Source: Acidobacteriota bacterium
GTDB lineage: Bacteria; Acidobacteriota; Thermoanaerobaculia; Gp7-AA8
Length of the DNA stretch: 64,000 nucleotides
Direction: 5' to 3'
Assembly: GCA_019244185.1 (NCBI GenBank)
Contig: JAFATB010000009.1
Coordinates: 1-64,000 of the forward strand
Below, one piece after another: positions 1-64,000 of this stretch. Position 1 is the stretch's first letter. The number at the start of each line of letters is the position of its first letter. Position numbers and translations under genes: made by a program. The notes beneath the pieces were generated by a model. That model was not told the origin of the DNA. It did no database searches and worked only from the letters and a program-made list of their open reading frames with translations.

Positions 1-35
1 TCGGCGCCGGCGTCGTCACCAAGATTCTGGAGTAA
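1..35 (+). CDS. tuf: Elongation factor Tu, 3' end only
   Basis: The first bases read in frame as [10 protein letters not shown] followed by TAA, which is the characteristic C-terminus of EF-Tu, the GTPase that delivers aminoacyl-tRNA to the ribosome. Only the last ten codons are in the window. The stop lies 4 nt before rpsJ, matching the common tuf-rpsJ arrangement. It is too short for the ORF track. Confidence 0.9.
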
Positions 36-39
36 CCCG

Positions 40-360
<321 letters not shown>

Positions 361-433
361 CGCTCTGCGATAGAGCCGCGCCAACACACAAGAACCGGGC
401 GCAAACCGGTTCCAAGGTGGAAAGAACTTACAC

Positions 434-1075
434 ATGGCAATCGAAGGAATCATTGGCAAGAAGGTCGGGATGACGCAGGTGTTCGCCGAAGACGGCGCGC
501 TCGTGCCTGTGACCGTCATCCAGGCCGGCCCCTGCTTCGTGGTGCAGAAGAAGACCAGTGACAAGGACGGCTACGACGCCGTGCAGATCGGTCTGGTCGA
601 AAAGGTCTCGAACCGCCGCATCACCAGCGCGCTGCGCGGGCATTTCGAGAAGGCCGGCGTGCAGCCGGTGAAGACGATCGCGGAAGTGCCGTACAGCGGC
701 GACGCGAACGTGGGCGACCGCGTGCAGGTCGACATCTTCAAGGCGGGCGACTCGATCGACGTCGTCGGCCAGTCGAAGGGCAAGGGCTATCAGGGCGTCG
801 TGCGCCGTCACGGCTTCGCCGGCGGACGCGAGTCGCACGGCTCGATGTTCCACCGCGCTCCCGGCTCGATCGGCGCCTCGGCGTTCCCGTCGCGCGTCAT
901 GAAGGGCATGCGCATGGGCGGCCGCATGGGCGGCGCTCAGGTCACGGTCAAGAACCTCCGCGTGGCGAAGGTGGACGCCGAGAACAACCTGCTCTACATC
1001 CGCGGCGCCGTTCCGGGCGGCCGCAACGGCCTCGTCTTCGTGCAGTTTTCCAAGAACGGGAAGCGGGGTGAGTAA
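434..1075 (+). CDS. rplC: 50S ribosomal protein L3
   Basis: The 213-aa product begins [17 protein letters not shown], typical of bacterial L3, and contains the glycine-rich [18 protein letters not shown] extension that reaches toward the peptidyl-transferase centre. L3 is a primary 23S rRNA binder and nucleates 50S assembly. The gene ends 2 nt before rplD, so the two are probably translationally coupled. Confidence 0.98.
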
Positions 1076-1077
1076 CC

Positions 1078-1710
1078 ATGCCGACCATTGACGTCAAGGA
1101 CTGGAACAACAAGAAAGTCGGCTCGGTCGAGTTGCCCGACGAGATCTTTGCATATCCATACAAAGAGCATCTCGTGCACGAGGCCGTGCGCAACTATCTC
1201 GCCTCGCTGCGCCAGGGCACGCACAAGACCAAGACCCGCTCGGAAGTGAGCGGCTCCGGCAAGAAGCCGTTCCGCCAGAAGGGCACCGGCCGCGCGCGCC
1301 AGGGCGGCGCCCGCCCGCCGATCCACCGCCACGGCGGCACGGTGTTCGGCCCGCAGCCGCGCGACTACTCGTACAAGATGAACACGAAGGAGAAGAAGGC
1401 GGCCCTCAAGTCGGCTCTCTCCCAGCGTGTGAAGGAAGGCCACTTCGTCGTGATCAGCGACATGGCCGTGGACGAGGCGAAGACGAAGGCCTTCGCCACG
1501 CGCATCGCCGAGATCGGCGTCGACGGCAAGGCCCTGCTCGTGGACTCGATGGAGAACACGAACGCGGTGCTCGCCTCGCGCAACAACCCGAAGCTGCAGT
1601 TCGTCGACGCGCTGCACGTCAACGTGTACGACGTCGTCAACAGCCGGTACATCGTCCTGAGCCAGGCCGCGCTCGACCGACTGACGGAGGCTCTCAGCAA
1701 TGAACGCTAA
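1078..1710 (+). CDS. rplD: 50S ribosomal protein L4
   Basis: The 210-aa protein has the L4 extended loop (GSGKKPFRQKGTGRARQG) that lines the peptide exit tunnel, followed by the globular domain. In enterobacteria L4 also represses the S10 operon, but no S10 leader can be judged here because it would lie outside the window. The 3' end overlaps the rplW start by 11 nt. Confidence 0.98.
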   Translation: MPTIDVKDWNNKKVGSVELPDEIFAYPYKEHLVHEAVRNYLASLRQGTHKTKTRSEVSGSGKKPFRQKGTGRARQGGARPPIHRHGGTVFGPQPRDYSYKMNTKEKKAALKSALSQRVKEGHFVVISDMAVDEAKTKAFATRIAEIGVDGKALLVDSMENTNAVLASRNNPKLQFVDALHVNVYDVVNSRYIVLSQAALDRLTEALSNER

Positions 1711-1993
1711 TCAGATCATCCGCCGGCCGCTCGTCACCGAGAAGTCGACGCTGCTGCGCGAGTCGGGCGCGAACGTGATCGCGTTCGAGGTCGCCCCGAA
1801 CGCGAACAAGATCGAAGTCAAGCGCGCCGTCGAAGAGCTCTTCAAGGTGAAGGTCGACGAAGTGCGCGTGTTCAACGTCCGCGGAAAGATGAAGCGGATG
1901 GGCCGCTGGGCCGGCCGGCGCCGCGACTGGCGCAAGGCATACGTCCGCCTCAAGGCGGGCGAGAAGGCGCCGGACTTTATCGAAGGCGTGTAA
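1700..1993 (+). CDS. rplW: 50S ribosomal protein L23
   Basis: The 97-aa protein shows the L23 motifs RRPLVTEKSTLL and KVDEVRVFNVRGK. L23 sits at the tunnel exit and is the docking site for trigger factor and SRP. The ATG lies inside the end of rplD, consistent with coupling. Length and order (rplD-rplW-rplB) are standard. Confidence 0.98.
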   Translation: MNANQIIRRPLVTEKSTLLRESGANVIAFEVAPNANKIEVKRAVEELFKVKVDEVRVFNVRGKMKRMGRWAGRRRDWRKAYVRLKAGEKAPDFIEGV

Positions 1994-2020
1994 CGCACTA
2001 GCCGAAAACGAGAAAAGACT

Positions 2021-2845
2021 ATGGCTAAGACAAACTACAAACCGACTTCACCGGGTGTCCGGTTCCAGTCGCACGCGTCCTTCGACGAGATCACGAAGAC
2101 GCGTCCTGAGAAGTCGCTGACGACGGGCAAGCCGAAGACCGGCGGCCGCAACAGCAAGGGCCGCGTCACCTCGCGCTTCATCGGCGGCGGACACAAACAG
2201 AAGTATCGCGACATCGACTTCAAGCGCGACAAGCGCGGGATTCCCGCGAAGGTCGCGGCGATCGAGTACGACCCGAATCGCACCGCGCACATCGCGCTGC
2301 TGCACTACGCCGACGGCGAGAAGCGCTACATCCTCGCGCCGAACGGCCTCGCGGTCGGCACCACGATCACCGCGGGCGAGGACGCCGACATCCTGGTGGG
2401 CAACGCTCTCCCGCTGTCGAAGATCCCTCTCGGTACGCTGATCCACAACATCGAGCTCAAGGAAGGCAAGGGCGGCCAGATGGTCCGCTCCGCCGGCGCC
2501 GCCGCGCAGCTCATCGCCCGCGAGGGTGACTACGCGACGCTCCGTCTTCCCTCGGGCGAGATGCGCAAGGTGCACACGCGCTGCTACGCCACGATCGGAC
2601 AGGTCGGCAACCTCGAGCACGAGAACGTTTCGATCGGCAAGGCGGGCCGCACCCGTCACCTCGGCAAGCGTCCGCACAACCGCGGCGTCTCGATGAACCC
2701 CGTCGACCACCCGCTGGGCGGCGGCGAGGGCAAGACCTCCGGCGGCCGTCATCCGGTCTCGCCGTGGGGCCAGCCCACCAAGGGCTACAAGACCCGCCGC
2801 AACAAGCAGACGAACAAGTTCATCGTCAAGCGGAGAACCAAGTAA
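2021..2845 (+). CDS. rplB: 50S ribosomal protein L2
   Basis: The 274-aa product is full-length L2. Its C-terminal [13 protein letters not shown] segment contains the conserved histidine near the peptidyl-transferase centre, followed by the usual SPWG...T(K/R)GYKTR tail. L2 is required for subunit association. The stop codon overlaps the rpsS start (TAATG). Confidence 0.98.
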
Positions 2846-3135
2846 TGCGCTCACAGAAAAAAGGTCCGTTCGTGGACGACCACCTGACCAAGAAGGTCGA
2901 GGCGATGAACCGCGAGCGCGACAAGAAGGTCATCAAGACCTGGTCGCGCCGGTCGACGGTGGTTCCGGACATGGTCGGGCACACGATCGCGGTCCATAAC
3001 GGCCGCAAGTTCATCCCGGTCTACGTCTCCGAGAACATGGTCGGCCACAAGCTCGGCGAGTTCGCGCTGACGCGCACGTTCAAGGGCCACAGCGGCAAGA
3101 AGGTCGAGAAGACCGCCAAGCCGGCCGGCAAATAG
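2845..3135 (+). CDS. rpsS: 30S ribosomal protein S19
   Basis: The ORF track opens this frame at 2764, but the real start is the ATG at 2845 overlapping the rplB stop. It gives a normal 96-aa S19 beginning [14 protein letters not shown]. Family motifs [21 protein letters not shown] and [11 protein letters not shown] are present. S19 lies in the 30S head next to S13. Confidence 0.97.
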
Positions 3136-3147
3136 CGGAGAAGAACG

Positions 3148-3534
3148 ATGGAAGCAACGGCAACTCTGAAATACCTGAAAGCCTCGCCGCAGAAGGTGCG
3201 CCTCGTCGCGGATCTCGTGCGCGGCAAGAAGGTCGAGGAAGCGCTGAACATCCTGCGCTTCACGCGGAAGACCTGCGCGAAGGACCTCGAGAAGCTGCTC
3301 CGCTCGGCCATCGCCAACGCGGAGAACAAGGAAGCGGGCGCCGACGTCGACGAGCTCGTGGTCTCGAAGATCTACGTCAACGAGGGGCCGCGTGAGAAGC
3401 GCGTGCAGCCCGCGCCGATGGGTCGCGCCTACCGCATCCAGAAGCGGCAGTCGCACATCACCGTGCACGTCTCGGACGAAGTCAAAGCGGTCAACGAGCG
3501 CAGCGGCGGCAAGGGCCGCGCCCGCGCGAAATAA
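3148..3534 (+). CDS. rplV: 50S ribosomal protein L22
   Basis: The 128-aa protein has the L22 core with the beta-hairpin that lines the exit tunnel (EGPREKRVQPAPMGRAYRI). It has a slightly extended basic C-terminus ending SGGKGRARAK. It sits in the canonical position between S19 and S3, 12 nt after rpsS. Confidence 0.97.
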   Translation: MEATATLKYLKASPQKVRLVADLVRGKKVEEALNILRFTRKTCAKDLEKLLRSAIANAENKEAGADVDELVVSKIYVNEGPREKRVQPAPMGRAYRIQKRQSHITVHVSDEVKAVNERSGGKGRARAK

Positions 3535-3546
3535 CGGAGGCACATC

Positions 3547-4197
3547 TTGGGTCAGAAGGTCAATCCTTACGGTTTTCGGCTGGGCTTCAACAAGACCTGG
3601 CATTCGCGCTGGTTCGCGGGGAAGAACTACGCCGAGACGCTCCATCGCGATCTGAAGCTTCGCGAGGACCTCAAGAAGCGCCTCAGCCATGCGGGCGTGT
3701 CGGAGATCGACATCGAGCGCACGGCCAACAAAATGCGCATCAACATCTACACCTCGCGCCCGGGCATCATCATCGGACGCAAAGGTGCGGAAGTGGACAA
3801 GCTGCGCGACGAGCTGCAGAAGCTCGTCAGCGGCGAGGTCTACATCAACATCCAGGAGATCCAGCGTCCGGAGCTCGATTCGCAGCTCGTGGCCGAGAAC
3901 ATCGCCACGCAGCTCGAGCGCCGCATCGCCTTCCGCCGCGCGATGAAGAAGGCCATGGAGTCGGCCTTCCGCTTCGGCGCGAAGGGGATCAAGGTCCGCG
4001 TGTCCGGCCGCCTCAACGGCGCCGAGATCGCGCGCACCGAGTGGTATCAGGACGGCCGCCTGCCGCTGCACACGCTGAAGGCCGACATCGACTATGGTCT
4101 GGCCACGGCGCGGACGACGTACGGCGTCATCGGCATCAAGGTGTGGCTCTACAAGGGTGAGATGGCCAAGACGCGCTCCCGCCGGCGCGCGCAGTAG
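3547..4197 (+). CDS. rpsC: 30S ribosomal protein S3
   Basis: The start is TTG, preceded by CGGAGG. The 216-aa product begins [14 protein letters not shown] and contains the KH type II RNA-binding domain with the GXXG-like GRKG motif near residue 77. S3 lines the mRNA entry tunnel. The length matches bacterial S3, so the TTG start is well supported. Confidence 0.97.
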
Positions 4198-4227
4198 TTC
4201 GCAAACGAGTTCAGGAGAAACCGCATC

Positions 4228-4653
4228 ATGATGATGCCGAAGAAGGTCAAGTTCAGAAAGCAGCAGCGCGGACGGCGCCGCGGCCTCGCCACGCGAGGCG
4301 CGAAGGTCTCGTTCGGCGACTACGGTCTGCAGGCGCTCGAGGTGGGCTGGGTCACCGCCCGCCAGATCGAGGCCGCCCGTATCGCCATGACGCGCCACAT
4401 CAAGCGCGGCGGCAAGATCTGGATCCGCATCTTCCCCGACAAGCCGGTCACCAAGAAGCCGCTCGAAACCCGCATGGGCAAGGGCAAGGGTGCGCCGGAA
4501 GAGTGGGTGTGCGTGATCAAGCCCGCCCGCATCCTCTACGAGATGGAGGGTGTGACGCGCGAGGTCGCCGAGGAGGCGTTCCGCCTGGCGGGATCCAAGC
4601 TGCCGATCAAGACGCGCTTCGTCACGCGCGAGCAGACGGAGGTCGGTGAGTAA
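4228..4653 (+). CDS. rplP: 50S ribosomal protein L16
   Basis: The product is 139-141 aa depending on which of three consecutive ATG codons is used; an AGGAGA ribosome-binding site precedes the first. L16 motifs such as [11 protein letters not shown] and [11 protein letters not shown] are clear. L16 sits at the base of the central protuberance near the A site. The stop overlaps the rpmC ATG (TAATG). Confidence 0.96.
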
Positions 4654-4859
4654 TGGCCAGCAAGAAGACGATCACGACCCTGCGCGACAAGAGCGCCGAC
4701 GAGCTTCGCTCGCGGGAGCGCGACCTGCGCGAGCAGCTGTTCAAGCTCCGCTTCCAGCGCGCCACGGGGCGGATGGAAAACCCGATGAAGATGCGTCAGG
4801 TCCGCCGCGAGATCGCGCAGATCGCGACGCTGCTCAACGAGCGCGAGCGCAGCGCGTAA
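4653..4859 (+). CDS. rpmC: 50S ribosomal protein L29
   Basis: This 68-aa, two-helix protein shows the L29 pattern ELRSRERDLREQLFKLRFQRATGR followed by the RQVRREIAQIATLLNER helix. L29 lies at the tunnel exit beside L23. It overlaps rplP at the start codon and is followed 12 nt later by rpsQ, the usual order. Confidence 0.96.
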   Translation: MASKKTITTLRDKSADELRSRERDLREQLFKLRFQRATGRMENPMKMRQVRREIAQIATLLNERERSA

Positions 4860-4871
4860 GGAACACAGGCA

Positions 4872-5153
4872 ATGGCTACGAACGAAACGAACAACGGGAA
4901 GACGGCGGCGGACAAGCGCACCAAGATCGGTGTGGTGGTCTCCAACAAGATGCAGAAGACCGTGGTGGTCGCCGTCGAGAACCTCGTCAAGCACGAGATG
5001 TATCAGAAGTACATCAAGCGCACGAACAAGTTCCTCGCGCACGCGGAGCAGAACGACATCAACGTCGGCGACCGCGTGGTGATCGAGGAGACGCGCCCGC
5101 TCTCGAAGCGCAAGCGCTGGAACGTGCGCGAAGTCCTGGACAAGGCGAGCTAA
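4872..5153 (+). CDS. rpsQ: 30S ribosomal protein S17
   Basis: The 93-aa product has the OB-fold S17 signature [17 protein letters not shown] and [15 protein letters not shown]17 is a primary 16S rRNA binder in the 30S body. There is a short polar N-terminal extension (about 15 aa, rich in T, N and K) before the conserved core; the first ATG keeps a good gap from rpmC. Confidence 0.96.
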
Positions 5154-5181
5154 ATCAACCGCACCGGGGGGAGACAGAATC

Positions 5182-5553
5182 ATGATTCAGATGGGAACCA
5201 TCCTGCAGGTCGCGGACAACACCGGAGCGAAGAAGATCGCCTGCATCCGCATGCGCGGCGGCTCGACGGCCGGCCAGTACGCCGGCGTCGGCGACGTGAT
5301 CACCGCCTCGGTCAAGGAAGCCTCGCCGGACGGCACGGTCAAGAAGGGCGCGGTCGTGAGAGCGGTCATCGTCCGCACCGTCAAGGAGACGCGCCGCCGC
5401 GACGGCTCCTACATCAAGTTCGACGACAACGCCGCGGTCCTGATCAACGATCAGCGCGAGCCGGTCGGCACGCGCGTCTTCGGTCCGGTCGCCCGCGAGC
5501 TCCGCGAGCGGAAGTTCATGAAGATCATCTCGCTCGCGCCGGAAGTCATCTAA
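5182..5553 (+). CDS. rplN: 50S ribosomal protein L14
   Basis: The 123-aa protein is full-length L14 with the signature region [15 protein letters not shown]...[10 protein letters not shown]. It forms an intersubunit bridge with 16S rRNA. The frame opens MIQMGT; a GGGGGGAG purine tract lies upstream of the first ATG. It begins the spc segment of the superoperon. Confidence 0.97.
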
Positions 5554-5565
5554 AGGAAGCACACC

Positions 5566-5931
5566 ATGGGACTGTACGGACGTAGCATCAAACAGGACGA
5601 GACGCGCCACAAGCCGCACGTCAAGAAGGGCGACACGGTTCGCGTGCTGTCGGGCAAGGACCGCGGCAAGCAGGGCCGCGTGCTCCGCGTCAACGCGACG
5701 AAGGGCACGGCCATCGTCGAGCGCGTCAACTTCACCAAGAAGCACACCAAACCGAACCCCGGCAAGAACGTGCAGGGCGGCATCCTCGAGCGCGAGTCCC
5801 CGATCAACGTGGCCAAGCTCCAGGTGGTCTGCCCGAGCTGCAACGAGCCGGCGCGTCTCGGATCGCACCGCAACGAAGAAGGCGAAGCGCAGCGCTTCTG
5901 CCGCAAATGCAAGGCGGACCTCGGCAAGTAA
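5566..5931 (+). CDS. rplX: 50S ribosomal protein L24 with a C-terminal four-cysteine segment
   Basis: The 121-aa product carries the KOW motif ([20 protein letters not shown]) and [13 protein letters not shown]. Two CxxC pairs near the C-terminus (CPSC and CRKC) form a likely zinc ribbon seen in some bacterial L24 proteins. L24 initiates 50S assembly. It sits in the usual rplN-rplX-rplE order. Confidence 0.96.
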
Positions 5932-5987
5932 GCCGGGACCGCTCATCGACCTGGCTCGTACAACGCCGAGCCGCTGAAGGAACCAAG

Positions 5988-6533
5988 ATGGCAGCCAGAC
6001 TCAAAGACCACTACACGAACGAAGTGCGCAAGCGGCTTCAGAACGAGTTCCAGATCAAGAACCCGATGGCCGTGCCCAAGATCGAGAAAGTCGTTCTCAA
6101 CATGGGCATGGGCGAGGCGATCTCGAACTCGAAGCTGCTCGACACCGCCGTCGAGGACCTCTCCACGATCACCGGCCAGAAGCCGGTGGTCACGCGCGCG
6201 AAGAAGTCCATCGCGGCGTTCAAGCTCCGCGAGGGCGTTCCCATCGGCACGATGGTGACGCTGCGCGGCGAGAAGATGTACGAGTTTCTCGACCGTCTCA
6301 TCAACGTCGCGCTGCCGCGCGTGCGCGACTTCCGCGGCGTGCCGACGCGCTCGTTCGACGGACGCGGCAACTACACCCTCGGCATCCGCGACCACGTCAT
6401 CTTCCCCGAGATCGACGCGGGCAAGGTCGACAAGTCGAAGGGCATGAACATCACGATCGTCACCACGGCGAAGAATGACGAGCAGGCTCGTTTCCTTCTT
6501 CGCGAGCTCGGGATGCCGTTCGCCGGCAAATAA
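5988..6533 (+). CDS. rplE: 50S ribosomal protein L5
   Basis: The ORF track opens upstream at 5907, inside rplX, but the ATG at 5988 follows GAAGGAACC and gives a normal 181-aa L5 beginning MAARLKDHY. Family motifs include [15 protein letters not shown] and [20 protein letters not shown]5 binds 5S rRNA in the central protuberance and contacts P-site tRNA. Confidence 0.96.
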
Positions 6534-6547
6534 GAAGAGGACAGCAC

Positions 6548-6733
6548 ATGGCAAAGACCTCAATGATCGTCAAAGCGGAGCGGAAGCCGAAGTTCTCGGT
6601 GCGCAAGCGCAACCGCTGCAAGAGCTGCGGACGTCCCCGCGGCTACCTGCGGAAGTTTCAGCTCTGCCGCATCTGCTTCCGGCAGCTCTCGCTCGGCGGT
6701 TACATCCCGGGCGTCACCAAGGCGAGCTGGTAG
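6548..6733 (+). CDS. rpsN: 30S ribosomal protein S14, zinc-binding short form
   Basis: The 61-aa length and the two CxxC pairs ([14 protein letters not shown] and CRICFR) identify the zinc-binding type Z S14 rather than the longer zinc-free form. S14 binds 16S rRNA in the 30S head. It lies in its canonical position between L5 and S8. Confidence 0.97.
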
Positions 6734-6766
6734 CTCCAACACGACCGACTACAGGAGTCACAACAC

Positions 6767-7168
6767 ATGTCGATGACAGATCCCATCGCGGATATGCTCA
6801 CCCGAATCCGCAACGGAATTCAGTCGCGCCACGATCGCGTGGAGATGCCGAGCTCGAAGCTGAAGGTGGAGGTTGCACGCATCCTCAAGTCCGAAGGCTT
6901 CGTCAGCAACTTCAAAGTCGTCCAGGAAGACGGCAAGCCGCATGCGACGTTGCGCGTGTATCTCAAGTACTCGGACGGCGAGCCCGTCATCCACGGCATC
7001 GAGCGCGTGTCGCGTCCCGGCCGCCGCGTGTACCGCGGCAAGGAAGACATCCCGCAGGTGCTCGGCGGCCTCGGCCTGGCCATCGTCTCGACCTCGAAGG
7101 GCGTCCTCTCGGGCGCCGAGGCCGCGAAGATTGGCGTCGGCGGCGAAGTGCTTTGCCAGGTTTGGTAA
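6767..7168 (+). CDS. rpsH: 30S ribosomal protein S8
   Basis: The 133-aa protein shows the S8 motifs DPIADMLTRIRNG and the C-terminal STSKGVLSGAEAAKIGVGGE. S8 is a primary 16S rRNA binder and in E. coli represses the spc operon at the L5 region; no such site was recognised here. An AGGAG site precedes the ATG. Confidence 0.97.
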   Translation: MSMTDPIADMLTRIRNGIQSRHDRVEMPSSKLKVEVARILKSEGFVSNFKVVQEDGKPHATLRVYLKYSDGEPVIHGIERVSRPGRRVYRGKEDIPQVLGGLGLAIVSTSKGVLSGAEAAKIGVGGEVLCQVW

Positions 7169-7180
7169 GGAGATCCGCAA

Positions 7181-7723
7181 ATGTCTCGTATCGGTAAGAA
7201 AGAGATCCCGCTGCCGAAAGGCGTCGAGGTCAAGCAGGACGGCGGCAACGTCGTCGTGAAGGGTCCCAAGGGCTCGCTGCAGACCGCGATCGTCCCCGGC
7301 ATCTCGATGTCGGTGGAGAACAACGTCGTGAAGTTCGAGCGCCGCGACGACGAGGGCAAGACCCGCGCGTTCCACGGCCTCATGCGCGCGCTCGTGGCGA
7401 ACAACGTCAAGGGCGTGAGCGAAGGCTTCAAGCGCGAGCTCGACATCGTCGGCGTCGGTTATCGCGCCGAGGTGAAGGGGCGCGAGGTCGTGTTCGCGCT
7501 CGGCTACTCGCATCCGGTGCGCTTCCCGATTCCGGAAGGCATCGACATCGCCGTCGACGCGAAGACCGGCCACATCACCGTGACCGGCATCGATCGCCAG
7601 AAGGTCGGGCAGGTCGCCTCGGAGATCCGCTCGCTGCGCGAGCCGGATCCGTACAAGGGCAAGGGCATCAAGTACAGCGACGAAGTGATTCGCCGCAAGG
7701 CCGGCAAGGCCGCGGGCAAGTAA
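7181..7723 (+). CDS. rplF: 50S ribosomal protein L6
   Basis: The 180-aa product is full-length L6, with two related domains and the C-terminal signature PDPYKGKGIKYSDEVIRRKAGKA. L6 lies near the sarcin-ricin loop and the factor-binding site. It is separated from rplR by 60 nt. Confidence 0.97.
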   Translation: MSRIGKKEIPLPKGVEVKQDGGNVVVKGPKGSLQTAIVPGISMSVENNVVKFERRDDEGKTRAFHGLMRALVANNVKGVSEGFKRELDIVGVGYRAEVKGREVVFALGYSHPVRFPIPEGIDIAVDAKTGHITVTGIDRQKVGQVASEIRSLREPDPYKGKGIKYSDEVIRRKAGKAAGK

Positions 7724-7783
7724 GTTTCGTTAACAGCGTTCACTAGTGGGCCGGGCATCAACCTCGGCACAGAGGAAGCGAAG

Positions 7784-8143
7784 ATGGATCGCGCAAGACA
7801 GAGAGTGGAATCGCGGACGCGCATCCGCGAGCGGGTTCGCCGGAAGGTCACGGGGACGCAGGAGCGTCCGCGCCTGGCCGTGTTCCGGAGCCTCAAGGGC
7901 ATTTACGCGCAGGTGATCGACGACGCGAACGGCCGCACGATCGCGTCGGCCTCGAGCCTCGAGAAGGACGCCGGCGCGAAGGGCTCGAACGCGGCCGCGG
8001 CCAAAGCCGTCGGCGCGCTGATCGCGAAGAAGGCCAAAGACAAGGGCGTGACGCGCGTGGTGTTCGACCGCGGCGGTTACCTCTACCACGGCAACATCAA
8101 GGCGCTCGCGGATGCGGCGCGTGAGAACGGACTGGAATTCTAG
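7784..8143 (+). CDS. rplR: 50S ribosomal protein L18
   Basis: The 119-aa protein has the L18 pattern [20 protein letters not shown] and ends with the conserved [28 protein letters not shown]18 binds 5S rRNA together with L5. A GAGGAAG ribosome-binding site precedes the ATG. Confidence 0.97.
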
Positions 8144-8151
8144 GAGATCAC

Positions 8152-8706
8152 ATGCAGCGTCCCATGCAGCGTCCCGGTCAGGGTGGCGGCCCCCGCGGGG
8201 ATCGTCGTCAGGAAGAACGATCCGAAAGCGGGATGATCGACAAGGTCGTCCACATCAACCGCGTGACGAAAGTCGTCAAGGGCGGTAAGAACTTCAGCTT
8301 CAGCGCGCTGGTCGTCGTCGGCGACGGCGCCGGCAAAGTGGGCTTCGGCTCCGGCAAGGCGAAGGAAGTTCCGGCCGCCATCAAGAAGGGCATCGAGATC
8401 GCGAAGAAGAACATGATCACCATCGCGCTCTCCGGCACGACCATCCCGCACGCCACGCTCGGCCACTACGGCGCGGGCAAGGTGTTGCTCAAGCCCGCCT
8501 CGGAAGGTACCGGCGTCATCGCCGGCGGTCCGGTGCGCGCGATCCTCGAGTCGGCCGGCATCCAGAACATCCTCACCAAGTCGCTCGGCACCGCCAACCC
8601 GCACAACGTGGTGAAGGCGACGTTCGAGGCGCTCAAGCAGCTGCGCACCGAGGAGCAGTACAAGTCGCTGCGCGGCGGCGACGAAGCCGACGGAGGCGAG
8701 GCATGA
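8152..8706 (+). CDS. rpsE: 30S ribosomal protein S5
   Basis: The 184-aa S5 starts with a glutamine/arginine/proline-rich tail of about 22 residues, then the double-stranded RNA-binding-like domain ([26 protein letters not shown]) and the C-terminal domain. S5 contributes to decoding fidelity. It overlaps rpmD by 4 nt (ATGA). Confidence 0.97.
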
Positions 8707-8909
8707 GCGCGCAGCGCGACACGAACGGCGGCGGCAAGACCATCCGCATCCGCCAGGTGCGCAGCGGCATCGGCTGCACGATCGAGATGCGCGAGACGCT
8801 CAAGGCGCTCGGCCTCGGCAAGATGCACCGCGTCACCGAACGCCTTGACACGAAGGAAGTCCGCGGGATGATCGCCAAGATCCCGCATCTCGTCGAAGTC
8901 GTCGAGTAG
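8703..8909 (+). CDS. rpmD: 50S ribosomal protein L30
   Basis: The 68-aa protein contains the L30 core [30 protein letters not shown]. It has a slightly longer N-terminus than the usual 60-aa form. The start overlaps the rpsE stop, and rplO follows 10 nt later. Confidence 0.95.
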
Positions 8910-8919
8910 GAGTCATCCG

Positions 8920-9363
8920 ATGGAACTCAACAATCTCAAACCCAAAAAGGGCTCGCGCCACGCGAAAAAGCGTGTCGGCCGCGGCCCCGGCTCCGGCCAC
9001 GGCAAAACGTCGAGCCGCGGTGAGAAGGGACAGAAGTCGCGTTCCGGCTTCAGCCGCACGCTCGGCTTCGAAGGCGGCCAGATGCCGCTGCACCGCCGCC
9101 TGCCGAAGCGTGGCTTCACGAACCTCTTCAAGAAAGATTACGCGGTCGTCAACGTCTCCGATCTCGAGCGCTTCGACAACGGCGCGACGATCGACGAGGC
9201 CGCTCTGCGCCAGGCCGGCCTGGTGAAGGGCCAGCACGACGGCGTCAAGATTCTCGGCGACGGCACGCTGTCGAAGTCGCTGACCGTCTCCGCCACGAAG
9301 TTCTCCGCCTCCGCCCGCAAGCAGATCGAAGCGGCCGGCGGCACCTGCCAGGAGATCCAGTAA
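8920..9363 (+). CDS. rplO: 50S ribosomal protein L15
   Basis: The 147-aa product has the glycine/arginine-rich L15 N-terminus ([26 protein letters not shown]) and the [18 protein letters not shown] motif. L15 is a late-assembly 50S protein. It ends immediately before the GTG start of secY. Confidence 0.97.
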
Positions 9364-9364
9364 C

Positions 9365-10777
9365 GTGATCAATCTGGTCGACACCGTCCGCAACATCTGG
9401 GCGATCGAGGACCTGCGCAAGCGCGTGCTCTTCACGTTCGCGCTGCTGGCGGTCTATCGCCTCGGCTCGCACATCCCGACGCCGGGCGTCGATCCCGTCG
9501 CGCTCTCGGAGTTCTTCAAGGCGATGAGCGGCGGCGTGTTCGGCTTCCTCGACCTGTTCTCCGGCGGCGCGCTGCGCCGTCTCTCGGTCTTCGCCCTCGG
9601 CATCATGCCGTACATCTCCGCTTCCATCATTCTGCAGCTCCTCACGGTCGTCTGGCCGTACCTCGAGAAGCTGTCGAAAGAAGGAGAGATGGGGCGCCGG
9701 AAGATCAACCAGTACACGCGCTACGGCACGATCCTGCTGTCGGTCGTCCAGTCGCTCGGCGTCGCGTTCTGGCTCAAGTCCCAGAGCGCACCGGGCGGCG
9801 CGCCGCTCGTGCCCGCGCACGTGCAGGACGCGGTCTGGGGCCTCGGCTTCCCGATCATGACCGTGCTCACGCTCACCACCGGCACGTCGTTCATCATGTG
9901 GCTCGGTGAGCAGATCTCCGAGCGCGGCATCGGCAACGGCATCTCGCTGATCATCTTCGCCGGCATTGTGGTCGGCCTGCCGTCGGCGGTCCTCACGACC
10001 GTCGAAGACATCCGCACCGGCACGCGCAGCCTCTTCGCGATGCTGTTCCTGATCGTCTTCATGGTCGCGGTCGTCGGATTCGTCGTGTTCATGGAGCGCG
10101 CGCAGCGCCGCATCCCGGTGCAGTACGCGAAGCGCGTCGTCGGCCGCAAGGTCTACGGCGGCGCGAACACGTATCTGCCGCTGCGCGTCAACACCGCGGG
10201 CGTCATCCCGGTCATCTTCGCCTCGTCGATCCTGGTCATTCCGCAGACCATCGCGACGATGATCAAGACGCCGTGGGCGACGGCGATCGGTTCGCAGCTG
10301 CGCGTCGGCGAGCCGCTCTATTACATCCTGCAGGTCGTCGGCATCATCTTCTTCGGCTACTTCTACACGTCGATCGTCTTCAATCCGGTCGACACGGCCG
10401 ACAACATGCGCAAGTACGGCGGCTTCATCCCCGGCATCCGCCCCGGCAAGCGCACGTCGGATTACATCGACCGCGTGCTGACGCGCATCACGTTCGTCGG
10501 CTCGGTGTACCTCGCGGCGGTCTGCATCCTGCCGGAGTTCCTCATCTCCGGCGTGCACGTGGCGCAGCTGCCGTTCGGCGTCGGCGCCGCGCTCGACCGC
10601 GCGCTGCCGCTGTGGTTCACGGAAGGCATGGGCCTGAACTTCTACTTCGGCGGCACGTCGCTGCTGATCGTGGTCGGCGTGGCGATGGACACGATCCAGC
10701 AGATCGAGTCGCAGCTGGTCATGCGTCACTACGACGGCTTCATGAAGAAGGGTCGCATCCGAGGACGCCGCGGCTAA
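9365..10777 (+). CDS. secY: Protein translocase subunit SecY
   Basis: This 470-aa polytopic membrane protein is the channel subunit of the SecYEG translocon, which moves signal-peptide-bearing proteins across or into the inner membrane. The start is GTG, 2 nt after rplO. Ten hydrophobic segments, the SGGALRRLSVFALGIMPYISASI plug region and the C-terminal TSDYIDRVLTRIT loop are recognisable. The stop overlaps the adk start (TAATG), as usual in spc operons. Substrates would include the exported Ccm, ACIII and oxidase proteins encoded here. Confidence 0.97.
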   Translation: MINLVDTVRNIWAIEDLRKRVLFTFALLAVYRLGSHIPTPGVDPVALSEFFKAMSGGVFGFLDLFSGGALRRLSVFALGIMPYISASIILQLLTVVWPYLEKLSKEGEMGRRKINQYTRYGTILLSVVQSLGVAFWLKSQSAPGGAPLVPAHVQDAVWGLGFPIMTVLTLTTGTSFIMWLGEQISERGIGNGISLIIFAGIVVGLPSAVLTTVEDIRTGTRSLFAMLFLIVFMVAVVGFVVFMERAQRRIPVQYAKRVVGRKVYGGANTYLPLRVNTAGVIPVIFASSILVIPQTIATMIKTPWATAIGSQLRVGEPLYYILQVVGIIFFGYFYTSIVFNPVDTADNMRKYGGFIPGIRPGKRTSDYIDRVLTRITFVGSVYLAAVCILPEFLISGVHVAQLPFGVGAALDRALPLWFTEGMGLNFYFGGTSLLIVVGVAMDTIQQIESQLVMRHYDGFMKKGRIRGRRG

Positions 10778-11415
10778 TGAAGATCATCTTCATCGGACCT
10801 CCGGGCAGCGGGAAGGGTACGCAGGCGAAGCGGCTGGCGAGCCGTTTCGCCATTCCGCACATCTCGACGGGCGACATGCTCCGCGAGGCGATCGCGGAAG
10901 GCACCGAGCTCGGACGGCAAGCCGCTCCGATCATGGCGTCCGGCGCGCTCGTCTCCGACGATCTGATGATCGGCATCATCAACGACCGGCTGGCGAAGGC
11001 CGACGCGCAGGGCGGCTTCATCCTCGACGGCTTTCCGCGCACGCTGGTGCAGGCCGAAAAGCTGGATGGAATCGTCGGGAATGGCTCCGACCCGCTTCGC
11101 GTTCTTCAACTGCTCGTCCCCGACGACGCCATCGTCCGCCGCATCTCGCTGCGACGGACGTGTGCGCAGTGCGGGGCGATTTACCATCTCGAAAACGATC
11201 CGCCGAAAACCGACAGCGTCTGTGACCGCTGCGGCGCGGCGGTGATTGCACGGCCCGACGACAACGAAGAGGCCGTGCGTAAGCGTCTGGAGGCGTTTCA
11301 TCGTCAGACGCTGCCGGTGGCGACGTATTACAAGACGAAGCGGATTCTCCGCGAGGTCGACGGGATTGGTCCCGTCGATGAGGTCTTTGAACGGATCGAA
11401 CAGTCCCTGGCGTGA
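10777..11415 (+). CDS. adk: Adenylate kinase, zinc-finger LID type
   Basis: The ORF track opens far upstream in a shadow frame; the ATG at 10777 overlaps the secY stop and yields a 212-aa enzyme. It interconverts ATP + AMP with 2 ADP. P-loop GPPGSGKGTQA is near residue 7 and DGFPRT near residue 84. The LID domain has four cysteines (CAQC and CDRC), indicating a structural zinc as in many Gram-positive and thermophile enzymes. Confidence 0.97.
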   Translation: MKIIFIGPPGSGKGTQAKRLASRFAIPHISTGDMLREAIAEGTELGRQAAPIMASGALVSDDLMIGIINDRLAKADAQGGFILDGFPRTLVQAEKLDGIVGNGSDPLRVLQLLVPDDAIVRRISLRRTCAQCGAIYHLENDPPKTDSVCDRCGAAVIARPDDNEEAVRKRLEAFHRQTLPVATYYKTKRILREVDGIGPVDEVFERIEQSLA

Positions 11416-11431
11416 CGATGTCTGAGGGCCA

Positions 11432-12259
11432 ATGCTGGATCGTATGAAGGGACCGACGCTGAAGAATCGCGACGAGATCGCGATCATGGACCGGGCCAAC
11501 CGGGTCGTGGTCGAGATCCTCGAGAAGATGCGCGAGATGGTCCGCCCCGGCGCGACCACCGCACAGCTCAACGCGATGGCCGAGGAGGAGCTGGCGAAGC
11601 GCGGCGCGAAGTCGCCGTTCAAAGGCTACGCTCCGATGGGCCTGCCGCCGTATCCGGCGGTCGTCTGCACGTCGGTCAACGATGTGATCGTGCACGGCAT
11701 CCCGAATCGCGCGAAGCTGCAGGAGGGCGACATCATCGGCCTCGACTTCGGCTCGATTCTCGACGGCTTCGTCGGCGACGCGGCCATCACCGTTCCGATC
11801 GGAAAGGTGACGCCGGCCGCCGAGAAGCTGATGGCGACGACGCGCGAATGCCTCGAGCTCGCCATCGAAGAGATGCGTCCGGGCCGCCACATCGGCGACA
11901 TCGGCGCGGCGGTGCAGGAGCACGCGGAGTCGCGCGGTTATCACGTGATCCGCACGTTCGTCGGACACGGGATCGGCCGCCGGATGCACGAGGATCCGCA
12001 GGTCTACAACTACGGCCGCCGCGGACGCGGCATCGAGTTGCGCGAGGGAATGGTCCTAGCCATCGAGCCGATGCTCTGTGAGATCGGCGCGAAGCTGCGC
12101 TCGCGCATCGAGCGCTCGGGGACGAACGGCGTCATTCAGGACGTGAAGACGGACGCCGATGGCTGGACGGCGCGGACGGTCGACGGAACGCTCGCCGCGC
12201 ATTTCGAGAATTCCGTCGCGGTCACGGCCAACGGGCCGCTGGTGTTGGGGAAAGCGTAA
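11432..12259 (+). CDS. map: Methionine aminopeptidase type I
   Basis: The 275-aa enzyme removes N-terminal methionine from nascent proteins. The metal ligands are visible: aspartates in GLDFG and GDAAIT, histidine in GHGIGRRMHEDP, and glutamates in AIEPM and HFENSVAVT, plus the VHGIP histidine. A second ATG at 11444 (MKGPTLK) is a possible alternative start. The segment between the two glutamates is a little longer than in E. coli Map. The adk-map-infA order is standard. Confidence 0.96.
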   Translation: MLDRMKGPTLKNRDEIAIMDRANRVVVEILEKMREMVRPGATTAQLNAMAEEELAKRGAKSPFKGYAPMGLPPYPAVVCTSVNDVIVHGIPNRAKLQEGDIIGLDFGSILDGFVGDAAITVPIGKVTPAAEKLMATTRECLELAIEEMRPGRHIGDIGAAVQEHAESRGYHVIRTFVGHGIGRRMHEDPQVYNYGRRGRGIELREGMVLAIEPMLCEIGAKLRSRIERSGTNGVIQDVKTDADGWTARTVDGTLAAHFENSVAVTANGPLVLGKA

Positions 12260-12280
12260 GCAGGAAGCAAAAAGGAAAGC

Positions 12281-12499
12281 ATGTCGAAGGAAGAAGCGAT
12301 TGAAGTGACGGGGACGGTCCTGGAAACGTTGCCGAACGCGATGTTCCAGGTGGAGCTGGAGAACAAGCACAAGGTTCTGGCCCACATCTCCGGCAAGATG
12401 AGAAAGCACTTCATCCGCATCCTTCCGGGCGACAAGGTCCTGGTCGAGCTCTCGCCGTACGATCTGACGCGCGGGCGCATTACGTATCGATACAAGTGA
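12281..12499 (+). CDS. infA: Translation initiation factor IF-1
   Basis: The 72-aa protein is the exact IF-1 length, with the S1-like OB fold core [30 protein letters not shown]-1 binds the 30S A site during initiation. It is followed 10 nt later by rpmJ. Confidence 0.97.
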
Positions 12500-12509
12500 G
12501 TCAAAGACA

Positions 12510-12623
12510 ATGAAAGTCCGTTCCTCAGTCAAGCGAATCTGCACCAAATGCAAAGTCGTCCGCCGGCAGGGCGTGATTCGGATCATCTGTGAGAATCCGA
12601 AGCACAAGCAGCGTCAGGGCTAA
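12510..12623 (+). CDS. rpmJ: 50S ribosomal protein L36
   Basis: This 37-aa gene is too short for the ORF track. It reads [15 protein letters not shown] and ends KHKQRQG, with C11, C14, C27 and H32 forming the zinc site of the zinc-containing L36 form. Its position between infA and rpsM is canonical. Confidence 0.97.
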
Positions 12624-12641
12624 ATCAGGAGCTATCGTCAA

Positions 12642-13025
12642 ATGGCACGTATCGCGGGTGTGGATCTTCCACTGAACAAGCGGGTCGAAGTCGGCCTGAC
12701 GTACATCTTCGGCATCGGCCGCACGCGCTCGAGCAGAATCCTCGGGCAGGCGGGCGTCAACAAGGACGTGCGCGTCAAAGACCTCTCCGAGGATGACGTG
12801 CGCAAGATTCGCCAGATCATCACGGATGAAGGCAAGGTGGAGGGCGATCTCCGCAAGGACGTCGGCCTCGACATCAAGCGGTTGATGGAGATCAACTGCT
12901 ACCGCGGCATGCGCCACCGCCGCGGGCTGCCGGTCCGCGGGCAGCGCACGCACACGAACGCGCGCACGCGCAAAGGCCCCCGCAAGGGCGCCGTCGCCGG
13001 CAAGAAGAAAGCCACCAAGAAGTAA
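12642..13025 (+). CDS. rpsM: 30S ribosomal protein S13
   Basis: The 127-aa protein shows the S13 helix-two-turn-helix signature and the basic C-terminal tail with [22 protein letters not shown]13 contacts P-site tRNA and bridges to the 50S. It opens the alpha-operon segment after infA-rpmJ. Confidence 0.98.
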
Positions 13026-13043
13026 GGAGCAGGGGAAGAATCC

Positions 13044-13457
13044 ATGGCAACTGCCAGAGCACCGAAAGCGGGCGCCCGCCGCGCCGGCACCAAGCGCAAG
13101 GAGCGGAAGAACGTTCCGCACGGCGTCGCCTCGATCGCGGCGACGTTCAACAACACGATCGTGGCCATCACCGACCCGGTGGGGAACATCCTCTCCTGGT
13201 CCTCGGCCGGCCGCATCGGCTTCAAGGGATCGCGCAAAGGCACGCCCTTCGCCGCACAGGTCGCCGCGCAGAACGCGGCCCAGCTGGCGCAGGAGCACGG
13301 CGTCCGCTCGGTCGACGTGAAGGTCAAGGGCCCCGGCGCCGGCCGCGAGTCGGCCATCCGCGCCCTGGCCGCGTCCGGACTCGACATCAAGTCGATCAAG
13401 GACGTCACGCCGATCCCGCACAACGGCTGCCGCCCGCCCAAACGGCGCCGCGTCTGA
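13044..13457 (+). CDS. rpsK: 30S ribosomal protein S11
   Basis: The 137-aa protein has the S11 core ([30 protein letters not shown] and the C-terminal [11 protein letters not shown]). A basic N-terminal tail of about 25 residues precedes it. S11 lies on the 30S platform. The downstream 131-nt gap before rpsD is unusually long for this operon and highly structured. Confidence 0.98.
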
Positions 13458-13482
13458 GGCGCGAACAAACGAAGGACGATTT

Positions 13483-13565
13483 CGCCGGCGCGAGGCACGC
13501 GCCGGTGCGGTTTTCTCGTACGCCGAGCAGCTGCCGGCGTACACGCAACGCGCCATGGTGGCGCG
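13483..13565 (+). promoter_or_regulatory. Structured rpsD leader with three consecutive hairpins
   Basis: Between rpsK and rpsD three inverted repeats follow one another. Hairpin 1 (13483-13507) has a 10-bp stem with one G-U pair and a 5-nt loop, and is followed by CGGTTTT, so it resembles a terminator. Hairpin 2 (13518-13542) has a perfect 8-bp stem. Hairpin 3 (13549-13565) has a perfect 7-bp stem with a 3-nt loop. The AGGAGG ribosome-binding site and GTG of rpsD follow. S4 is a known autoregulator of its own message in E. coli and Bacillus; that this leader is an S4 target is inference. Confidence 0.55.
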
Positions 13566-13588
13566 GGTGCGAACGATGAGGAGGCATA

Positions 13589-14215
13589 GTGGCTCGTTAC
13601 TCCGATCCCGTCTGCCGGCTTTGCCGTCGTGAGGGAATGAAGCTTTTCCTGAAGGGCGATCGCTGCTTCAAGGACAAGTGCGCGATCGAGCGCCGCAACT
13701 ACGCGCCCGGTCAGCACGGACGCCGCCGTTCCAAGGTGCTCGGCTACGGCATCCAGCTTCGCGAAAAACAGAAAGTGAAGCGCATCTACGGCCTGCTGGA
13801 GCGCCAGTTCCGGCTCTACTTTCAGCGCGCCGAACAGCGCACCGGCATCACCGGTGAGAACCTGCTCCGCCAGCTCGAGCTCCGGCTCGACAACGTGGTC
13901 TACTCCCTCGGCTTCTCCTCCTCCCGCCCGCAGGGCCGCCAGCTCGTGCGCCACGGACACATCGAGGTCAATGGCAAGAAGATCAACATCCCCTCGTACC
14001 AGGTGCGCAAGGGCGACGTGATCCAGGTGCGCGAGAAGAGCCGCAAGAACGATCAGATCCGCCAGGCCGTCGAAACGGCGGCAGGCCGCGGCGTTCCCGC
14101 GTGGCTGCAGCTCGAGCCGGATGCCTTCCGTGGTACGGTGACGGACCTTCCGAAGCGCGAAGACATCCGCCTCCCCATCCAGGAACAGCTCATCGTCGAG
14201 CTCTACTCGAAGTAG
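13589..14215 (+). CDS. rpsD: 30S ribosomal protein S4, zinc-containing form
   Basis: The GTG start is preceded by a strong GAGGAGGC site. The 208-aa product has C9, C12, C26 and C31, the four cysteines of the zinc-bearing S4 form, and the S4 RNA-binding domain ([15 protein letters not shown]...[17 protein letters not shown]). S4 nucleates 30S assembly and often represses its own operon. It is set apart by a structured leader upstream and a terminator-like hairpin downstream. Confidence 0.98.
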
Positions 14216-14227
14216 TTCATCAATCTT

Positions 14228-14269
14228 GATGGCAGGCAGGCACCCCCGCCTTCCTGCCTGCCATCTTTT
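14228..14269 (+). terminator. Intrinsic-terminator-like hairpin between rpsD and rpoA
   Basis: A perfect 13-bp inverted repeat (GATGGCAGGCAGG and its complement) encloses a 12-nt loop and is followed by TTTT. The hairpin is very stable, but the T-tract is short. It would reduce or uncouple rpoA-rplQ transcription from the ribosomal genes, unless rpoA has its own promoter or the hairpin is read through. Confidence 0.7.
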
Positions 14270-14287
14270 CGCGAGGAGGCCGCTCAC

Positions 14288-15277
14288 ATGATGTGGTCAG
14301 ATTTCCAGAAACCGAAGAAGCTCGAGTACGATCCCGAAACCCTCACTCCCAACTACGGACGCTTCGTCGCGCAGCCGTTCGAGCGCGGCTTCGGCACGAC
14401 CATCGGTAATGCGCTCCGGCGCGTGCTGCTCTCTTCGATCGAGGGCGCGGCCATCACCGCCGTCCGCGTCGAAGGCGTGCTGCACGAGTTCTCGTCGCTC
14501 CAGGGCGTGGTCGAGGACATGACCGACGTCGTTCTCAACCTCAAGCAGGTTGCCTTCAAGCTGCACGGCGGCGGCCCGAAGACTCTCTATCTCGAAAAGA
14601 AAGGGCCCGGTGTCGTCACCGCGGCTGATTTCGAACAGGATCCGGACATCGAGATCCTCGATCCGTCCGCGCACATCGCCACGCTCTCGAAGGAAGGCTC
14701 GCTCAAGCTCGAGGCGCGTCTCAAGCGCGGCCGCGGCTACGTCGTGGCCGACCGCAATGCCGACACGGACCTGCCGCTCGGCTACATCCCGGTCGACTCG
14801 ATCCACTCGCCCGTCCGCCGCGTGAACTATCACGTGGAAGGCGCGCGCGTCGGCCAGATGACCGACTACGACAAGCTCGTCCTCGAAGTGTGGACCAACG
14901 GCGCGGTCTCGCCGCAGGAAGCGATCAGCCTCGCCGCCGAGCTCCTCGGCGATCACCTCCGCATCTTCAGCGCGTTCGAAACCCGCATCGAAGAGCGCGA
15001 GGAAGCCGCGGCGCCGGAAGTCGATCCGCGCATGGCCGAGATGCTGGCCAAGCCGATCGAGGAGCTCGACCTCTCCGTCCGCTCCGCGAACTGCCTCAAG
15101 AACGCCAACATCCGCACCCTCGGCGATCTCGTGCAGCGCACCGAGCGCGAGATGCTGTCGACCAAGAACTTCGGTCGCAAGTCGCTCGACGAGATCAAAG
15201 ACGTTCTCGCCAGCCTCGGCCTGTCGTTCGGCATGTCCCGCGCCGCGGTCGGTTCCCGCGCCGACATGCGCGACTAG
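14288..15277 (+). CDS. rpoA: DNA-directed RNA polymerase subunit alpha
   Basis: The 329-aa alpha subunit dimerises to nucleate RNA polymerase assembly. The N-terminal domain (residues about 1-230) has [18 protein letters not shown] and the [12 protein letters not shown] motif. A short linker leads to the C-terminal domain (from about residue 255) with [19 protein letters not shown] and LGLSFGM, which binds UP elements and activators. GAGGAGG lies upstream of the ATG. rplQ follows. Confidence 0.98.
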
Positions 15278-15310
15278 CCGTCCCGACGCACGGAGAAGGG
15301 AGTTGTTGCA

Positions 15311-15868
15311 ATGAGACATGGAATGGCAAACCGCAAGCTGGGAAGGACGTCGAGCCATCGCGCCGCGATGTTCCGCAACCAGCTCGCCTCGCTGATCGAG
15401 AACGAGCGCATCATCACCACGCTCCCGAAAGCGAAGGAGCTGCGCCCGCTCGCCGAGAAGCTCATCACGCTCGCGCGCAACGACAGCGTGCACGCGCGCC
15501 GTCAGGCCGCGCGCACGGTGCCGAACGACGCGCTGATCGCGAAGTTGTTCGACACCCTCGGACCGCGTTTCTCGACGCGCCCGGGCGGCTACACCCGCAT
15601 CATGAAGCTCGGCGCCCGCCGCGGCGACGCCGCCGAGATGGCGATCCTCGAGCTCGTCGAGCGTTCGGCCGACGCTTCCGAAACGAAGTCCGCCGCGCCT
15701 GCCGCGCCGGCGAAGTCTTCGTCGAAGAAGAAAGCCGCGCCCGCGCCGGAACCGGCGGAGGACGAGAAGCCGAAGCGCACGCGCAAAGCGGCGCCGAAGG
15801 CTGATACTGACGAAGCCGCACCGGCGGAAGAAAAACCGAAGCGTACCCGCAAGAAGAAAGAAGAGTAA
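15311..15868 (+). CDS. rplQ: 50S ribosomal protein L17 with a long charged C-terminal tail
   Basis: Residues 1-118 are ordinary L17 ([24 protein letters not shown] at the start). A further ~67 residues form a low-complexity Ala/Pro/Lys/Glu tail containing the octamer EKPKRTRK twice and ending KRTRKKKEE. Such tails occur in some phyla. The tail keeps the same codon style and ends at a strong terminator, so it does not look like a frameshift. L17 lies at the 50S tunnel exit side. Confidence 0.96.
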
Positions 15869-15887
15869 GCATCCGCGAGCTCTCGCG

Positions 15888-15917
15888 AAAAAGCCCGCCG
15901 GCGACGGCGGGCTTTTT
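15888..15917 (+). terminator. Rho-independent terminator closing the ribosomal superoperon
   Basis: A perfect stem AAAAAGCCCGCCG / CGGCGGGCTTTTT with a GCGA tetraloop runs directly into five T residues. It lies 20 nt past the rplQ stop and just before the convergent peptidase stop, so the A-tract on the other side could let it work in both directions. Confidence 0.92.
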
Positions 15918-15925
15918 CGTTTTCG

Positions 15926-18085
15926 TCAGTAGCTCGCGTGCACCCGCGTGATCGTGAGGTCGCCCTCGTGGATCGGAATCGCAGGCGACGCGTCGCGCGC
16001 ATGCGCGAGCGCGGCGCCTTCCGCGGGCAAGCCGTACGTCGAGTCGGAGGCGACCACGTCGAGGCGTGCGTTCGCGCTGAATTCGATGTCGAACGACGGA
16101 GCGCCGCTCACGAGCGCGTACTGCCAGCCGGCCGTGCCGCGATCGCGGAAGCGCGCGGGCCGCGGCGGCGGCACGACGCCATTCACGCTGCGCACGCTGC
16201 CGCCGCGATAGAGCAGCACGATGCGTGGCGCGTTGCGCGCGGAGACGAGATGCAGCACGACGCGATCGCCGCTGCGCATGCCCGTCATCGCTACGCGTGC
16301 GAGAGGCAGATGCGGCGCCGGCGCGATCCACGCATCGTATGACCACGGCGTCAGCACGTCGCCCGCTTTGCGAAATGAAGCCGCATGCTGCAGCGGCTCG
16401 GTGAGCTTCGATGTGATCCAGAACGGTGAGCCCATGCGCGCGTCGTCGAGATACAACAGCGACAGCGTGCGCGGCCTCTCGCGCGAGATCGCCGGTGTGA
16501 CCATCGCCACGATCGCGAGCACGAGCGCGGCGGACGCGAACGCGATTGCAACTCGCATCCGTGCGAACAGCGGCGCGACGAGCGTGGCGAAGACGCCGAT
16601 CAGAATCGCGATCGCGCCGATCAGGCGTGCGCCGAGCGCGGCGTAGAGCAGCAGTCCCGGCGGAAAGAAGACGATCGCGGCGACCGTCGCGGCCACGACG
16701 CCCGTCGTCAGCGCACTCGCGCGCGACAACGCGCAGAGCGTCAACGCGATGGATGGCGCGAGAAAGAGATAGCTCGCGCCGGGCAGCACCACCGCGACGA
16801 GCACCGTCAGCGCGTGCCACACGATCGCGACGCCGTACAGCAACGCCCGCTCGTCGCTGCGCTTCGCGAAGAGCGCCGCCGCCGCCGTCGCGGCCGCAAT
16901 CCCCGCGAGCCACATCGCCGCGACGCCGGCGAACGGATGCGCGGCCCAGTTCACGTCCTCCGCGCGCAGGCGCACGAGCCAGCCGAGCACGTGTCCGACG
17001 ACGACCGCGAGCAGCATCGCCGTGAACGCGGCCAGCACGCCGAACGTCATCGCGCGCGGCGGCGTCTTCCGCGCGGCGAAGATCAGCAACGCGAGACTGG
17101 CCAGCGCGATCCAGAGCGTCCACTCCGCGGGCCACCACAGAAGGACGAACTGCAGGACGTCGAAGTACGTCGCGTCGGTGCGGCTGCGCGTGCCGAGGTC
17201 GGCGTTCGCGAAGACGCGCAGCGAACCGAGAATGTTGTCGCCGTGATGCTGCAACGTGCGCGGACTCGCATGCGCGAGGTCGTCGAACGGCGTGTGGTAC
17301 CAGTTCGCGCCGCCGATCGCGGCGAAGTTGATCGACGCCTTCTCCGCGCGCTTGAAGATCGTGACGTCGGTGTCGTTCGGCAGGAGCGTGTAGACGGCGT
17401 AGAAGAGCGACGTGGCGTTCGGATGCTCGAGGCCGCGCGCGAGCGCGCGAATGAGCCAGCGGTTGCCGCGGCTGGTCTCGAACATGTTGCTCGCGCCGCT
17501 CGTGCCGCGGTTCTCGACGTTGATGACGACGCCGACGTCGTGCAGCAGCGACGCGTCGGCGACGAAGCCCTCCGCGCCGAGGAGGCCGGACTCTTCGCCG
17601 TCGTCGACGAGAAACTCGACGCGATTGCGGAAATGCTCGCCGCGAATCGCGCGCGCCGTTTCGAGCAGCGTCGCGACGCCCATGCCGTCGTCGGATGCGC
17701 CCGGTCCCGCGCCGACGGAGTCGTAGTGCGCGACGGCGAGCACGACGTCGCCACGCGCCGATGCGCCGGGCATGCGCGCGATCACGTTGCGTACGTTGCC
17801 GCAGATCGCCATGGCGTTGCAGGCGAAGCGCTGCTGTTCGACGACGTTGTAGCCGAGCGTGCGTAATTGCGCGATGACACGCTCACGCACGCGCGTGTTC
17901 GCCGCGGTGCCGAGCGGATGCGGCGCGCCGTCGGCGAGGATCGTGCGCAACGTCGCCATCGCGCGCGTCGCGGAGAAGACGTCCCGCGCAGCGTTCGCGG
18001 GCTTTGGCGCGGGGCCGTTGCTGCGCCACAACGCGAGCACGAACACGACGGCGAGCGGAGCGAGGACGACGGCTGCGCGGCGCAT
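15926..18085 (-). CDS. M28-family metallopeptidase with a polytopic membrane region
   Basis: The ORF track starts 61 codons too early; ATG at 18085 gives a 719-aa protein opening with a membrane anchor (residues 3-20). The M28 zinc-aminopeptidase site is visible: H120 and D122 in AHYDSVGAG, D132-D133, and E164-E165 in DDGEESGLLGAEG, with the later ANWYHTPFDD segment supplying a further ligand. After the catalytic domain come about eight hydrophobic segments (roughly residues 315-560) and a soluble C-terminal domain. This layout recalls eukaryotic Fxna/ERMP1-type peptidases. The substrate is unknown. It faces the ribosomal operon tail to tail. Confidence 0.85.
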   Translation of the reverse strand: MRRAAVVLAPLAVVFVLALWRSNGPAPKPANAARDVFSATRAMATLRTILADGAPHPLGTAANTRVRERVIAQLRTLGYNVVEQQRFACNAMAICGNVRNVIARMPGASARGDVVLAVAHYDSVGAGPGASDDGMGVATLLETARAIRGEHFRNRVEFLVDDGEESGLLGAEGFVADASLLHDVGVVINVENRGTSGASNMFETSRGNRWLIRALARGLEHPNATSLFYAVYTLLPNDTDVTIFKRAEKASINFAAIGGANWYHTPFDDLAHASPRTLQHHGDNILGSLRVFANADLGTRSRTDATYFDVLQFVLLWWPAEWTLWIALASLALLIFAARKTPPRAMTFGVLAAFTAMLLAVVVGHVLGWLVRLRAEDVNWAAHPFAGVAAMWLAGIAAATAAAALFAKRSDERALLYGVAIVWHALTVLVAVVLPGASYLFLAPSIALTLCALSRASALTTGVVAATVAAIVFFPPGLLLYAALGARLIGAIAILIGVFATLVAPLFARMRVAIAFASAALVLAIVAMVTPAISRERPRTLSLLYLDDARMGSPFWITSKLTEPLQHAASFRKAGDVLTPWSYDAWIAPAPHLPLARVAMTGMRSGDRVVLHLVSARNAPRIVLLYRGGSVRSVNGVVPPPRPARFRDRGTAGWQYALVSGAPSFDIEFSANARLDVVASDSTYGLPAEGAALAHARDASPAIPIHEGDLTITRVHASY

Positions 18086-18146
18086 GAGCTCGTGGATTGT
18101 AGACGGCGCGTGCAACTCGCGCCCGCCTGCTCCGTATGAACGCCGT

Positions 18147-18929
18147 ATGAAACACATCATCGCCGCCGCCTTCACTCTGCTCGTCGCCACCGCGGCTTCG
18201 GCCGCCACGCTCGAAGAAACGATCGACAAGACGTTCGATGTGAAGCCGGGTGCGAGCCTGGTGCTCACGAACGTGAACGGCCGCGTGACGGTCAGCGCGT
18301 GGGATCAGCCGCGCGTGCACGTCGTCGCGCTGAAGAAAGTCGAAGCCGACCGCGATGACGTGCAGGCGGCGATGCGCGAGCTGCGCGTCGAGTTGCAGCC
18401 GCGCGACGGCGGCCTCGTCGTCACGACGCACTATCCGAAGCGCGGCGACAACGGCGGCGTCTTCGACTGGCTCTTCGGCGACCACGTCGAAGCGCAGGTG
18501 CGCTACGAGGTGATGGTGCCGCGCTCGATGAACGTCGACGTGACGAACACGAACGGCGCCATCGAGCTGAGCGGCGTCACCGGACGCCACGAGCTCGACA
18601 CGACGAACGGCGGCATCGAGGTGAAGGCGTGCGCCGGCTCGCTCGATGCGTCAACGACGAACGGCTCCGTGCACGCGGAGCTGACCAGCGTCGCCGCGAA
18701 CCAGCCGGTGCATCTCGAGACGACCAACGGCCGCATCGAGCTCGCCGTCCCTCGGAACTTCGGCGCCGAAGTCGACGCGAGCACGACCAACGGCTCGATC
18801 AAGACGGATCTGCCGGTGCTGACGACGGAGACCGGGCGCAACTCGCTGCGCGGCAAGATCAACGGCGGCGGAACGCGCGTGCGCCTGCGGACCACGAACG
18901 GCGGGATCTCGATCCGCTCGCTGACCTAG
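18147..18929 (+). CDS. Exported DUF4097-family repeat protein
   Basis: The first ATG of the conserved protein is at 18147, not the ORF-track start. The 260-aa product has a clear Sec signal (KHIIAAAFTLLVATAASAA) and then a beta-rich body built from TTNG/NTNG-containing units (at least six, such as LDTTNGGIEVKA and LRTTNGGISIRS). This is the pattern of the putative adhesin DUF4097/DUF4098 fold. Function is unknown; such proteins are often envelope-associated. It is divergent from the M28 peptidase with 61 nt between start codons. Confidence 0.8.
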   Translation: MKHIIAAAFTLLVATAASAATLEETIDKTFDVKPGASLVLTNVNGRVTVSAWDQPRVHVVALKKVEADRDDVQAAMRELRVELQPRDGGLVVTTHYPKRGDNGGVFDWLFGDHVEAQVRYEVMVPRSMNVDVTNTNGAIELSGVTGRHELDTTNGGIEVKACAGSLDASTTNGSVHAELTSVAANQPVHLETTNGRIELAVPRNFGAEVDASTTNGSIKTDLPVLTTETGRNSLRGKINGGGTRVRLRTTNGGISIRSLT

Positions 18930-19141
18930 CGATCGGCGTCGCGTGCGATGGATGCGCGTCGCGGCACATGCGCGCGCGCTTGAGCACCATGACGATCGCC
19001 GGCACGTTGAGGAAGCGGAAGAGATCGACCGGCGCGGCAGGAATGAGGCTCATCCGCGCGGCGAGCAGCGCGGCACGGGCGGCGGATTGAGGACGCATCG
19101 CGACTTCAAACGCCGCCCGACGTGCGATTACTCCGAAGCGA

Positions 19142-19915
19142 TTACTCCGGCGTGATGTACGCCGCCGTGATGCCGCCGTCGACGAGGAACGATGTCCCGT
19201 TCACGAACGACGACTCGTCGCTCGCCAGGAACAGCGCCGCGTTTGCCATCTCCTCCGCGCGTGCGAAGCGCCCCGGCGGAATGTGCACGAGCCGCCGCTG
19301 GCGCCGCGCCGGATCGGCGAGCAACTCCGCGAGCAGCGGCGTTTCCACCGGTCCCGGGCAGAGCGAGTTCGCGCGGATGTTCTGGCGCGCGAACTCCACC
19401 GCGATCTCGCGCGTCATCGCCAGCACGCCGCCCTTGCTCGCGGTGTAGGCGATCTGCGGCACGGCCGCGCCCATCACCGCGACGAACGAGGCCGTGTTGA
19501 TGATCGAGCCGCCGCCCGCGCGCAGCAGCGCCGGGATCTGGTACTTGCAGCCGAAGAAGACGCCTTTCAAGTTGACGTCGATGACCATGTCCCAGATCTC
19601 TTCCGAGGTCGTGGTCACGGACTCGTCGTCCGGGTGAAACACCCCCGCGTTGTTGAACGCGACGTGCAGCGCGCCGTACTGCTCCTCGGCGAACCGCACC
19701 ATGCCTTCGGCGTCTTTCGCTTTCGAGACGTCCGCCGCGAAGGCGCGCGCGTCGCCCCCCGCGTTGCGGATCTCGTCCGCCGTCGCTTCCGCCGATTCCT
19801 GCTTGAGATCGACGACCACGACCTTCGCGCCTTCTTTCGCGAACAGCAGACACGACGCCTTGCCGATGCCGCTGCCGCCGCCGGTGATGAGAGCAACTTT
19901 GTCTTTCAGTCTCAT
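19142..19915 (-). CDS. Short-chain dehydrogenase/reductase
   Basis: The 257-aa classical SDR has the NAD(P)-binding TGGGSGIG (11-18), NNAG (88-91), and catalytic N114, S143, Y157 and K161. Acidic D36 after beta-2 favours NAD over NADP. It is the last gene of a three-gene operon after the aldehyde dehydrogenase and the glutamine-synthetase-like enzyme, overlapping the latter by 4 nt, so it probably acts on an intermediate or side product of that pathway. The substrate cannot be read from sequence. A near-perfect tandem duplication lies at its stop codon. Confidence 0.88.
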   Translation of the reverse strand: MRLKDKVALITGGGSGIGKASCLLFAKEGAKVVVVDLKQESAEATADEIRNAGGDARAFAADVSKAKDAEGMVRFAEEQYGALHVAFNNAGVFHPDDESVTTTSEEIWDMVIDVNLKGVFFGCKYQIPALLRAGGGSIINTASFVAVMGAAVPQIAYTASKGGVLAMTREIAVEFARQNIRANSLCPGPVETPLLAELLADPARRQRRLVHIPPGRFARAEEMANAALFLASDESSFVNGTSFLVDGGITAAYITPE

Positions 19916-21294
19916 GCTTGTTCGAAATACCTTTTGCGTTCCCAGTCAGTGACGACCGCGTCGAACTTGCGCTGTTCGGTGCGGAAGAAGTGGAGGTAGT
20001 GCGCGACGACGTCTTCGCCGAGCGCCTGCCGCGCGAACGCGCTCCCGTCGAGCGCCGCGATCGCTTCCGGCAGCGAATGCGGAACCTGCGGCAACTCGAG
20101 CGCGCCGTAGACGTCGCCTTCGAATGCCGGCGGCGGCTCGATCTTGTTCTCGATGCCGTCCAGTCCCGCGGCGAGCGTGGCGGCAAAGGCGAGATACGGA
20201 TTCGCGTCGGCGCCGGCGGTGCGGCATTCGATGCGCAGCGACGAGCCGTGGCCGACGATGCGGAAGCCGGCGGTGCGGTTGTCGTAGCTCCACGCGACGC
20301 CCGTTGGCGCGAACGAGCCGGGGACGTAGCGTTTGTACGACGACGGATACGGCGCGAAGAACGGGAAGAGCTCGCGGATGTGCGCCATCCAGCCGCCGAG
20401 GAACCAGCGGAAGAGCGGGGAACAATGGATGGGGCCGAGGTGATCGTCGCCGGCGAAGAGCGGCTTGCCGTCGGGCGACCAGAGACTCGCATGGATGTGG
20501 CAGCTCGAGCCGGCGTAGCGCTCGTCCCACTTGGCCATGAACGTCACGGCGCGGTTGTGCTGCCACGCGATCTCTTTCGCCGCGTGCTTGTAGATCGCGT
20601 GACGATCGGACATCTCGAGAAGATCGGCGTAACGCAGACCGATCTCCTGCTGCCCCGGTCCCCATTCGCCTTTGCTCGACTCGACCGGCACGCCGGATTT
20701 TTCGAGATGCCGGCGGATCGCGCCGATGAGGTACTCCTCTTTCGTGCCCTGAAAGATGTGGTAGTCCTCGATGAGACGTCCGATCGGCTGCAGGTTGACG
20801 AAGCTCTTGCGCGCGATGTCGTCGTACGAGTCCTGAAAGACGTAGAGCTCGAGCTCGGACGCGCCCATCGCGACGTAGCCGCGTTCGGCCGCGCGCGCGA
20901 TCTGTTTGCGCAGGATGCCGCGCGGCGCGTACGGCACGAGCGCATCCGATTCTTCTTCGTAGACGTCGCACAGGACGAGCGCGGTTTTCTCGAGCCACGA
21001 CGCGACGCGTAGCGTCGACAAATCCGGCACGGGACGGAAGTCGCCGTAGCCTTTCGCCCAGCTCGTGAACTGATAGCCGGGCACGGGGTCCATGTCGATG
21101 TCGCAGGCGAGCAGGTAGTCGCACGCGTGCATGCCGCCTTCGAGCACTTCCTCGATGAAGAAGCGGCCGACGATGCGCTTGCCGACGAGGCGGCCGTACA
21201 TGTCGGGGAAGACGACCAGCACGGTGTCGATCGTGCCGTCGCCGACGAGGCGCTTCAGTTCTTTCGCGTCGATGCGTCCTGGCGTGTCGCTCAT
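19912..21294 (-). CDS. Glutamine-synthetase-family ligase, probable gamma-glutamyl-amine synthetase
   Basis: The 460-aa product is a class I glutamine-synthetase fold: the catalytic half has metal and glutamate ligands in GASELELYVF, GPGQQEIGLRY, GSSCHIHASL and IECRTAGADANPYLA. It lacks the regulatory adenylylation-type C-terminus of housekeeping GlnA. The ATGA overlap with the upstream aldehyde dehydrogenase fixes the start at 21294 rather than the ORF-track 21324. Pairing with an aldehyde dehydrogenase resembles PuuA/PuuC-type routes, where an amine is gamma-glutamylated and later oxidised. The amine (putrescine, ethanolamine or other) is inference. Confidence 0.82.
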   Translation of the reverse strand: MSDTPGRIDAKELKRLVGDGTIDTVLVVFPDMYGRLVGKRIVGRFFIEEVLEGGMHACDYLLACDIDMDPVPGYQFTSWAKGYGDFRPVPDLSTLRVASWLEKTALVLCDVYEEESDALVPYAPRGILRKQIARAAERGYVAMGASELELYVFQDSYDDIARKSFVNLQPIGRLIEDYHIFQGTKEEYLIGAIRRHLEKSGVPVESSKGEWGPGQQEIGLRYADLLEMSDRHAIYKHAAKEIAWQHNRAVTFMAKWDERYAGSSCHIHASLWSPDGKPLFAGDDHLGPIHCSPLFRWFLGGWMAHIRELFPFFAPYPSSYKRYVPGSFAPTGVAWSYDNRTAGFRIVGHGSSLRIECRTAGADANPYLAFAATLAAGLDGIENKIEPPPAFEGDVYGALELPQVPHSLPEAIAALDGSAFARQALGEDVVAHYLHFFRTEQRKFDAVVTDWERKRYFEQA

Positions 21295-22667
21295 GAAGTC
21301 ACGTCGATGTAGACCGTCTTCCACTCGGTGTAATGATCGAGCGCCTGCAACCCGAGCTCGCGCCCGAGGCCGCTGCGCTTCACGCCGCCGAACGGCGCCT
21401 CGAGATGCACGGAGCTACCGGAGTTGATCGAGAGATTGCCCGTCTCGACCGCGCGTGCGACGCGCAATGCCCGCCCGATGTCGCGCGTCCAGATCGAGCC
21501 GGAGAGACCATACACCGAGTCGTTCGCCATCGCGACCGCGTCGTCTTCGTCGCGGAACGGCATCACCGTTACGACTGGTCCGAAGATCTCTTCGCGCACG
21601 ATGGCCATGTCGGGCTTCGCGTCGGTGAAGATCGTCGGCTGCAGATAGCAGCCGGGATCGTCGGGACATGCGCCGCCGGTGACGAGCGTCGCGCCTTCCG
21701 CGCGTCCGCGCTCGATGTACGAGAGCACGCGCTTGCGATGCGCCTCCGTGACGAGCGGCCCCATCTCCGTTTCATCCGCCAGCGGATCGCCGACGTGCAG
21801 TTTCTCGAAGGCGTCTTTGAGCGCGCTCGTGAAGCGTTCGTAGATCGATTGCTGCACGAAGATGCGGCTGCGCGCGCAGCAGTCCTGCCCCGCGTTGCCG
21901 AGCGCCGACGAAGCTGCCGACGCGACCGCGCGCTCGAAGTCGCAGTCTTCAAAAATCAGATTCGCCGACTTGCCGCCGAGCTCCAGCGAGACGCGCTTGA
22001 TGTCGTCGGCCGCGGTGCGCATGACGTTCATCCCGACTTCGGTCGAGCCGGTGAAAGCGATCTTCCTCACGAGCGGATGCCGCAGCAACGCTTCGCCGAC
22101 CACCGACCCCGCGCCGGTGAGCACGGTGAACACGCCTTCCGGAATGCCCGCTTCCAGCGCGAGCTCCGCGAGCCGCAATGCGGTGAGCGGCGTCTGTTCG
22201 GCCGGCTTCAATACGACGCAGTTGCCCATCGCCAGTGCCGGCGCGGATTTCCATGAGGTGATGGCAATCGGGAAGTTCCACGGCACGATGATTCCGCACA
22301 CGCCGACCGGCTCGCGGAACGACAACAACACGCCCGGCGCCGCGCCGGGGATCGTCTGTCCGCCGACTTTGTTCGTGGCGCCCGCGTAGTATTCGAAGAC
22401 GTTCGCCGCGAGTCCGACTTCATCCCGAGAGTCGCGAATCGGTTTCCCGACGTTCCGCGTCTCGAGCCGCGCCAGCTCGTCGGCATTCTCGCGAATCTTT
22501 TCCGCGAGCTTCCGCAGCAACTGCCCGCGCTCGCGGGTGTTGATGCGACGCCACGCGCCCGTGAACGCCCCATGCGCCGCACGCACCGCGCGATCCGCAT
22601 CACCCGCATCATGCTGTTCGACATCCGCGAGCGGTTTGCCGGTCGCCGGTTCAATGAGCGTTGTCAT
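21291..22667 (-). CDS. NAD(P)-dependent aldehyde dehydrogenase
   Basis: The preferred start (ATG at 22667, MTTLIEPATG) gives 458 aa, typical for the ALDH superfamily. N131 in PWNFP, general base E229 in SLELGGK and nucleophile C263 in GQDCC are all present, as is the PFGGVKRSGLGRELG C-terminal motif. It oxidises an aldehyde to the acid using NAD(P)+. It is first of the ALDH-GS-SDR operon, consistent with oxidation of a gamma-glutamyl-amino-aldehyde. A palindromic repeat element lies just upstream. Confidence 0.9.
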   Translation of the reverse strand: MTTLIEPATGKPLADVEQHDAGDADRAVRAAHGAFTGAWRRINTRERGQLLRKLAEKIRENADELARLETRNVGKPIRDSRDEVGLAANVFEYYAGATNKVGGQTIPGAAPGVLLSFREPVGVCGIIVPWNFPIAITSWKSAPALAMGNCVVLKPAEQTPLTALRLAELALEAGIPEGVFTVLTGAGSVVGEALLRHPLVRKIAFTGSTEVGMNVMRTAADDIKRVSLELGGKSANLIFEDCDFERAVASAASSALGNAGQDCCARSRIFVQQSIYERFTSALKDAFEKLHVGDPLADETEMGPLVTEAHRKRVLSYIERGRAEGATLVTGGACPDDPGCYLQPTIFTDAKPDMAIVREEIFGPVVTVMPFRDEDDAVAMANDSVYGLSGSIWTRDIGRALRVARAVETGNLSINSGSSVHLEAPFGGVKRSGLGRELGLQALDHYTEWKTVYIDVTS

Positions 22668-22700
22668 GCGCGCGTCGGTCGTGCAAGAAGCAGGCACAAC

Positions 22701-22866
22701 GAACGACGAGGAGCGCCTCCGGGCCGGCGCGGCCGGCTGCGCTAAGGGCCTAGCCTAGACGCACGTGCGGCTGCCGTGAACGTCGTTGACTGCAGCCGCA
22801 CGTGAGTACTGGCTAAGCCCTTAGCGCTGCCGGCCGCGCCGGCCCGCCGGAGGCCCTTGGTCGTTC
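22701..22866. repeat. Long palindromic repeat element, copy 1
   Basis: About 75-nt arms form a near-perfect inverted repeat around a ~16-nt loop. The arms contain GGCCGGCGCGGCCGGC, CGCTAAGGGC and CACGTGCGGCTGC. It lies between the end of the EamA gene and the start of the aldehyde dehydrogenase gene. A second copy occurs at 62792-62985 with the loop in opposite orientation. No ORF is evident inside. Confidence 0.85.
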
Positions 22867-22868
22867 CC

Positions 22869-23720
22869 TCAGTCTGGTGCGGGCAACTCGCTCGCCGGCT
22901 CGCCGCCCTGCAGCGTGTGCCAGGCGATGGCGGCGAGCACGATCGCGCCGCCGAAGAGCGCGTAGATCGACGGACGCTCGCCGATGAACAGCAGCACCCA
23001 GATCGGATTCATCACCGGCTCCAGCATTCCGGTCAGCGACGCCTCGGTCGCGGCAACGTGGCGCAGACCCTTCACGAAGAACGCGTAGGCGACGCCGATC
23101 TGGAAGACGCCGAGGAAGAGCAGGGCGAGGAGGGATTTGGTCGTGAGGGCGAGATCGTGCGCGACGAACGGCAGCAGCGCGAGCGCGAGGGCGACGTTGC
23201 CCCAGGCGACGGCGGCGCGCGAGGCGTCGTGGGCGCGGCGCAGCGCGAGGATCATCGACGCGAAGAACACGCTGGAGAGCAGCGCCATCGCGTTGCCGGC
23301 CATCCCGCGCGCTTCGAAGCGGCCGACGAAGAAGAGGGCCATGCCCGCGAGCGCGGCCACGATGGCGATGATGTCGCGGCGGCGCATCGGCTCGCGCAGC
23401 ACGACCGGCGCGAGCAGCAGCACCCAGACCACTCCCGCGTACTGCAGGAAGATTGCGTTCGCGGACGTCGTCCAGCGCGTGGCGACGACGAACGTCGTGA
23501 GGCAACCGGCGTAGCTCACGATCGAGACGAAAAACGCCGGCGATGGTTGGATGCGCACGTCGCGGCGGAACAGCGCGAAGAGCGTCACCGCGGCGAAGAC
23601 CGAGCGATAGAACGCGACCTTCAGCGCGGGATCGGGGAGCGCCTTGATGCCGATGCCGCCCGTCGACCAGAGCAGCGCGGCGACGACGATGTACAGCAGA
23701 CCCTTGCGGCGATCGCTCAC
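22869..23720 (-). CDS. EamA/DMT-superfamily transporter
   Basis: The GTG start at 23720 overlaps the upstream small gene (GTGA). The 283-aa product has ten predicted hydrophobic segments in two EamA repeats; the second begins near residue 145. DMT proteins export or import metabolites such as amino acids or nucleosides; the substrate is unknown. It is the last gene of a run with two receivers and a SemiSWEET. Confidence 0.85.
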   Translation of the reverse strand: MSDRRKGLLYIVVAALLWSTGGIGIKALPDPALKVAFYRSVFAAVTLFALFRRDVRIQPSPAFFVSIVSYAGCLTTFVVATRWTTSANAIFLQYAGVVWVLLLAPVVLREPMRRRDIIAIVAALAGMALFFVGRFEARGMAGNAMALLSSVFFASMILALRRAHDASRAAVAWGNVALALALLPFVAHDLALTTKSLLALLFLGVFQIGVAYAFFVKGLRHVAATEASLTGMLEPVMNPIWVLLFIGERPSIYALFGGAIVLAAIAWHTLQGGEPASELPAPD

Positions 23721-24001
23721 GCGGCGGAGTCTACCCCGTCACGTGCCGCGCGTCGTTTCTGCCGGACGGTGATGCCGTAGCCGAGGAGACCGTTGAGGAC
23801 CATGATCGCGTTCGTCACGACGAAGACCCAGTTGTGCACGAGGAGGCTATAGATCGTGAAGCCGGCGGAGGCCGCGAGCTGACCGATGAAGAGCCACACC
23901 GACACGCCGGCGCTGGTCCGGTCGTGCCATTGCTTGTGGACCTGTTTGGCGATCGTCAGGATGAGGATGACGGAGCTCGCCCAGCCGATCGCCGCAGTCA
24001 T
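23717..24001 (-). CDS. SemiSWEET-like / PQ-loop small membrane transporter
   Basis: Inside a longer shadow ORF, the ATG at 24001 overlaps the response-regulator stop (ATGA) and yields 94 aa with three hydrophobic helices. Segments such as KQVHKQWHDRTSAGVSVW and a Q before the second helix fit the three-helix SemiSWEET/MtN3 fold, which dimerises to carry sugars. It overlaps the EamA gene at its 3' end. Family assignment rests on length and helix pattern, so moderate confidence. Confidence 0.68.
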   Translation of the reverse strand: MTAAIGWASSVILILTIAKQVHKQWHDRTSAGVSVWLFIGQLAASAGFTIYSLLVHNWVFVVTNAIMVLNGLLGYGITVRQKRRAARDGVDSAA

Positions 24002-24450
24002 CAGTTCGCGATGTACGGCCCGCGATCCATGCGCGCGCGGATGTCGCTCTCCGACGGCGGGCACGGCAGCGGATCGTCCGGCGGCGGCACGACGAGCGCG
24101 CACTCGCGTACGAGCTCGGCGAGCGTATCGATCTCCAGCGGCTTGTTCAGCACCGCGGAGACGAGGTCCGGATCGAGATAGATGTCGTTGCGCGGATCGC
24201 GTACCGCAAGGATGAACGTCGGCGCGTCGGGGCGCTGCTCCGTGAACTGCGCCACGAAGCGCGTGCCGGCTTCGTTCGGCATGTCGACGTCGACGACGAT
24301 CAACGCGTAATCGCACGTCAACACCTTCTCGAGGGCGTCTTCCGCCGTGGCGGCGGTGTCCACTCCGACCGGCTGGTGGCGAAGAATCGTGAAGAGCATC
24401 GCCCGCAGCGCTTCGTTGCTTTCGACGATCAAGACTCTGGGTTCGCTCAT
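24001..24450 (-). CDS. Stand-alone receiver-domain protein, atypical acidic pocket
   Basis: The 149-aa protein is a single CheY-like receiver (about residues 4-120) plus a proline-rich tail. The likely phospho-acceptor D54 and the conserved lysine K103 are kept, but the usual acidic pair is E10-S11, and the beta-4 Thr/Ser position reads as A/V. It may be poorly phosphorylated or work by protein contact only. No output domain and no kinase are present nearby. It follows another receiver gene by 40 nt. Confidence 0.85.
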   Translation of the reverse strand: MSEPRVLIVESNEALRAMLFTILRHQPVGVDTAATAEDALEKVLTCDYALIVVDVDMPNEAGTRFVAQFTEQRPDAPTFILAVRDPRNDIYLDPDLVSAVLNKPLEIDTLAELVRECALVVPPPDDPLPCPPSESDIRARMDRGPYIAN

Positions 24451-24490
24451 GGATGTCGTCCTTGACGTTTGGAAATGTCAAAAGACATGC

Positions 24491-24928
24491 CTAATTCGCC
24501 TTCGTCTCTTCCGGAGTCCGCGGATTCGCCGGATGACAGTCGTCCAACTGCAGTTGATCGCTGAGCGCGGTGAGACATCCCTCGACCGTGTCGATGAAGA
24601 GCTCGATGTCGAATGGCTTGTGAATCGTGCCGATGACGATGTTCGGATTGAACGAGCGCTGCTCGATCCCGGCGGTCAGCACGATGACGACGGGGCGGAG
24701 GTCGGGCGAGACGGTGCCGAGGTGCTCGATGACTTCGTAGCCGCTCACGCGCGGCATCATGAGGTCAAGGACCATGAGCACATAGCGGCACGACGCGAGG
24801 CTTTCCAGAGCCTGCTCGCCGTTCCGCGCGCTGTCGACCCTAAGGCCGCGGCGGCGCAGCACGGTCGCGAGGAGCGCGCGGATGGCATCGTCGTCATCGA
24901 CGATCAGAATGCGTTTTTCTCGTCTCAT
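24491..24928 (-). CDS. Stand-alone receiver-domain response regulator
   Basis: The 145-aa protein is a canonical CheY-like receiver: acidic cluster D11-D13, phospho-acceptor D55 in VLDLMMP, T85 and K104. A polar tail of about 25 residues follows, with no DNA-binding domain. It is first of the four-gene run leading to SemiSWEET and EamA. No histidine kinase is encoded nearby, so its partner is unknown. Confidence 0.9.
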   Translation of the reverse strand: MRREKRILIVDDDDAIRALLATVLRRRGLRVDSARNGEQALESLASCRYVLMVLDLMMPRVSGYEVIEHLGTVSPDLRPVVIVLTAGIEQRSFNPNIVIGTIHKPFDIELFIDTVEGCLTALSDQLQLDDCHPANPRTPEETKAN

Positions 24929-24987
24929 CCCTGCCTGATGCGACTCAAAATAACCGAGTCATCAGACAGCAAGTTGCAGGCCTACAA

Positions 24988-25539
24988 TCATTTCACGAGG
25001 CGGGAGATTGCCCGGAACATGTCCGTTCCGGAAACGCCGACAAGCTCGAAGAGCGCCATCTCGGTCGAGCTGAGGTGCGCGCCGTCCGCGGTCATCCGCC
25101 GCAGCGCGATCTCGCGGTTCTCGGGCGCGCGCGAGGAGACGGCGTCGGCGGCGAGCGCGACCTCGAAGCCGCCGGCGAGGAGATCGCGCACGGTCTGATA
25201 GACGCAGACGTGCGTCTCGACGCCGGCGACGAGCACTTGTCTGCGGCCGAGCGCGTCGAGCCGCGCGGCAAAAACGTCGCAGCCGTGCGCGGAGAAGCAC
25301 AGCTTCTCGATCGGCGCGTAGCCGTACGTCTCGTCGAGCGCGCGGCGCAGCGGCTCGATCGTCGGGCCGAGTCCTTTGACGTACTGCTCGGTGACGAGCG
25401 CGGGGACGCCGAGGAGATGACAGCCGCGCACGAGGCGCTCGACGTTCTTCGCGACCGCGTCAGCGCGGTCGATGACCGGCATCAGCTTCTCCTGCACGTC
25501 GATAACGACGAGGACGGCTTGCTGAGGATCGAGTTTCAT
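24988..25539 (-). CDS. Isochorismatase-like cysteine hydrolase
   Basis: Start at 25539 (ATGA overlap with the dehydrogenase stop) gives 183 aa. The cysteine-hydrolase triad is visible as D14 in VVIDVQEKLMP, K79 and C112 in GVETHVCV. The family includes nicotinamidases and isochorismatases; this short form is closest in look to the ycaC/hydrolase group, and the substrate cannot be assigned. It is the last gene of a TetR / 2-hydroxyacid dehydrogenase operon. Confidence 0.85.
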   Translation of the reverse strand: MKLDPQQAVLVVIDVQEKLMPVIDRADAVAKNVERLVRGCHLLGVPALVTEQYVKGLGPTIEPLRRALDETYGYAPIEKLCFSAHGCDVFAARLDALGRRQVLVAGVETHVCVYQTVRDLLAGGFEVALAADAVSSRAPENREIALRRMTADGAHLSSTEMALFELVGVSGTDMFRAISRLVK

Positions 25540-26450
25540 ACGCGATGCAGCGGCTCCTGTCCGTGGAGAAACAGCAGCACGTTCGTGGCAGCGATGCGCG
25601 CCATCGCGTTGCGCGCCTCTTCGGTCGCGGAGCCGATGTGCGGCACGACCACGACGTTCGGCATCGCGAGCAGGCGCGGGTTCACGGCCGGCTCGTGCTC
25701 GTAGACGTCGAGCGCGGCGCCGCGCAGCTGGCCGCGGTCGAGCGCGTCGCAGAGCGCGTCTTCGTCGACGAGCGGTCCGCGCGCGGTGTTGACGAGATAC
25801 GCGTCCCGCTTCATGCGCGCGAGCGCGGCGGCGTCGATGATGTGATGCGTCTCGCGCGTGAGCGGCGCGTGGATCGAGAGGATGTCGCTCGTTGCGAGCA
25901 GCTCGTCGAGCGGCTCGCCGCGGCGCACGCCGAGGACGTCCATGCCGAAGGCGCGGGCGCGCGTGGCGACGGCGCTGCCGATGCGGCCCATGCCGAGAAT
26001 GCCGAGGCGTTTGCCCTGGAGCGAGGCGCCGAGGAGCTTGAGCGGCTCCCACGGAGAGCGTCCGGTCTCGCGCACTTCGCGATCGCCTTCGACGACGCGG
26101 CGCGTCACCGCGAGCAGTAGTGCCATCGTGAGATCGGCGGTCGCTTCCGTGAGCACGCCGGGCGTGTTCGTGACGGTGATGCCGAGCTCGCGCGCGGCGT
26201 CGACGTCGATGTTGTTCGTGCCGACGGCGAAGTTCGAGACGATGCGCAGGTTCGGATTCGACTCGAGGACGCGGCGCGTGATCGGATCGGAGAGCAGCGT
26301 GATCGCGGCGTCGGCGTCGGCGAGGATCGTGATCACATCCTCCTCCGAACGCTCCGGCTCCGTCGGATGCTCGATGAGATCGAAGTGTGGCGCGAGCAGC
26401 GCGCGGGCGACGTCGGGAAAGCGCGCGGTGAGAACGACGGTGTAGCGCAT
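25536..26450 (-). CDS. D-isomer-specific 2-hydroxyacid dehydrogenase
   Basis: Start at 26450 overlaps the TetR stop (TAATG) and gives 304 aa. The Rossmann motif GMGRIG (153-158), catalytic R224, E253 and H271 and the substrate loop VGTNNIDVDAA are present. The pattern fits glyoxylate/hydroxypyruvate reductases, which reduce 2-keto acids with NAD(P)H. The ORF track fuses it to an upstream shadow frame. Tight coupling to tetR suggests it belongs to the stress or toxin response that TetR controls. Confidence 0.9.
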   Translation of the reverse strand: MRYTVVLTARFPDVARALLAPHFDLIEHPTEPERSEEDVITILADADAAITLLSDPITRRVLESNPNLRIVSNFAVGTNNIDVDAARELGITVTNTPGVLTEATADLTMALLLAVTRRVVEGDREVRETGRSPWEPLKLLGASLQGKRLGILGMGRIGSAVATRARAFGMDVLGVRRGEPLDELLATSDILSIHAPLTRETHHIIDAAALARMKRDAYLVNTARGPLVDEDALCDALDRGQLRGAALDVYEHEPAVNPRLLAMPNVVVVPHIGSATEEARNAMARIAATNVLLFLHGQEPLHRV

Positions 26451-27184
26451 TACTCTTCGATGCCGAGGTAGCCGAACATCATGCGCGTCAGCTCGGCCTC
26501 GAGGTCGGCCGGCGCGCGCAGGCCGTGCGGCTGTTCCGCTTCGAGCACGACGGTCTGCAGGATCGAGGCGAGCGTGATCATCATGAACTCGATCGCGACC
26601 TCGACGTTCGGATGCGCGATCTGGTCGCGGTAGCGCATCATCAGCATGGCCACGGCGGCGGTGGAGGTGCGGTTGATCTCGTGCGCGGCGCGGCGGAAGG
26701 CGGGGTCGGGATGCGTGCGCGAGAACTGCAGCAGCGCGCGGAGCAGGTTGCGCCGGCGGCGGTACGAGTCGAGCGTGCCGCGGATCATGCCGCGCAGCAG
26801 CTCGGGCAGCGGGATGTGCATGGCCATGCACGCGTCGAGAATCGACGCGGTCTGCTCGCGCTTCTGCGCGAGGTATCGCTGCCAGACCGCGCGGAGGAGC
26901 GTGTCCTTGTCGACGAAGCGGCGGTAGACGACGCCGACGGACACGCCGGCTTTCGCGGCGATGGCGGGCACGGTGGCTGCCTCGAGTCCGCCTTCCTCGA
27001 GCAGTTGCTCGGCGGCGTTGAGCAGGCGCGAGACGGTTTCCAGGCTGCGGGCCTGTTTCGGCGGCGTGGCCTGCACGTGCTCGAAGAGCGCGTCGACGTG
27101 CTGGTTTTTTCCGCGCTTGAGCGCCTCGCGCGCGTACAGCGCCTTGACCTCCTGCGTGAACGAGCGTTCCCGGGTCTGCTTCAT
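26450..27184 (-). CDS. TetR-family transcriptional regulator
   Basis: The 244-aa protein has the TetR helix-turn-helix at about residues 55-100 (VPAIAAKAGVSVGVVYRRFVDKDTLL) and a helical ligand-binding C-terminal half. An unusual ~45-residue N-terminal extension rich in charged residues precedes the HTH. It is divergent from an ABC exporter across a 47-nt gap holding a 12-bp palindrome over the exporter -10 box, which points to repression of the exporter and probably of its own operon. The inducer is unknown. Confidence 0.9.
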   Translation of the reverse strand: MKQTRERSFTQEVKALYAREALKRGKNQHVDALFEHVQATPPKQARSLETVSRLLNAAEQLLEEGGLEAATVPAIAAKAGVSVGVVYRRFVDKDTLLRAVWQRYLAQKREQTASILDACMAMHIPLPELLRGMIRGTLDSYRRRRNLLRALLQFSRTHPDPAFRRAAHEINRTSTAAVAMLMMRYRDQIAHPNVEVAIEFMMITLASILQTVVLEAEQPHGLRAPADLEAELTRMMFGYLGIEE

Positions 27185-27195
27185 CCGCGACTAGC

Positions 27196-27231
27196 TTGAC
27201 ACATTGCGAATGCGAATGTACATTCACGTTT
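27196..27231 (+). promoter_or_regulatory. Exporter promoter with overlapping palindromic operator
   Basis: TTGACA (27196-27201), a 17-nt spacer and TACATT (27219-27224) form a near-consensus sigma-70 promoter. The start codon at 27232 lies 7 nt past the -10, so the transcript would be essentially leaderless; no ribosome-binding site is seen. The perfect 12-bp palindrome GAATGTACATTC (27214-27225) covers the -10 box and is the likely TetR operator. A GCGAAT direct repeat adjoins it. Confidence 0.7.
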
Positions 27232-28158
27232 ATGCGAACGGAGATTCACATTTCAGGACTGCGGAAGGTCTACGGCCAGGTGACCGCGCTGGACGGCCTC
27301 GACCTCGACATCGGCGAGGGAGAGCTCTTCGGCCTCCTCGGTCCCAACGGCGCCGGGAAGACGACCACCATCGGCATCCTGACGACGCGCGTGCTCGCCA
27401 CGAGCGGCACCGCGGTCGTGGCGGGGCGCGACGTCGGGAAGGATCCGGTCGGCGCTCGTCGCATGATCGGCGTCGTGCCGCAGCGGCCGAACCCCGACCG
27501 CAGCCTGCTCGTCGGCGAGAATCTCGTCTTCCACGCCACGTACTTCGGCATCCCGCGCGCGGAAGCGTCGCGCCGCACCGACGCGCTGCTCGAGCAACTC
27601 GGCCTCACCGACAAGAAGAAGGCGAAGGCGGATGCGCTCTCCGGCGGCCAGCAGCAGCGCCTCATGATCGCGCGCGCGCTCATCCACGAGCCGCGCGTGC
27701 TGTTCCTCGACGAGCCGACGGTCGGCCTCGATCCGCAGGCGCGCCTCGCGTTGTGGGACGTGCTGCGCGAGCTGCACGGGCAGGGCCGCACGATCGTGAT
27801 GACGACGCACTACATGGAAGAAGCGGATCAGCTCTGCGACCGCGTGGCCATCGTCGACCGCGGCAAGCTGCTCGCGCTCGACACGCCGTCGGAGCTGAAG
27901 GCAAAGGCGCCCGGCGAGACGATCATCGAGGTCACGCTCGACCGTCCGCTGCCGGACGAGCCGCTGTCGCTCGCGGGCGTCACGCGCACGGAAGTGCGCG
28001 GGCCGGTCGTGCGCGCGTTCGCCGAGCGGGCCGCGGCGGCGGTGCCGTCGCTGCTGTCGTTTGCGGAGTCGCGCGGCTACGCGGTGAAAGACATCCATCT
28101 CTCCAAGCCGAGCCTCGAGACGCTCTTCATTTCGCTCACCGGGAGAAAGCTCGCATGA
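27232..28158 (+). CDS. ABC transporter ATP-binding protein, drug-exporter type
   Basis: From the ATG at 27232 the protein is 308 aa. Walker A GPNGAGKTT (37-45), signature LSGGQQQR and Walker B LFLDEPTVGLDP are present, followed by the TTHYMEEADQLCDRVAI H-loop and a C-terminal domain of the DrrA/CcmA-like exporter group. It pairs with the membrane protein that overlaps its stop (ATGA). Regulation by the divergent TetR is likely. The cargo is unknown. Confidence 0.92.
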   Translation: MRTEIHISGLRKVYGQVTALDGLDLDIGEGELFGLLGPNGAGKTTTIGILTTRVLATSGTAVVAGRDVGKDPVGARRMIGVVPQRPNPDRSLLVGENLVFHATYFGIPRAEASRRTDALLEQLGLTDKKKAKADALSGGQQQRLMIARALIHEPRVLFLDEPTVGLDPQARLALWDVLRELHGQGRTIVMTTHYMEEADQLCDRVAIVDRGKLLALDTPSELKAKAPGETIIEVTLDRPLPDEPLSLAGVTRTEVRGPVVRAFAERAAAAVPSLLSFAESRGYAVKDIHLSKPSLETLFISLTGRKLA

Positions 28159-28925
28159 ATGGAAAAGTCTTCGGCGCCCTGCTGCTGCGCGACGCCATCG
28201 TGGCGCGGCGCGAGATCGTGGCGCTGCTGGTCCGCACGGCGTTTCAGCCGGTGCTGCTCGTAGTCGTTTTCGGCTACGTGCTGCCGTCGATGGGGATGAT
28301 CCCGCGCGGCTACGCCACGACGATGGTGCCCGGCGTGGCCGCGCTCTGCCTGTCGATGGCGTCGCTGATGTCGGTGGCGATGCCGCTGGTAGTGGACTTC
28401 GGCTTCACGAAGGAGATCGAAGACCGGCTGCTCGCGCCGATTGCGACGGACCTCATCGCCGTCGAGAAAGTGATCGTCGGCGCGCTGCAAGGCTTCGTCT
28501 CCGCGGCGATCGTGCTGCCGTTGTCGTATCTCGTCTCCGGACGCGCGGCGGGGTTGTCGCTCTCGCATCCGCTGCTGCTCATCGTGGTGATGCTGCTGAC
28601 CGGCGCCGCGTTTTCGTCGTTCGGACTTTGGCTCGGCACGGTGATGCAGGCGCAGCAGATGCAGGTCATCATCAGTGTCATCTTCGTGCCGATGATCATG
28701 TTCGGCTGCGTGTATTACCCGTGGAGCGGCCTCGAACATCTGCCGGTCCTGAAGTACGCGGTGCTCATCAACCCGGTGGTCTACGCTTCAGAAGGTTTGC
28801 GCGCGTCGCTCACGCCGGCGGTGCCGCACATGCCGCTCGTGGCAATCTTCGGCGCGCTGCTCGTTTCGCTCGCGGTGCTGCTGTCGCTCGGACTGCGCTC
28901 GTTCCGCAAGAAGGCGATCACGTAG
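28155..28925 (+). CDS. ABC-2 type transporter permease
   Basis: The true start is the ATG at 28155 inside the ATPase stop; the ORF track shows a longer shadow. The 256-aa protein has six predicted membrane segments and the ABC-2 motif GGxxxP-like region VYYPWSGLEHLPVLKYAVLINPVVY. It forms the DrrB-like membrane half of the exporter with the preceding ATPase. It is convergent with a small membrane gene and overlaps it by 8 nt. Confidence 0.9.
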   Translation: MNGKVFGALLLRDAIVARREIVALLVRTAFQPVLLVVVFGYVLPSMGMIPRGYATTMVPGVAALCLSMASLMSVAMPLVVDFGFTKEIEDRLLAPIATDLIAVEKVIVGALQGFVSAAIVLPLSYLVSGRAAGLSLSHPLLLIVVMLLTGAAFSSFGLWLGTVMQAQQMQVIISVIFVPMIMFGCVYYPWSGLEHLPVLKYAVLINPVVYASEGLRASLTPAVPHMPLVAIFGALLVSLAVLLSLGLRSFRKKAIT

Positions 28926-29103
28926 ACGGCTTGCGCGCGAGCAGCCAGCCGAGGACGAAGAGCGCGCCGCCGATGCCGAGGAGGCGGACCTCGACGGCGA
29001 CGTTGTCGTTCATCAGGCCGTAGGAGAGGCCGATCGGCAGCAGCACGAGCGCGACGAGCTGCAGCAGGCGGCCGAGCGTCGCGGCCATCGTTCCGCTCGT
29101 CAT
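28918..29103 (-). CDS. Small two-helix membrane protein of unknown function
   Basis: This 61-aa frame begins with an ATG overlapping the cyclophilin-fusion stop (ATGA) and has two hydrophobic segments (about residues 9-30 and 40-56) separated by NDNVAVE. The overlap indicates co-translation with the large lipoprotein upstream. No family was recognised. An alternative ATG five codons downstream would leave 56 aa. It was too short or merged into a shadow in the ORF track. Confidence 0.6.
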   Translation of the reverse strand: MTSGTMAATLGRLLQLVALVLLPIGLSYGLMNDNVAVEVRLLGIGGALFVLGWLLARKPST

Positions 29104-31697
29104 GGCCGCGGCGAATCCTTCGGCTGCGTCTGCGCGGCGATGGCGAGGAGATCGTCTTCGAAGAGCCCGTTCGGGCGCTCGACGATGCGGCCGAGCTCCT
29201 GGCCGTCGCGGTAGTAGATGAACGTCGCGACTTTGTCGATGTGCTTGCCGGCGAGGAGCGCCTCCGGCTTCTGCTTCGCGCGGTCGACGGCGACGAACGA
29301 CGCCGGCAGCTCGACGCCGTACGTCTTCAGATCGTCGACGATGCGCAGGAACTTCGGCACCTCGCGCTGCGAGTCGGTGCACCACGTGCCCATGTAGACC
29401 TCGATACGGTCGCCTGGCTTCACGTACGTCTTCATCATCTCAACGACGGACGGGTCGGCCTGATAACCGGCCTTGCGCTGTTCGTACTCGGGAACGCCGT
29501 GCAGCAGGCGGTCGGGCGTCGTCGGACCGATCTCGAGCGGCAGCGAGACGTTGGCGATGTTCGCGATCGCGTCGGCGCTGACGGGCGGATGTTCGTCGAT
29601 GGTGATCGTCTCCACGCGGTCGCCGCGCTCGGTCTGATCGACGACGCCCGTCATGCCTTCGTAGACGCGCGCGAAGATCGTGTAGCCGCCGTCGAGGTGT
29701 GGCTGCGGCGAATGCGTGATGAAGAACTGCGAGCCGCCGGTGTCGGGACCGGAGAGCGCCATGCCGACGGCGCCGCGCGTGTACTTCTGCAGGTTGATCT
29801 CGTCGCGGATGGCGTAACCGGGACCGCCGCTCATGTCGTTGCGCGGATCGCCGCCCTGAATGACGAAGTTCGGTACGACGCGCATGAAGCTCGTGTTGTC
29901 GAAGTACTTCTTCTTCGCCAGCTGCGCGAAGTTCCACGTCGTCAGCGGCGCGTCCTGCGTCAGCAGCGCGAGCTGGATGAGGCCGCGCGTCATGTGAATC
30001 GTGGCCGTGTGCGGCTGCCGCGACCAGCGCACGATCTCCTCGTATTTGTTCTGCGCGCGCTCGCTTGCGATCGGCGTGTACTGCATGCGCGGCAGGTGTT
30101 CCTGCTCGACGAGCTGGTCGGACGCGAAGCGGCGCACGACCGGGTCGGCGTCCGCGAGCAAGCCGATGAGGAACTTGCGGCGATCCGGATGCGCGAAACC
30201 GGCGATGGCTTCGATCGCGGCCAGGCGCGCGTCGTTCTGCGGGGCGGTGCGCTCGCGCTGTTCGATCGCATGCAGTGTGGCCAACCAGCGTCCGGCCTGG
30301 ATCTTCGTCAGCAGCGGATACTTCGAGATCGCGGTGGCGCGGACCACGACGTCGGGATCATCCATGGCTTTGATCACGCGCGGACCTTCGACGTCGATGA
30401 ACTGCTCGCCGATGGCGCCGATCGCCGACGCGCGTACGAACGGTTCCTTGTCGTCAAAGTAGACGGCGCGGACTTCCGTGCCGATCGCGCCGCTGTGCTC
30501 CGTCGCCTCGATCGCGCGCACGGCGCTCCAGCCGGTGAAGCCGCTGACGAAGTGCAGGTCGCTGAGCGCTTTGATGAAGTGCTTCGCGAACGCGCCGGCG
30601 GCGAGCTCGCGTTCCCACTGCGAGCCGTTCTTCAGCACGTCATTCAGCCGCCCTTTCGCGGTCTCGTTCATCTCCGCGTACGCGGCGAGCGGCTCGATCA
30701 TCGACGCGCGCACGCCGGGATCGGGATCGTCGAGCGCGGCGAAGACGCGCGGCAGATCGTTCGCGTTGAGGATGTCCTTGTGTTTGTCCGCGAGGCGGCC
30801 GATCGCGACGGCGGCGTTCGTGCGCACCCACGGATGCGCGTCGCCGAGCGCGTTGATGAGCGCGCGCGCGGACGCGGGATCGCCGATGCGGCCGAGCGCG
30901 GTCGCGGCGTACGCGCGCGTGAGCACGTTCGTATCCGTGAGGAGCAGCTCGAGCTGCGCGCGCGCCGGTGCATACGCGCGGCGCGCGAGCGTGTACGCCG
31001 CTTCCTGCCGGATCGCGGGCGACGGCGAGTCGAGCGCGCGCAGCGCGACGACGCTCGCCTCGTCGTTGTCGAAGCGGAAGAGGAAGCGGATCGCGCGCGC
31101 GCGAACGCCTTCGTGCGTCTTCTCGTCAGCGAGCCAGAGGTAGCGCTGCAGCCGCAGTCCGCTCGTGTCGCCCGGCGCGACCTTCGACAACGCTTCGACC
31201 GCTTCCGCGGCCACGCCCGCGTCGGGGTCGCCGGTCAGGTATTCGATCGTGCCGAGCCCGTGCTCGTCGCCGATCTCGCCGAGGGCGAAGGCCGTCATCT
31301 CGCGCACGTTGCGGTCGGCGTCGTGCGCGAGCGTTCCGAGCTCGCTGATGCCGGCCTGCGTCTCGGATGGCTCGCGCGTGCCGTTCTTGTTCTCGTCGGC
31401 GAACGCGTGCGGACCGATGCGCGCGAGCGCGAGCGCGATGCGCAGGCGATGCAGCGGATTCGGATGCGCGACCCACTGCGCGACGAGCGCGGGGTCGTAC
31501 TGGCGCCGGTCTTCGAGCGCGAGGATGCGCGCTTCTTCCTGCACGGTGAAGCCGTACGTGCCGGTGCCGTCGGAGGGGGCGGGCGTTGCCGGCGACGGCG
31601 ATGCAGCTGTCGCGGACGTGGTGGTGGAAGTCGGGTTCGTGGTCGTGGTGCCGCACGCGATGCCGAGGAGGAGCGCGGCGACGGAAAGCTTGCGCAT
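29100..31697 (-). CDS. Lipoprotein fusing HEAT repeats, cyclophilin PPIase and thioredoxin-like domain
   Basis: The start is the ATG at 31697 (ORF-track start is 212 codons too early), giving 865 aa. Residues 1-16 are a lipoprotein signal ending LLLGIAC, then a Thr/Ser/Pro-rich linker (17-47). HEAT-like helical repeats run about 60-540 (for example DRNVREMTAFALGEIGD). A cyclophilin domain spans about 562-702 with FMRVVPNFVIQGGDPRN and GSQFFITHS, so the key R, F and Q are present. The last 110 residues look thioredoxin-like, with TWCTDSQREVP at 771-781, having one cysteine rather than CxxC. It probably folds or quality-controls envelope proteins. It is divergent from ccmA. Confidence 0.85.
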   Translation of the reverse strand: MRKLSVAALLLGIACGTTTTNPTSTTTSATAASPSPATPAPSDGTGTYGFTVQEEARILALEDRRQYDPALVAQWVAHPNPLHRLRIALALARIGPHAFADENKNGTREPSETQAGISELGTLAHDADRNVREMTAFALGEIGDEHGLGTIEYLTGDPDAGVAAEAVEALSKVAPGDTSGLRLQRYLWLADEKTHEGVRARAIRFLFRFDNDEASVVALRALDSPSPAIRQEAAYTLARRAYAPARAQLELLLTDTNVLTRAYAATALGRIGDPASARALINALGDAHPWVRTNAAVAIGRLADKHKDILNANDLPRVFAALDDPDPGVRASMIEPLAAYAEMNETAKGRLNDVLKNGSQWERELAAGAFAKHFIKALSDLHFVSGFTGWSAVRAIEATEHSGAIGTEVRAVYFDDKEPFVRASAIGAIGEQFIDVEGPRVIKAMDDPDVVVRATAISKYPLLTKIQAGRWLATLHAIEQRERTAPQNDARLAAIEAIAGFAHPDRRKFLIGLLADADPVVRRFASDQLVEQEHLPRMQYTPIASERAQNKYEEIVRWSRQPHTATIHMTRGLIQLALLTQDAPLTTWNFAQLAKKKYFDNTSFMRVVPNFVIQGGDPRNDMSGGPGYAIRDEINLQKYTRGAVGMALSGPDTGGSQFFITHSPQPHLDGGYTIFARVYEGMTGVVDQTERGDRVETITIDEHPPVSADAIANIANVSLPLEIGPTTPDRLLHGVPEYEQRKAGYQADPSVVEMMKTYVKPGDRIEVYMGTWCTDSQREVPKFLRIVDDLKTYGVELPASFVAVDRAKQKPEALLAGKHIDKVATFIYYRDGQELGRIVERPNGLFEDDLLAIAAQTQPKDSPRP

Positions 31698-31751
31698 GCG
31701 GCGAATGATATGGCTTGCGCAAAACCGGCCGCCACGCGAGACTCCGGAACA

Positions 31752-32402
31752 ATGTCCGCGGTCCCGGCCGAGTCTGCAGTGGAAGTCGAGGGAGTGTCGC
31801 GCCGCTACGGGCGCCGCTGGGCGCTCGCGGACGTGAGCTTTCGCGTTCCCGCGGCGAGCGTGCTGATGATCGCGGGACGCAACGGCGCGGGGAAGTCGAC
31901 GCTGCTGCGCGTACTGGCGACGGCGATCCGCCCCGATCGCGGACGCGTGCGCGTCGGCGGCTTCGACGCCGTGCGCGAGCGTGAGGACGTCCGCAAACGC
32001 ACCGCGCTCCTCAGCCATCACAACTATCTCTACGAGTCGCTGACCGCGCGCGAGAACCTCGTCGTCGTGGCCGATCATCTGCGCGCAAGCCGCGATTCCA
32101 TCGACGGCATCCTCGCGGAAGTCGGACTTGCGGCCCGCGCGCACGATCTCGTGTCGACGTTCTCGGCCGGCATGCGCAAGCGGCTCTCGTTCGCGCGCAT
32201 CCTGCTGCAGCAGCCGCGCGTCGTGCTGCTCGACGAGCCATACGGCGCGCTCGATCCCGCCGGCTTCGACCTCGTCGACGCGTTCATCCGCGCGTTTCGC
32301 GAGCGCGGCGCGACGGTGCTCTTCGCGACGCATCAGCTCGAGCGCAGCGCGAAGCTCGCCGACGCGAGTCTCGTGCTCGAAGACGGTCGGGTGGTCGCGT
32401 GA
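31752..32402 (+). CDS. ccmA: Heme exporter ATPase CcmA
   Basis: From the ATG at 31752 this is a 216-aa ABC ATPase with Walker A GRNGAGKST (42-50), signature FSAGMRKRLS and Walker B VVLLDEPYGALDP. CcmA powers release of holo-CcmE from the CcmABCD complex in system I cytochrome c maturation. It heads an uninterrupted ccmABCDEFGHI run and overlaps ccmB (GTGA). The downstream genes make the identity secure. Confidence 0.93.
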   Translation: MSAVPAESAVEVEGVSRRYGRRWALADVSFRVPAASVLMIAGRNGAGKSTLLRVLATAIRPDRGRVRVGGFDAVREREDVRKRTALLSHHNYLYESLTARENLVVVADHLRASRDSIDGILAEVGLAARAHDLVSTFSAGMRKRLSFARILLQQPRVVLLDEPYGALDPAGFDLVDAFIRAFRERGATVLFATHQLERSAKLADASLVLEDGRVVA

Positions 32403-33055
32403 TCGCCGCGCTGCGCAAGGAGTTGCTGCTGCAGTGGCGATCGCGTGCGCAGTTCCTCGCGGTCTTCGTCTTCGGCGCGGCGTCGCTGCTGCTGTTCAGT
32501 TTCGCGGTCGGTCCGAACGCGCGCGCGCTGCGCACGTTCTCCGCCGGATTTCTGTGGCTCGGCCTTTTGCTCTCGTCGACGCTCACGCTCGCGGAGTCGT
32601 TTCACGCGGAGATGGAGAACCGCGCGCTCGAAGGGCTGCTGCTGTTGCCGTCCGATCCGCGCGCGCTCTACTACGGCAAGGCCATCGCGAACTGGCTGCA
32701 ACTGACGCTGCTCGGCTTCGCGCTGGTGCCGGTGATGGTCGTGCTCTACGACGCCGGCACGCTCGAGCTCGCGCGGCTCGCCGTCATCATCGCGCTCGGC
32801 GCGGCGGGGCTCTCCGCGCCCGGAACGCTGTACGCCGCGATGACGTCGCAGGTGAAGGCGAAACAGACGCTGCTCCCTTTGCTGTTGTTCCCGCTGATCG
32901 TCCCGGCTCTGCTCGCGTCCGTCAAAGCGACTTCGCTCGCGATCCTCGGCGATCCGATGGCGCAGTCGCGGTCGTGGATGGCGCTGCTGGCCGCGTTCGA
33001 TTTGATTTACTGGTCGTTGTGCGGTCTGCTGTACGGACGCGTCGTCGAAGAGTGA
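32399..33055 (+). CDS. ccmB: Heme exporter membrane protein CcmB
   Basis: The GTG start overlaps the ccmA stop. The 218-aa protein has six hydrophobic segments, with the typical CcmB N-terminus (RKELLLQWRSRAQ) and the ENRALEGLLLLPSDPRALYYGK loop. It is the transmembrane partner of CcmA. Confidence 0.92.
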   Translation: MIAALRKELLLQWRSRAQFLAVFVFGAASLLLFSFAVGPNARALRTFSAGFLWLGLLLSSTLTLAESFHAEMENRALEGLLLLPSDPRALYYGKAIANWLQLTLLGFALVPVMVVLYDAGTLELARLAVIIALGAAGLSAPGTLYAAMTSQVKAKQTLLPLLLFPLIVPALLASVKATSLAILGDPMAQSRSWMALLAAFDLIYWSLCGLLYGRVVEE

Positions 33056-33064
33056 GAAAAGGTC

Positions 33065-33775
33065 ATGGAACTGCCCAACCATAAAACGGGGTCCGCGCCG
33101 TACTGGATGCTCGCGCTCGGCATCGTCTGCCTCATCGCCGGCTCGTACGTCGGCCTCTTCCGCGCGCCGGCCGAGGCGTACATGGGACAGGTGCAGCGAA
33201 TCATGTACGTGCACGTGCCGACGGCGTGGAACGCGCTGCTGGCGATGACGTTCGCGTTCGCCTGCGCGGTCGTGTTCCTCTTCAAAGCCGATTTCAAGTG
33301 GGACGCGCGGCTCGAGGCGGCCATCGAAGTCGGCGTCCTGCTCGCGTTCCTGCTCTGCTGTCAGGGTGCGATCTGGGCGAAGCCGACGTGGGGCGTCTGG
33401 TGGGATTGGGATCCGCGCCTGACCACGACCGCGGTGCTGCTCTTCGCGTTCCTCGGCATCCTCGCGTTGCGGAAGTTCGTCGACGATCCCGCGCGCCGCG
33501 CGATGTGGTCGTCCGTCGCGACGATCATCGCGTACGCCGACGTCCCGATCGTCTACTACTCCGTGCGCTGGTGGAACTCGCTGCATCAGCAGCAGTCGAG
33601 CCCTTCGACCGTTTCGTCGCAGTTCTACTTTCCGCTGCGCGCGAACGCGTTCGGCGTGCTGTTTCTCATGACCGGCTTCATCATGATCCGCGCGCGCATC
33701 GCCACGCTGCGGCTGCGCACCGAGCTCGCTGCGCCGCCGGTCCTGCGCGGCGACGAAGCAGGAGAGATGGCATGA
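33065..33775 (+). CDS. ccmC: Heme-handling protein CcmC
   Basis: The 236-aa polytopic protein carries the tryptophan-rich WWD motif (GVWWDWDPRLTTT), which binds periplasmic heme, with flanking histidines in MYVHVPTAWN and RWWNSLHQQQ. CcmC attaches heme to CcmE. It overlaps ccmD by 4 nt. Confidence 0.94.
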   Translation: MELPNHKTGSAPYWMLALGIVCLIAGSYVGLFRAPAEAYMGQVQRIMYVHVPTAWNALLAMTFAFACAVVFLFKADFKWDARLEAAIEVGVLLAFLLCCQGAIWAKPTWGVWWDWDPRLTTTAVLLFAFLGILALRKFVDDPARRAMWSSVATIIAYADVPIVYYSVRWWNSLHQQQSSPSTVSSQFYFPLRANAFGVLFLMTGFIMIRARIATLRLRTELAAPPVLRGDEAGEMA

Positions 33776-33906
33776 ATGGCATCATTGTCGGCGGATGGCA
33801 ATACGTGTGGAGCGCCTACGGACTCACGTTTGCCGCATTCCTCATCTATGGAGTGACGCTGTTCGTGCGGTACCGAAAGGAGCTCGCGCATGACGACCGC
33901 CACTGA
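33772..33906 (+). CDS. ccmD: CcmD-like small membrane protein
   Basis: This 44-aa gene is hidden in a longer shadow ORF. It has one hydrophobic helix preceded by WQYVWSAYG and followed by basic RYRKEL, the usual CcmD layout. CcmD stabilises the CcmC-CcmE interaction and release of holo-CcmE. It overlaps both ccmC and ccmE. Confidence 0.88.
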   Translation: MNGIIVGGWQYVWSAYGLTFAAFLIYGVTLFVRYRKELAHDDRH

Positions 33907-34387
33907 GCTGACGGCCACCGAGGTGATGCGCCGCAAGTCGCGCCTCTTCATGATCGGCGCGTTCGCCGTCGCCGCGATCGCGTTCGCCGTCATCGCCGCG
34001 AGCAGCATCAACAAGAATCTCGTCTACTACTGGACGCCGAGCGATCTCCGCCACGCCGGCTCGAAAGCCTACGGCGCCACGATCCGCCTCGGCGGCATGG
34101 TGAAGAAAGGCTCGATCCACAAGCTCGGCGGCTCGGCGGTGGAGTTCGACGTGAAAGACGCCACGCAGGTCGTGCACGTGAAGACCACCAGCGTGCCGCC
34201 GCAGATGTTCCGCGAGAACATCGGCGTCGTCGTCGAAGGGACGATGGTGCCGGGCGGTTACTTCCAGAGCGACCGCCTGATGGTCTCGCACAACAACGAA
34301 TACCGCGCGCCCGCGAAGGGCCATCCGGTCGACCGGAAAGAGCTCGAGCGGCTCATGAAGTCGACCGAGGGACTCGAAGGAAAATAG
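33890..34387 (+). CDS. ccmE: Heme chaperone CcmE
   Basis: The 165-aa protein has one N-terminal membrane anchor (about 19-40) and an OB-fold domain. The covalent heme-binding histidine appears as H134 in VSHNNEYRAP, aligning with the family H-x-x-x-Y motif although the neighbouring residues differ from the E. coli KHDENY. It carries heme from CcmC to CcmF. Confidence 0.93.
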   Translation: MTTATELTATEVMRRKSRLFMIGAFAVAAIAFAVIAASSINKNLVYYWTPSDLRHAGSKAYGATIRLGGMVKKGSIHKLGGSAVEFDVKDATQVVHVKTTSVPPQMFRENIGVVVEGTMVPGGYFQSDRLMVSHNNEYRAPAKGHPVDRKELERLMKSTEGLEGK

Positions 34388-34392
34388 ATCGG

Positions 34393-36387
34393 ATGCTGGC
34401 TCCCCTCGGAAAGATGTTGATTCTCGCGTCGCTGCTGGTGTCGGCGGCCGGCGCGCTGCTCGGGTTCGCGGCGGGACGCACGCGCTCGCGCGAGGCGCTG
34501 CTGTGGGCGCGCCGGTTCGCGTACGCGTTCGCCGCGCTCATGGGGCTGGCCACGCTGACGATGGAGTACGCGCTGCTCACGCACGACTTCCGCGTCAGCT
34601 ACGTCGAGCACGTCGGCTCGCGCCTCGTGCCGACGTGGGTCACCATCGTCAGTTTGTGGTCGTCGCTCGAAGGCTCGATTCTCTTCTGGGGCTTCGTTCT
34701 CGGCATCTACATCGCCGTCGCGACGTACCTGACGCGCGGCCAGTACGAGGACTATCAGCCCGACGCCATCGGCGTGTGGCTGTCGTCCGCCGCGTTCTTC
34801 AGCTTCCTCATCGCCGGACCGGCCAGCCCGTTCGGCGTCGTCGCCAATCCGCCGCTCGATGGACCGGGGCCAAATCCGCTGCTGCAGAACCACGTGCTGA
34901 TGGCCATCCATCCGCCGTTTCTGTACCTCGGCTACGTCGGCATGACCATTCCGTTCGGCTTCGCGTGCGCGGCGCTCTTGCGCGGACGACTCGGGCACTC
35001 GCTGCTCAAACCGTTGCGCGCGTCGCTGATGGTGCCCTGGATCTTCCAGACCATCGCCATCATGCTCGGCGGCTGGTGGGCGTACGAAGTGCTGGGCTGG
35101 GGCGGTTACTGGGCGTGGGATCCGGTCGAGAACGCGTCGCTGCTGCCGTGGCTCACGGCGACGGCGGCGTTGCATTCGATCGTGGTTGTCGAACGCCGCG
35201 GCATTCTGAAAGGCTGGACCGTCACGCTCATTCAGGCGACGTTCCTCCTCGTCATTCTCGGCACCTTCATGACGCGCTCGGGCGTCTTCAACTCCGTGCA
35301 TTCGTTCACGCAGAGCGCGATCGGACCGACGATCCTCGCGTTCCTCGCGGCGTCGATCCTGTTCGTCGTCGTGCTGCTCGCGTTCCGGATCGATCGCCTC
35401 GAAACCGAAGGACGGATCGAAGGTGCGGCGAGCCGCGAGGCGATGTTCCTCGTCAACAACCTGCTGTTCGTCCTGCTCACGTTCACGGTGCTGATCGGCA
35501 CGGTCTTCCCGCTCGTGGTGGAGGCGCTCAAAGGCAAACAGATGAGCGTCGGGCGGCCGTACTTTGACAGCATGGTCGTGCCGATCGGCGCGGCGCTGTT
35601 GTTCCTCGTCGGCATCGGTCCCGCGCTGCCGTGGGGCCGCGCGACGCGCGAGCAGTTGAAGAACGCGCTGCTGCCGCCGCTGTTCGGCGCGGGACTCTTC
35701 GCGGTGATCGGCTACATCCTGAACATCCGCGCGCCGTGGACTCTGGTCACGCTCGCCTTCGGCGGCTACGCCGCGCAGGTCACGCTCGGGCAGATGCTGC
35801 TGACGGTGTTGCAGCGCACGAAGCGGGGCGAGTCCGCGGCCGCGGCGTTCGTCGATGGCAACCTGCGTCGCGGACGCCGGCGCTTCGCGTCGTACATCGT
35901 GCACGGTGCGGTGACGGTGGCGATCATCGCCATCGCCGTCAGCAGCTCGATGCGGCAGACCACCGAGCTCGCGTTCACGAAAGGGCAGACGCTGCGCGCG
36001 TCGGGCTACGATCTCACGTTCCTCGGCTTCGAACAGCGGCAGGAGCCGCATCGTGCCGTGACGGGCGCGCGCTTCCGCGTCGCGCGCGACGGCAAGGTCG
36101 TGGCCACGCTCGAGCCGAAGATGAATCAGTATCAGATGATGCGCGAGCCGGTCGGCTCGCCCGCGGTGTACAGCACGGCCGCGGGCGATCTGTATCTGTC
36201 GCTCGCGAACCTCGACGTCGCCAATGAGAGCGTGTTCATCACGGTGTATGCCGCGCCGCTGGTGATGTGGATCTGGGTGTCGGTGATCCTGATGGGGCTG
36301 GGCGCGCTCTTCTCGCTCGTCCCGGCGCGGCGCGCCACGGCGGTGCAGTCGCGCGAGAGCGTCCCCGCGGCGGCGGAGACGGCATGA
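34393..36387 (+). CDS. ccmF: Cytochrome c heme lyase subunit CcmF
   Basis: The 664-aa polytopic protein has the WWD domain (LGWGGYWAWDPVENASLLPWL near residue 236) and conserved histidines in HPPFLYLGY and LHSIVVVERRG. With CcmH/CcmI it ligates heme to CxxCH apocytochromes on the periplasmic side. It overlaps ccmG by 4 nt. Confidence 0.95.
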   Translation: MLAPLGKMLILASLLVSAAGALLGFAAGRTRSREALLWARRFAYAFAALMGLATLTMEYALLTHDFRVSYVEHVGSRLVPTWVTIVSLWSSLEGSILFWGFVLGIYIAVATYLTRGQYEDYQPDAIGVWLSSAAFFSFLIAGPASPFGVVANPPLDGPGPNPLLQNHVLMAIHPPFLYLGYVGMTIPFGFACAALLRGRLGHSLLKPLRASLMVPWIFQTIAIMLGGWWAYEVLGWGGYWAWDPVENASLLPWLTATAALHSIVVVERRGILKGWTVTLIQATFLLVILGTFMTRSGVFNSVHSFTQSAIGPTILAFLAASILFVVVLLAFRIDRLETEGRIEGAASREAMFLVNNLLFVLLTFTVLIGTVFPLVVEALKGKQMSVGRPYFDSMVVPIGAALLFLVGIGPALPWGRATREQLKNALLPPLFGAGLFAVIGYILNIRAPWTLVTLAFGGYAAQVTLGQMLLTVLQRTKRGESAAAAFVDGNLRRGRRRFASYIVHGAVTVAIIAIAVSSSMRQTTELAFTKGQTLRASGYDLTFLGFEQRQEPHRAVTGARFRVARDGKVVATLEPKMNQYQMMREPVGSPAVYSTAAGDLYLSLANLDVANESVFITVYAAPLVMWIWVSVILMGLGALFSLVPARRATAVQSRESVPAAAETA

Positions 36388-36902
36388 ACCGCACGGTGTT
36401 CGCGATCGGCATCGTCATCGCGGCGGCGGTCGTCGGCGTGCTCTTCGCCGGACTGGGCAAAGATCCCGCGGTGATCCAGTCGCCGCTCATCGGCCGCAGC
36501 GCGCCGACGTTCGCGCTGCAGGAAGTCGGCACCGGCCGCACGATCGACATCGCGCAGCTTCGCGGACGTCCGCTGGTCATCAACTTCTGGGCGACCTGGT
36601 GCGGCCCATGTTGGGAAGAGCATCCTGTGCTCGTCGCCACCGCGCGCCGGCTGCAGCCGAACGTGCAGTTTCTCGGCGTCGTCTTTCAGGATCAGGAAGA
36701 CAAGATCCTCGGCTTCCTGCAGCAGCGCGGCACGAGCTACCCGACGCTCGTCGACGTGAAGGGAAAGACCGCGCTCGCGTACGGCGTTGGCGGCGTTCCC
36801 GAGACGTTCTTTCTCGACGCGAACGGGACGATCGTCGCGAAGTACGCGGGACCGATGGACGCCGATACGCTGCAGGCGAACCTGATGAAGGCGATGCGCT
36901 GA
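36384..36902 (+). CDS. ccmG: Thiol:disulfide interchange protein CcmG/DsbE
   Basis: From the ATG at 36384 the protein is 172 aa, with an N-terminal membrane anchor and a thioredoxin fold. The active site is WATWCGPCW, and GVPETFFLDANG holds the cis-proline region. It keeps apocytochrome CxxCH cysteines reduced. Its stop overlaps the ccmH start (TGATG). Confidence 0.94.
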   Translation: MNRTVFAIGIVIAAAVVGVLFAGLGKDPAVIQSPLIGRSAPTFALQEVGTGRTIDIAQLRGRPLVINFWATWCGPCWEEHPVLVATARRLQPNVQFLGVVFQDQEDKILGFLQQRGTSYPTLVDVKGKTALAYGVGGVPETFFLDANGTIVAKYAGPMDADTLQANLMKAMR

Positions 36903-37390
36903 TGATCTTCGCGCTGCTGCTCTTCGTCGCCACGTTGCGCGTGCCGGATGCCGCGCAGTTCGTCGGCGCGCCGAAGGGGATGCCGGTCGCGGACGCGCAA
37001 CTCGCAGCGCGCACGCACGAGGTGGCGTCGCTGCTGCGGTGCCCCGTCTGTCAGGGGATGTCGGTCGCCGACTCGCCGTCGGAGATGGCCATCAACATGA
37101 AGGAGCAGGTGCGCGAGCTGCTCGCGCGCGGCTACACCGAAGAACAGATTCTCAAATACTTCGAGCTGTCGTACGGGCAGTTCGTCTTGCTGCGTCCGAA
37201 GTTCGAAGGCGTGAACGCGCTGGTCTGGCTGCTGCCGCTGTTCGCGGTGGTCGTTGGCGTTGCGATCGTGCTGCTCAAGATTCGGAAGCTCGAACAGCCG
37301 CTGCCGCCCCGCGCGGAACCCGAAGCGGCGAACGACGATCCGTACGTGTCGCGCGTGCGCGAGCTCGTGCGCGGAGACAAACAGGGATGA
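36902..37390 (+). CDS. ccmH: Cytochrome c maturation thiol reductase CcmH
   Basis: The 162-aa protein has a signal peptide, the LRCPVCQGMSVADSPS redox motif in the periplasmic helical domain, and one C-terminal membrane segment (about 102-122). CcmH exchanges disulfides with CcmG and apocytochrome. It overlaps ccmI by 4 nt. Confidence 0.95.
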   Translation: MIFALLLFVATLRVPDAAQFVGAPKGMPVADAQLAARTHEVASLLRCPVCQGMSVADSPSEMAINMKEQVRELLARGYTEEQILKYFELSYGQFVLLRPKFEGVNALVWLLPLFAVVVGVAIVLLKIRKLEQPLPPRAEPEAANDDPYVSRVRELVRGDKQG

Positions 37391-38712
37391 ATCCACCAAC
37401 CGACTGGGCGAGCGCGATCGCCATCCTCGCCGCGGGCCTGCTCCTCGGCGCACTCTTCGTCTACTTCTACAAGCGCCGCACGCCCGCCGCGCCGCTCGCC
37501 GCCGAGCCCGACCTCGCGCGGCGCGATCTCGAGGCGAAACGCGACGCGCTCGTCGCGGAACTGCGCGCGCCCGATGTCGACGCCGCGGAACGCGCGCGCC
37601 TCGAGCGCGAGACCGCGGACGTATTGCGGCAACTCGATGCGATGCCCGCGCGCGCGACGAGCAGCGCGTCGACGACGGCGGCGGCGCGTCCGGCGATGTC
37701 GCCGCAGGTGCAGGGCTTCCTCTGGGGCGCGGGCTCGATGGCGCTGCTCGCGGCGCTCGGCTTCTACGTCATGAATCACGCCTCCGATCGCAAGACAGGG
37801 GAGGGTGCGACCGGCGGCGGTCCGATGCAGTCCGCGCAGCAGCAGACCTCGACCATCGCCCCGGCGCAGCAGGCGCCCGATCCGGCGGTGCTGCAGCTCG
37901 AGGCGGCGGTGCAGAAAGATCCGAACAACCTCCAGCTGCGCAACGAGCTCGCGCAGGCGTACCTCGAGCGCGAGAACCTCATGGGCGTGTTCGAGCAGAC
38001 GCGCGTCGTGCTCGCAAAGTCGCCGAACGACAGCCGTGCGCTGACGTTCCAGGCGCTCGTGCGGATGTCGATGGGCGACCAGGCGTCGGCGAAGCAGATG
38101 CTGCAGCAGGCGACGAAGTCCGATCCGAAGAACCTCGACAGCTGGGTTGCGCTCGCGTGGATCGACGCGCAGAACGGCAAGATCGACGAAGCGCAGAGCT
38201 ACATCGCCGAGGCGACGCGACAGGTGCCGGCGGAGAAAGCGCGGCTCGACGCGGTGTTCGCGCAGATGAAGCAGCACGTGACCGACCCGCAGCAGCTGGC
38301 GCAGGGCGGTGGTGGCGGCGAACAGCAGTTGCCTCCGGGACATCCGTCGATCGACGGCGCCGGAGCGGCGGCGTCGCCGGCCGCGTCCGCGCAGAACTCC
38401 GGACCGAGCGTGCGCGTGACGGTCGATCTCGATCCGTCGGCGAAGGGAAAGAGCGGGATTCTGTTCGTGTTCGCGCGCAATCCCGCGGGTGGTCCGCCCG
38501 CGGCGGTGAAGCGACTGGCGGACGTCACGTTCCCGGTGACCGTCGAGCTCAGCTCCGCCGACTCGATGCTCGGCCAGCCGCTGCCCGCGAGCTTCCGGCT
38601 CGAAGCGCGGCTCGACAGCGACGGAAACGCGATGACGCGCACGCCGGGCGATCCGTCCGCGGCGCAGGAGAACGTGACCCCCGGCGCGGCGGTGCGGCTG
38701 TCGTTGAAGTAG
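37387..38712 (+). CDS. ccmI: Cytochrome c maturation protein CcmI (TPR)
   Basis: The 441-aa protein has two N-terminal membrane segments (about 9-27 and 108-128) with an amphipathic loop between, then TPR repeats (about 175-300) and a C-terminal beta-domain (about 345-441) like that of CcmI/CycH. It binds apocytochrome C-termini and presents them to CcmF/CcmH. It is the last gene of the Ccm cluster; a stable hairpin follows 19 nt later. Confidence 0.88.
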   Translation: MNPPTDWASAIAILAAGLLLGALFVYFYKRRTPAAPLAAEPDLARRDLEAKRDALVAELRAPDVDAAERARLERETADVLRQLDAMPARATSSASTTAAARPAMSPQVQGFLWGAGSMALLAALGFYVMNHASDRKTGEGATGGGPMQSAQQQTSTIAPAQQAPDPAVLQLEAAVQKDPNNLQLRNELAQAYLERENLMGVFEQTRVVLAKSPNDSRALTFQALVRMSMGDQASAKQMLQQATKSDPKNLDSWVALAWIDAQNGKIDEAQSYIAEATRQVPAEKARLDAVFAQMKQHVTDPQQLAQGGGGGEQQLPPGHPSIDGAGAAASPAASAQNSGPSVRVTVDLDPSAKGKSGILFVFARNPAGGPPAAVKRLADVTFPVTVELSSADSMLGQPLPASFRLEARLDSDGNAMTRTPGDPSAAQENVTPGAAVRLSLK

Positions 38713-38720
38713 AACGAGGT

Positions 38721-39030
38721 GCGCGCTGCAGTTGACGCGGCGCTTCGCGCCGCGCAACTGAGCGGCGCACATGCAGTGGCGCGCTGACTCGTCGATCCCG
38801 CCGTCGCGCACAGACGCGCAGATCGCGCGCAGGTCGTCATCGGTCATCCGCTTCAACTCGCGCGCCGTTGCGCGCTGCAGTTGACGCGGCGCTTCGCGCC
38901 GCGCAACTGAGCGCGCACATGGAGTGGCGCCCTACTCGTCGATCCCCGCCGTATGCGTCGGCGGCAGTGTGCGCAGATACGCATAGATCGCGCGCAGATC
39001 GTCGTCCGTCATCCGCTTCAGTTCCGGCCA
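38721..39030. repeat. Tandem duplication of a cytochrome c gene 3' end plus hairpin
   Basis: Bases from 38721 recur at 38870, with an offset of about 149 nt. Each unit contains a stable hairpin (GTTG-A-CGCGGCG / CGCCGCGCAAC with a CTTCG apex, at 38731-38760 and 38880-38909) followed by sequence for the C-terminus of the diheme cytochrome. The second unit belongs to the intact gene; the first is a diverged remnant. Confidence 0.8.
38788..38859 (-). pseudogene. Remnant of the cytochrome c C-terminus
   Basis: On the minus strand this reads LKRMTDDDLRAIC..GGIDE, against LKRMTDDDLRAIY..AGIDE at the end of the intact diheme cytochrome 150 nt away. The middle of the segment is shortened and the stop codon is lost. 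It has no start of its own and is best read as a non-functional duplicate. Confidence 0.75.
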
Positions 39031-39876
39031 CGGCATGAACGGATGGATCGCGTTCCCCTCCGGATCCTTCCCCGTGCGGATCGCGCGCAAAAAGTCCGCC
39101 TCGCTCCAGCGGCCGATGCCGGTCTCGGAATCGGGCGTGAGGTTCGACGGCCGCGCGGGAAAGTCCGCCGGCGGCTTCGGCACGCCCGCGAGCAGGCGTG
39201 AGCGGTCGGGCTTCTGCAGCAGCCCCGTGCGCGGCGTGTGGCATTCGGCGCAGAGCGCGGCATGCTGCGTGAGGTACGCGCCGTACGCCGCGTTGGCTCC
39301 CGCCGGCGTCGAGGCGACGGCGAGCTCCGGCTTCGGGCGGAGGAACAGGACCTTTCCGATGCGGAAGATGACGTTCGGACTCTGGCGCACCTCGGCGCGC
39401 ACGGGCGGCAACGTCTTGAGATAGCGCGCGATCGCGAACGCGTCGGCGTCCGACAGCTCGTGGAACCATTCGTACGGCATCACTGGCGCGAGCAGGCGTC
39501 CGTCGCGGCGCACGCCGTTGCGGATCGCGCGCACCAGCTCCGCGTCCGTCCAGCCGCCGATGCCGGTGTCGGCGTCGGACGTGAGATTCGACGCGCGCGC
39601 CACGCCGATGCGCCAGTTCCGGAACTCCTTTCCTCCGGCCAGCGCTCCATCCGGATTCTTCGCGTCGGCGGAATGACAGCCGCCGCACACCGCCACGTTG
39701 CGCACGAGATACTCGCCGCGCGCGACCGATGCGTCGCCTGCCTCCGGCGCGGGCACGCGCGGCAGCGGCACTTGCGAATGCCCGCAGCGCAGCGCGGTCA
39801 GTGTGAAGAGGAAGATCGTCGCGGCGGCCGGAACGCGTCCGCGCGCGGAGGGCCGGAGAAATCGTGCAGCGTCCAT
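38932..39876 (-). CDS. Exported diheme cytochrome c
   Basis: ATG at 39876 is preferred (314 aa) because it is followed by a basic stretch and a hydrophobic export segment; upstream codons overlap the riboswitch region. Two c-type heme sites are seen, CGGCH (64-68) and CAECH (209-213), each followed by a matching domain, with methionines in MPYEWF and FMPWPE as likely sixth ligands. It would carry electrons in the periplasm and depend on the adjacent Ccm genes. It is convergent with ccmI. The role is unknown; the layout resembles alcohol or aldehyde dehydrogenase-linked cytochrome subunits. Confidence 0.87.
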   Translation of the reverse strand: MDAARFLRPSARGRVPAAATIFLFTLTALRCGHSQVPLPRVPAPEAGDASVARGEYLVRNVAVCGGCHSADAKNPDGALAGGKEFRNWRIGVARASNLTSDADTGIGGWTDAELVRAIRNGVRRDGRLLAPVMPYEWFHELSDADAFAIARYLKTLPPVRAEVRQSPNVIFRIGKVLFLRPKPELAVASTPAGANAAYGAYLTQHAALCAECHTPRTGLLQKPDRSRLLAGVPKPPADFPARPSNLTPDSETGIGRWSEADFLRAIRTGKDPEGNAIHPFMPWPELKRMTDDDLRAIYAYLRTLPPTHTAGIDE

Positions 39877-39932
39877 CGACAGCACCTCGCGTCTGCCGGG
39901 CGCTGCAAGACGGGAGCCCGCGCCGCCTCTGC

Positions 39933-39938
39933 TACACT
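39933..39938 (+). promoter_or_regulatory. Possible -10 box of the TPP-controlled operon
   Basis: TACACT lies about 7 nt before the 5' strand of the riboswitch P1 helix, the right place for the start of a transcript that begins with the aptamer. No clear -35 hexamer is visible. Confidence 0.35.
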
Positions 39939-39944
39939 CTCCGC

Positions 39945-40026
39945 CAGCCTCGGGGTGGCCGCGCATCGCACGGCCTGAGATCAAACCCGTGGAACCTGAT
40001 CCGGCTCGCACCGGCGTAGGGAAGGC
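39945..40026 (+). promoter_or_regulatory. TPP riboswitch (THI element)
   Basis: The conserved thiamin pyrophosphate aptamer is plain: CGGGGTGG, then a variable stem (GGCCG...CGGCC), CTGAGATC, ACCCGTGGAACCTGATC, a short CCGG..CCGG arm, and GCGTAGGGAAGGC. The P1 helix pairs GCCT (39947-39950) with AGGC (40023-40026). The start codon of the TonB-dependent receptor begins only 3 nt after P1, so TPP binding would directly mask the GGGAAGG ribosome-binding region. Confidence 0.95.
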
Positions 40027-40028
40027 AA

Positions 40029-42083
40029 ATGAAACGACTCGCCGCGGTTTTTCTCCCTCTCTTTCTTTTCACCATTCCAGTGCTCGCGGATGATCCGCCG
40101 TTTACGGAGACCATCGTCGTCTCCGCGATCCGCGCGGACGACGCGAAGCCGGTCACGAAGACCGACATCCCGCGCGGGGAGATCGAGGCCGACTATCACG
40201 GGCAGGACGTGCCGCTGCTGCTGCGCGACGCGCCGTCGGTGCACGCGTGGAGCGAGTCGGGCGCGGGCGGCGCCGGCTACTCGTACATCTCGCTGCGCGG
40301 CGTCGCGGCCACGCGGCTCAATTTCACGCTCGACGGCGTGCCGCTCGCCGACTCCGAAGACATGGGGACGTACTTTGCGGACTTTCCCGATCTCGCGCGC
40401 TCGCTGGAGAGCATTCAGATCCAGCGCGGCGTCGGCACGTCGACGGTCGGCAGTCCGTCGTTCGGTGGATCCGTGAATCTCGAATCGATCGCAGTCGGCA
40501 GCGATCAGCAGTTCGACGCCACCGTCGGCGGCGGCTCGTTCGGCAATCGCCAGCTCTCGGCCGGCTATCACTCCGGCGCGTTCGCGAACGGCTTCGCGTT
40601 CTACACGCGGCTCTCGCTCCTCGAATCCGACGGCTATCGCGACAACTCCGCCATGCGCCAGCGCGATCTCTTCTTCAGCGGCGTCAAGCCGATCGGCAAC
40701 GCGCTGCTGCAACTGACCGGCTTCTCCGGGCACGAGCGCCAGCAGCTCTCGTTCTACGCCGCCGACGCGGACACGCTGCGCGTCGATCCGCGCGCGAATC
40801 CGCTCTCGCCCGACGAGCATGACAGCTTCGGCTACGACCTCGCGCAGCTCCAGTACATCCGGCCGCTCGGCGCATCGAGCGACATGACCGCGTCCGCGTA
40901 CTACCAGCGTGGCTACGGCTGGTATCGGCTCTTCGACGAAGAAGCCACGCTGCGCCAGTACGGTCTCGATGGCCTGCTCGCCGGCACGATGCTCACGTAC
41001 TCGCATGCGGTCGGCGGCTTCACGCTCAACAGCGGCGTGCACGTGAACCGCTTCGAACGCGAGCACACGCGCGACGACGTCGTGGCGCAGACGCGCGACT
41101 ACGCCAACGACGGCGTAAAGTCCGAGGCCAACGCCTTCGCGAAGCTGACGTGGCAGGCCGCGCGCTGGACGATCTACGGCGACGCGCAACTGCGCACCGC
41201 GCGCTTCGCGTACCACGGCGACGTCTCCATCGATCCGATCTCCTGGACCTTCTTCAATCCGAAAATCGGCGCGCGCTACGGGCTCACGTCGAATGCCAGC
41301 GTCTACGCGTCGGCGGGCCTCTCGACGCGCGAGCCCGCGCGCAACGATCTCTTTCAGGGCGAAGACAACGCGTCCATTCCGCACGACCTCAACGCGGTGA
41401 AGCCCGAGCATCTCGCCGACTTCGAGGCTGGCTGGAACTGGCGGCGGCGCGGAGTCGAAGTCGCGGCGAACGTCTACGCGATGGAGTTCCACGACGAGAT
41501 CGCCGCGACCGGCGAGCTCTCCGACATCGGCCTCGCGCTGCGCCGCAACGTCGACCGCAGCTCGCGGCGCGGGCTCGAGCTCGAGGCGAAATGGCAGGTG
41601 CGCCCGAACGTTCGGCTGCGCACCGACGCGAACGTCAGCCGCAATCGCATCCGGACGTGGACGCAGTTCTTCGACGTCTACGACGACGCCGGCACCTTCA
41701 CCGGCTCCGATGCCGTCACGTACCACGACGTCGAGCCGCTGCTCACGCCGAACGTGCTGCTCAATCAGACGATCGAGTACGCCCCGACGCGCCGCGTCTC
41801 CCTCGGCGCCGTCGCGCGCTACGCCGGCCGCTCCTATCTCGACAACACCGGCAATCCCGCGTTCGCGACGCCGTCGTTTTTCACCGCCGACGCGCGCGTT
41901 GCGTATGCCGTCACGCCGCGGGCGCGCGTTTCGCTCCAGGTCGACAACGTGTTCGACAACGACCGCGTCTACGCGAACGGCTACAGCTACCTCTACGAGT
42001 CCGGCGGCGCGCGCACCGGCACCGCGTACTACTTCCCGCAGGCCACGCGCTCGGCGAGCGTGCTGCTCGATCTGGACTGGTGA
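40029..42083 (+). CDS. TonB-dependent outer-membrane receptor, predicted thiamin uptake
   Basis: The 684-aa protein has a Sec signal peptide (1-20), a TonB-box-like ETIVVSA, a plug domain (about 40-150, with LRGVAATRLNFTLDGVPL) and a 22-strand-type barrel ending in aromatic LLDLDW. Such receptors bring scarce ligands across the outer membrane using TonB-ExbBD energy. The TPP riboswitch immediately upstream and the PnuT-like permease downstream make thiamin, a thiamin phosphate or a precursor the likely ligand. The stop is followed within 1 nt by the permease start. Confidence 0.88.
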   Translation: MKRLAAVFLPLFLFTIPVLADDPPFTETIVVSAIRADDAKPVTKTDIPRGEIEADYHGQDVPLLLRDAPSVHAWSESGAGGAGYSYISLRGVAATRLNFTLDGVPLADSEDMGTYFADFPDLARSLESIQIQRGVGTSTVGSPSFGGSVNLESIAVGSDQQFDATVGGGSFGNRQLSAGYHSGAFANGFAFYTRLSLLESDGYRDNSAMRQRDLFFSGVKPIGNALLQLTGFSGHERQQLSFYAADADTLRVDPRANPLSPDEHDSFGYDLAQLQYIRPLGASSDMTASAYYQRGYGWYRLFDEEATLRQYGLDGLLAGTMLTYSHAVGGFTLNSGVHVNRFEREHTRDDVVAQTRDYANDGVKSEANAFAKLTWQAARWTIYGDAQLRTARFAYHGDVSIDPISWTFFNPKIGARYGLTSNASVYASAGLSTREPARNDLFQGEDNASIPHDLNAVKPEHLADFEAGWNWRRRGVEVAANVYAMEFHDEIAATGELSDIGLALRRNVDRSSRRGLELEAKWQVRPNVRLRTDANVSRNRIRTWTQFFDVYDDAGTFTGSDAVTYHDVEPLLTPNVLLNQTIEYAPTRRVSLGAVARYAGRSYLDNTGNPAFATPSFFTADARVAYAVTPRARVSLQVDNVFDNDRVYANGYSYLYESGGARTGTAYYFPQATRSASVLLDLDW

Positions 42084-42084
42084 C

Positions 42085-42645
42085 TTGAGCCCGATCGAGA
42101 TCGTCGCCGCCATCGTCACCGTCGCCAGCATCGCGCTGGCGACGCGCGAGAACGTCTGGTACTACCCGACCGGCATCGCCAGCGTGCTGCTCTACGCGTG
42201 GGTCTACTTCTCCGCGCGCCTGTACGCGGAGTCGATGCTGCAGCTGATCTGGCTCGCGCTCATGATCTACGGCTGGCACCAGTGGCTGCACGGCGGCGCG
42301 AACAAGCGCGAGCTGCCGGTGACGCGCACCACGCGCTGGGGCTGGATCGTGGTCGCGTTCCTCGGACTCGTGCTTTCCGCGATCATCATCGGCATCCAGC
42401 GCCGCTGGACGAACAACCCCGCGCCGTACGTCGACTCGTCCATCGCGGCGTGGAGCATCGTCGCGCAGTGGATGACCGCGCGGAAGTGGATCGAGAACTG
42501 GATCCTCTGGATCGTCATCAACGTCGCCGCGGTCGCGCTCTACATCAACCGCCAGCTCTGGCCCACCGCCGTCGTCTACGCGATCCTCTTCATCCTCGGC
42601 ATCGAGGGCTATCGCAAGTGGCGCAAGTCGCTCGTGTCGTTCTGA
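42085..42645 (+). CDS. pnuT: PnuC/PnuT-family permease, predicted thiamin transporter
   Basis: A TTG at 42085, one base after the receptor stop, gives 186 aa; the ORF track merges it with a shadow frame. About six or seven membrane helices and the PnuC hallmark WIENWILWIVINVAAVALYI near residue 133 are present. PnuC proteins carry nicotinamide riboside, and PnuT homologues under TPP riboswitches carry thiamin by facilitated diffusion, relying on phosphorylation for trapping. The riboswitch places this copy in the PnuT group. Confidence 0.82.
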   Translation: MSPIEIVAAIVTVASIALATRENVWYYPTGIASVLLYAWVYFSARLYAESMLQLIWLALMIYGWHQWLHGGANKRELPVTRTTRWGWIVVAFLGLVLSAIIIGIQRRWTNNPAPYVDSSIAAWSIVAQWMTARKWIENWILWIVINVAAVALYINRQLWPTAVVYAILFILGIEGYRKWRKSLVSF

Positions 42646-43136
42646 CCGGCCCCGAGTCGACGGGGAAGACGCAGCTCGCGCAGCGCCTGGCGCGCGACCT
42701 CGGCGTCGCGTGGGTTCCCGAATACGCGCGCGAGTACGCGGAAGCGCGCGGCAACGCGCTGACAGCCGCCGACGTCGACTGGATCGCGCGCGGCCAGATC
42801 GCGAACGAAGACCGCGCGCCGGACGCGCCGATCCGCGACACGGACCTCATCTCGACCGTCGTCTATGCGCGCCACTACTACGGCGCGTGTCCGGCGTGGA
42901 TTGAAGCGGAAGCGCGCGCGCGCCGTGCGGCTCTCTATCTGTTGCTCGACACCGACGTCGAATGGCAGCCGGACGCCGCGCGCGATGCCGGCGGCGACGA
43001 GCGCGAGGATCTCTTCGACGCCTTTCGCGCCGCGCTCGACGAATTCGACACGCGCTGGGAGATCGTGAGCGGCGACTGGGACGAACGCTACCGCGCCGCG
43101 CTACGCCACATCGGCCAGATCGACGGTGATCAGTAG
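42618..43136 (+). CDS. NadR-like P-loop kinase, predicted thiamin-trapping kinase
   Basis: A GTG at 42618, inside the end of pnuT (28-nt overlap), gives 172 aa. Walker A is GPESTGKT (11-18), followed by the NadR kinase-domain pattern VPEYAREYAE and a DTDLISTVVYARHYYG segment. NadR's C-terminal domain phosphorylates nicotinamide riboside; here no adenylyltransferase domain is attached. Placement in a TPP-regulated operon suggests it phosphorylates thiamin after PnuT entry. That substrate is inference; nicotinamide riboside is the alternative. Its 3' end overlaps the convergent cupin gene by 36 nt. Confidence 0.78.
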   Translation: MAQVARVVLTGPESTGKTQLAQRLARDLGVAWVPEYAREYAEARGNALTAADVDWIARGQIANEDRAPDAPIRDTDLISTVVYARHYYGACPAWIEAEARARRAALYLLLDTDVEWQPDAARDAGGDEREDLFDAFRAALDEFDTRWEIVSGDWDERYRAALRHIGQIDGDQ

Positions 43137-43580
43137 GAGGCAGCCGTCGGCGGACGCCACGACGTCGCCGTGATGCGAGCCGGCGTCCACCTGATGAAAG
43201 TCTCCCGCGGCCAGCGCGACGCCGCCGATGTGGCAGCTCCCGCGCACGACGTACGACTCTTCCGCGCCCTTGTGATCGTGCGCCGGCAGGATCGACTGCG
43301 GCGCCAGCTCGAGCAGACACGTCATCGTGTTGCGGCGCGCGTCCTTCGTCAGCTTCTTCGTGCGCACGCCCGGTGCGACGTCGACCCAGCGTCCTTCGTC
43401 CGCGCGCACCGTGCGGCTCTCGTCTGGCCCCGGCACGCGCTCGTCGAGCTGCGGCGTGCGCGCGATCTGTGCGAGCACCTGCGCCCGCACGTGCGGCGGC
43501 GGCACGACCGGCGCGATCGTCTCCTTCGCGAGCGCGTCGAGCACGGCGAGTTCTTCGGCAGACAGTACGTCGCTCAACAT
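43101..43580 (-). CDS. ChrR-like cupin-domain protein
   Basis: The 159-aa form starts at ATG 43580; the ORF track extends to 43631, but those 17 codons have low third-position GC and overlap the divergent promoter. A cupin barrel occupies roughly residues 65-155, with metal-type residues in HDHKGAEESYVVRG and a second motif at GDFHQVDAGSHHG. It resembles the cupin half of ChrR anti-sigma factors, but the zinc-binding anti-sigma domain is missing and no ECF sigma gene is nearby. The function is unknown. Confidence 0.75.
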   Translation of the reverse strand: MLSDVLSAEELAVLDALAKETIAPVVPPPHVRAQVLAQIARTPQLDERVPGPDESRTVRADEGRWVDVAPGVRTKKLTKDARRNTMTCLLELAPQSILPAHDHKGAEESYVVRGSCHIGGVALAAGDFHQVDAGSHHGDVVASADGCLLLITVDLADVA

Positions 43581-43639
43581 GTCCCCCGAGATTGTACGGG
43601 CAGAACGGCCGATCGGTTCATTCAGTACCATCTGACCCC

Positions 43640-44197
43640 ATGAACTGGCTGGTGAAGAACTTCCTGCGCGGCCTCGTCATCGTCGTTCCGATCGCGCTGA
43701 CGCTCTACCTGCTCTACCAGTCCTTCATCACCCTCGACGGTCTCCTGCATCTGCCCGCGCCCGGACTCGGCCTCCTCGTGCTCGTCGCCGCGACCATCGT
43801 CGTCGGTGCGTTCGCGTCGAACTTCGTCGGACGCCGCCTCGTGCGCGTGACGGACGCGCTCTTCACCACCGCGCCGATCGTGCGCATCGTCTACGCGGCG
43901 ATCAAGGACCTGCTCGAGGCGTTCGTCGGCAACAAGCGCCGCTTCGACAAGCCGGTGTCGATCGACCTGAGCGAAGGCGTCCGCGTCTTCGGCTTCATCA
44001 CGCAGGACGAGATGGGCGCGCTGGCGCGGCCGGGCGACGTCGCCGTGTACGTGCCGTTCTCCTACACGTGGGACGGGTGTCTGCTCGTCGTCGCACGCGA
44101 GCGCGTGCGGCCGCTCGATGCCGACAGCGCCAGCGTGATGGCGCTGGTGATCTCCGGCGGCGTGTCGCGCACCGCAGCGGGCGAGACAATTCGCTGA
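43640..44197 (+). CDS. DUF502-family membrane protein
   Basis: From ATG at 43640 the product is 185 aa. Two N-terminal hydrophobic helices (about 7-26 and 38-58) precede the family-typical TTAPIVRIVYAAIKDLLEAF and a soluble domain with VFGFIT and VAVYVPFSYTWDGCLLVV. DUF502 proteins are widespread inner-membrane proteins of unknown function. It is divergent from the cupin gene and precedes the ACIII operon by 135 nt. Confidence 0.85.
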   Translation: MNWLVKNFLRGLVIVVPIALTLYLLYQSFITLDGLLHLPAPGLGLLVLVAATIVVGAFASNFVGRRLVRVTDALFTTAPIVRIVYAAIKDLLEAFVGNKRRFDKPVSIDLSEGVRVFGFITQDEMGALARPGDVAVYVPFSYTWDGCLLVVARERVRPLDADSASVMALVISGGVSRTAAGETIR

Positions 44198-44208
44198 AGC
44201 GAACGGCC

Positions 44209-44236
44209 TTGCGTCACCACTGAAATTGAATATGAT
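44209..44236 (+). promoter_or_regulatory. Candidate promoter of the ACIII-caa3 operon
   Basis: TTGCGT (44209-44214), a 16-nt spacer and TATGAT (44231-44236) form a fair sigma-70 promoter in an AT-richer island upstream of actA. About 96 nt of leader would follow. The spacer is one short of optimum. Confidence 0.5.
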
Positions 44237-44332
44237 GCGCCTCGCCCGCGCGTCTCGCGCGCTCAGCCACGCGGCAGCGTCCCTGCCCTCTCACGGATTG
44301 AAATCTTCATCGACCGGACGGTAGCACCTTAG

Positions 44333-44980
44333 ATGGCGCAGATCTTCCACCGCAGTGCCAATACGCTCTCGCGCGTCACGATCTTCGGCGCGATCTTCGT
44401 GGCCGGTTTCGTGCTCTGGACCATCGGCGGCATCGTCCGTTCGCCGTACTTCACGAACCAGGGCATTCATCGCGAGCAGGTCGTTCCCTTCAGCCATCAG
44501 CACCACGTCGCGGGACTCGGCATCGACTGCCGTTACTGCCACACGTCGGTCGAAGTCTCGAACTTCGCCGGCATCCCGCCGACCTCCACGTGCATGAACT
44601 GCCATGCGCAGATCTGGACCAACGCGGAGATGCTCGAGCCGGTGCGCGCGTCGTACCGCACCGGGCAGCCGCTGCACTGGGTCCGCGTGCATCGCCTGCC
44701 CGACTTCGTCCACTTCAATCACAGCATCCACGTCGCTAAAGGCGTCGGCTGCGCGACCTGCCACGGCCGCGTCGACCGCATGAATCTGATGTATCAGGCC
44801 TCGCCGCTCACGATGGAGTGGTGCCTCGACTGCCACCGCGCGCCGGAGAAGTACCTCCGGCCGAAAGAGGAAGTCTTCAACATGGCTTACGTCGCGAAGG
44901 ATCAGGCGACGCTCGGCCCGCAACTGGTGAAAAAGTACGCCGTCCGGAGTCTCACGCACTGCTCGACCTGTCACTACTGA
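44333..44980 (+). CDS. actA: ACIII pentaheme cytochrome c subunit ActA
   Basis: The 215-aa protein has one N-terminal membrane helix (about 15-37) and five CxxCH sites: CRYCH, CMNCH, CATCH, CLDCH and CSTCH. This is the ActA layout of alternative complex III, a quinol:cytochrome c (or oxidase) oxidoreductase unrelated to bc1. Further histidines serve as distal ligands. It starts the act operon and needs the Ccm system encoded upstream. Confidence 0.93.
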   Translation: MAQIFHRSANTLSRVTIFGAIFVAGFVLWTIGGIVRSPYFTNQGIHREQVVPFSHQHHVAGLGIDCRYCHTSVEVSNFAGIPPTSTCMNCHAQIWTNAEMLEPVRASYRTGQPLHWVRVHRLPDFVHFNHSIHVAKGVGCATCHGRVDRMNLMYQASPLTMEWCLDCHRAPEKYLRPKEEVFNMAYVAKDQATLGPQLVKKYAVRSLTHCSTCHY

Positions 44981-45008
44981 GCCGGACGACGGCGGCAGAA
45001 CCCGAATC

Positions 45009-48000
45009 ATGAGCGATCAAAAAACCTTGAATTTCACCGAGTTCCGCGCGCGCGTGGGCGACCTGCGCGGCAAGGAATTCTGGCGCAGCCTCGAGGAGCT
45101 GTCGCGCAGCGACGTCTTCGACGAGTTCTTCGAACAGGAGTTCCCCCAGCAGGCGCTTCCGCTGAAGAAAGGCGTCGACCGCCGCGACTTCATGAAGCTC
45201 ATGGGCGCGTCGGTGGCCATGGCCGGACTTGCGGCCTGCCGTCAGCCGGCGGAAGCCATCATTCCGTACGTCCGCCAGCCCGAGAGCATCATCCCCGGAC
45301 GCCCGCTCTACTTCGCCAGCGCCATGACCCTCGGCGGCGTCGCCACCGGCGTGCTCGTCGAGAGCCACATGAACCGCCCCACCAAGATCGAGGGCAATCC
45401 CGAGCATCCGTCCTCGCTCGGCGCGAGCAACTCGTTCATGCAGGCCTCGATCCTCGGCCTCTACGATCCCGACCGCTCGCAGGTCGTCCGCCGCCTCGGC
45501 GACACCGCGACCTGGTCCGACTTCATCGGCGCGATCCAGCCGGTGCTCAACGCCGCGAAGACGAACGGCGCGGGGCTCCGCCTCCTCACGCAGACCATCA
45601 CCTCGCCGTCGCTCGGCGCGCAGATCCAGCAGCTCCTCGCCATGTTCCCCGGCATGAAGTGGCACCAGTGGGAAGCGGTGAGCTACGACGGCGCGCGCGA
45701 AGGCGGACGGATGGCCTTCGGCAGCTACGTCAACACGGTCTACGACTTCACGAAAGCGAACGTCGTCGTCTCCCTCGGCTCGAACTTCCTCGACGAAGGT
45801 CCCGCGCACCTCCGCTACGCGCGCGACTTCATGGGCCGCCGCCGCGTCCGCGCGGGCGAGGCCAACCGCATGAACCGCCTCTACGCGATCGAGGCCGGCA
45901 TGACCTCGACCGGCTCCGTCGCCGAGCATCGCCTCGTCGTCAAGCCGTCGCAGATCGGCGAGATGGCGAACGCGCTGCTCAATGGCCAGGGCTCGAATCC
46001 CTTCCTCGCCGCGCTGCTCAAGGATCTCGAAGCCAACCGCGGCGCGAGCGCCTTCATCGCCGGCGACGAACAGCCCGCCGCCGTGCACGCGATCGCGCAC
46101 GCGCTCAACGCGCGCTACGGCAACATCGGCACGACCGTCACCATCACCGACTCGCTCGAAGTCGCCCCCACGAATCAGCTCGCGTCGCTGCAGGAGCTCG
46201 TGCGCGACATGAACGCCGGCGCCGTCAACGCGCTGGTGATCCTGGGCGGCAACCCCGTCTTCGACGCGCCGGTCGATCTGCAGTTCGTGAAGGCGCTCGA
46301 CAAGGTGCCGTTCCGCGTCCATCACTCGCTGCACTACGACGAGACCTCGCTGCACTGCCACTGGCACATCCCCGACACGCACTACCTCGAGACATGGGGC
46401 GATGCGCGCGGCCACGACGGTACGGTCTCAATCATCCAGCCGCTCATCGCGCCGCTCTACAACGGCCGCGCGACGTCCGAAGTCCTCGGCGCGCTCATCG
46501 GCGGTCTCGATCAGACGCCGTACGAGGCGGTACGCGCGTACTGGTTCGCGCACGGCGCAACCGAAGAGTCGTGGCGCCGCTGGGTCCACGACGGCGTGAT
46601 TCCCAACAGCGCGCTCCCCGCGCGTGCGGGCGCCGTCCCGAACGCGCCGTCGCCAGCGCCCGCGATCGCGTCGAGCGGCATCGAGATCGAGCTGCGCCAC
46701 GATCCGACGCTCTACGACGGCCGCTTCGCGAACAACGCCTGGCTGCAGGAGCTGCCGAAGCCGCAGACCAAGATCACGTGGGACAACGTGATGATCGTCG
46801 GACCGAAGACGTCCGAGAAGATCGGCTATGACGCCGACGATCGCGACGGCAACGTCAACGAGCGCCGCACGCGCTTCGCCGACGTCCAGTACCGCGGCGT
46901 GAAGATGCGCCTGCCGGTGTGGGTCGTACCGGGACACTGCGAAGACGTCGCGACGATCTACTTCGGCCCCGGCCGCGAGCGCGGCGGCAAAGTCGCGGAA
47001 GGCACCGGCTTCAACACGTATCCGCTGCGCTTCTCCGACGCGCTGCACGGCGGCCCCGGCGCGCAGATCGCCATGTCGGCCGCTTCGGAGATCTATCCGA
47101 TCGCGTGCACGCAGGAACATCAGTCGATCGATCCGAAAGTCGTCGGCGAGCGCGGCATCATCCGCGCCGGAACGCTCGCGGCGTATCTGAAGAACCCGCG
47201 CTTCGCGCAGGCCGAGGAGCATGGGAGCGACGTCGCCGGCGAAGGCAACGAGTCGTTCTACAAGCCGTACGACTACAGCGACAAACACGCCTGGGCGATG
47301 GTCATCGACCCGAGCGTTTGCACCGGCTGCAACGGCTGCGTCGCCGCGTGTCAGGCGGAGAACAACATCTCCGTCGTCGGCAAAGAGCAGGTCGTGCACG
47401 AGCGCGAGATGCACTGGCTGCGCATCGACCGCTACTACCGCGGCGACGTCGAGAATCCCGACGTCTTCCATCAGCCGGTGCCGTGCATGCAGTGCGAGCT
47501 CGCGCCGTGCGAGCCGGTGTGCCCGGTCGAGGCGACCTCGCACAGCGAAGACGGCCTCAATGACATGACGTACAACCGCTGCGTCGGCACGCGGTACTGC
47601 TCGAACAACTGCCCGTACAAAGTGCGGCGCTTCAACTTCTTCCATTACGCCGACTACGACACGCCGTCGTTCAAGCCGATGCGCAATCCCGACGTCACCA
47701 TCCGCACGCGCGGCGTCATGGAGAAGTGCACGTACTGCGTGCAGCGCATCAACGCCGCGAAGATCGACGCCGAGCGCGAAGGCCGCCGCGTGCGCGACGG
47801 CGAAGTCGTCACCGCCTGCCAGCAGGCGTGCCCGACCCAGGCCATCGTCTTCGGCGACATGAACGACAAGACCAGTGCCGTCGCGCGCCTCAAAGCCCAG
47901 CCGCAGAACTACGCGATGCTCGAAGAACTGCAGACGCGCCCGAGAACGACGTATCTCGCGACGATCCGCAACCCGAACCCGGAGCTGAAGCCGGAAAGCG

Positions 48001-48023
48001 CGGACACGGGGCGGGAGGGATAG
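45009..48023 (+). CDS. actB: ACIII subunit ActB, molybdopterin-oxidoreductase-like/Fe-S fusion
   Basis: The 1004-aa protein begins with a cytosolic-looking ~57-residue segment, then DRRDFMKLMGASVAMAGLAAC, a Tat-like twin arginine with lipobox. A large molybdopterin-oxidoreductase-type domain (about 80-735) follows. The C-terminal third holds four cysteine clusters: CTGCNGCVAAC, CMQCELAPCEPVCP, CVGTRYCSNNCP and CTYC...ACQQACP, fitting three [4Fe-4S] and one [3Fe-4S] centres. ActB homologues keep the fold but carry no Mo cofactor; I infer the same here. It relays electrons with ActC. Confidence 0.93.
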   Translation: MSDQKTLNFTEFRARVGDLRGKEFWRSLEELSRSDVFDEFFEQEFPQQALPLKKGVDRRDFMKLMGASVAMAGLAACRQPAEAIIPYVRQPESIIPGRPLYFASAMTLGGVATGVLVESHMNRPTKIEGNPEHPSSLGASNSFMQASILGLYDPDRSQVVRRLGDTATWSDFIGAIQPVLNAAKTNGAGLRLLTQTITSPSLGAQIQQLLAMFPGMKWHQWEAVSYDGAREGGRMAFGSYVNTVYDFTKANVVVSLGSNFLDEGPAHLRYARDFMGRRRVRAGEANRMNRLYAIEAGMTSTGSVAEHRLVVKPSQIGEMANALLNGQGSNPFLAALLKDLEANRGASAFIAGDEQPAAVHAIAHALNARYGNIGTTVTITDSLEVAPTNQLASLQELVRDMNAGAVNALVILGGNPVFDAPVDLQFVKALDKVPFRVHHSLHYDETSLHCHWHIPDTHYLETWGDARGHDGTVSIIQPLIAPLYNGRATSEVLGALIGGLDQTPYEAVRAYWFAHGATEESWRRWVHDGVIPNSALPARAGAVPNAPSPAPAIASSGIEIELRHDPTLYDGRFANNAWLQELPKPQTKITWDNVMIVGPKTSEKIGYDADDRDGNVNERRTRFADVQYRGVKMRLPVWVVPGHCEDVATIYFGPGRERGGKVAEGTGFNTYPLRFSDALHGGPGAQIAMSAASEIYPIACTQEHQSIDPKVVGERGIIRAGTLAAYLKNPRFAQAEEHGSDVAGEGNESFYKPYDYSDKHAWAMVIDPSVCTGCNGCVAACQAENNISVVGKEQVVHEREMHWLRIDRYYRGDVENPDVFHQPVPCMQCELAPCEPVCPVEATSHSEDGLNDMTYNRCVGTRYCSNNCPYKVRRFNFFHYADYDTPSFKPMRNPDVTIRTRGVMEKCTYCVQRINAAKIDAEREGRRVRDGEVVTACQQACPTQAIVFGDMNDKTSAVARLKAQPQNYAMLEELQTRPRTTYLATIRNPNPELKPESADTGREG

Positions 48024-48025
48024 AG

Positions 48026-48151
48026 ATGAAAAGCGAATTGAGAACGCGGAACGCAGAACGAAGAATGCAGAAAAAGGACGCGTGTCCTGCGCGGTCCTCT
48101 TTCTACGTTCTGCGTTCTGCGTTCTGCGTTCTTCATTCGCTTTTGGACTAA
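48026..48151 (+). other. Small ORF formed by the repeat element, possible leader peptide
   Basis: An ATG with a strong GGGAGGG ribosome-binding site 3 nt past actB opens a 41-codon frame ending 3 nt before actC. It is a charged N-terminal part read from the left repeat arm (RNAERRMQKK), then a hydrophobic part from the right arm (FYVLRSAFCVLHSLL). It may keep ribosomes running from actB to actC, whose own ribosome-binding site is weak. It is probably not a conserved protein. Confidence 0.4.
48029..48144. repeat. Heptanucleotide-repeat palindrome, copy 1 (actB-actC gap)
   Basis: Tandem GAACGCA-like heptamers on the left (GAACGCG, GAACGCA, GAACGAA, GAATGCA) and TGCGTTC heptamers on the right form a long inverted repeat bounded by AAAAGCGAAT and ATTCGCTTTT, with a GC-rich centre. 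It is AT-richer than its surroundings. A related copy lies at 50163-50264. Confidence 0.85.
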
Positions 48152-48154
48152 TCC

Positions 48155-49588
48155 ATGGCCACAAAAGACGAAAAGCCACCACTCCACGAACTGCGTCCCG
48201 TCACGCAGGAAGTGCGCATTCCCGAGCGCTTCATCCCGACGCCGACGATCGAGCCGGGGCACAACTTCGCCACGATCACCGATCACATCTCCACGATCGT
48301 CCTGCGCCGCAAGACGCCGTTCGGCTGGCTGATCGGCTTCCTCATCGCCCTCGGCGGCGTCGGCCTGCTCATGGCCACGCTGGCGCTGCTCGTCGGCAAG
48401 GGCGTCGGCATCTGGGGCATCAACCATCCGGTCGGATGGGGCATGGACATCATCAACTTCGTCTGGTGGATCGGCATCGGCCACGCCGGCACGCTGATCT
48501 CCGCGATCCTGCTCCTTCTCCGCCAGGAGTGGCGCACCTCGATCAACCGCTTCGCCGAAGCGATGACGCTGTTCGCCGTCGCCTCGGCCGGCCTGTATCC
48601 CGCGTTCCACACCGGCCGTCCGTGGTATGACTTCTGGCTCTTCCCGTACCCGAACACGATGACGCTGTGGCCGCAGTTCCGCAGCCCGCTGATGTGGGAC
48701 GTCTTCGCGGTCTCGACGTACGCCACCGTCTCGGCGCTCTTCTGGTACGTCGGCCTGATTCCCGATCTCGCGACGCTGCGCGATCGCGCCACGAACCTCT
48801 GGGTCAAGCGTGCGTACGGCGCATTCGCGCTCGGCTGGCGCGGCTCGGCGAAGCACTGGCATCGCTACGAGCACGCGTACCTGCTGCTCGCGGGTCTGTC
48901 GACGCCGCTCGTGCTCTCGGTCCACACCATCGTCTCGTTCGACTTCGCGGTCGCGCAGCTGCCCGGCTGGCACGCGACGTTTTTCCCGCCGTACTTTGTC
49001 GCCGGCGCCGTCTTCGCGGGCTTCGCGATGGTGCTGACGCTGGCCATCCCCGCGCGGAAGTTCTTCCGCCTCGAGGACTTCATCACCATGAAGCACCTCG
49101 AGAACATGGGCAAGGTCATGCTCGCGACGGGACTCATCGTCGCGTACGCGTACGCGATGGAGTGGTATTACGGCCTGTACAGCGGCAACGTCTTCGAGAC
49201 GTTCATGCTGAAGAACCGCGCCACGGGTCCGTACTGGAAGATGTACGTCGCGCTGTGGGTGTGCAATGGTCTCGCGCCGCAGATGATGTGGCTCAAGCGC
49301 TGCCGCACGTCGACGTTCTGGCTGTTCGTCACGGCGATGTTCGTCAACGTCGGCATGTGGCTCGAGCGCTTCGTCATCATCCCCGCGTCGCTGCACCGCG
49401 ACTTCCTCGTGTCGTCGTGGGGCATGTATCACGGCTCGAAATACGACTGGAGCTTCTTCATCGGCTCGATCGGTCTCTTCTTCGCGCTGCTGTTCCTGTT
49501 CGTCCGCTTCCTGCCGATGATCTCCATCTTCGAGATGCGCACGCTGGTCCCCGAGGCGCAGGTGCATGCGGAAGGGGAGGAGCACTAA
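48155..49588 (+). CDS. actC: ACIII integral membrane subunit ActC (NrfD-like)
   Basis: The 477-aa protein has about ten hydrophobic helices in the NrfD/PsrC fold, with the quinol-site-like region GINHPVGWGMDIINFVWWIGIGHAGT and the HTGRPWY and HTIVSFDFA helices. ActC binds quinol next to ActB. It follows actB after an inserted repeat element that leaves only a weak upstream ribosome-binding site. Confidence 0.94.
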   Translation: MATKDEKPPLHELRPVTQEVRIPERFIPTPTIEPGHNFATITDHISTIVLRRKTPFGWLIGFLIALGGVGLLMATLALLVGKGVGIWGINHPVGWGMDIINFVWWIGIGHAGTLISAILLLLRQEWRTSINRFAEAMTLFAVASAGLYPAFHTGRPWYDFWLFPYPNTMTLWPQFRSPLMWDVFAVSTYATVSALFWYVGLIPDLATLRDRATNLWVKRAYGAFALGWRGSAKHWHRYEHAYLLLAGLSTPLVLSVHTIVSFDFAVAQLPGWHATFFPPYFVAGAVFAGFAMVLTLAIPARKFFRLEDFITMKHLENMGKVMLATGLIVAYAYAMEWYYGLYSGNVFETFMLKNRATGPYWKMYVALWVCNGLAPQMMWLKRCRTSTFWLFVTAMFVNVGMWLERFVIIPASLHRDFLVSSWGMYHGSKYDWSFFIGSIGLFFALLFLFVRFLPMISIFEMRTLVPEAQVHAEGEEH

Positions 49589-49593
49589 ACCTC

Positions 49594-50142
49594 ATGGCCA
49601 TCGGAAAAATCAGAGAAGGGTTGTACGGCGTGATCGCCGAATTTCACGACCCGCAGGCGCTGCTCGACGCGACGAACGCGGTGCGCGAGCACGGCTACAC
49701 GTCCATCGACGCGTTCTCGCCGTTCCCGATCCACGGTCTGGCCGAGGCGGTCGGCTTCCACAAGTCGCGCCTCTCCGCGATCGTTCTCGGCATGGGCATC
49801 CTCGGCGGTCTGGGCGGCTTCTTCATGTGCTGGTACGCGAACGTCGTCAGCTATCCGCTCAACATCGGCGGCAAGCCGTACAACTCGTGGCCGGCGTGGA
49901 TCCCGATCACGTTCGAATGCACGATTCTCCTCGCCGCGTTCGGCGCCGTGCTGGGCATGCTCGCCCTCAACGGGCTGCCGATGCCGTATCACCCCGTTTT
50001 CAACGTGCGCCGCTTCGACTCCGCGTCGCGCGACAAGTTCTTCCTCGTCATCCAGGCGCGCGACCCGCGGTTCAACCTCGACGAAGCGCGCGCCCTCCTC
50101 AAAACGCTCGGACCACGGGAGGTCACCGATGTTCCGTGGTGA
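49594..50142 (+). CDS. actD: ACIII subunit ActD (DUF3341)
   Basis: The true start is ATG 49594, giving 182 aa. Residues 10-50 form a soluble domain (GVIAEFHDPQALLDATNAVREHGY), followed by two membrane helices and PYHPVFNVRRFDSASRDKFF, which is characteristic of DUF3341. ActD is a structural membrane subunit of ACIII. Its last 14 nt overlap the actE start. Confidence 0.92.
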   Translation: MAIGKIREGLYGVIAEFHDPQALLDATNAVREHGYTSIDAFSPFPIHGLAEAVGFHKSRLSAIVLGMGILGGLGGFFMCWYANVVSYPLNIGGKPYNSWPAWIPITFECTILLAAFGAVLGMLALNGLPMPYHPVFNVRRFDSASRDKFFLVIQARDPRFNLDEARALLKTLGPREVTDVPW

Positions 50143-50836
50143 TGATCGCGCGCTGCGCGCGCGGAATGAAGAACGCAGAACGCAGAACGCAGAATGCAGA
50201 AAGCGTTCTCCGCGTCGTCATTCTTCATTCTTCATTCTGCGTTCTGCGTTCTTCATTCTGCTTTTCGTCATGGCCGGTTGCCGGCAGAAGATGTCCAACC
50301 AGCCCAAGTACGACCCGCTCGAGGCGTCGGACTTTTTCGCGGACGGCATGTCCGCGCGGCCGCGCGTGCCGGGCACGATCGCGCGGGGCGAGCTGTCGAA
50401 CGATCCGTTTCTCGATACCGGCAAGATCAACGGCGTCGAGGCGGACGGCTTCCCGTTCCCGGTGACGCGCGCCGTCGTCGATCGCGGCGAACAGCGCTTC
50501 AACATCTACTGCTCCGAATGCCACGGCCGCGTCGGCGACGGCAACGGCATGATTCCGTCGCGCGGCTATCGCCATCCGCCGTCGTTCCACACGGCGTCGC
50601 TGCGCGCGGCGAACACGGGACATTTCTTCGACGTGATGACCAGTGGATTCGGCGCGATGCCGCCGTACGGCACCATGATTCCGACGCGCGACCGCTGGGC
50701 GATCGTCGCCTACATCCGCGCGCTGCAGCTCAGCCAGAACGCGACCGTGGCGGACGTGCCGCCCGCGCAGCGCGCGAACCTCGACGCTCCGGCGGAAGAC
50801 GCGGCCGCGAGCCCGGCGGCGGAGGCGACGCACTGA
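50129..50836 (+). CDS. actE: ACIII monoheme cytochrome c lipoprotein ActE
   Basis: The start at 50129 has a strong GGGAGG site 6 nt upstream, inside the end of actD, giving 235 aa. The N-terminus is odd: a ~33-residue charged stretch, then FFILRSAFFILLFVMAGC, a lipoprotein signal. Both parts are read from a heptanucleotide-repeat palindrome. Mature ActE begins at C52 and carries one heme site, CSECH, with MPPYGTMIP supplying a likely methionine ligand. ActE is a mobile-type heme domain passing electrons onward. It overlaps actF at the stop (TGATG). Confidence 0.92.
   Translation: MFRGDDRALRARNEERRTQNAECRKRSPRRHSSFFILRSAFFILLFVMAGCRQKMSNQPKYDPLEASDFFADGMSARPRVPGTIARGELSNDPFLDTGKINGVEADGFPFPVTRAVVDRGEQRFNIYCSECHGRVGDGNGMIPSRGYRHPPSFHTASLRAANTGHFFDVMTSGFGAMPPYGTMIPTRDRWAIVAYIRALQLSQNATVADVPPAQRANLDAPAEDAAASPAAEATH
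50163..50264. repeat. Heptanucleotide-repeat palindrome, copy 2 (inside actE)
   Basis: The left arm is GAAGAACGCAGAACGCAGAA in tandem heptamers, and the right arm is the TTCATTC/TGCGTTC complement. It shares unit sequence and flanks with copy 1. Here the whole element is inside the actE reading frame and encodes its signal sequence. Confidence 0.85.
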
Positions 50837-52050
50837 TGAGCGCCGATACGCAAACCTCCCGTCCGCACGCCACCGGCATCGCCCGCGCGCAGACGCCGCT
50901 GCTCATCGTCGGCATCATCGGCATCGTCGTCGCCGCGATCGGCTTCGTCACGAACGCGCCGGAGTTCTATCGCGCCTGGCTGCCGGCGTTCATCTTCTGG
51001 TTCTTCATCCCCGCGGGCGCGCTCGGCGTGCTCTGCCTGCAGTACGTCACCGGCGGCGAGTGGGGTCTGCTCATCCGCCGTCCGCTCGGCGCGGCCGCGC
51101 GCACGCTGCCGCTGTTCCTCCTCTTCGGATTGCCGATCGTCTTCGGCCTGCAGTACGTCTACGCGTGGGCGAACCACGACATCGTCGCGCACGACGTGCT
51201 GCTCTCGCGCAAGTCGGTCTATCTCAATCCGACCGCGTGGATCATCCGCACGCTCGTCTATTTCGCGCTGTGGACGCTGTGGGCGTGGCGCATCCGCATC
51301 CTCTCGCTCGACTTCGCGAAGACGCGCTCGCCGTACACGGAGCTCACGCGCCGCCGCTGGAGCGCCGCGGGCCTGCTGATGATCGTGCTCACGCTCACCA
51401 CGACCTCGGTCGACTGGGTGATGTCGCTCGAGCCGAAGTGGTATTCGTCGATGTACGGCATCGCGTTCACCGTCAGCGCGGGTCTCTCCGCGTTCGCGTT
51501 CGTGACGTTCTTCCTCACGCTCCTCGCCGACAACCCGGCCATGGAAGGCGTGCTCAAGCCGATGCACTTCCGCGACCTCGGCAACCTGATGCTCGCCTTC
51601 ACGATGCTCTGGGCGTACACGAACTTCTCGCAGTTCCTGCTCGTCTGGTACGGCAACATCAAGGAAGAGACGCCCTACTACCTCAAGCGCATGCACGGCG
51701 TCTGGGGCTGGATGGCCGCGGCCCTCGTGCTGTTCCACTTCTTCCTGCCGTTCTTCATGCTGCTCATGCGCTCGATCAAGGACCGGCCGAAGACGATCGC
51801 CATCGTCACGGTGGTGATCCTCATCATGCGCTTCGTCGATACGTACTGGCTGATCGGCCCGGCGTACGGCTACGAGCACTTCCACTTCTCCTGGATCACG
51901 ATTTTCGCGTTCATCGGCATCGGCGGGCTGTGGCTCGCCGCGTTCATCGCGCAACTGAAGGGACAGACCATCATCCCGATTCACGAGTCGTGGGTCGACG
52001 AGGCGCTGCGCGAGGGAACGCTGCAACGGGAGGCCGTGCGCCATGCCTGA
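50836..52050 (+). CDS. actF: ACIII integral membrane subunit ActF (NrfD-like)
   Basis: From ATG at 50836 the protein is 404 aa with about ten hydrophobic helices, related to ActC. Landmark segments include YVYAWANHDIVAHDVLLSRK, TTTSVDWVMSLEPKWYSSMYG and YGYEHFHFSW. It forms the second large membrane subunit of ACIII. The stop overlaps the next gene by 8 nt. Confidence 0.93.
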   Translation: MSADTQTSRPHATGIARAQTPLLIVGIIGIVVAAIGFVTNAPEFYRAWLPAFIFWFFIPAGALGVLCLQYVTGGEWGLLIRRPLGAAARTLPLFLLFGLPIVFGLQYVYAWANHDIVAHDVLLSRKSVYLNPTAWIIRTLVYFALWTLWAWRIRILSLDFAKTRSPYTELTRRRWSAAGLLMIVLTLTTTSVDWVMSLEPKWYSSMYGIAFTVSAGLSAFAFVTFFLTLLADNPAMEGVLKPMHFRDLGNLMLAFTMLWAYTNFSQFLLVWYGNIKEETPYYLKRMHGVWGWMAAALVLFHFFLPFFMLLMRSIKDRPKTIAIVTVVILIMRFVDTYWLIGPAYGYEHFHFSWITIFAFIGIGGLWLAAFIAQLKGQTIIPIHESWVDEALREGTLQREAVRHA

Positions 52051-52660
52051 GCATTACCACTACGAGGACGACGATCTCTTCAACCCGGAGACGAAGCACG
52101 AGGAATCCGACGTGCCGCTCAGCCCCCTTTTCTGGGGTATCGCCGGCTTCATCGTCTTCGCAATCATCACGCACTTCCTGATCTACGGCTTCTATCAGGG
52201 ACTGCGCAAAATCGAGCGCGGGCACACGCCGCCGCCGCAGACCGCGATCGCCATTCCGCCGAACTCCAACGTTCCGCAGAACCAGCCGCTGCTCCAGCCG
52301 TTCCCGCGCAAGATCGCGAACGGCGAGATCCTCGCGCCGAACCGCGGCACGCCCGTGGTCGACCTGCTGGACATGCGGAAAGGCGAGGAGAAGGTCCTGC
52401 GGAATTACGGCTGGGTCGACAAGCAGAAAGGCGTCGTGCACATCCCGATCGACGTCGCCAAAGATCTCGCCGTGCAGCGCCTCGCCAGCGCCGCGCCGCA
52501 CGTTCCCGCGTCCGCTCCGGGCGCCGGCGTGCCGCCGGCGGCGGTGACGCCCGACACCGGCGTCGCTCCCGCGCCCGCCGCGACGAATCCCGCCGCCGCG
52601 GCGCCGGCGGGCGCGAACACCGCCACCACGACCTCGACCACCGGAGGCACGCCGCAGTGA
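52043..52660 (+). CDS. Single-TM protein of unknown function in the ACIII-oxidase operon
   Basis: The 205-aa protein has an acidic, His-rich N-terminus (HYHYEDDDLF), one membrane helix (about 28-51), a periplasmic core with GTPVVDLLDMRKGEEKVLRNYGWVDKQKGVVHIPID, and a Pro/Ala/Thr-rich tail. The DxxxMRxxEexxLxxYGWvD pattern recalls small cytochrome-oxidase-associated proteins in other act/cox clusters. It overlaps actF and sco, so it is surely expressed with them. It may tether ACIII to the oxidase, but this is inference. Confidence 0.7.
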   Translation: MPEHYHYEDDDLFNPETKHEESDVPLSPLFWGIAGFIVFAIITHFLIYGFYQGLRKIERGHTPPPQTAIAIPPNSNVPQNQPLLQPFPRKIANGEILAPNRGTPVVDLLDMRKGEEKVLRNYGWVDKQKGVVHIPIDVAKDLAVQRLASAAPHVPASAPGAGVPPAAVTPDTGVAPAPAATNPAAAAPAGANTATTTSTTGGTPQ

Positions 52661-53475
52661 TCCTCCGCCGCGCGTGTGCCGCGTTGTTGCTCGTCGCTGC
52701 CGTCGCCGCGTCCGCGCAGACGTCGTCGACGCCCGCGCGGCTTCCCGGCAACGTCAGCATCGCGCAGAAGCTCGGCTCGCGCATTCCGCTGCAGCTGATG
52801 TTCCGCGACGAGACTGGCGGCGTCGTGCATCTCGACTCGTACTTTCATCACGACAAGCCGGTGCTGCTGCAGTTCGTCTACTACAGCTGCCCGATGCTCT
52901 GTCCGATGGTCCTCGAGGGGACGACCAGCGCCCTGACGGAGCTGAAGTTCGACATCAACAAACAGTTCGACGTCATCACCGTCAGCATGGATCCGCGCGA
53001 CAAGCCGGCCGCGGCGATGCAGTTCAAGGAGAAGTACCTTCGCCGCTACGGACGCCTCGAGTCCGCGCCGGGCTGGCACTTCCTCACGGGCAACGAGTCG
53101 TCGATCAAGGCGCTCGCGGACTCCGTCGGCTTTCAGTTCGCGTACGACGGGCAGCGCGACCAGTTCGCGCACGGCGCCGCGCTGATGGTCCTCACGCCCG
53201 AGGGGGTTACGTCACGGTATTTCTACGGCTTCGAGTACAAGCCGCGCGATCTGCGTTTGGCCATCACCGAAGCCTCGGCAGGAAAAGTCGGAGGGTTCAC
53301 CGAACAGCTTCTTCTCCTCTGCTACCACTACGACCCGGCCGTCGGGAAGTACAGCCGCGACGCGATGACGTTCGCCCGCGCCGGCGGCGTCGCCACCGTG
53401 GCCTTCCTGGGGGGCTTCATCTTCCTCATGCTGCGGAGTGAGCGGCGGAAGTCATCGTTCGAGACGACACCATGA
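52657..53475 (+). CDS. Sco1/SenC copper chaperone
   Basis: The GTG start overlaps the previous stop. The 272-aa protein has a signal peptide, then the Sco thioredoxin fold with the copper motif CPMLC and the distal histidine in FAHGAAL. A C-terminal membrane helix (about 243-262) is unusual for Sco1 but known in oxidase-linked variants. It loads the CuA centre of CoxB, the next gene, which it overlaps by 4 nt. Confidence 0.92.
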   Translation: MILRRACAALLLVAAVAASAQTSSTPARLPGNVSIAQKLGSRIPLQLMFRDETGGVVHLDSYFHHDKPVLLQFVYYSCPMLCPMVLEGTTSALTELKFDINKQFDVITVSMDPRDKPAAAMQFKEKYLRRYGRLESAPGWHFLTGNESSIKALADSVGFQFAYDGQRDQFAHGAALMVLTPEGVTSRYFYGFEYKPRDLRLAITEASAGKVGGFTEQLLLLCYHYDPAVGKYSRDAMTFARAGGVATVAFLGGFIFLMLRSERRKSSFETTP

Positions 53476-54524
53476 TGCTTGCGGATTTCCCACTGTTTCC
53501 CGAACAGGCGTCGACCGCCGCGCGCACCGTCGACACCCTGTATCTGTTCCTCGTCGCCCTCACCGGCACGGTGTCGATCCTCATCTGGATCGTCATCTTC
53601 TACTTCGCCATCAAGTACCGTCGCCGTCCCGACAACGAGCTGGCGCAGGAGCAGGAGCCGCCGAAGGCGCTCGAGCTCACCTGGACCATCGTTCCGACCA
53701 TCATCTTCCTCGGCATCTTCGTCTGGGGCGCGTGGGCGTTCTTCCACGTGCAGCGCGTGCCGGACGACGCCATCGAGGTCTACGCGACCGGCCGCCAGTG
53801 GATGTGGAAGTTCCAGCACGCGAGCGGACAGCGCGAGATCAACACGCTGCACGTGCCCGTCAATCGGCCCGTGAAGATCACGTTCGCATCCGAAGACATC
53901 ATTCACAGCCTCTGGTTCCCCGCGTTCCGCGTGAAGGCGGACGTGCTGCCGAGCCGCTATCGCACGATGTGGTTCCAGGCCACGAAGACGGGACGCTTCC
54001 ACATCTTCTGCGCCGAGTACTGCGGCACGCTGCACTCCGGCATGACGGGGTGGGTGGAAGTGATGGAGCCGACCGCGTATCAGCGCTGGCTGGCCGGCGG
54101 CAGCGAAGGCTCGATGGCCTCGCAGGGCGAGCAGCTCTTCCAGAAATACGCGTGCAACACCTGCCACACGAACGACGCCACCGGCCGCGGCCCCGTGCTC
54201 GCGGGCCTGTACGGCAAGACCATTCAGCTCGCCGACAACCGCAACGTCGTCGCCGACGACAACTACATCCGCGAGTCGATCCTCAATCCGCAGGCGAAGA
54301 TCGCGAAAGGCTTCACGCCGATCATGCCGACGTTCCAGGGACAGGTGAGCGAGGAAGACCTCATGCGCCTGCTCGCGTACGTGAAGTCGCTCGGCCAGCC
54401 GCAGACGTCGTCGCTCGCGGTCGAGTCGCCGCGATCGCTGCAGACGAGCGCCGGCGCTCCGACCACGACCGGCGCCGCCGCATCGACGAGCACCGCCGCT
54501 CCGGCCACGAACACGAATCCATAG
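53472..54524 (+). CDS. coxB: caa3 oxidase subunit II with fused cytochrome c
   Basis: The 350-aa protein has two membrane helices (about 18-42 and 70-92), a cupredoxin domain with CuA ligands in [12 protein letters not shown] plus an upstream IIHSLW histidine, and a C-terminal cytochrome c domain with CNTCH near residue 232 and MPTF as the methionine ligand. This caa3 arrangement lets the oxidase accept electrons directly from ACIII. It is followed by coxA. Confidence 0.95.
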
Positions 54525-54534
54525 GTATCGAACG

Positions 54535-56196
54535 ATGACCACAACGACCATCGACGAAGCACCGTTCATCGAGCCGAGCACCACGGCCAAGCGGAACTAC
54601 ATCAACGACGAATACGGCGTGATGTCGTGGCTGCTCACGCGGGACCACAAGCGCATCGCCATCCTCTACATGATCAGCGTCACGGCGCTGTTCTTCGTCG
54701 GAGGCTTCTTCGCGTTCATGATGCGCCTCGAGTTGCTCACGCCCGAGGGCGACCTGTTCACGTCCGACACCTACAACAAGTTCTTCACGCTGCACGGCAT
54801 CGTGATGATCTTCTTCTTCCTGATTCCCGCGATCCCGGCGGTGCTCGGGAACTTCATCCTGCCGATCATGCTGGGCGCGAAAGACCTCGCATTCCCGAGG
54901 ATCAACCTGCTCAGCTGGTACATCTACATGATCGGCGCGATCTTCGGGATCTACGTGATCGTCACCGGCGGCGTCGACACCGGCTGGACGTTCTACACGC
55001 CGTTCTCGACGCAGTACTCGAACACGCACGTCTTCGCCACGACGATGGGCGCGTTCATCACCGGCTTCTCGTCGATCCTCACGGGCCTCAACTTCATCGT
55101 CACCGTGCACCGCATGCGCGCGCCGGGACTCACCTGGTTCCGCCTGCCGCTGTTCGTCTGGTCGATGTACGCGACGAGCGTGGTCATGCTGCTGGCGACG
55201 CCGGTGCTGGCCATCACGCTCGCGCTGCTGATGATCGAGCGCGTGCTGAGCGTCGGCATCTTCGATCCCGCGCTCGGCGGCGATCCGCTGCTGTATCAGC
55301 ACCTCTTCTGGTTCTACTCGCACCCGGCCGTCTACATCATGATTCTGCCGGGCATGGCCGTGATCTCGGAGCTCGTGGCCGCGTTCACGCGCAAGAAGAT
55401 CTTCGGCTACAAGTTCGTGGCGTTCTCCTCGCTCGCGATCGCCTTCCTCGGCTTCCTCGTGTGGGCGCACCACATGTTCGTGGCCGGCATCTCCGTCTAC
55501 TCCGCGCTCGTCTTCTCGTTCCTGACGATGTTCGTCGCGGTGCCGTCAGCGATCAAAGTCTTCAACTGGACCGCCACGATGTACAAGGCCTCGGTGTCGT
55601 GGCAGACGCCGATGCTGTACGTCCTCGGCTTCATCGGCCTCTTCACCATCGGCGGCGTCACGGGACTCTTCCTCGCCGCGCTCGGCGTCGACGTGCACGT
55701 GCACGACAGCTACTTTGTCGTCGCGCACTTCCACTACATCATGGTCGGCGGCACGGTGATGGCCTACCTCGGCGGCATTCACTACTGGTGGCCGAAGATC
55801 ACCGGGCGCATGTATCCCGAATGGTGGGCGCGCCTCTCCGCGCTGCTCGTCTTCGTCGGCTTCAACCTGACCTTCTTCCCGCAGTTCCTCGTCGGCTACG
55901 TCGGCATGCCGCGCCGCTATCACGCGTACGCGCCGGAGTTCCAGGTGCTGAACGTGCTCTCGACCGCGGGCGCGACGGTGCTCGCCGCCGGCTATCTGCT
56001 GCCGATGATCTACCTCGCCTGGTCGCTCAAGTTCGGCCGCCGCGCGGGCGTCAATCCGTGGGGCGCGGTCGGACTGGAATGGGCGACCTCGTCGCCGCCG
56101 CCGAAAGAGAACTTCCACGAGACGCCGGTCGTCACGTGGGACGCGTACGACTATCCCGCGTTCCTCAAGGCGATGAAGGAAACGCAGAATGTCTGA
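54535..56196 (+). CDS. coxA: Heme-copper oxidase subunit I
   Basis: The 553-aa protein has twelve membrane helices. Heme and copper ligands are seen in [33 protein letters not shown] and [16 protein letters not shown]. The K-channel/active-site segment YSHPAVY lacks the glutamate of A1-type enzymes, so this is an A2-type oxidase. It reduces O2 to water and pumps protons. It overlaps coxC by 8 nt. Confidence 0.96.
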
Positions 56197-56902
56197 CGTC
56201 ACGCTCCATCACGGCGCCGAGCACGCGGCCGAGCCGCACGCGCACGCGCATCACCATCCGTTCCTCCAGCATCACTTCGAGGACCTCGGGCAGCAGCACG
56301 AGGCTTCGACGCTGGGCATGTGGATGTTCCTCGCGACGGAGATCCTCTTCTTCGGCGGCTTCTTCCTCGCGTACACGGTCTATCGCAACATGTATCCCGA
56401 GGCGTGGGCCGCGGGCGCGCATCATCAGAACTGGATGGTCGGCACGATCAACACGATCGTGCTGATCGGCAGCTCGCTCTCGATGGCCCTCGCGGTGTAC
56501 GGAGCGCAGACCGCGAAGCGGAAGTTCACCACGCTGATGCTCGTCCTCACGCTGCTCCTCGGCGGCGTGTTTCTCGGCGTGAAAGCGTACGAGTACAGCA
56601 TTCACATCGAGGAAGGTCTCTTCCCCGGCTCTCACTTCACGTACGTGCATCACGCCGATCCGTCGCTCACGCGCGGCATCGAGCTGTTCATGGTCTTCTA
56701 CTTCGGCATGACCGGCATGCACGCGCTGCACATGGTCATCGGCTTCGGCCTGCTGCTGTACTTCATCCGCCGCGCGTGGCGGGGCGACTTCGGCGAGGAG
56801 TACTACAGCCCGATCGAGATCATGGGTCTGTACTGGCACTTCGTTGACATCGTCTGGATCTTCCTCTTCCCGCTGCTGTATCTGATCCACGGAGGAGCGT
56901 GA
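56189..56902 (+). CDS. coxC: Cytochrome c oxidase subunit III
   Basis: The 237-aa protein starts with a His-rich tail ([17 protein letters not shown]), then about five to seven membrane helices, with [18 protein letters not shown] and the C-terminal [18 protein letters not shown] typical of subunit III. It stabilises turnover of subunit I. It overlaps coxD by 4 nt. Confidence 0.94.
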
Positions 56903-57243
56903 TGGCGCAATCGCATCACACAACCGATCACTCCGATCATGTCGGCCACGCGCCGGCGCATCACGAGGCGTCGCTGACGGCGTACTTCGTCGTCTTCTTC
57001 GCGCTGATGGTCTTCACGGTGCTCACCGTCGCGGCGAGCCGCGTGAACCTCGGCGTCTGGAACACGCCGCTCGCGCTGGCGATCGCGGTCACGAAAGCGG
57101 TGATGGTCATCCTCTGGTTCATGCACGTGATCCATTCGCCGCGCATGACGTGGATCGTGATCATCAGCTCGTTCCTCTGGCTGGGCGTGATGTTCGTGCT
57201 GATCTTCTCGGACTACCTGACGCGCGCGTTCAACATCTTCTGA
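56899..57243 (+). CDS. coxD: Cytochrome c oxidase subunit IV, prokaryotic type
   Basis: The 114-aa protein has three hydrophobic helices and the motif KAVMVILWFMHVIHSPRMTW of the prokaryotic COX4 family. It completes the caa3 set. The N-terminus is His-rich. It is the last gene of the ACIII-oxidase operon and is 3 nt from a convergent MATE gene. Confidence 0.9.
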   Translation: MMAQSHHTTDHSDHVGHAPAHHEASLTAYFVVFFALMVFTVLTVAASRVNLGVWNTPLALAIAVTKAVMVILWFMHVIHSPRMTWIVIISSFLWLGVMFVLIFSDYLTRAFNIF

Positions 57244-57246
57244 GCC

Positions 57247-58608
57247 TCACAGCGGCGCGATCGTTTTCGCGGCGAGCTTCTCGAAACGCACCAGCAGCAG
57301 CACCGCGACGACGCTGAGACCCGCGCAGAGTCCCCACCACAGTCCGACGACGCCGAGGCCGGCGTGGAAGCCGAGCCAGAGCGCGACCGGCAGGCCGATG
57401 AGCCAGTGGCCGAGGAGATTCGCGTACATCGGAAAGCGCGTGTCGCCCGCGCCGCGCAGCGCGCCTGCGCCGATGGCCTGCAATCCGTCGGAGAGCTGGA
57501 ACACGGCGGCGACCATGAAGAGCGGGATCGACGCGAGGATGATCGTCTCCTGATCGGTGACGAGCCGCGCCACGCGCGTCGGCGCGAGCGCGAACGTCAG
57601 CGCGGCGAGCGTCATGATGCCGGCGCCGGCGAGAAATGCCACGCGTCCCGCGGTGCGCGTCGCGAGCGGATCGCGCGCGCCGATGCCGATGCTCACGCGC
57701 ACGGTGCCCGCCGCCGCGACGCCGAGCGCAATCGTGTACGTGAAGGACGCCACGCTGAGCACGAGCTGATGCGCGGCGAGCGGTGCCGTGCCGAGCCGCG
57801 CCGCGAGCACGCCGACCAGCGCGAAGATGCCGATCTCCGCGCCGAGCTGCAAGCCGATCGGCATGCCGACGCGGAACGCTTTCGCGAGATCTTCGCGGCG
57901 CGGGCGGCGGTCGACGCGCTCGCGCGATCCGACGCGGCGCGCGGCCGCGGCGAGCATCGCCAGCTGTAGGAAGTTGCAGAACACCGTCGACAGCGCCGCG
58001 CCGGGCACGCCCATCGCCGGAATGCGCCGCAACGGTCCGCACCACGCCGGCAGTCCGCCGCCGCCGAAGATCAGCAGAATGTCGCCGCCGAAATTCACCA
58101 CGTTCGCCGCGAGCATGGTCGTCAGCATCGGCCGCGTCACGCCGTGTGCCTGCAGGTACGCGCGGATGACGAGGTAGACGAGGAACGGCAGCACGCTGAT
58201 CATGCGGATGAGCAGGAAGCTGCGCGACGGCGCGACGAGCTCCGCCTGCACGCCCGCATACGGCAGCGCGATCGCGACCGACGTCATCACGATCATCAGC
58301 GCGATCGAGACGAGCATCGCCAGCCAGACGCCCTGCCACAGCATCCGCCGCGCACGCGCGGGATCGCCCGCGCCGATCGCCTGCGCGATGAGCGGATCGA
58401 CGCCGAACACCGTGCCCATGCCGATGATCGCCGCGGAGAAGAAGAGCGTGTTGCCGAGTCCCGCCGACGCGAGCTCGCGCGCGCCGACGCGGCCGAGGAC
58501 CGCGACGTCGACGAGACCCATGAGCTGCGTGCCTGCCTGCGCCGCGGCAATCGGCGGCGCCAGGCGCAGCAGCTCGCGCCATTCGCGCTTCGTGACGGAA
58601 ACGGGCAT
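57247..58608 (-). CDS. MATE-family efflux transporter
   Basis: The 453-aa protein has twelve hydrophobic helices in two related halves, with the MATE patterns LVDVAVLGRVGARELASAGLG and AAHQLVLSVASFTYTIALGVAAAGTVRVS. Such proteins exchange H+ or Na+ for cationic drugs or metabolites. It is tail to tail with coxD and divergent from rfbB by 56 nt. Confidence 0.9.
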   Translation of the reverse strand: MPVSVTKREWRELLRLAPPIAAAQAGTQLMGLVDVAVLGRVGARELASAGLGNTLFFSAAIIGMGTVFGVDPLIAQAIGAGDPARARRMLWQGVWLAMLVSIALMIVMTSVAIALPYAGVQAELVAPSRSFLLIRMISVLPFLVYLVIRAYLQAHGVTRPMLTTMLAANVVNFGGDILLIFGGGGLPAWCGPLRRIPAMGVPGAALSTVFCNFLQLAMLAAAARRVGSRERVDRRPRREDLAKAFRVGMPIGLQLGAEIGIFALVGVLAARLGTAPLAAHQLVLSVASFTYTIALGVAAAGTVRVSIGIGARDPLATRTAGRVAFLAGAGIMTLAALTFALAPTRVARLVTDQETIILASIPLFMVAAVFQLSDGLQAIGAGALRGAGDTRFPMYANLLGHWLIGLPVALWLGFHAGLGVVGLWWGLCAGLSVVAVLLLVRFEKLAAKTIAPL

Positions 58609-58664
58609 GAAGCGCCGGATTTTAGTAGGATTCGCGCCCTGAACCTCGTCTGAAGGACTTCTCC

Positions 58665-59693
58665 ATGCGTTATCTCGTCACCGGCGGCGCCGGTTTCATC
58701 GGCTCGAACTTCATCCGCTTCCTCTTCAACAAGTACGGCGACGATGCCCAGGTCGTGAACCTCGACAAGCTCACGTACGCCGGCATCCGCGAGAACCTCG
58801 CCGAATACGAAGGGAAGCCGAACTATCGTTTTCTCGAGGGCGACATCGCCAATCCGGCCGATGTGACCGAGGCGTACCGCGGCGTCGACGGCAACGGCAC
58901 CGACGTCGTCGTCAACTTCGCCGCGGAGACGCACGTCGACCGCTCGCTGATGGAGGCCGGCACGTTCATCCAGACCGACGTGCACGGCGTCCTCGTGCTG
59001 CTCGAGGAAGCGCGCCGTCACGCGCCGAAGCTGCGCCGCTTCGTGCAGATCTCCACCGACGAGGTCTACGGCTCGATCGACGACGGCTCGTTCAGCGAAG
59101 GCGATCCGCTCAATCCGCGCAACCCGTACTCCGCGTCGAAAGCCGGCGGCGACCGCATGGCTTATGCGTACGGACAGACGTATGGCTTGCCGGTGATCGT
59201 GACGCGCGCCTCGAATAATTTCGGGCCTTATCAGTATCCGGAGAAACTGATTCCCCTCTTCGTCACGAACGCGATGGACGACCTGCCGCTGCCGCTCTAC
59301 GGCGACGGAAAAAATGTCCGCGACTGGCTCTTCGTCGACGACCACTGCGCCGCGATCGACTTCCTCATCGAGTACGGCACGAACTCCGAGACGTACAACA
59401 TCGGCGGCGGCAACGAGCGCGAGAACCGCGAGATCACGTACCGCATCCTCGAACTGCTGAAGAAGCCGGAGTCGCTCATCAAGCCGGTCGGCGACCGCCA
59501 GGGCCACGACCGCCGCTACTCCCTCGACACGCGCAAGCTCGAGCGCCTCGGATTCAAATGCGACACCGACTTCGACGCCGCCCTCGAGCGCACCGTGCGC
59601 TGGTACGTCGAGAACGAGCCGTGGTGGCGCGCCATCAAGGAGCGCAGCGCCGAGTTCCGCGCGTACTACGAGAAGCAGTACGCGAACCGGTAG
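58665..59693 (+). CDS. rfbB: dTDP-glucose 4,6-dehydratase
   Basis: The 342-aa extended SDR has GGAGFIGSNF at the NAD site, STDEVYGSI with the catalytic Thr-Asp-Glu set, and YSASKAGGD with Tyr and Lys. It converts dTDP-glucose to dTDP-4-keto-6-deoxyglucose for cell-surface sugars such as rhamnose. No rmlA, rmlC or rmlD is adjacent, so the rest of the pathway is elsewhere. Confidence 0.92.
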   Translation: MRYLVTGGAGFIGSNFIRFLFNKYGDDAQVVNLDKLTYAGIRENLAEYEGKPNYRFLEGDIANPADVTEAYRGVDGNGTDVVVNFAAETHVDRSLMEAGTFIQTDVHGVLVLLEEARRHAPKLRRFVQISTDEVYGSIDDGSFSEGDPLNPRNPYSASKAGGDRMAYAYGQTYGLPVIVTRASNNFGPYQYPEKLIPLFVTNAMDDLPLPLYGDGKNVRDWLFVDDHCAAIDFLIEYGTNSETYNIGGGNERENREITYRILELLKKPESLIKPVGDRQGHDRRYSLDTRKLERLGFKCDTDFDAALERTVRWYVENEPWWRAIKERSAEFRAYYEKQYANR

Positions 59694-59741
59694 GTGGCGC
59701 GAACCAGCAGGTGACGCGTCCGCGGTGCGCGGCCGCAGCGT

Positions 59742-60116
59742 CTAGCTCCCCGTGCATGCCCGGATGTCGTCCATCAGCCGGGCCATGTCGAACGGCTTCG
59801 CGTGGATCTTGTAGACCGGCACGTCGAAGCGGCGGAGGATCTCGCTCTCGGGGACGGCGGACGCGATGATCGTGCACTTCAGCATGTCCGGATGGTGCGC
59901 GCTGAGGTGGCGCAGCACGCCGAAACCGTCGACGCGCGGCATCATCAGGTCGAGCACGATGACGGAGTAGTCGTTGTGCGCGTCGATCTGTTGAATCGCC
60001 TCTTCGCCGTCGCGCGCCGTATCGACGTCGAGGTCCTGCCGGGAAACGACTTTGGACAGCATGGCGCGGATCGGGTCGTCGTCGTCGACGACCAGCGCGC
60101 GTTTTCTCTCGACCAC
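59742..60116 (-). CDS. Stand-alone receiver-domain response regulator
   Basis: GTG at 60116 (124 aa) is preferred over the ORF-track GTG at 60143, whose extra codons are AT-rich and untypical. The receiver has D11-D13, phospho-acceptor D56 in VLDLMMP, S86 at the Thr position and K107. There is no output domain. It resembles the receiver at 24491-24928 in motif spelling. It lies downstream of a small hydrophobic protein gene. Confidence 0.88.
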   Translation of the reverse strand: MVERKRALVVDDDDPIRAMLSKVVSRQDLDVDTARDGEEAIQQIDAHNDYSVIVLDLMMPRVDGFGVLRHLSAHHPDMLKCTIIASAVPESEILRRFDVPVYKIHAKPFDMARLMDDIRACTGS

Positions 60117-60143
60117 GGATCCCGCAGCATTCAAAAAACGCAC

Positions 60144-60413
60144 CTAGGCCAGCGCGGAGATCAGCGCCACCGGCACGAGCACGATGGCCGCGAGGACGAT
60201 CAGCGGCACGACGACGGCCACGATGAGACTCACGACGGCGATGCCGGCGACGAGCAGGAACGCCATCTTGACGATGAACAGCACGGCGAAGAGCGGCAGC
60301 AGCAGGAGCTTGAGCGGCAGCAGCGCGAGCTTGATCGTGAACTTCAGCAGCGCCGCGCCGAGCGCGAGGACCACCACGCCGGCGACGAAGACGAAGACGA
60401 GAAAAGCGAACAT
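60144..60413 (-). CDS. Small, very hydrophobic membrane protein
   Basis: The 89-aa frame is almost entirely hydrophobic, with only three Lys and no acidic residue, and would form three membrane helices separated by single lysine-containing turns (LKFTIKLALLPLK). No family was recognised. It ends right before the response-regulator gene and may be co-transcribed with it. Composition bias in GC-rich DNA can produce such frames by chance, so moderate confidence. Confidence 0.5.
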   Translation of the reverse strand: MFAFLVFVFVAGVVVLALGAALLKFTIKLALLPLKLLLLPLFAVLFIVKMAFLLVAGIAVVSLIVAVVVPLIVLAAIVLVPVALISALA

Positions 60414-60470
60414 GGTCGTTCCTCCCGCTTCGTTACTACGGCGCGCGGCCTCGCGAGTTTCCGCCGATGA

Positions 60471-61553
60471 TCAGCCGGCGTACGCCGCCGCAGCACCGTG
60501 GCGCTCGCCGACGTACACCGACTGCGGCCGGATGATCCGCCCGACGCGCCGCTGCTCGAATGCGTGCGCGAGCCAGCCCACCACGCGCGCGACGGCGAAC
60601 GTCGGCGTGAAGAGCGGCACCTCGAGCCCGAGGCCGTGCAGCAGGAGCGCGGTGTAGAACTCGACGTTCGTCTGCAGCTTGCGTCCCGGCTTGTGCTCCT
60701 CGAGCAGCCGCAGCGCCGTCGCCTCGACGTCGCGCGCGAGGTTGTAGAGGCTCATGTCGCCCGCGCGCGTGAACATCCGCTCCGCCGCCGCCGCGAGCAC
60801 GTCCGCGCGCGGGTCGCGCACTTTGTACACGCGATGCCCGAAGCCCATCAGCCGTTCGCCCGCCGCGATCTTCGCGCGCAGCACGCCTTCCGCGCGCGAG
60901 GCCTCGCCGATCTCGAAGACCATGTCGAGCGCCGGCCCCGGCGCGCCGCCGTGCAGCGGACCTTTGAGCGCGCCGACGGCGCCCACGATCGCGGAGACGA
61001 AATCGGATCCCGTCGACGCGACGACGCGCGCGGTGAACGTCGACGCGTTGAGCCCGTGATCGACGACGGTATTGAGATACGTTTCGAGCCCGCGTACGAG
61101 CTCCGCGTGCGGCTCGCGTCCCGTGAGCAGGTAGAGGTAGTTCGCCGCGATGCCGAGCTCCGCGCGCGGCGCGAGCGGTTCTACGCCATGAAGAAGACGC
61201 CAGTACGCGGCGACGATGACGGGGAAGCTGCCCGCGAGCATCCGCGCCGCGTCCGCGTCGTCTTCCGCGCTCAACGTGCCCGCGGCCATCCGCAGCGCGT
61301 CCATCACCGGCACGCGCTTCGGTGCGACGTCGCGCAACAGCTGCAGCGTGTGCGGCGGAAGCGCGCAAACAGCCGGTTTTCCCTCGAAACCAGCCAGTCC
61401 CCACAGCAGCGACGCGACGTCTTCGAAACCCCAAGACGCCAGCTCTTCGACCGCGTATCCGCCGATCACGAGCTCGCCCCGCTCGCCGTCGACCATGCTC
61501 AGCCGCGTCTCCGCGGCGACGATTCCTTCCAGTCCGTTGTGCACTTCGTTCAT
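60471..61553 (-). CDS. Citrate synthase family enzyme
   Basis: The 360-aa protein has the citrate-synthase histidines in GPLHGGAPG and GFGHRVYKVRDPRA. The catalytic aspartate position (usually NVDFYSG) reads NVEFYTALLL, with glutamate instead. It would condense an acyl-CoA with oxaloacetate, either acetyl-CoA or propionyl-CoA. It is divergent from the HTH-fused paralogue across a 56-nt gap with a 16-bp palindrome; a TTGACA-N17-TAGTTT promoter would give a leaderless transcript. Confidence 0.85.
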   Translation of the reverse strand: MNEVHNGLEGIVAAETRLSMVDGERGELVIGGYAVEELASWGFEDVASLLWGLAGFEGKPAVCALPPHTLQLLRDVAPKRVPVMDALRMAAGTLSAEDDADAARMLAGSFPVIVAAYWRLLHGVEPLAPRAELGIAANYLYLLTGREPHAELVRGLETYLNTVVDHGLNASTFTARVVASTGSDFVSAIVGAVGALKGPLHGGAPGPALDMVFEIGEASRAEGVLRAKIAAGERLMGFGHRVYKVRDPRADVLAAAAERMFTRAGDMSLYNLARDVEATALRLLEEHKPGRKLQTNVEFYTALLLHGLGLEVPLFTPTFAVARVVGWLAHAFEQRRVGRIIRPQSVYVGERHGAAAAYAG

Positions 61554-61559
61554 GCACCG

Positions 61560-61609
61560 AAACTAGGTTTGGTTCCGTGGGATGTCAACATTGATTGTAC
61601 AATCAACCA
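61560..61609. promoter_or_regulatory. Divergent citrate-synthase promoter region with 16-bp palindrome
   Basis: TTGATTGTACAATCAA (61591-61606) is a perfect palindrome ending 3 nt before the ATG of the HTH-citrate synthase and covering TACAAT (61598-61603), its likely -10. On the other strand TTGACA (61583-61588) and TAGTTT (61560-61565) are 17 nt apart. Both start codons sit about 7 nt from their -10 boxes, implying leaderless mRNAs. Confidence 0.65.
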
Positions 61610-62791
61610 ATGGCTCGCAGGCCACAATGGATTGACGCACGCGAGGCGACCCGTCTCCTCGGCGTGAGCCGCGCGACGTTGTACGCGTACGTCAGCCGCG
61701 GCTACCTGCGCTCGGAGCCGGTGCCCGGCAAGACGCGCGAGCGCCGCTACGCGCGCGAGGATGTCGAACGCCTGCGCAGCCGCGCCGAGGAGCGGCGCAA
61801 TCCGGAGAAAGCAGCGGAACATGCGCTGCGCTGGGGCGTGCCGGTGCTCGAGTCGTCGATCACGCTGATCGCCGACGGGCAGCTCTACTACCGCGGCCAC
61901 GACGTCGTGGAGCTCGTGCATACGCGATCGCTCGAAGAAGTCGCGGCCCTCGTCTGGACCGGCTCGTTCGAAGCGGACATCTTCGATACGCCGCTCCACG
62001 TCGTCGGTGGCGGCGCCGCGCACGATCTGCCCTTCATCAGCCGTGCACAATCCGTCCTCCCGATCGTCGCCGCGCGCGATCCGCTCTCGTTCGACCTCCG
62101 TCCGAAAGCGGTCGCGCAGAGCGGCTGGCGCATTCTCAATCTGCTCACCAGCGTCGCCGCTGAATCGCAAACGCTGGAGGCGACGATCGAGGAGACGCTC
62201 GCACGCCGCTGGGCGCCGAAACAGAAACGCGCCGCGGACCTCATCCGCGCGGCGCTGATCGTCTGCGCCGATCACGAGCTCAACGTCTCCGCCTTCACCG
62301 CGCGCTGCGTCGCCTCCGCCGGCTCGAATCCGTACTCGGTCGTCGTCGCCGGCCTCGCCGCACTCGAAGGCACGAAACACGGCGGCGCCACCGCACGCGT
62401 GGAAGCACTCTTCGACGAGCTCCGCCGCGCCCGCGATCTCCGCCGCGCTCTCGCCGAACGCCTCCGCCGCGGCGATCCCATCGAGGGCTTCGGCCACCCG
62501 CTCTATCCCGAAGGCGATCCACGCGCACGCCTGCTGTTCGATCTCCTCCCGAAGTCGAAGGAGCTGACCTTCGCCCGCTCTCTCGCCAACGCCGCGAGCA
62601 CGGTCCTCGGCGAAGAACCCACCGTCGATTTCGCCCTCGTCGCCTTCGCCCGTGCGTTGGGACTCCCGCACGGCTCCGCCCTCACCCTCTTCGCCATCGG
62701 CCGCACGATCGGCTGGATCGCCCACGCCATCGAGCAATACGAGCAAAACGTGATGATTCGGCCACGTGCTCGGTACGTGGGGCCGCGGTGA
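61610..62791 (+). CDS. Citrate-synthase-family protein with N-terminal helix-turn-helix
   Basis: ATG at 61610 gives 393 aa; the ORF track uses a TTG five codons earlier that lies inside the palindrome. Residues about 8-55 are a MerR/excisionase-type HTH (DAREATRLLGVSRATLYAYVSRG...RYAREDVERL). The rest is a citrate-synthase fold with GTKHGGATA, GFGHPLYPEGDPRA and TVDFALVAF, so both histidines and the aspartate are kept. It may sense metabolites and control its own locus through the adjacent operator. Its stop touches a long palindromic element. Confidence 0.85.
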   Translation: MARRPQWIDAREATRLLGVSRATLYAYVSRGYLRSEPVPGKTRERRYAREDVERLRSRAEERRNPEKAAEHALRWGVPVLESSITLIADGQLYYRGHDVVELVHTRSLEEVAALVWTGSFEADIFDTPLHVVGGGAAHDLPFISRAQSVLPIVAARDPLSFDLRPKAVAQSGWRILNLLTSVAAESQTLEATIEETLARRWAPKQKRAADLIRAALIVCADHELNVSAFTARCVASAGSNPYSVVVAGLAALEGTKHGGATARVEALFDELRRARDLRRALAERLRRGDPIEGFGHPLYPEGDPRARLLFDLLPKSKELTFARSLANAASTVLGEEPTVDFALVAFARALGLPHGSALTLFAIGRTIGWIAHAIEQYEQNVMIRPRARYVGPR

Positions 62792-62985
62792 GGGATGACG
62801 ATGGGGACGACGAAGGGCCTCCGGCGGGCCGGCGCGGCCGGCACCGCTAAGGGCTTAGCCGAGACGCACGTGCGGCTGCAGTCAACGACGTTAACCGCGA
62901 CCGCACGTGCGTCTCGGCTAGGCCCTTAGCGCCGCCGGCCTCGCCGGCCCGCCGGAGGCCTCTCGTCGTCCCCGTCGTCATCCCC
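62792..62985. repeat. Long palindromic repeat element, copy 2
   Basis: Two ~86-nt arms form a near-perfect inverted repeat around a ~20-nt loop, and the element fills the whole gap between two convergent genes, stop to stop. The arms hold GGGCCTCCGGCGGGCCGGCG, CGCTAAGGGC and GAGACGCACGTGCGG. The loop CTGCAGTCAACGACGTT is the reverse complement of the copy 1 loop. It could also end transcription of both genes. Confidence 0.88.
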
Positions 62986-64000
62986 TCAGAGCCGCGACAC
63001 GTTGTCGAAGTACTTGACGAACGACACGATGCCGCCGCTGGCTTGGGGCCAGTCGTAGTTCTCGTTCGGGGCGTGGTAGCCGTGTTCGGGGAGCGAGAGG
63101 CCGAGGAACATCACCGGCGTCTTGAGCACCTTCTCCATCGAGATCACGGCGCCGATCGAGCCGCCTTCGCGGACGAAGACCGGCTCGCGGCCGAACGCGA
63201 ACTTCATCGCGTCGCGGACCGCGTCGGCGAGAGGACCACTGGTCGGCGCCTTGTAGGGCCACATCGAATTCTCGACTTCGATTTTGACGTCGGGATTGCG
63301 TTCTTTCACGAACGCGCGGACCAGCTTCTCGATCTTGCGCGGGTCCTGATTCGCGACCAGGCGGCAGGAGATCTTCACCTCGGCGCGCGGCGGGATGATC
63401 GTCTTGATGCCGGGGCCGGTGTAGCCGCCGACGAGGCCGTGAACCTCGAAGGTCGGCAGCGCCCAGATGCGTTTCATCACGTCGACGGGGTCGTCGCTGC
63501 GGATCGACTTGAAGAGGTGATCCTTCTTGAACTGCTTGATCGTGAAGCCGGACGCCTTGAAGTCTTCGATCTCGCGGCGGCTCGGCGGGACGACGTCGTC
63601 GTAGAAGCCTTTGAGCTTCACCTTCCCGGAGCGCGCGTCGAACATCTCGGAGACGAGCTGCATCAGCTCCGCGAGCGGATTGCGCGCGGCGCCGCCGGTG
63701 ACCCCCGAGTGCTGATCGGTCGTGCCGGTTTCGAGCGTCAGCGAAAAGCCCTGCAGGCCGCGGAGGCCGGCCGGGCAGGCGGGGCGTTGGCGGGAGACCC
63801 AGATCGTGTCGGAGACGAGGATGTGATCCGTGGCCAGCGTCTTCGCGTGCGTCTTGATGCCGCTCTCGAAGTTCGGCGAGCCGATTTCCTCTTCGAGCTC
63901 CCACAGCACGCGGAGGTTCAGCTTCACGCCGGCCTCGCGCGCGGCGCGGATGCCGTAGAGCGCGCTGAGCGCGGGACCTTTGTCGTCGGTGGTGCCGCGG
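62986..64000 (-). CDS. M20-family metallopeptidase, 5' end beyond window
   Basis: The frame is open to the window edge; the ORF-track start at 63927 is an internal GTG. The visible 338 codons include RGTTDDKGP, the metal-bridging Asp region, then WELEEEIGS with the catalytic Glu pair, the dimerisation domain, and a C-terminal PEHGYHAPNENY histidine. This fits dinuclear zinc dipeptidases of the carnosinase/DUG1 type. The N-terminal portion is missing, so the total length is unknown. Its stop adjoins the palindromic element. Confidence 0.9.
   Translation of the reverse strand, partial: RGTTDDKGPALSALYGIRAAREAGVKLNLRVLWELEEEIGSPNFESGIKTHAKTLATDHILVSDTIWVSRQRPACPAGLRGLQGFSLTLETGTTDQHSGVTGGAARNPLAELMQLVSEMFDARSGKVKLKGFYDDVVPPSRREIEDFKASGFTIKQFKKDHLFKSIRSDDPVDVMKRIWALPTFEVHGLVGGYTGPGIKTIIPPRAEVKISCRLVANQDPRKIEKLVRAFVKERNPDVKIEVENSMWPYKAPTSGPLADAVRDAMKFAFGREPVFVREGGSIGAVISMEKVLKTPVMFLGLSLPEHGYHAPNENYDWPQASGGIVSFVKYFDNVSRL

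Follow-up and report, generated by a model that had tools for sequence, protein, structure and literature searches.

Known thiamin uptake systems and layout of the locus

Among known systems, the nearest counterpart is the Bacteroides operon OMthi (omr1)-pnuT-tnr3, in which a TPP riboswitch precedes the genes for a TonB-dependent receptor, PnuT and Tnr3, the last termed thiamin pyrophosphorylase (PMC5613172). The locus described here lies in the window, a stretch of 64,000 nucleotides from the genome of an Acidobacteriota bacterium (26 contigs, 98.9% complete, 5.3 Mb). A TPP aptamer and the genes for a TonB-dependent receptor, a PnuC-family permease and a NadR-like kinase follow each other on its plus strand (Table 1), so that riboswitch, receptor, permease and phosphorylating enzyme (here a predicted one) stand in the same order as in Bacteroides. 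In contrast to that operon, the third gene encodes a NadR-like AAA_28 kinase (PF13521) and not Tnr3, which we take to be a TPK, and the formation of TPP in the host, a soil acidobacterium, would need ThiL. The locus is best read as a known type of thiamin operon with a different kinase.

The receptor stop codon and the TTG start codon of the permease gene are separated by 1 nt, while the permease and kinase genes overlap by 28 nt. The gene before the aptamer encodes a di-haem cytochrome c (38935-39876), the one after the kinase a ChrR-like cupin (43104-43631); both are located on the opposite strand and therefore, the unit consists of exactly three genes, which are probably carried on a single transcript. 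A sequence-only reading had described a TPP aptamer, a TonB-dependent receptor, a TTG-started PnuC/PnuT homologue 1 nt later and an overlapping P-loop kinase between 39945 and 43136. The model searches bore out all four elements, and the interval was correct to within a few bases. Further downstream (44333-48023), genes for a multihaem cytochrome and then a molybdopterin/4Fe-4S protein were noted, with which an alternative complex III gene cluster probably begins.

Table 1. Features of the locus, with positions in the window.
Feature	Position	Strand	Evidence
TPP riboswitch aptamer (RF00059)	39941..40039	+	cmscan 68.2 bits, E 2.7e-11
Predicted ribosome-binding stretch UAGGGAAGGC	40017..40026	+	in 3' strands of P4 and P1; anti-Shine-Dalgarno duplex
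TonB-dependent outer-membrane receptor, 684 aa, ATG; predicted thiamin receptor (OMthi/omr1-like in context)	40029..42083	+	Plug (PF07715) and barrel (PF00593) domains
PnuC-family permease, 186 aa, TTG; predicted PnuT (thiamin facilitator)	42085..42645	+	PF04973 170 bits; related to the solved PnuC 4qtn
NadR-like P-loop kinase, 172 aa, GTG; predicted thiamin kinase (thiamin to TMP)	42618..43136	+	PF13521 (AAA_28) 131 bits
Kinase residues 74-92, DTDLISTVVYARHYYGACP, signature of riboswitch-linked kinases	42837..42893	+	column comparison, alignment

Riboswitch and predicted translational control

The RF00059 model was matched over its full length (positions 1-105) and above its gathering score of 54.3 bits. 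A chance match was ruled out by the E-value and by the retention of the aptamer in relatives; in an alignment with 24 of them, the conserved core was invariant. The search of the 5.3-Mb genome with RF00059 revealed no second TPP riboswitch. Judged by its sequence, the aptamer is expected to bind TPP.

P1 is formed by pairing of 39947-39950 (GCCU) with 40023-40026 (AGGC), and on its 3' side the Rfam model extends over the start codon of the receptor gene. An anti-Shine-Dalgarno duplex of -8.0 kcal/mol was predicted over 40017-40025. According to structure prediction, the receptor start codon lies 2 nt past P1 in the window and in its congener. As the predicted ribosome-binding stretch makes up the 3' strands of both P4 and P1, it should be masked directly when TPP binds, without a separate expression platform. 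For other genera, longer leaders with an apparent second hairpin over the ribosome-binding site were predicted. A classical terminator platform was not found at the aptamer, and the three terminator-like sites detected in all were intragenic. The scan for sigma-70 promoters, which is uninformative for a high-GC acidobacterium, found none. The placement of the permease gene, directly behind the riboswitch-led receptor gene on the same strand and retained there in relatives, fits control by the riboswitch and suggests that the permease is regulated by it.

Permease and receptor

By family and context, the permease resembles PnuT of Shewanella woodyi and Bacteroides: it belongs to the PnuC superfamily, is linked to a riboswitch and is coupled to a phosphorylating enzyme. 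The NCBIfam model nevertheless assigned it to the nicotinamide riboside transporter PnuC with 89.9 bits, over the cut-off. Its W..W motif ends in N, as in the solved PnuC 4qtn; two near relatives share this N, which in the window's clade takes the place of the D usual in most relatives. Permease and receptor are both predicted to carry thiamin.

Properties of the kinase

The AlphaFold model of the kinase (pLDDT 92, pTM 0.89) had NadR (8x7f, TM 0.90) as top solved match in Foldseek, followed by thymidylate kinases, and NadR was the nearest solved relative by sequence as well. Fold and conserved catalytic residues are those of an RNK-type P-loop kinase. Like the ribosylnicotinamide kinase domain of NadR (1lw7, 8x7f, 6gyf), the enzyme has a P-loop fold and is linked to a PnuC-family permease, and G11, E13, G16, K17, E35, R38, D52, D74, R122 and R129 are common to both. 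Unlike NadR, it has neither an NMNAT nor an HTH domain, shares only ∼26% identity, falls in a separate clade and stands in a thiamin genome context. TIGR01526 (NadR) matched over model positions 162-325 alone with 92.8 bits, compared to a cut-off of 341 bits, and the NMN adenylyltransferase domain is absent from the 172 residues.

A tree built from 102 kinases placed the riboswitch-linked enzymes in a clade (support 99/95) apart from NadR and from the Bacteroidota homologues; some of its Gemmatimonadota members have no aptamer nearby. D76, L77, S79, T80 and Y83 were invariant in 59 out of 59 riboswitch-linked kinases, and positions 76-92 as a whole (D-L-x-S-T-x-V-Y-x-x-H-Y-Y...P) were near-invariant. 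In NadR, this substrate-side motif is replaced. Its place after the D74 motif suggests that it contacts the substrate, and the genome context described below points to phosphorylation of thiamin to TMP.

With this predicted reaction, which ThiL would complete, the kinase resembles ThiK (YcfN) of E. coli. ThiK is of the APH/choline-kinase type, and the window kinase belongs to a different protein family. ThiK is absent from the host genome, where the best match to TIGR02721 reached 23.5 bits against a cut-off of 299 bits; the window kinase itself did not match this model. It stands outside the known thiamin kinase families.

PnuC-kinase pairs of Bacteroidota were considered as the same system and set aside; as they have no TPP aptamer nearby and form a separate clade, they were excluded from the count. 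These pairs (L154, L157, L160, L165, L166, L168 and L173) occur in genomes with ThiL and without TPK, and their vitamin is perhaps also thiamin. One class genome (G011, locus L046) has, in addition to the riboswitch-linked kinase, a second one of the true NadR type, with a c-di-AMP riboswitch at a distance of about 0.5 kb.

Conservation of the locus

The best named-record matches of the kinase were group 7/Thermoanaerobaculia genomes. Among 61 draft genomes of the class Thermoanaerobaculia, 27 contained a close kinase homologue (E below 1e-20), and receptor, permease and kinase were adjacent on the stretches fetched from kinase-bearing genomes. Longer stretches were needed because the receptor gene intervenes and the 1.5-kb kinase flanks contained no aptamer. 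Aptamer, receptor and kinase occurred together in 19 of the 27 genomes, a count that includes one locus with an aptamer below threshold and another with a convergent arrangement (G004). In the remaining eight, the locus was cut by a contig end (seven) or split (G054). The four-part order that the sequence-only reading proposed to look for in related genomes therefore recurs. The receptors at this place are 43-67% identical to that of the window.

In a collection of named genomes, the best 80 kinase loci were scored for TPP aptamers with a model built in this analysis, and 40 had one. Nineteen of these were colinear (aptamer-receptor-permease-kinase), twelve, mostly from Gemmatimonadota, had aptamer and receptor opposite in strand to permease and kinase, seven were gammaproteobacterial and two were others. 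Acidobacteriota (Thermoanaerobaculia) have kept the order as such, Gemmatimonadota a divergent version of it. One class genome (G048, locus L045) has aptamer, receptor and kinase adjacent with no permease gene there and no PnuC found in the genome; its inner-membrane carrier seems to have been lost or replaced.

Gene content and the transported vitamin

The presence of kinase, ThiC, ThiE, ThiL and TPK (in this order) was recorded as a pattern for the 61 class genomes. Pattern 1-0-0-1-0, kinase and ThiL without ThiC, ThiE and TPK, was found in 26 of them. Another 20 showed 0-1-1-1-0 and are de novo thiamin makers without the kinase, and 13 showed 0-0-0-0-1, TPK without kinase and ThiL. Only two genomes deviated: in G004 the kinase occurs together with the full pathway, and ThiL of G019 is just below the cut-off. 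Hence, the class uses three mutually exclusive routes to TPP, namely, de novo synthesis with ThiL, imported thiamin with TPK and loss of ThiL, and imported thiamin with the kinase and ThiL.

The kinase was present in 26/26 genomes with ThiL and without ThiE compared to 1/35 of the others (Fisher p 2e-16, a value inflated by kinship; given family-level kinship, there are fewer independent events than 61). ThiL exceeded its curated cut-off in all 27 kinase-bearing class genomes and was lost from the TPK-bearing ones. PnuC was found in 25 of the 27, but in only five of the 34 other class genomes. The sole kinase-less genome of the window's own family (G006) is that of a producer with ThiC and ThiE. 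None of 33 additional kinase-bearing genomes from outside the class contained TPK, and 30 of them had ThiL over the cut-off; ThiE was present in some, mainly Gemmatimonadota. Within the gene set used (kinase, ThiC, ThiE, ThiL and TPK), the kinase is the only visible candidate to supply ThiL of the kinase group with TMP; since YjbQ can stand in for thiamin phosphate synthase, the absence of ThiE is no proof against another source of TMP.

The host genome contains ThiL and lacks ThiE and TPK (no PF04263 match anywhere in the genome), as expected for a thiamin kinase by role (EC 2.7.1.89). The host is best read as a thiamin auxotroph. Another class genome (G007, contig C116:17633-19057) has a second gene of the PnuC family, which is separated from ThiL by 6 nt and oriented opposite to it.

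The kinase was also found with a different importer. In Arenicellales and Acidiferrobacteraceae, its gene is located just upstream of a TPP riboswitch leading ThiB, ThiP and ThiQ, as identified by NCBIfam equivalogs above cut-off. ThiB and ThiP were present at all seven TPP-linked gammaproteobacterial loci, ThiQ wherever the contig was long enough, and PnuC at none of the seven. With ThiBPQ as partner where PnuC is missing, the constant partner of the kinase is thiamin and not nicotinamide riboside, and on this sequence evidence the kinase appears to follow thiamin transport rather than the PnuC protein.

This bears on the possibility that the locus serves nicotinamide riboside uptake by a true PnuC and a true nicotinamide riboside kinase, with the TPP aptamer there by cross-talk or chance rearrangement. 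The NCBIfam name of the permease and the NadR relationship of the kinase in sequence and fold agree with it. However, the aptamer accompanies these genes in different families and phyla, the kinase family accompanies ThiBPQ, its presence tracks ThiL without ThiE, and the enzyme has no NMN adenylyltransferase domain and falls far short of the NadR cut-off. Nicotinamide riboside is thus very unlikely as the substrate.

Precursor transporters are also controlled by TPP riboswitches, and the operon could import a precursor or a breakdown product of thiamin (HMP, thiazole or a pyrimidine vitamer) for phosphorylation by the kinase. Genomes with the pattern 1-0-0-1-0 lack ThiC and ThiE, so that ThiE, for which YjbQ can stand in, would not be there to join the phosphorylated precursors, and the ThiBPQ linkage in gammaproteobacteria indicates thiamin itself; precursor import is even less likely than nicotinamide riboside uptake. 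Least likely of all is a one-step conversion of thiamin to TPP by a pyrophosphokinase like Tnr3/ThiN in place of TPK: the kinase occupies the position of Tnr3 in the Bacteroides operon (PMC5613172) and TPK is missing from kinase-bearing class genomes, but direct formation of TPP would make ThiL pointless, while every kinase-bearing class genome retains it and the TPK-bearing ones do not, and the fold is that of the phosphoryl-transferring NadR/thymidylate kinases.

Proposed function

The locus is very probably a thiamin uptake-and-trapping operon of a thiamin auxotroph, with the NadR-type kinase as thiamin kinase and ThiL elsewhere in the genome producing TPP. At low TPP, the ribosome-binding site overlapping P4 and P1 would be free and the mRNA translated. 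Thiamin would cross the outer membrane by way of the receptor and equilibrate across the inner one through the PnuT-type permease, and the kinase would convert it to TMP, trapping thiamin and pulling its uptake. ThiL would then form TPP from TMP, and TPP would close the switch. The sequence-only reading had inferred a complete thiamin capture route, up to trapping, in one transcript. This reading is supported by the recurrence of the order in related genomes and, for thiamin as the substrate, by the genome-wide gene content. It is refined in that the kinase is outside the known thiamin kinase families and should make only TMP, so that the way to TPP would need ThiL encoded elsewhere.

More broadly, it is likely that an unrecognised thiamin kinase family has arisen from NadR-type nicotinamide riboside kinases and serves thiamin auxotrophs among the Acidobacteriota, the Gemmatimonadota and the gammaproteobacteria, and perhaps also the Bacteroidota, its cassette having moved between PnuT-type and ThiBPQ-type importers. 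No open-access paper was found that names both 'thiamine kinase' and 'NadR'; as the search covered open-access literature, the novelty of the kinase is provisional. The enzyme may be the thiamin kinase that is missing from the known inventory of auxotrophs with ThiL, and a PnuC partner may switch vitamins along with its trapping kinase. Databases call the permease a vitamin B3 transporter and the kinase a NadR-like ATPase, and these names would lead to a misreading of the vitamin B1 requirement in many uncultured bacteria from soil and sea.

In genomes with TPK (loci L177, L180, L181 and L183), the gene behind a TPP aptamer encodes a TonB-dependent receptor with 25-29% identity to that of the window, which stands alone, with neither permease nor kinase next to it. 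The shared plug motif GxGYSYxxLRG may be a mark of thiamin receptors.
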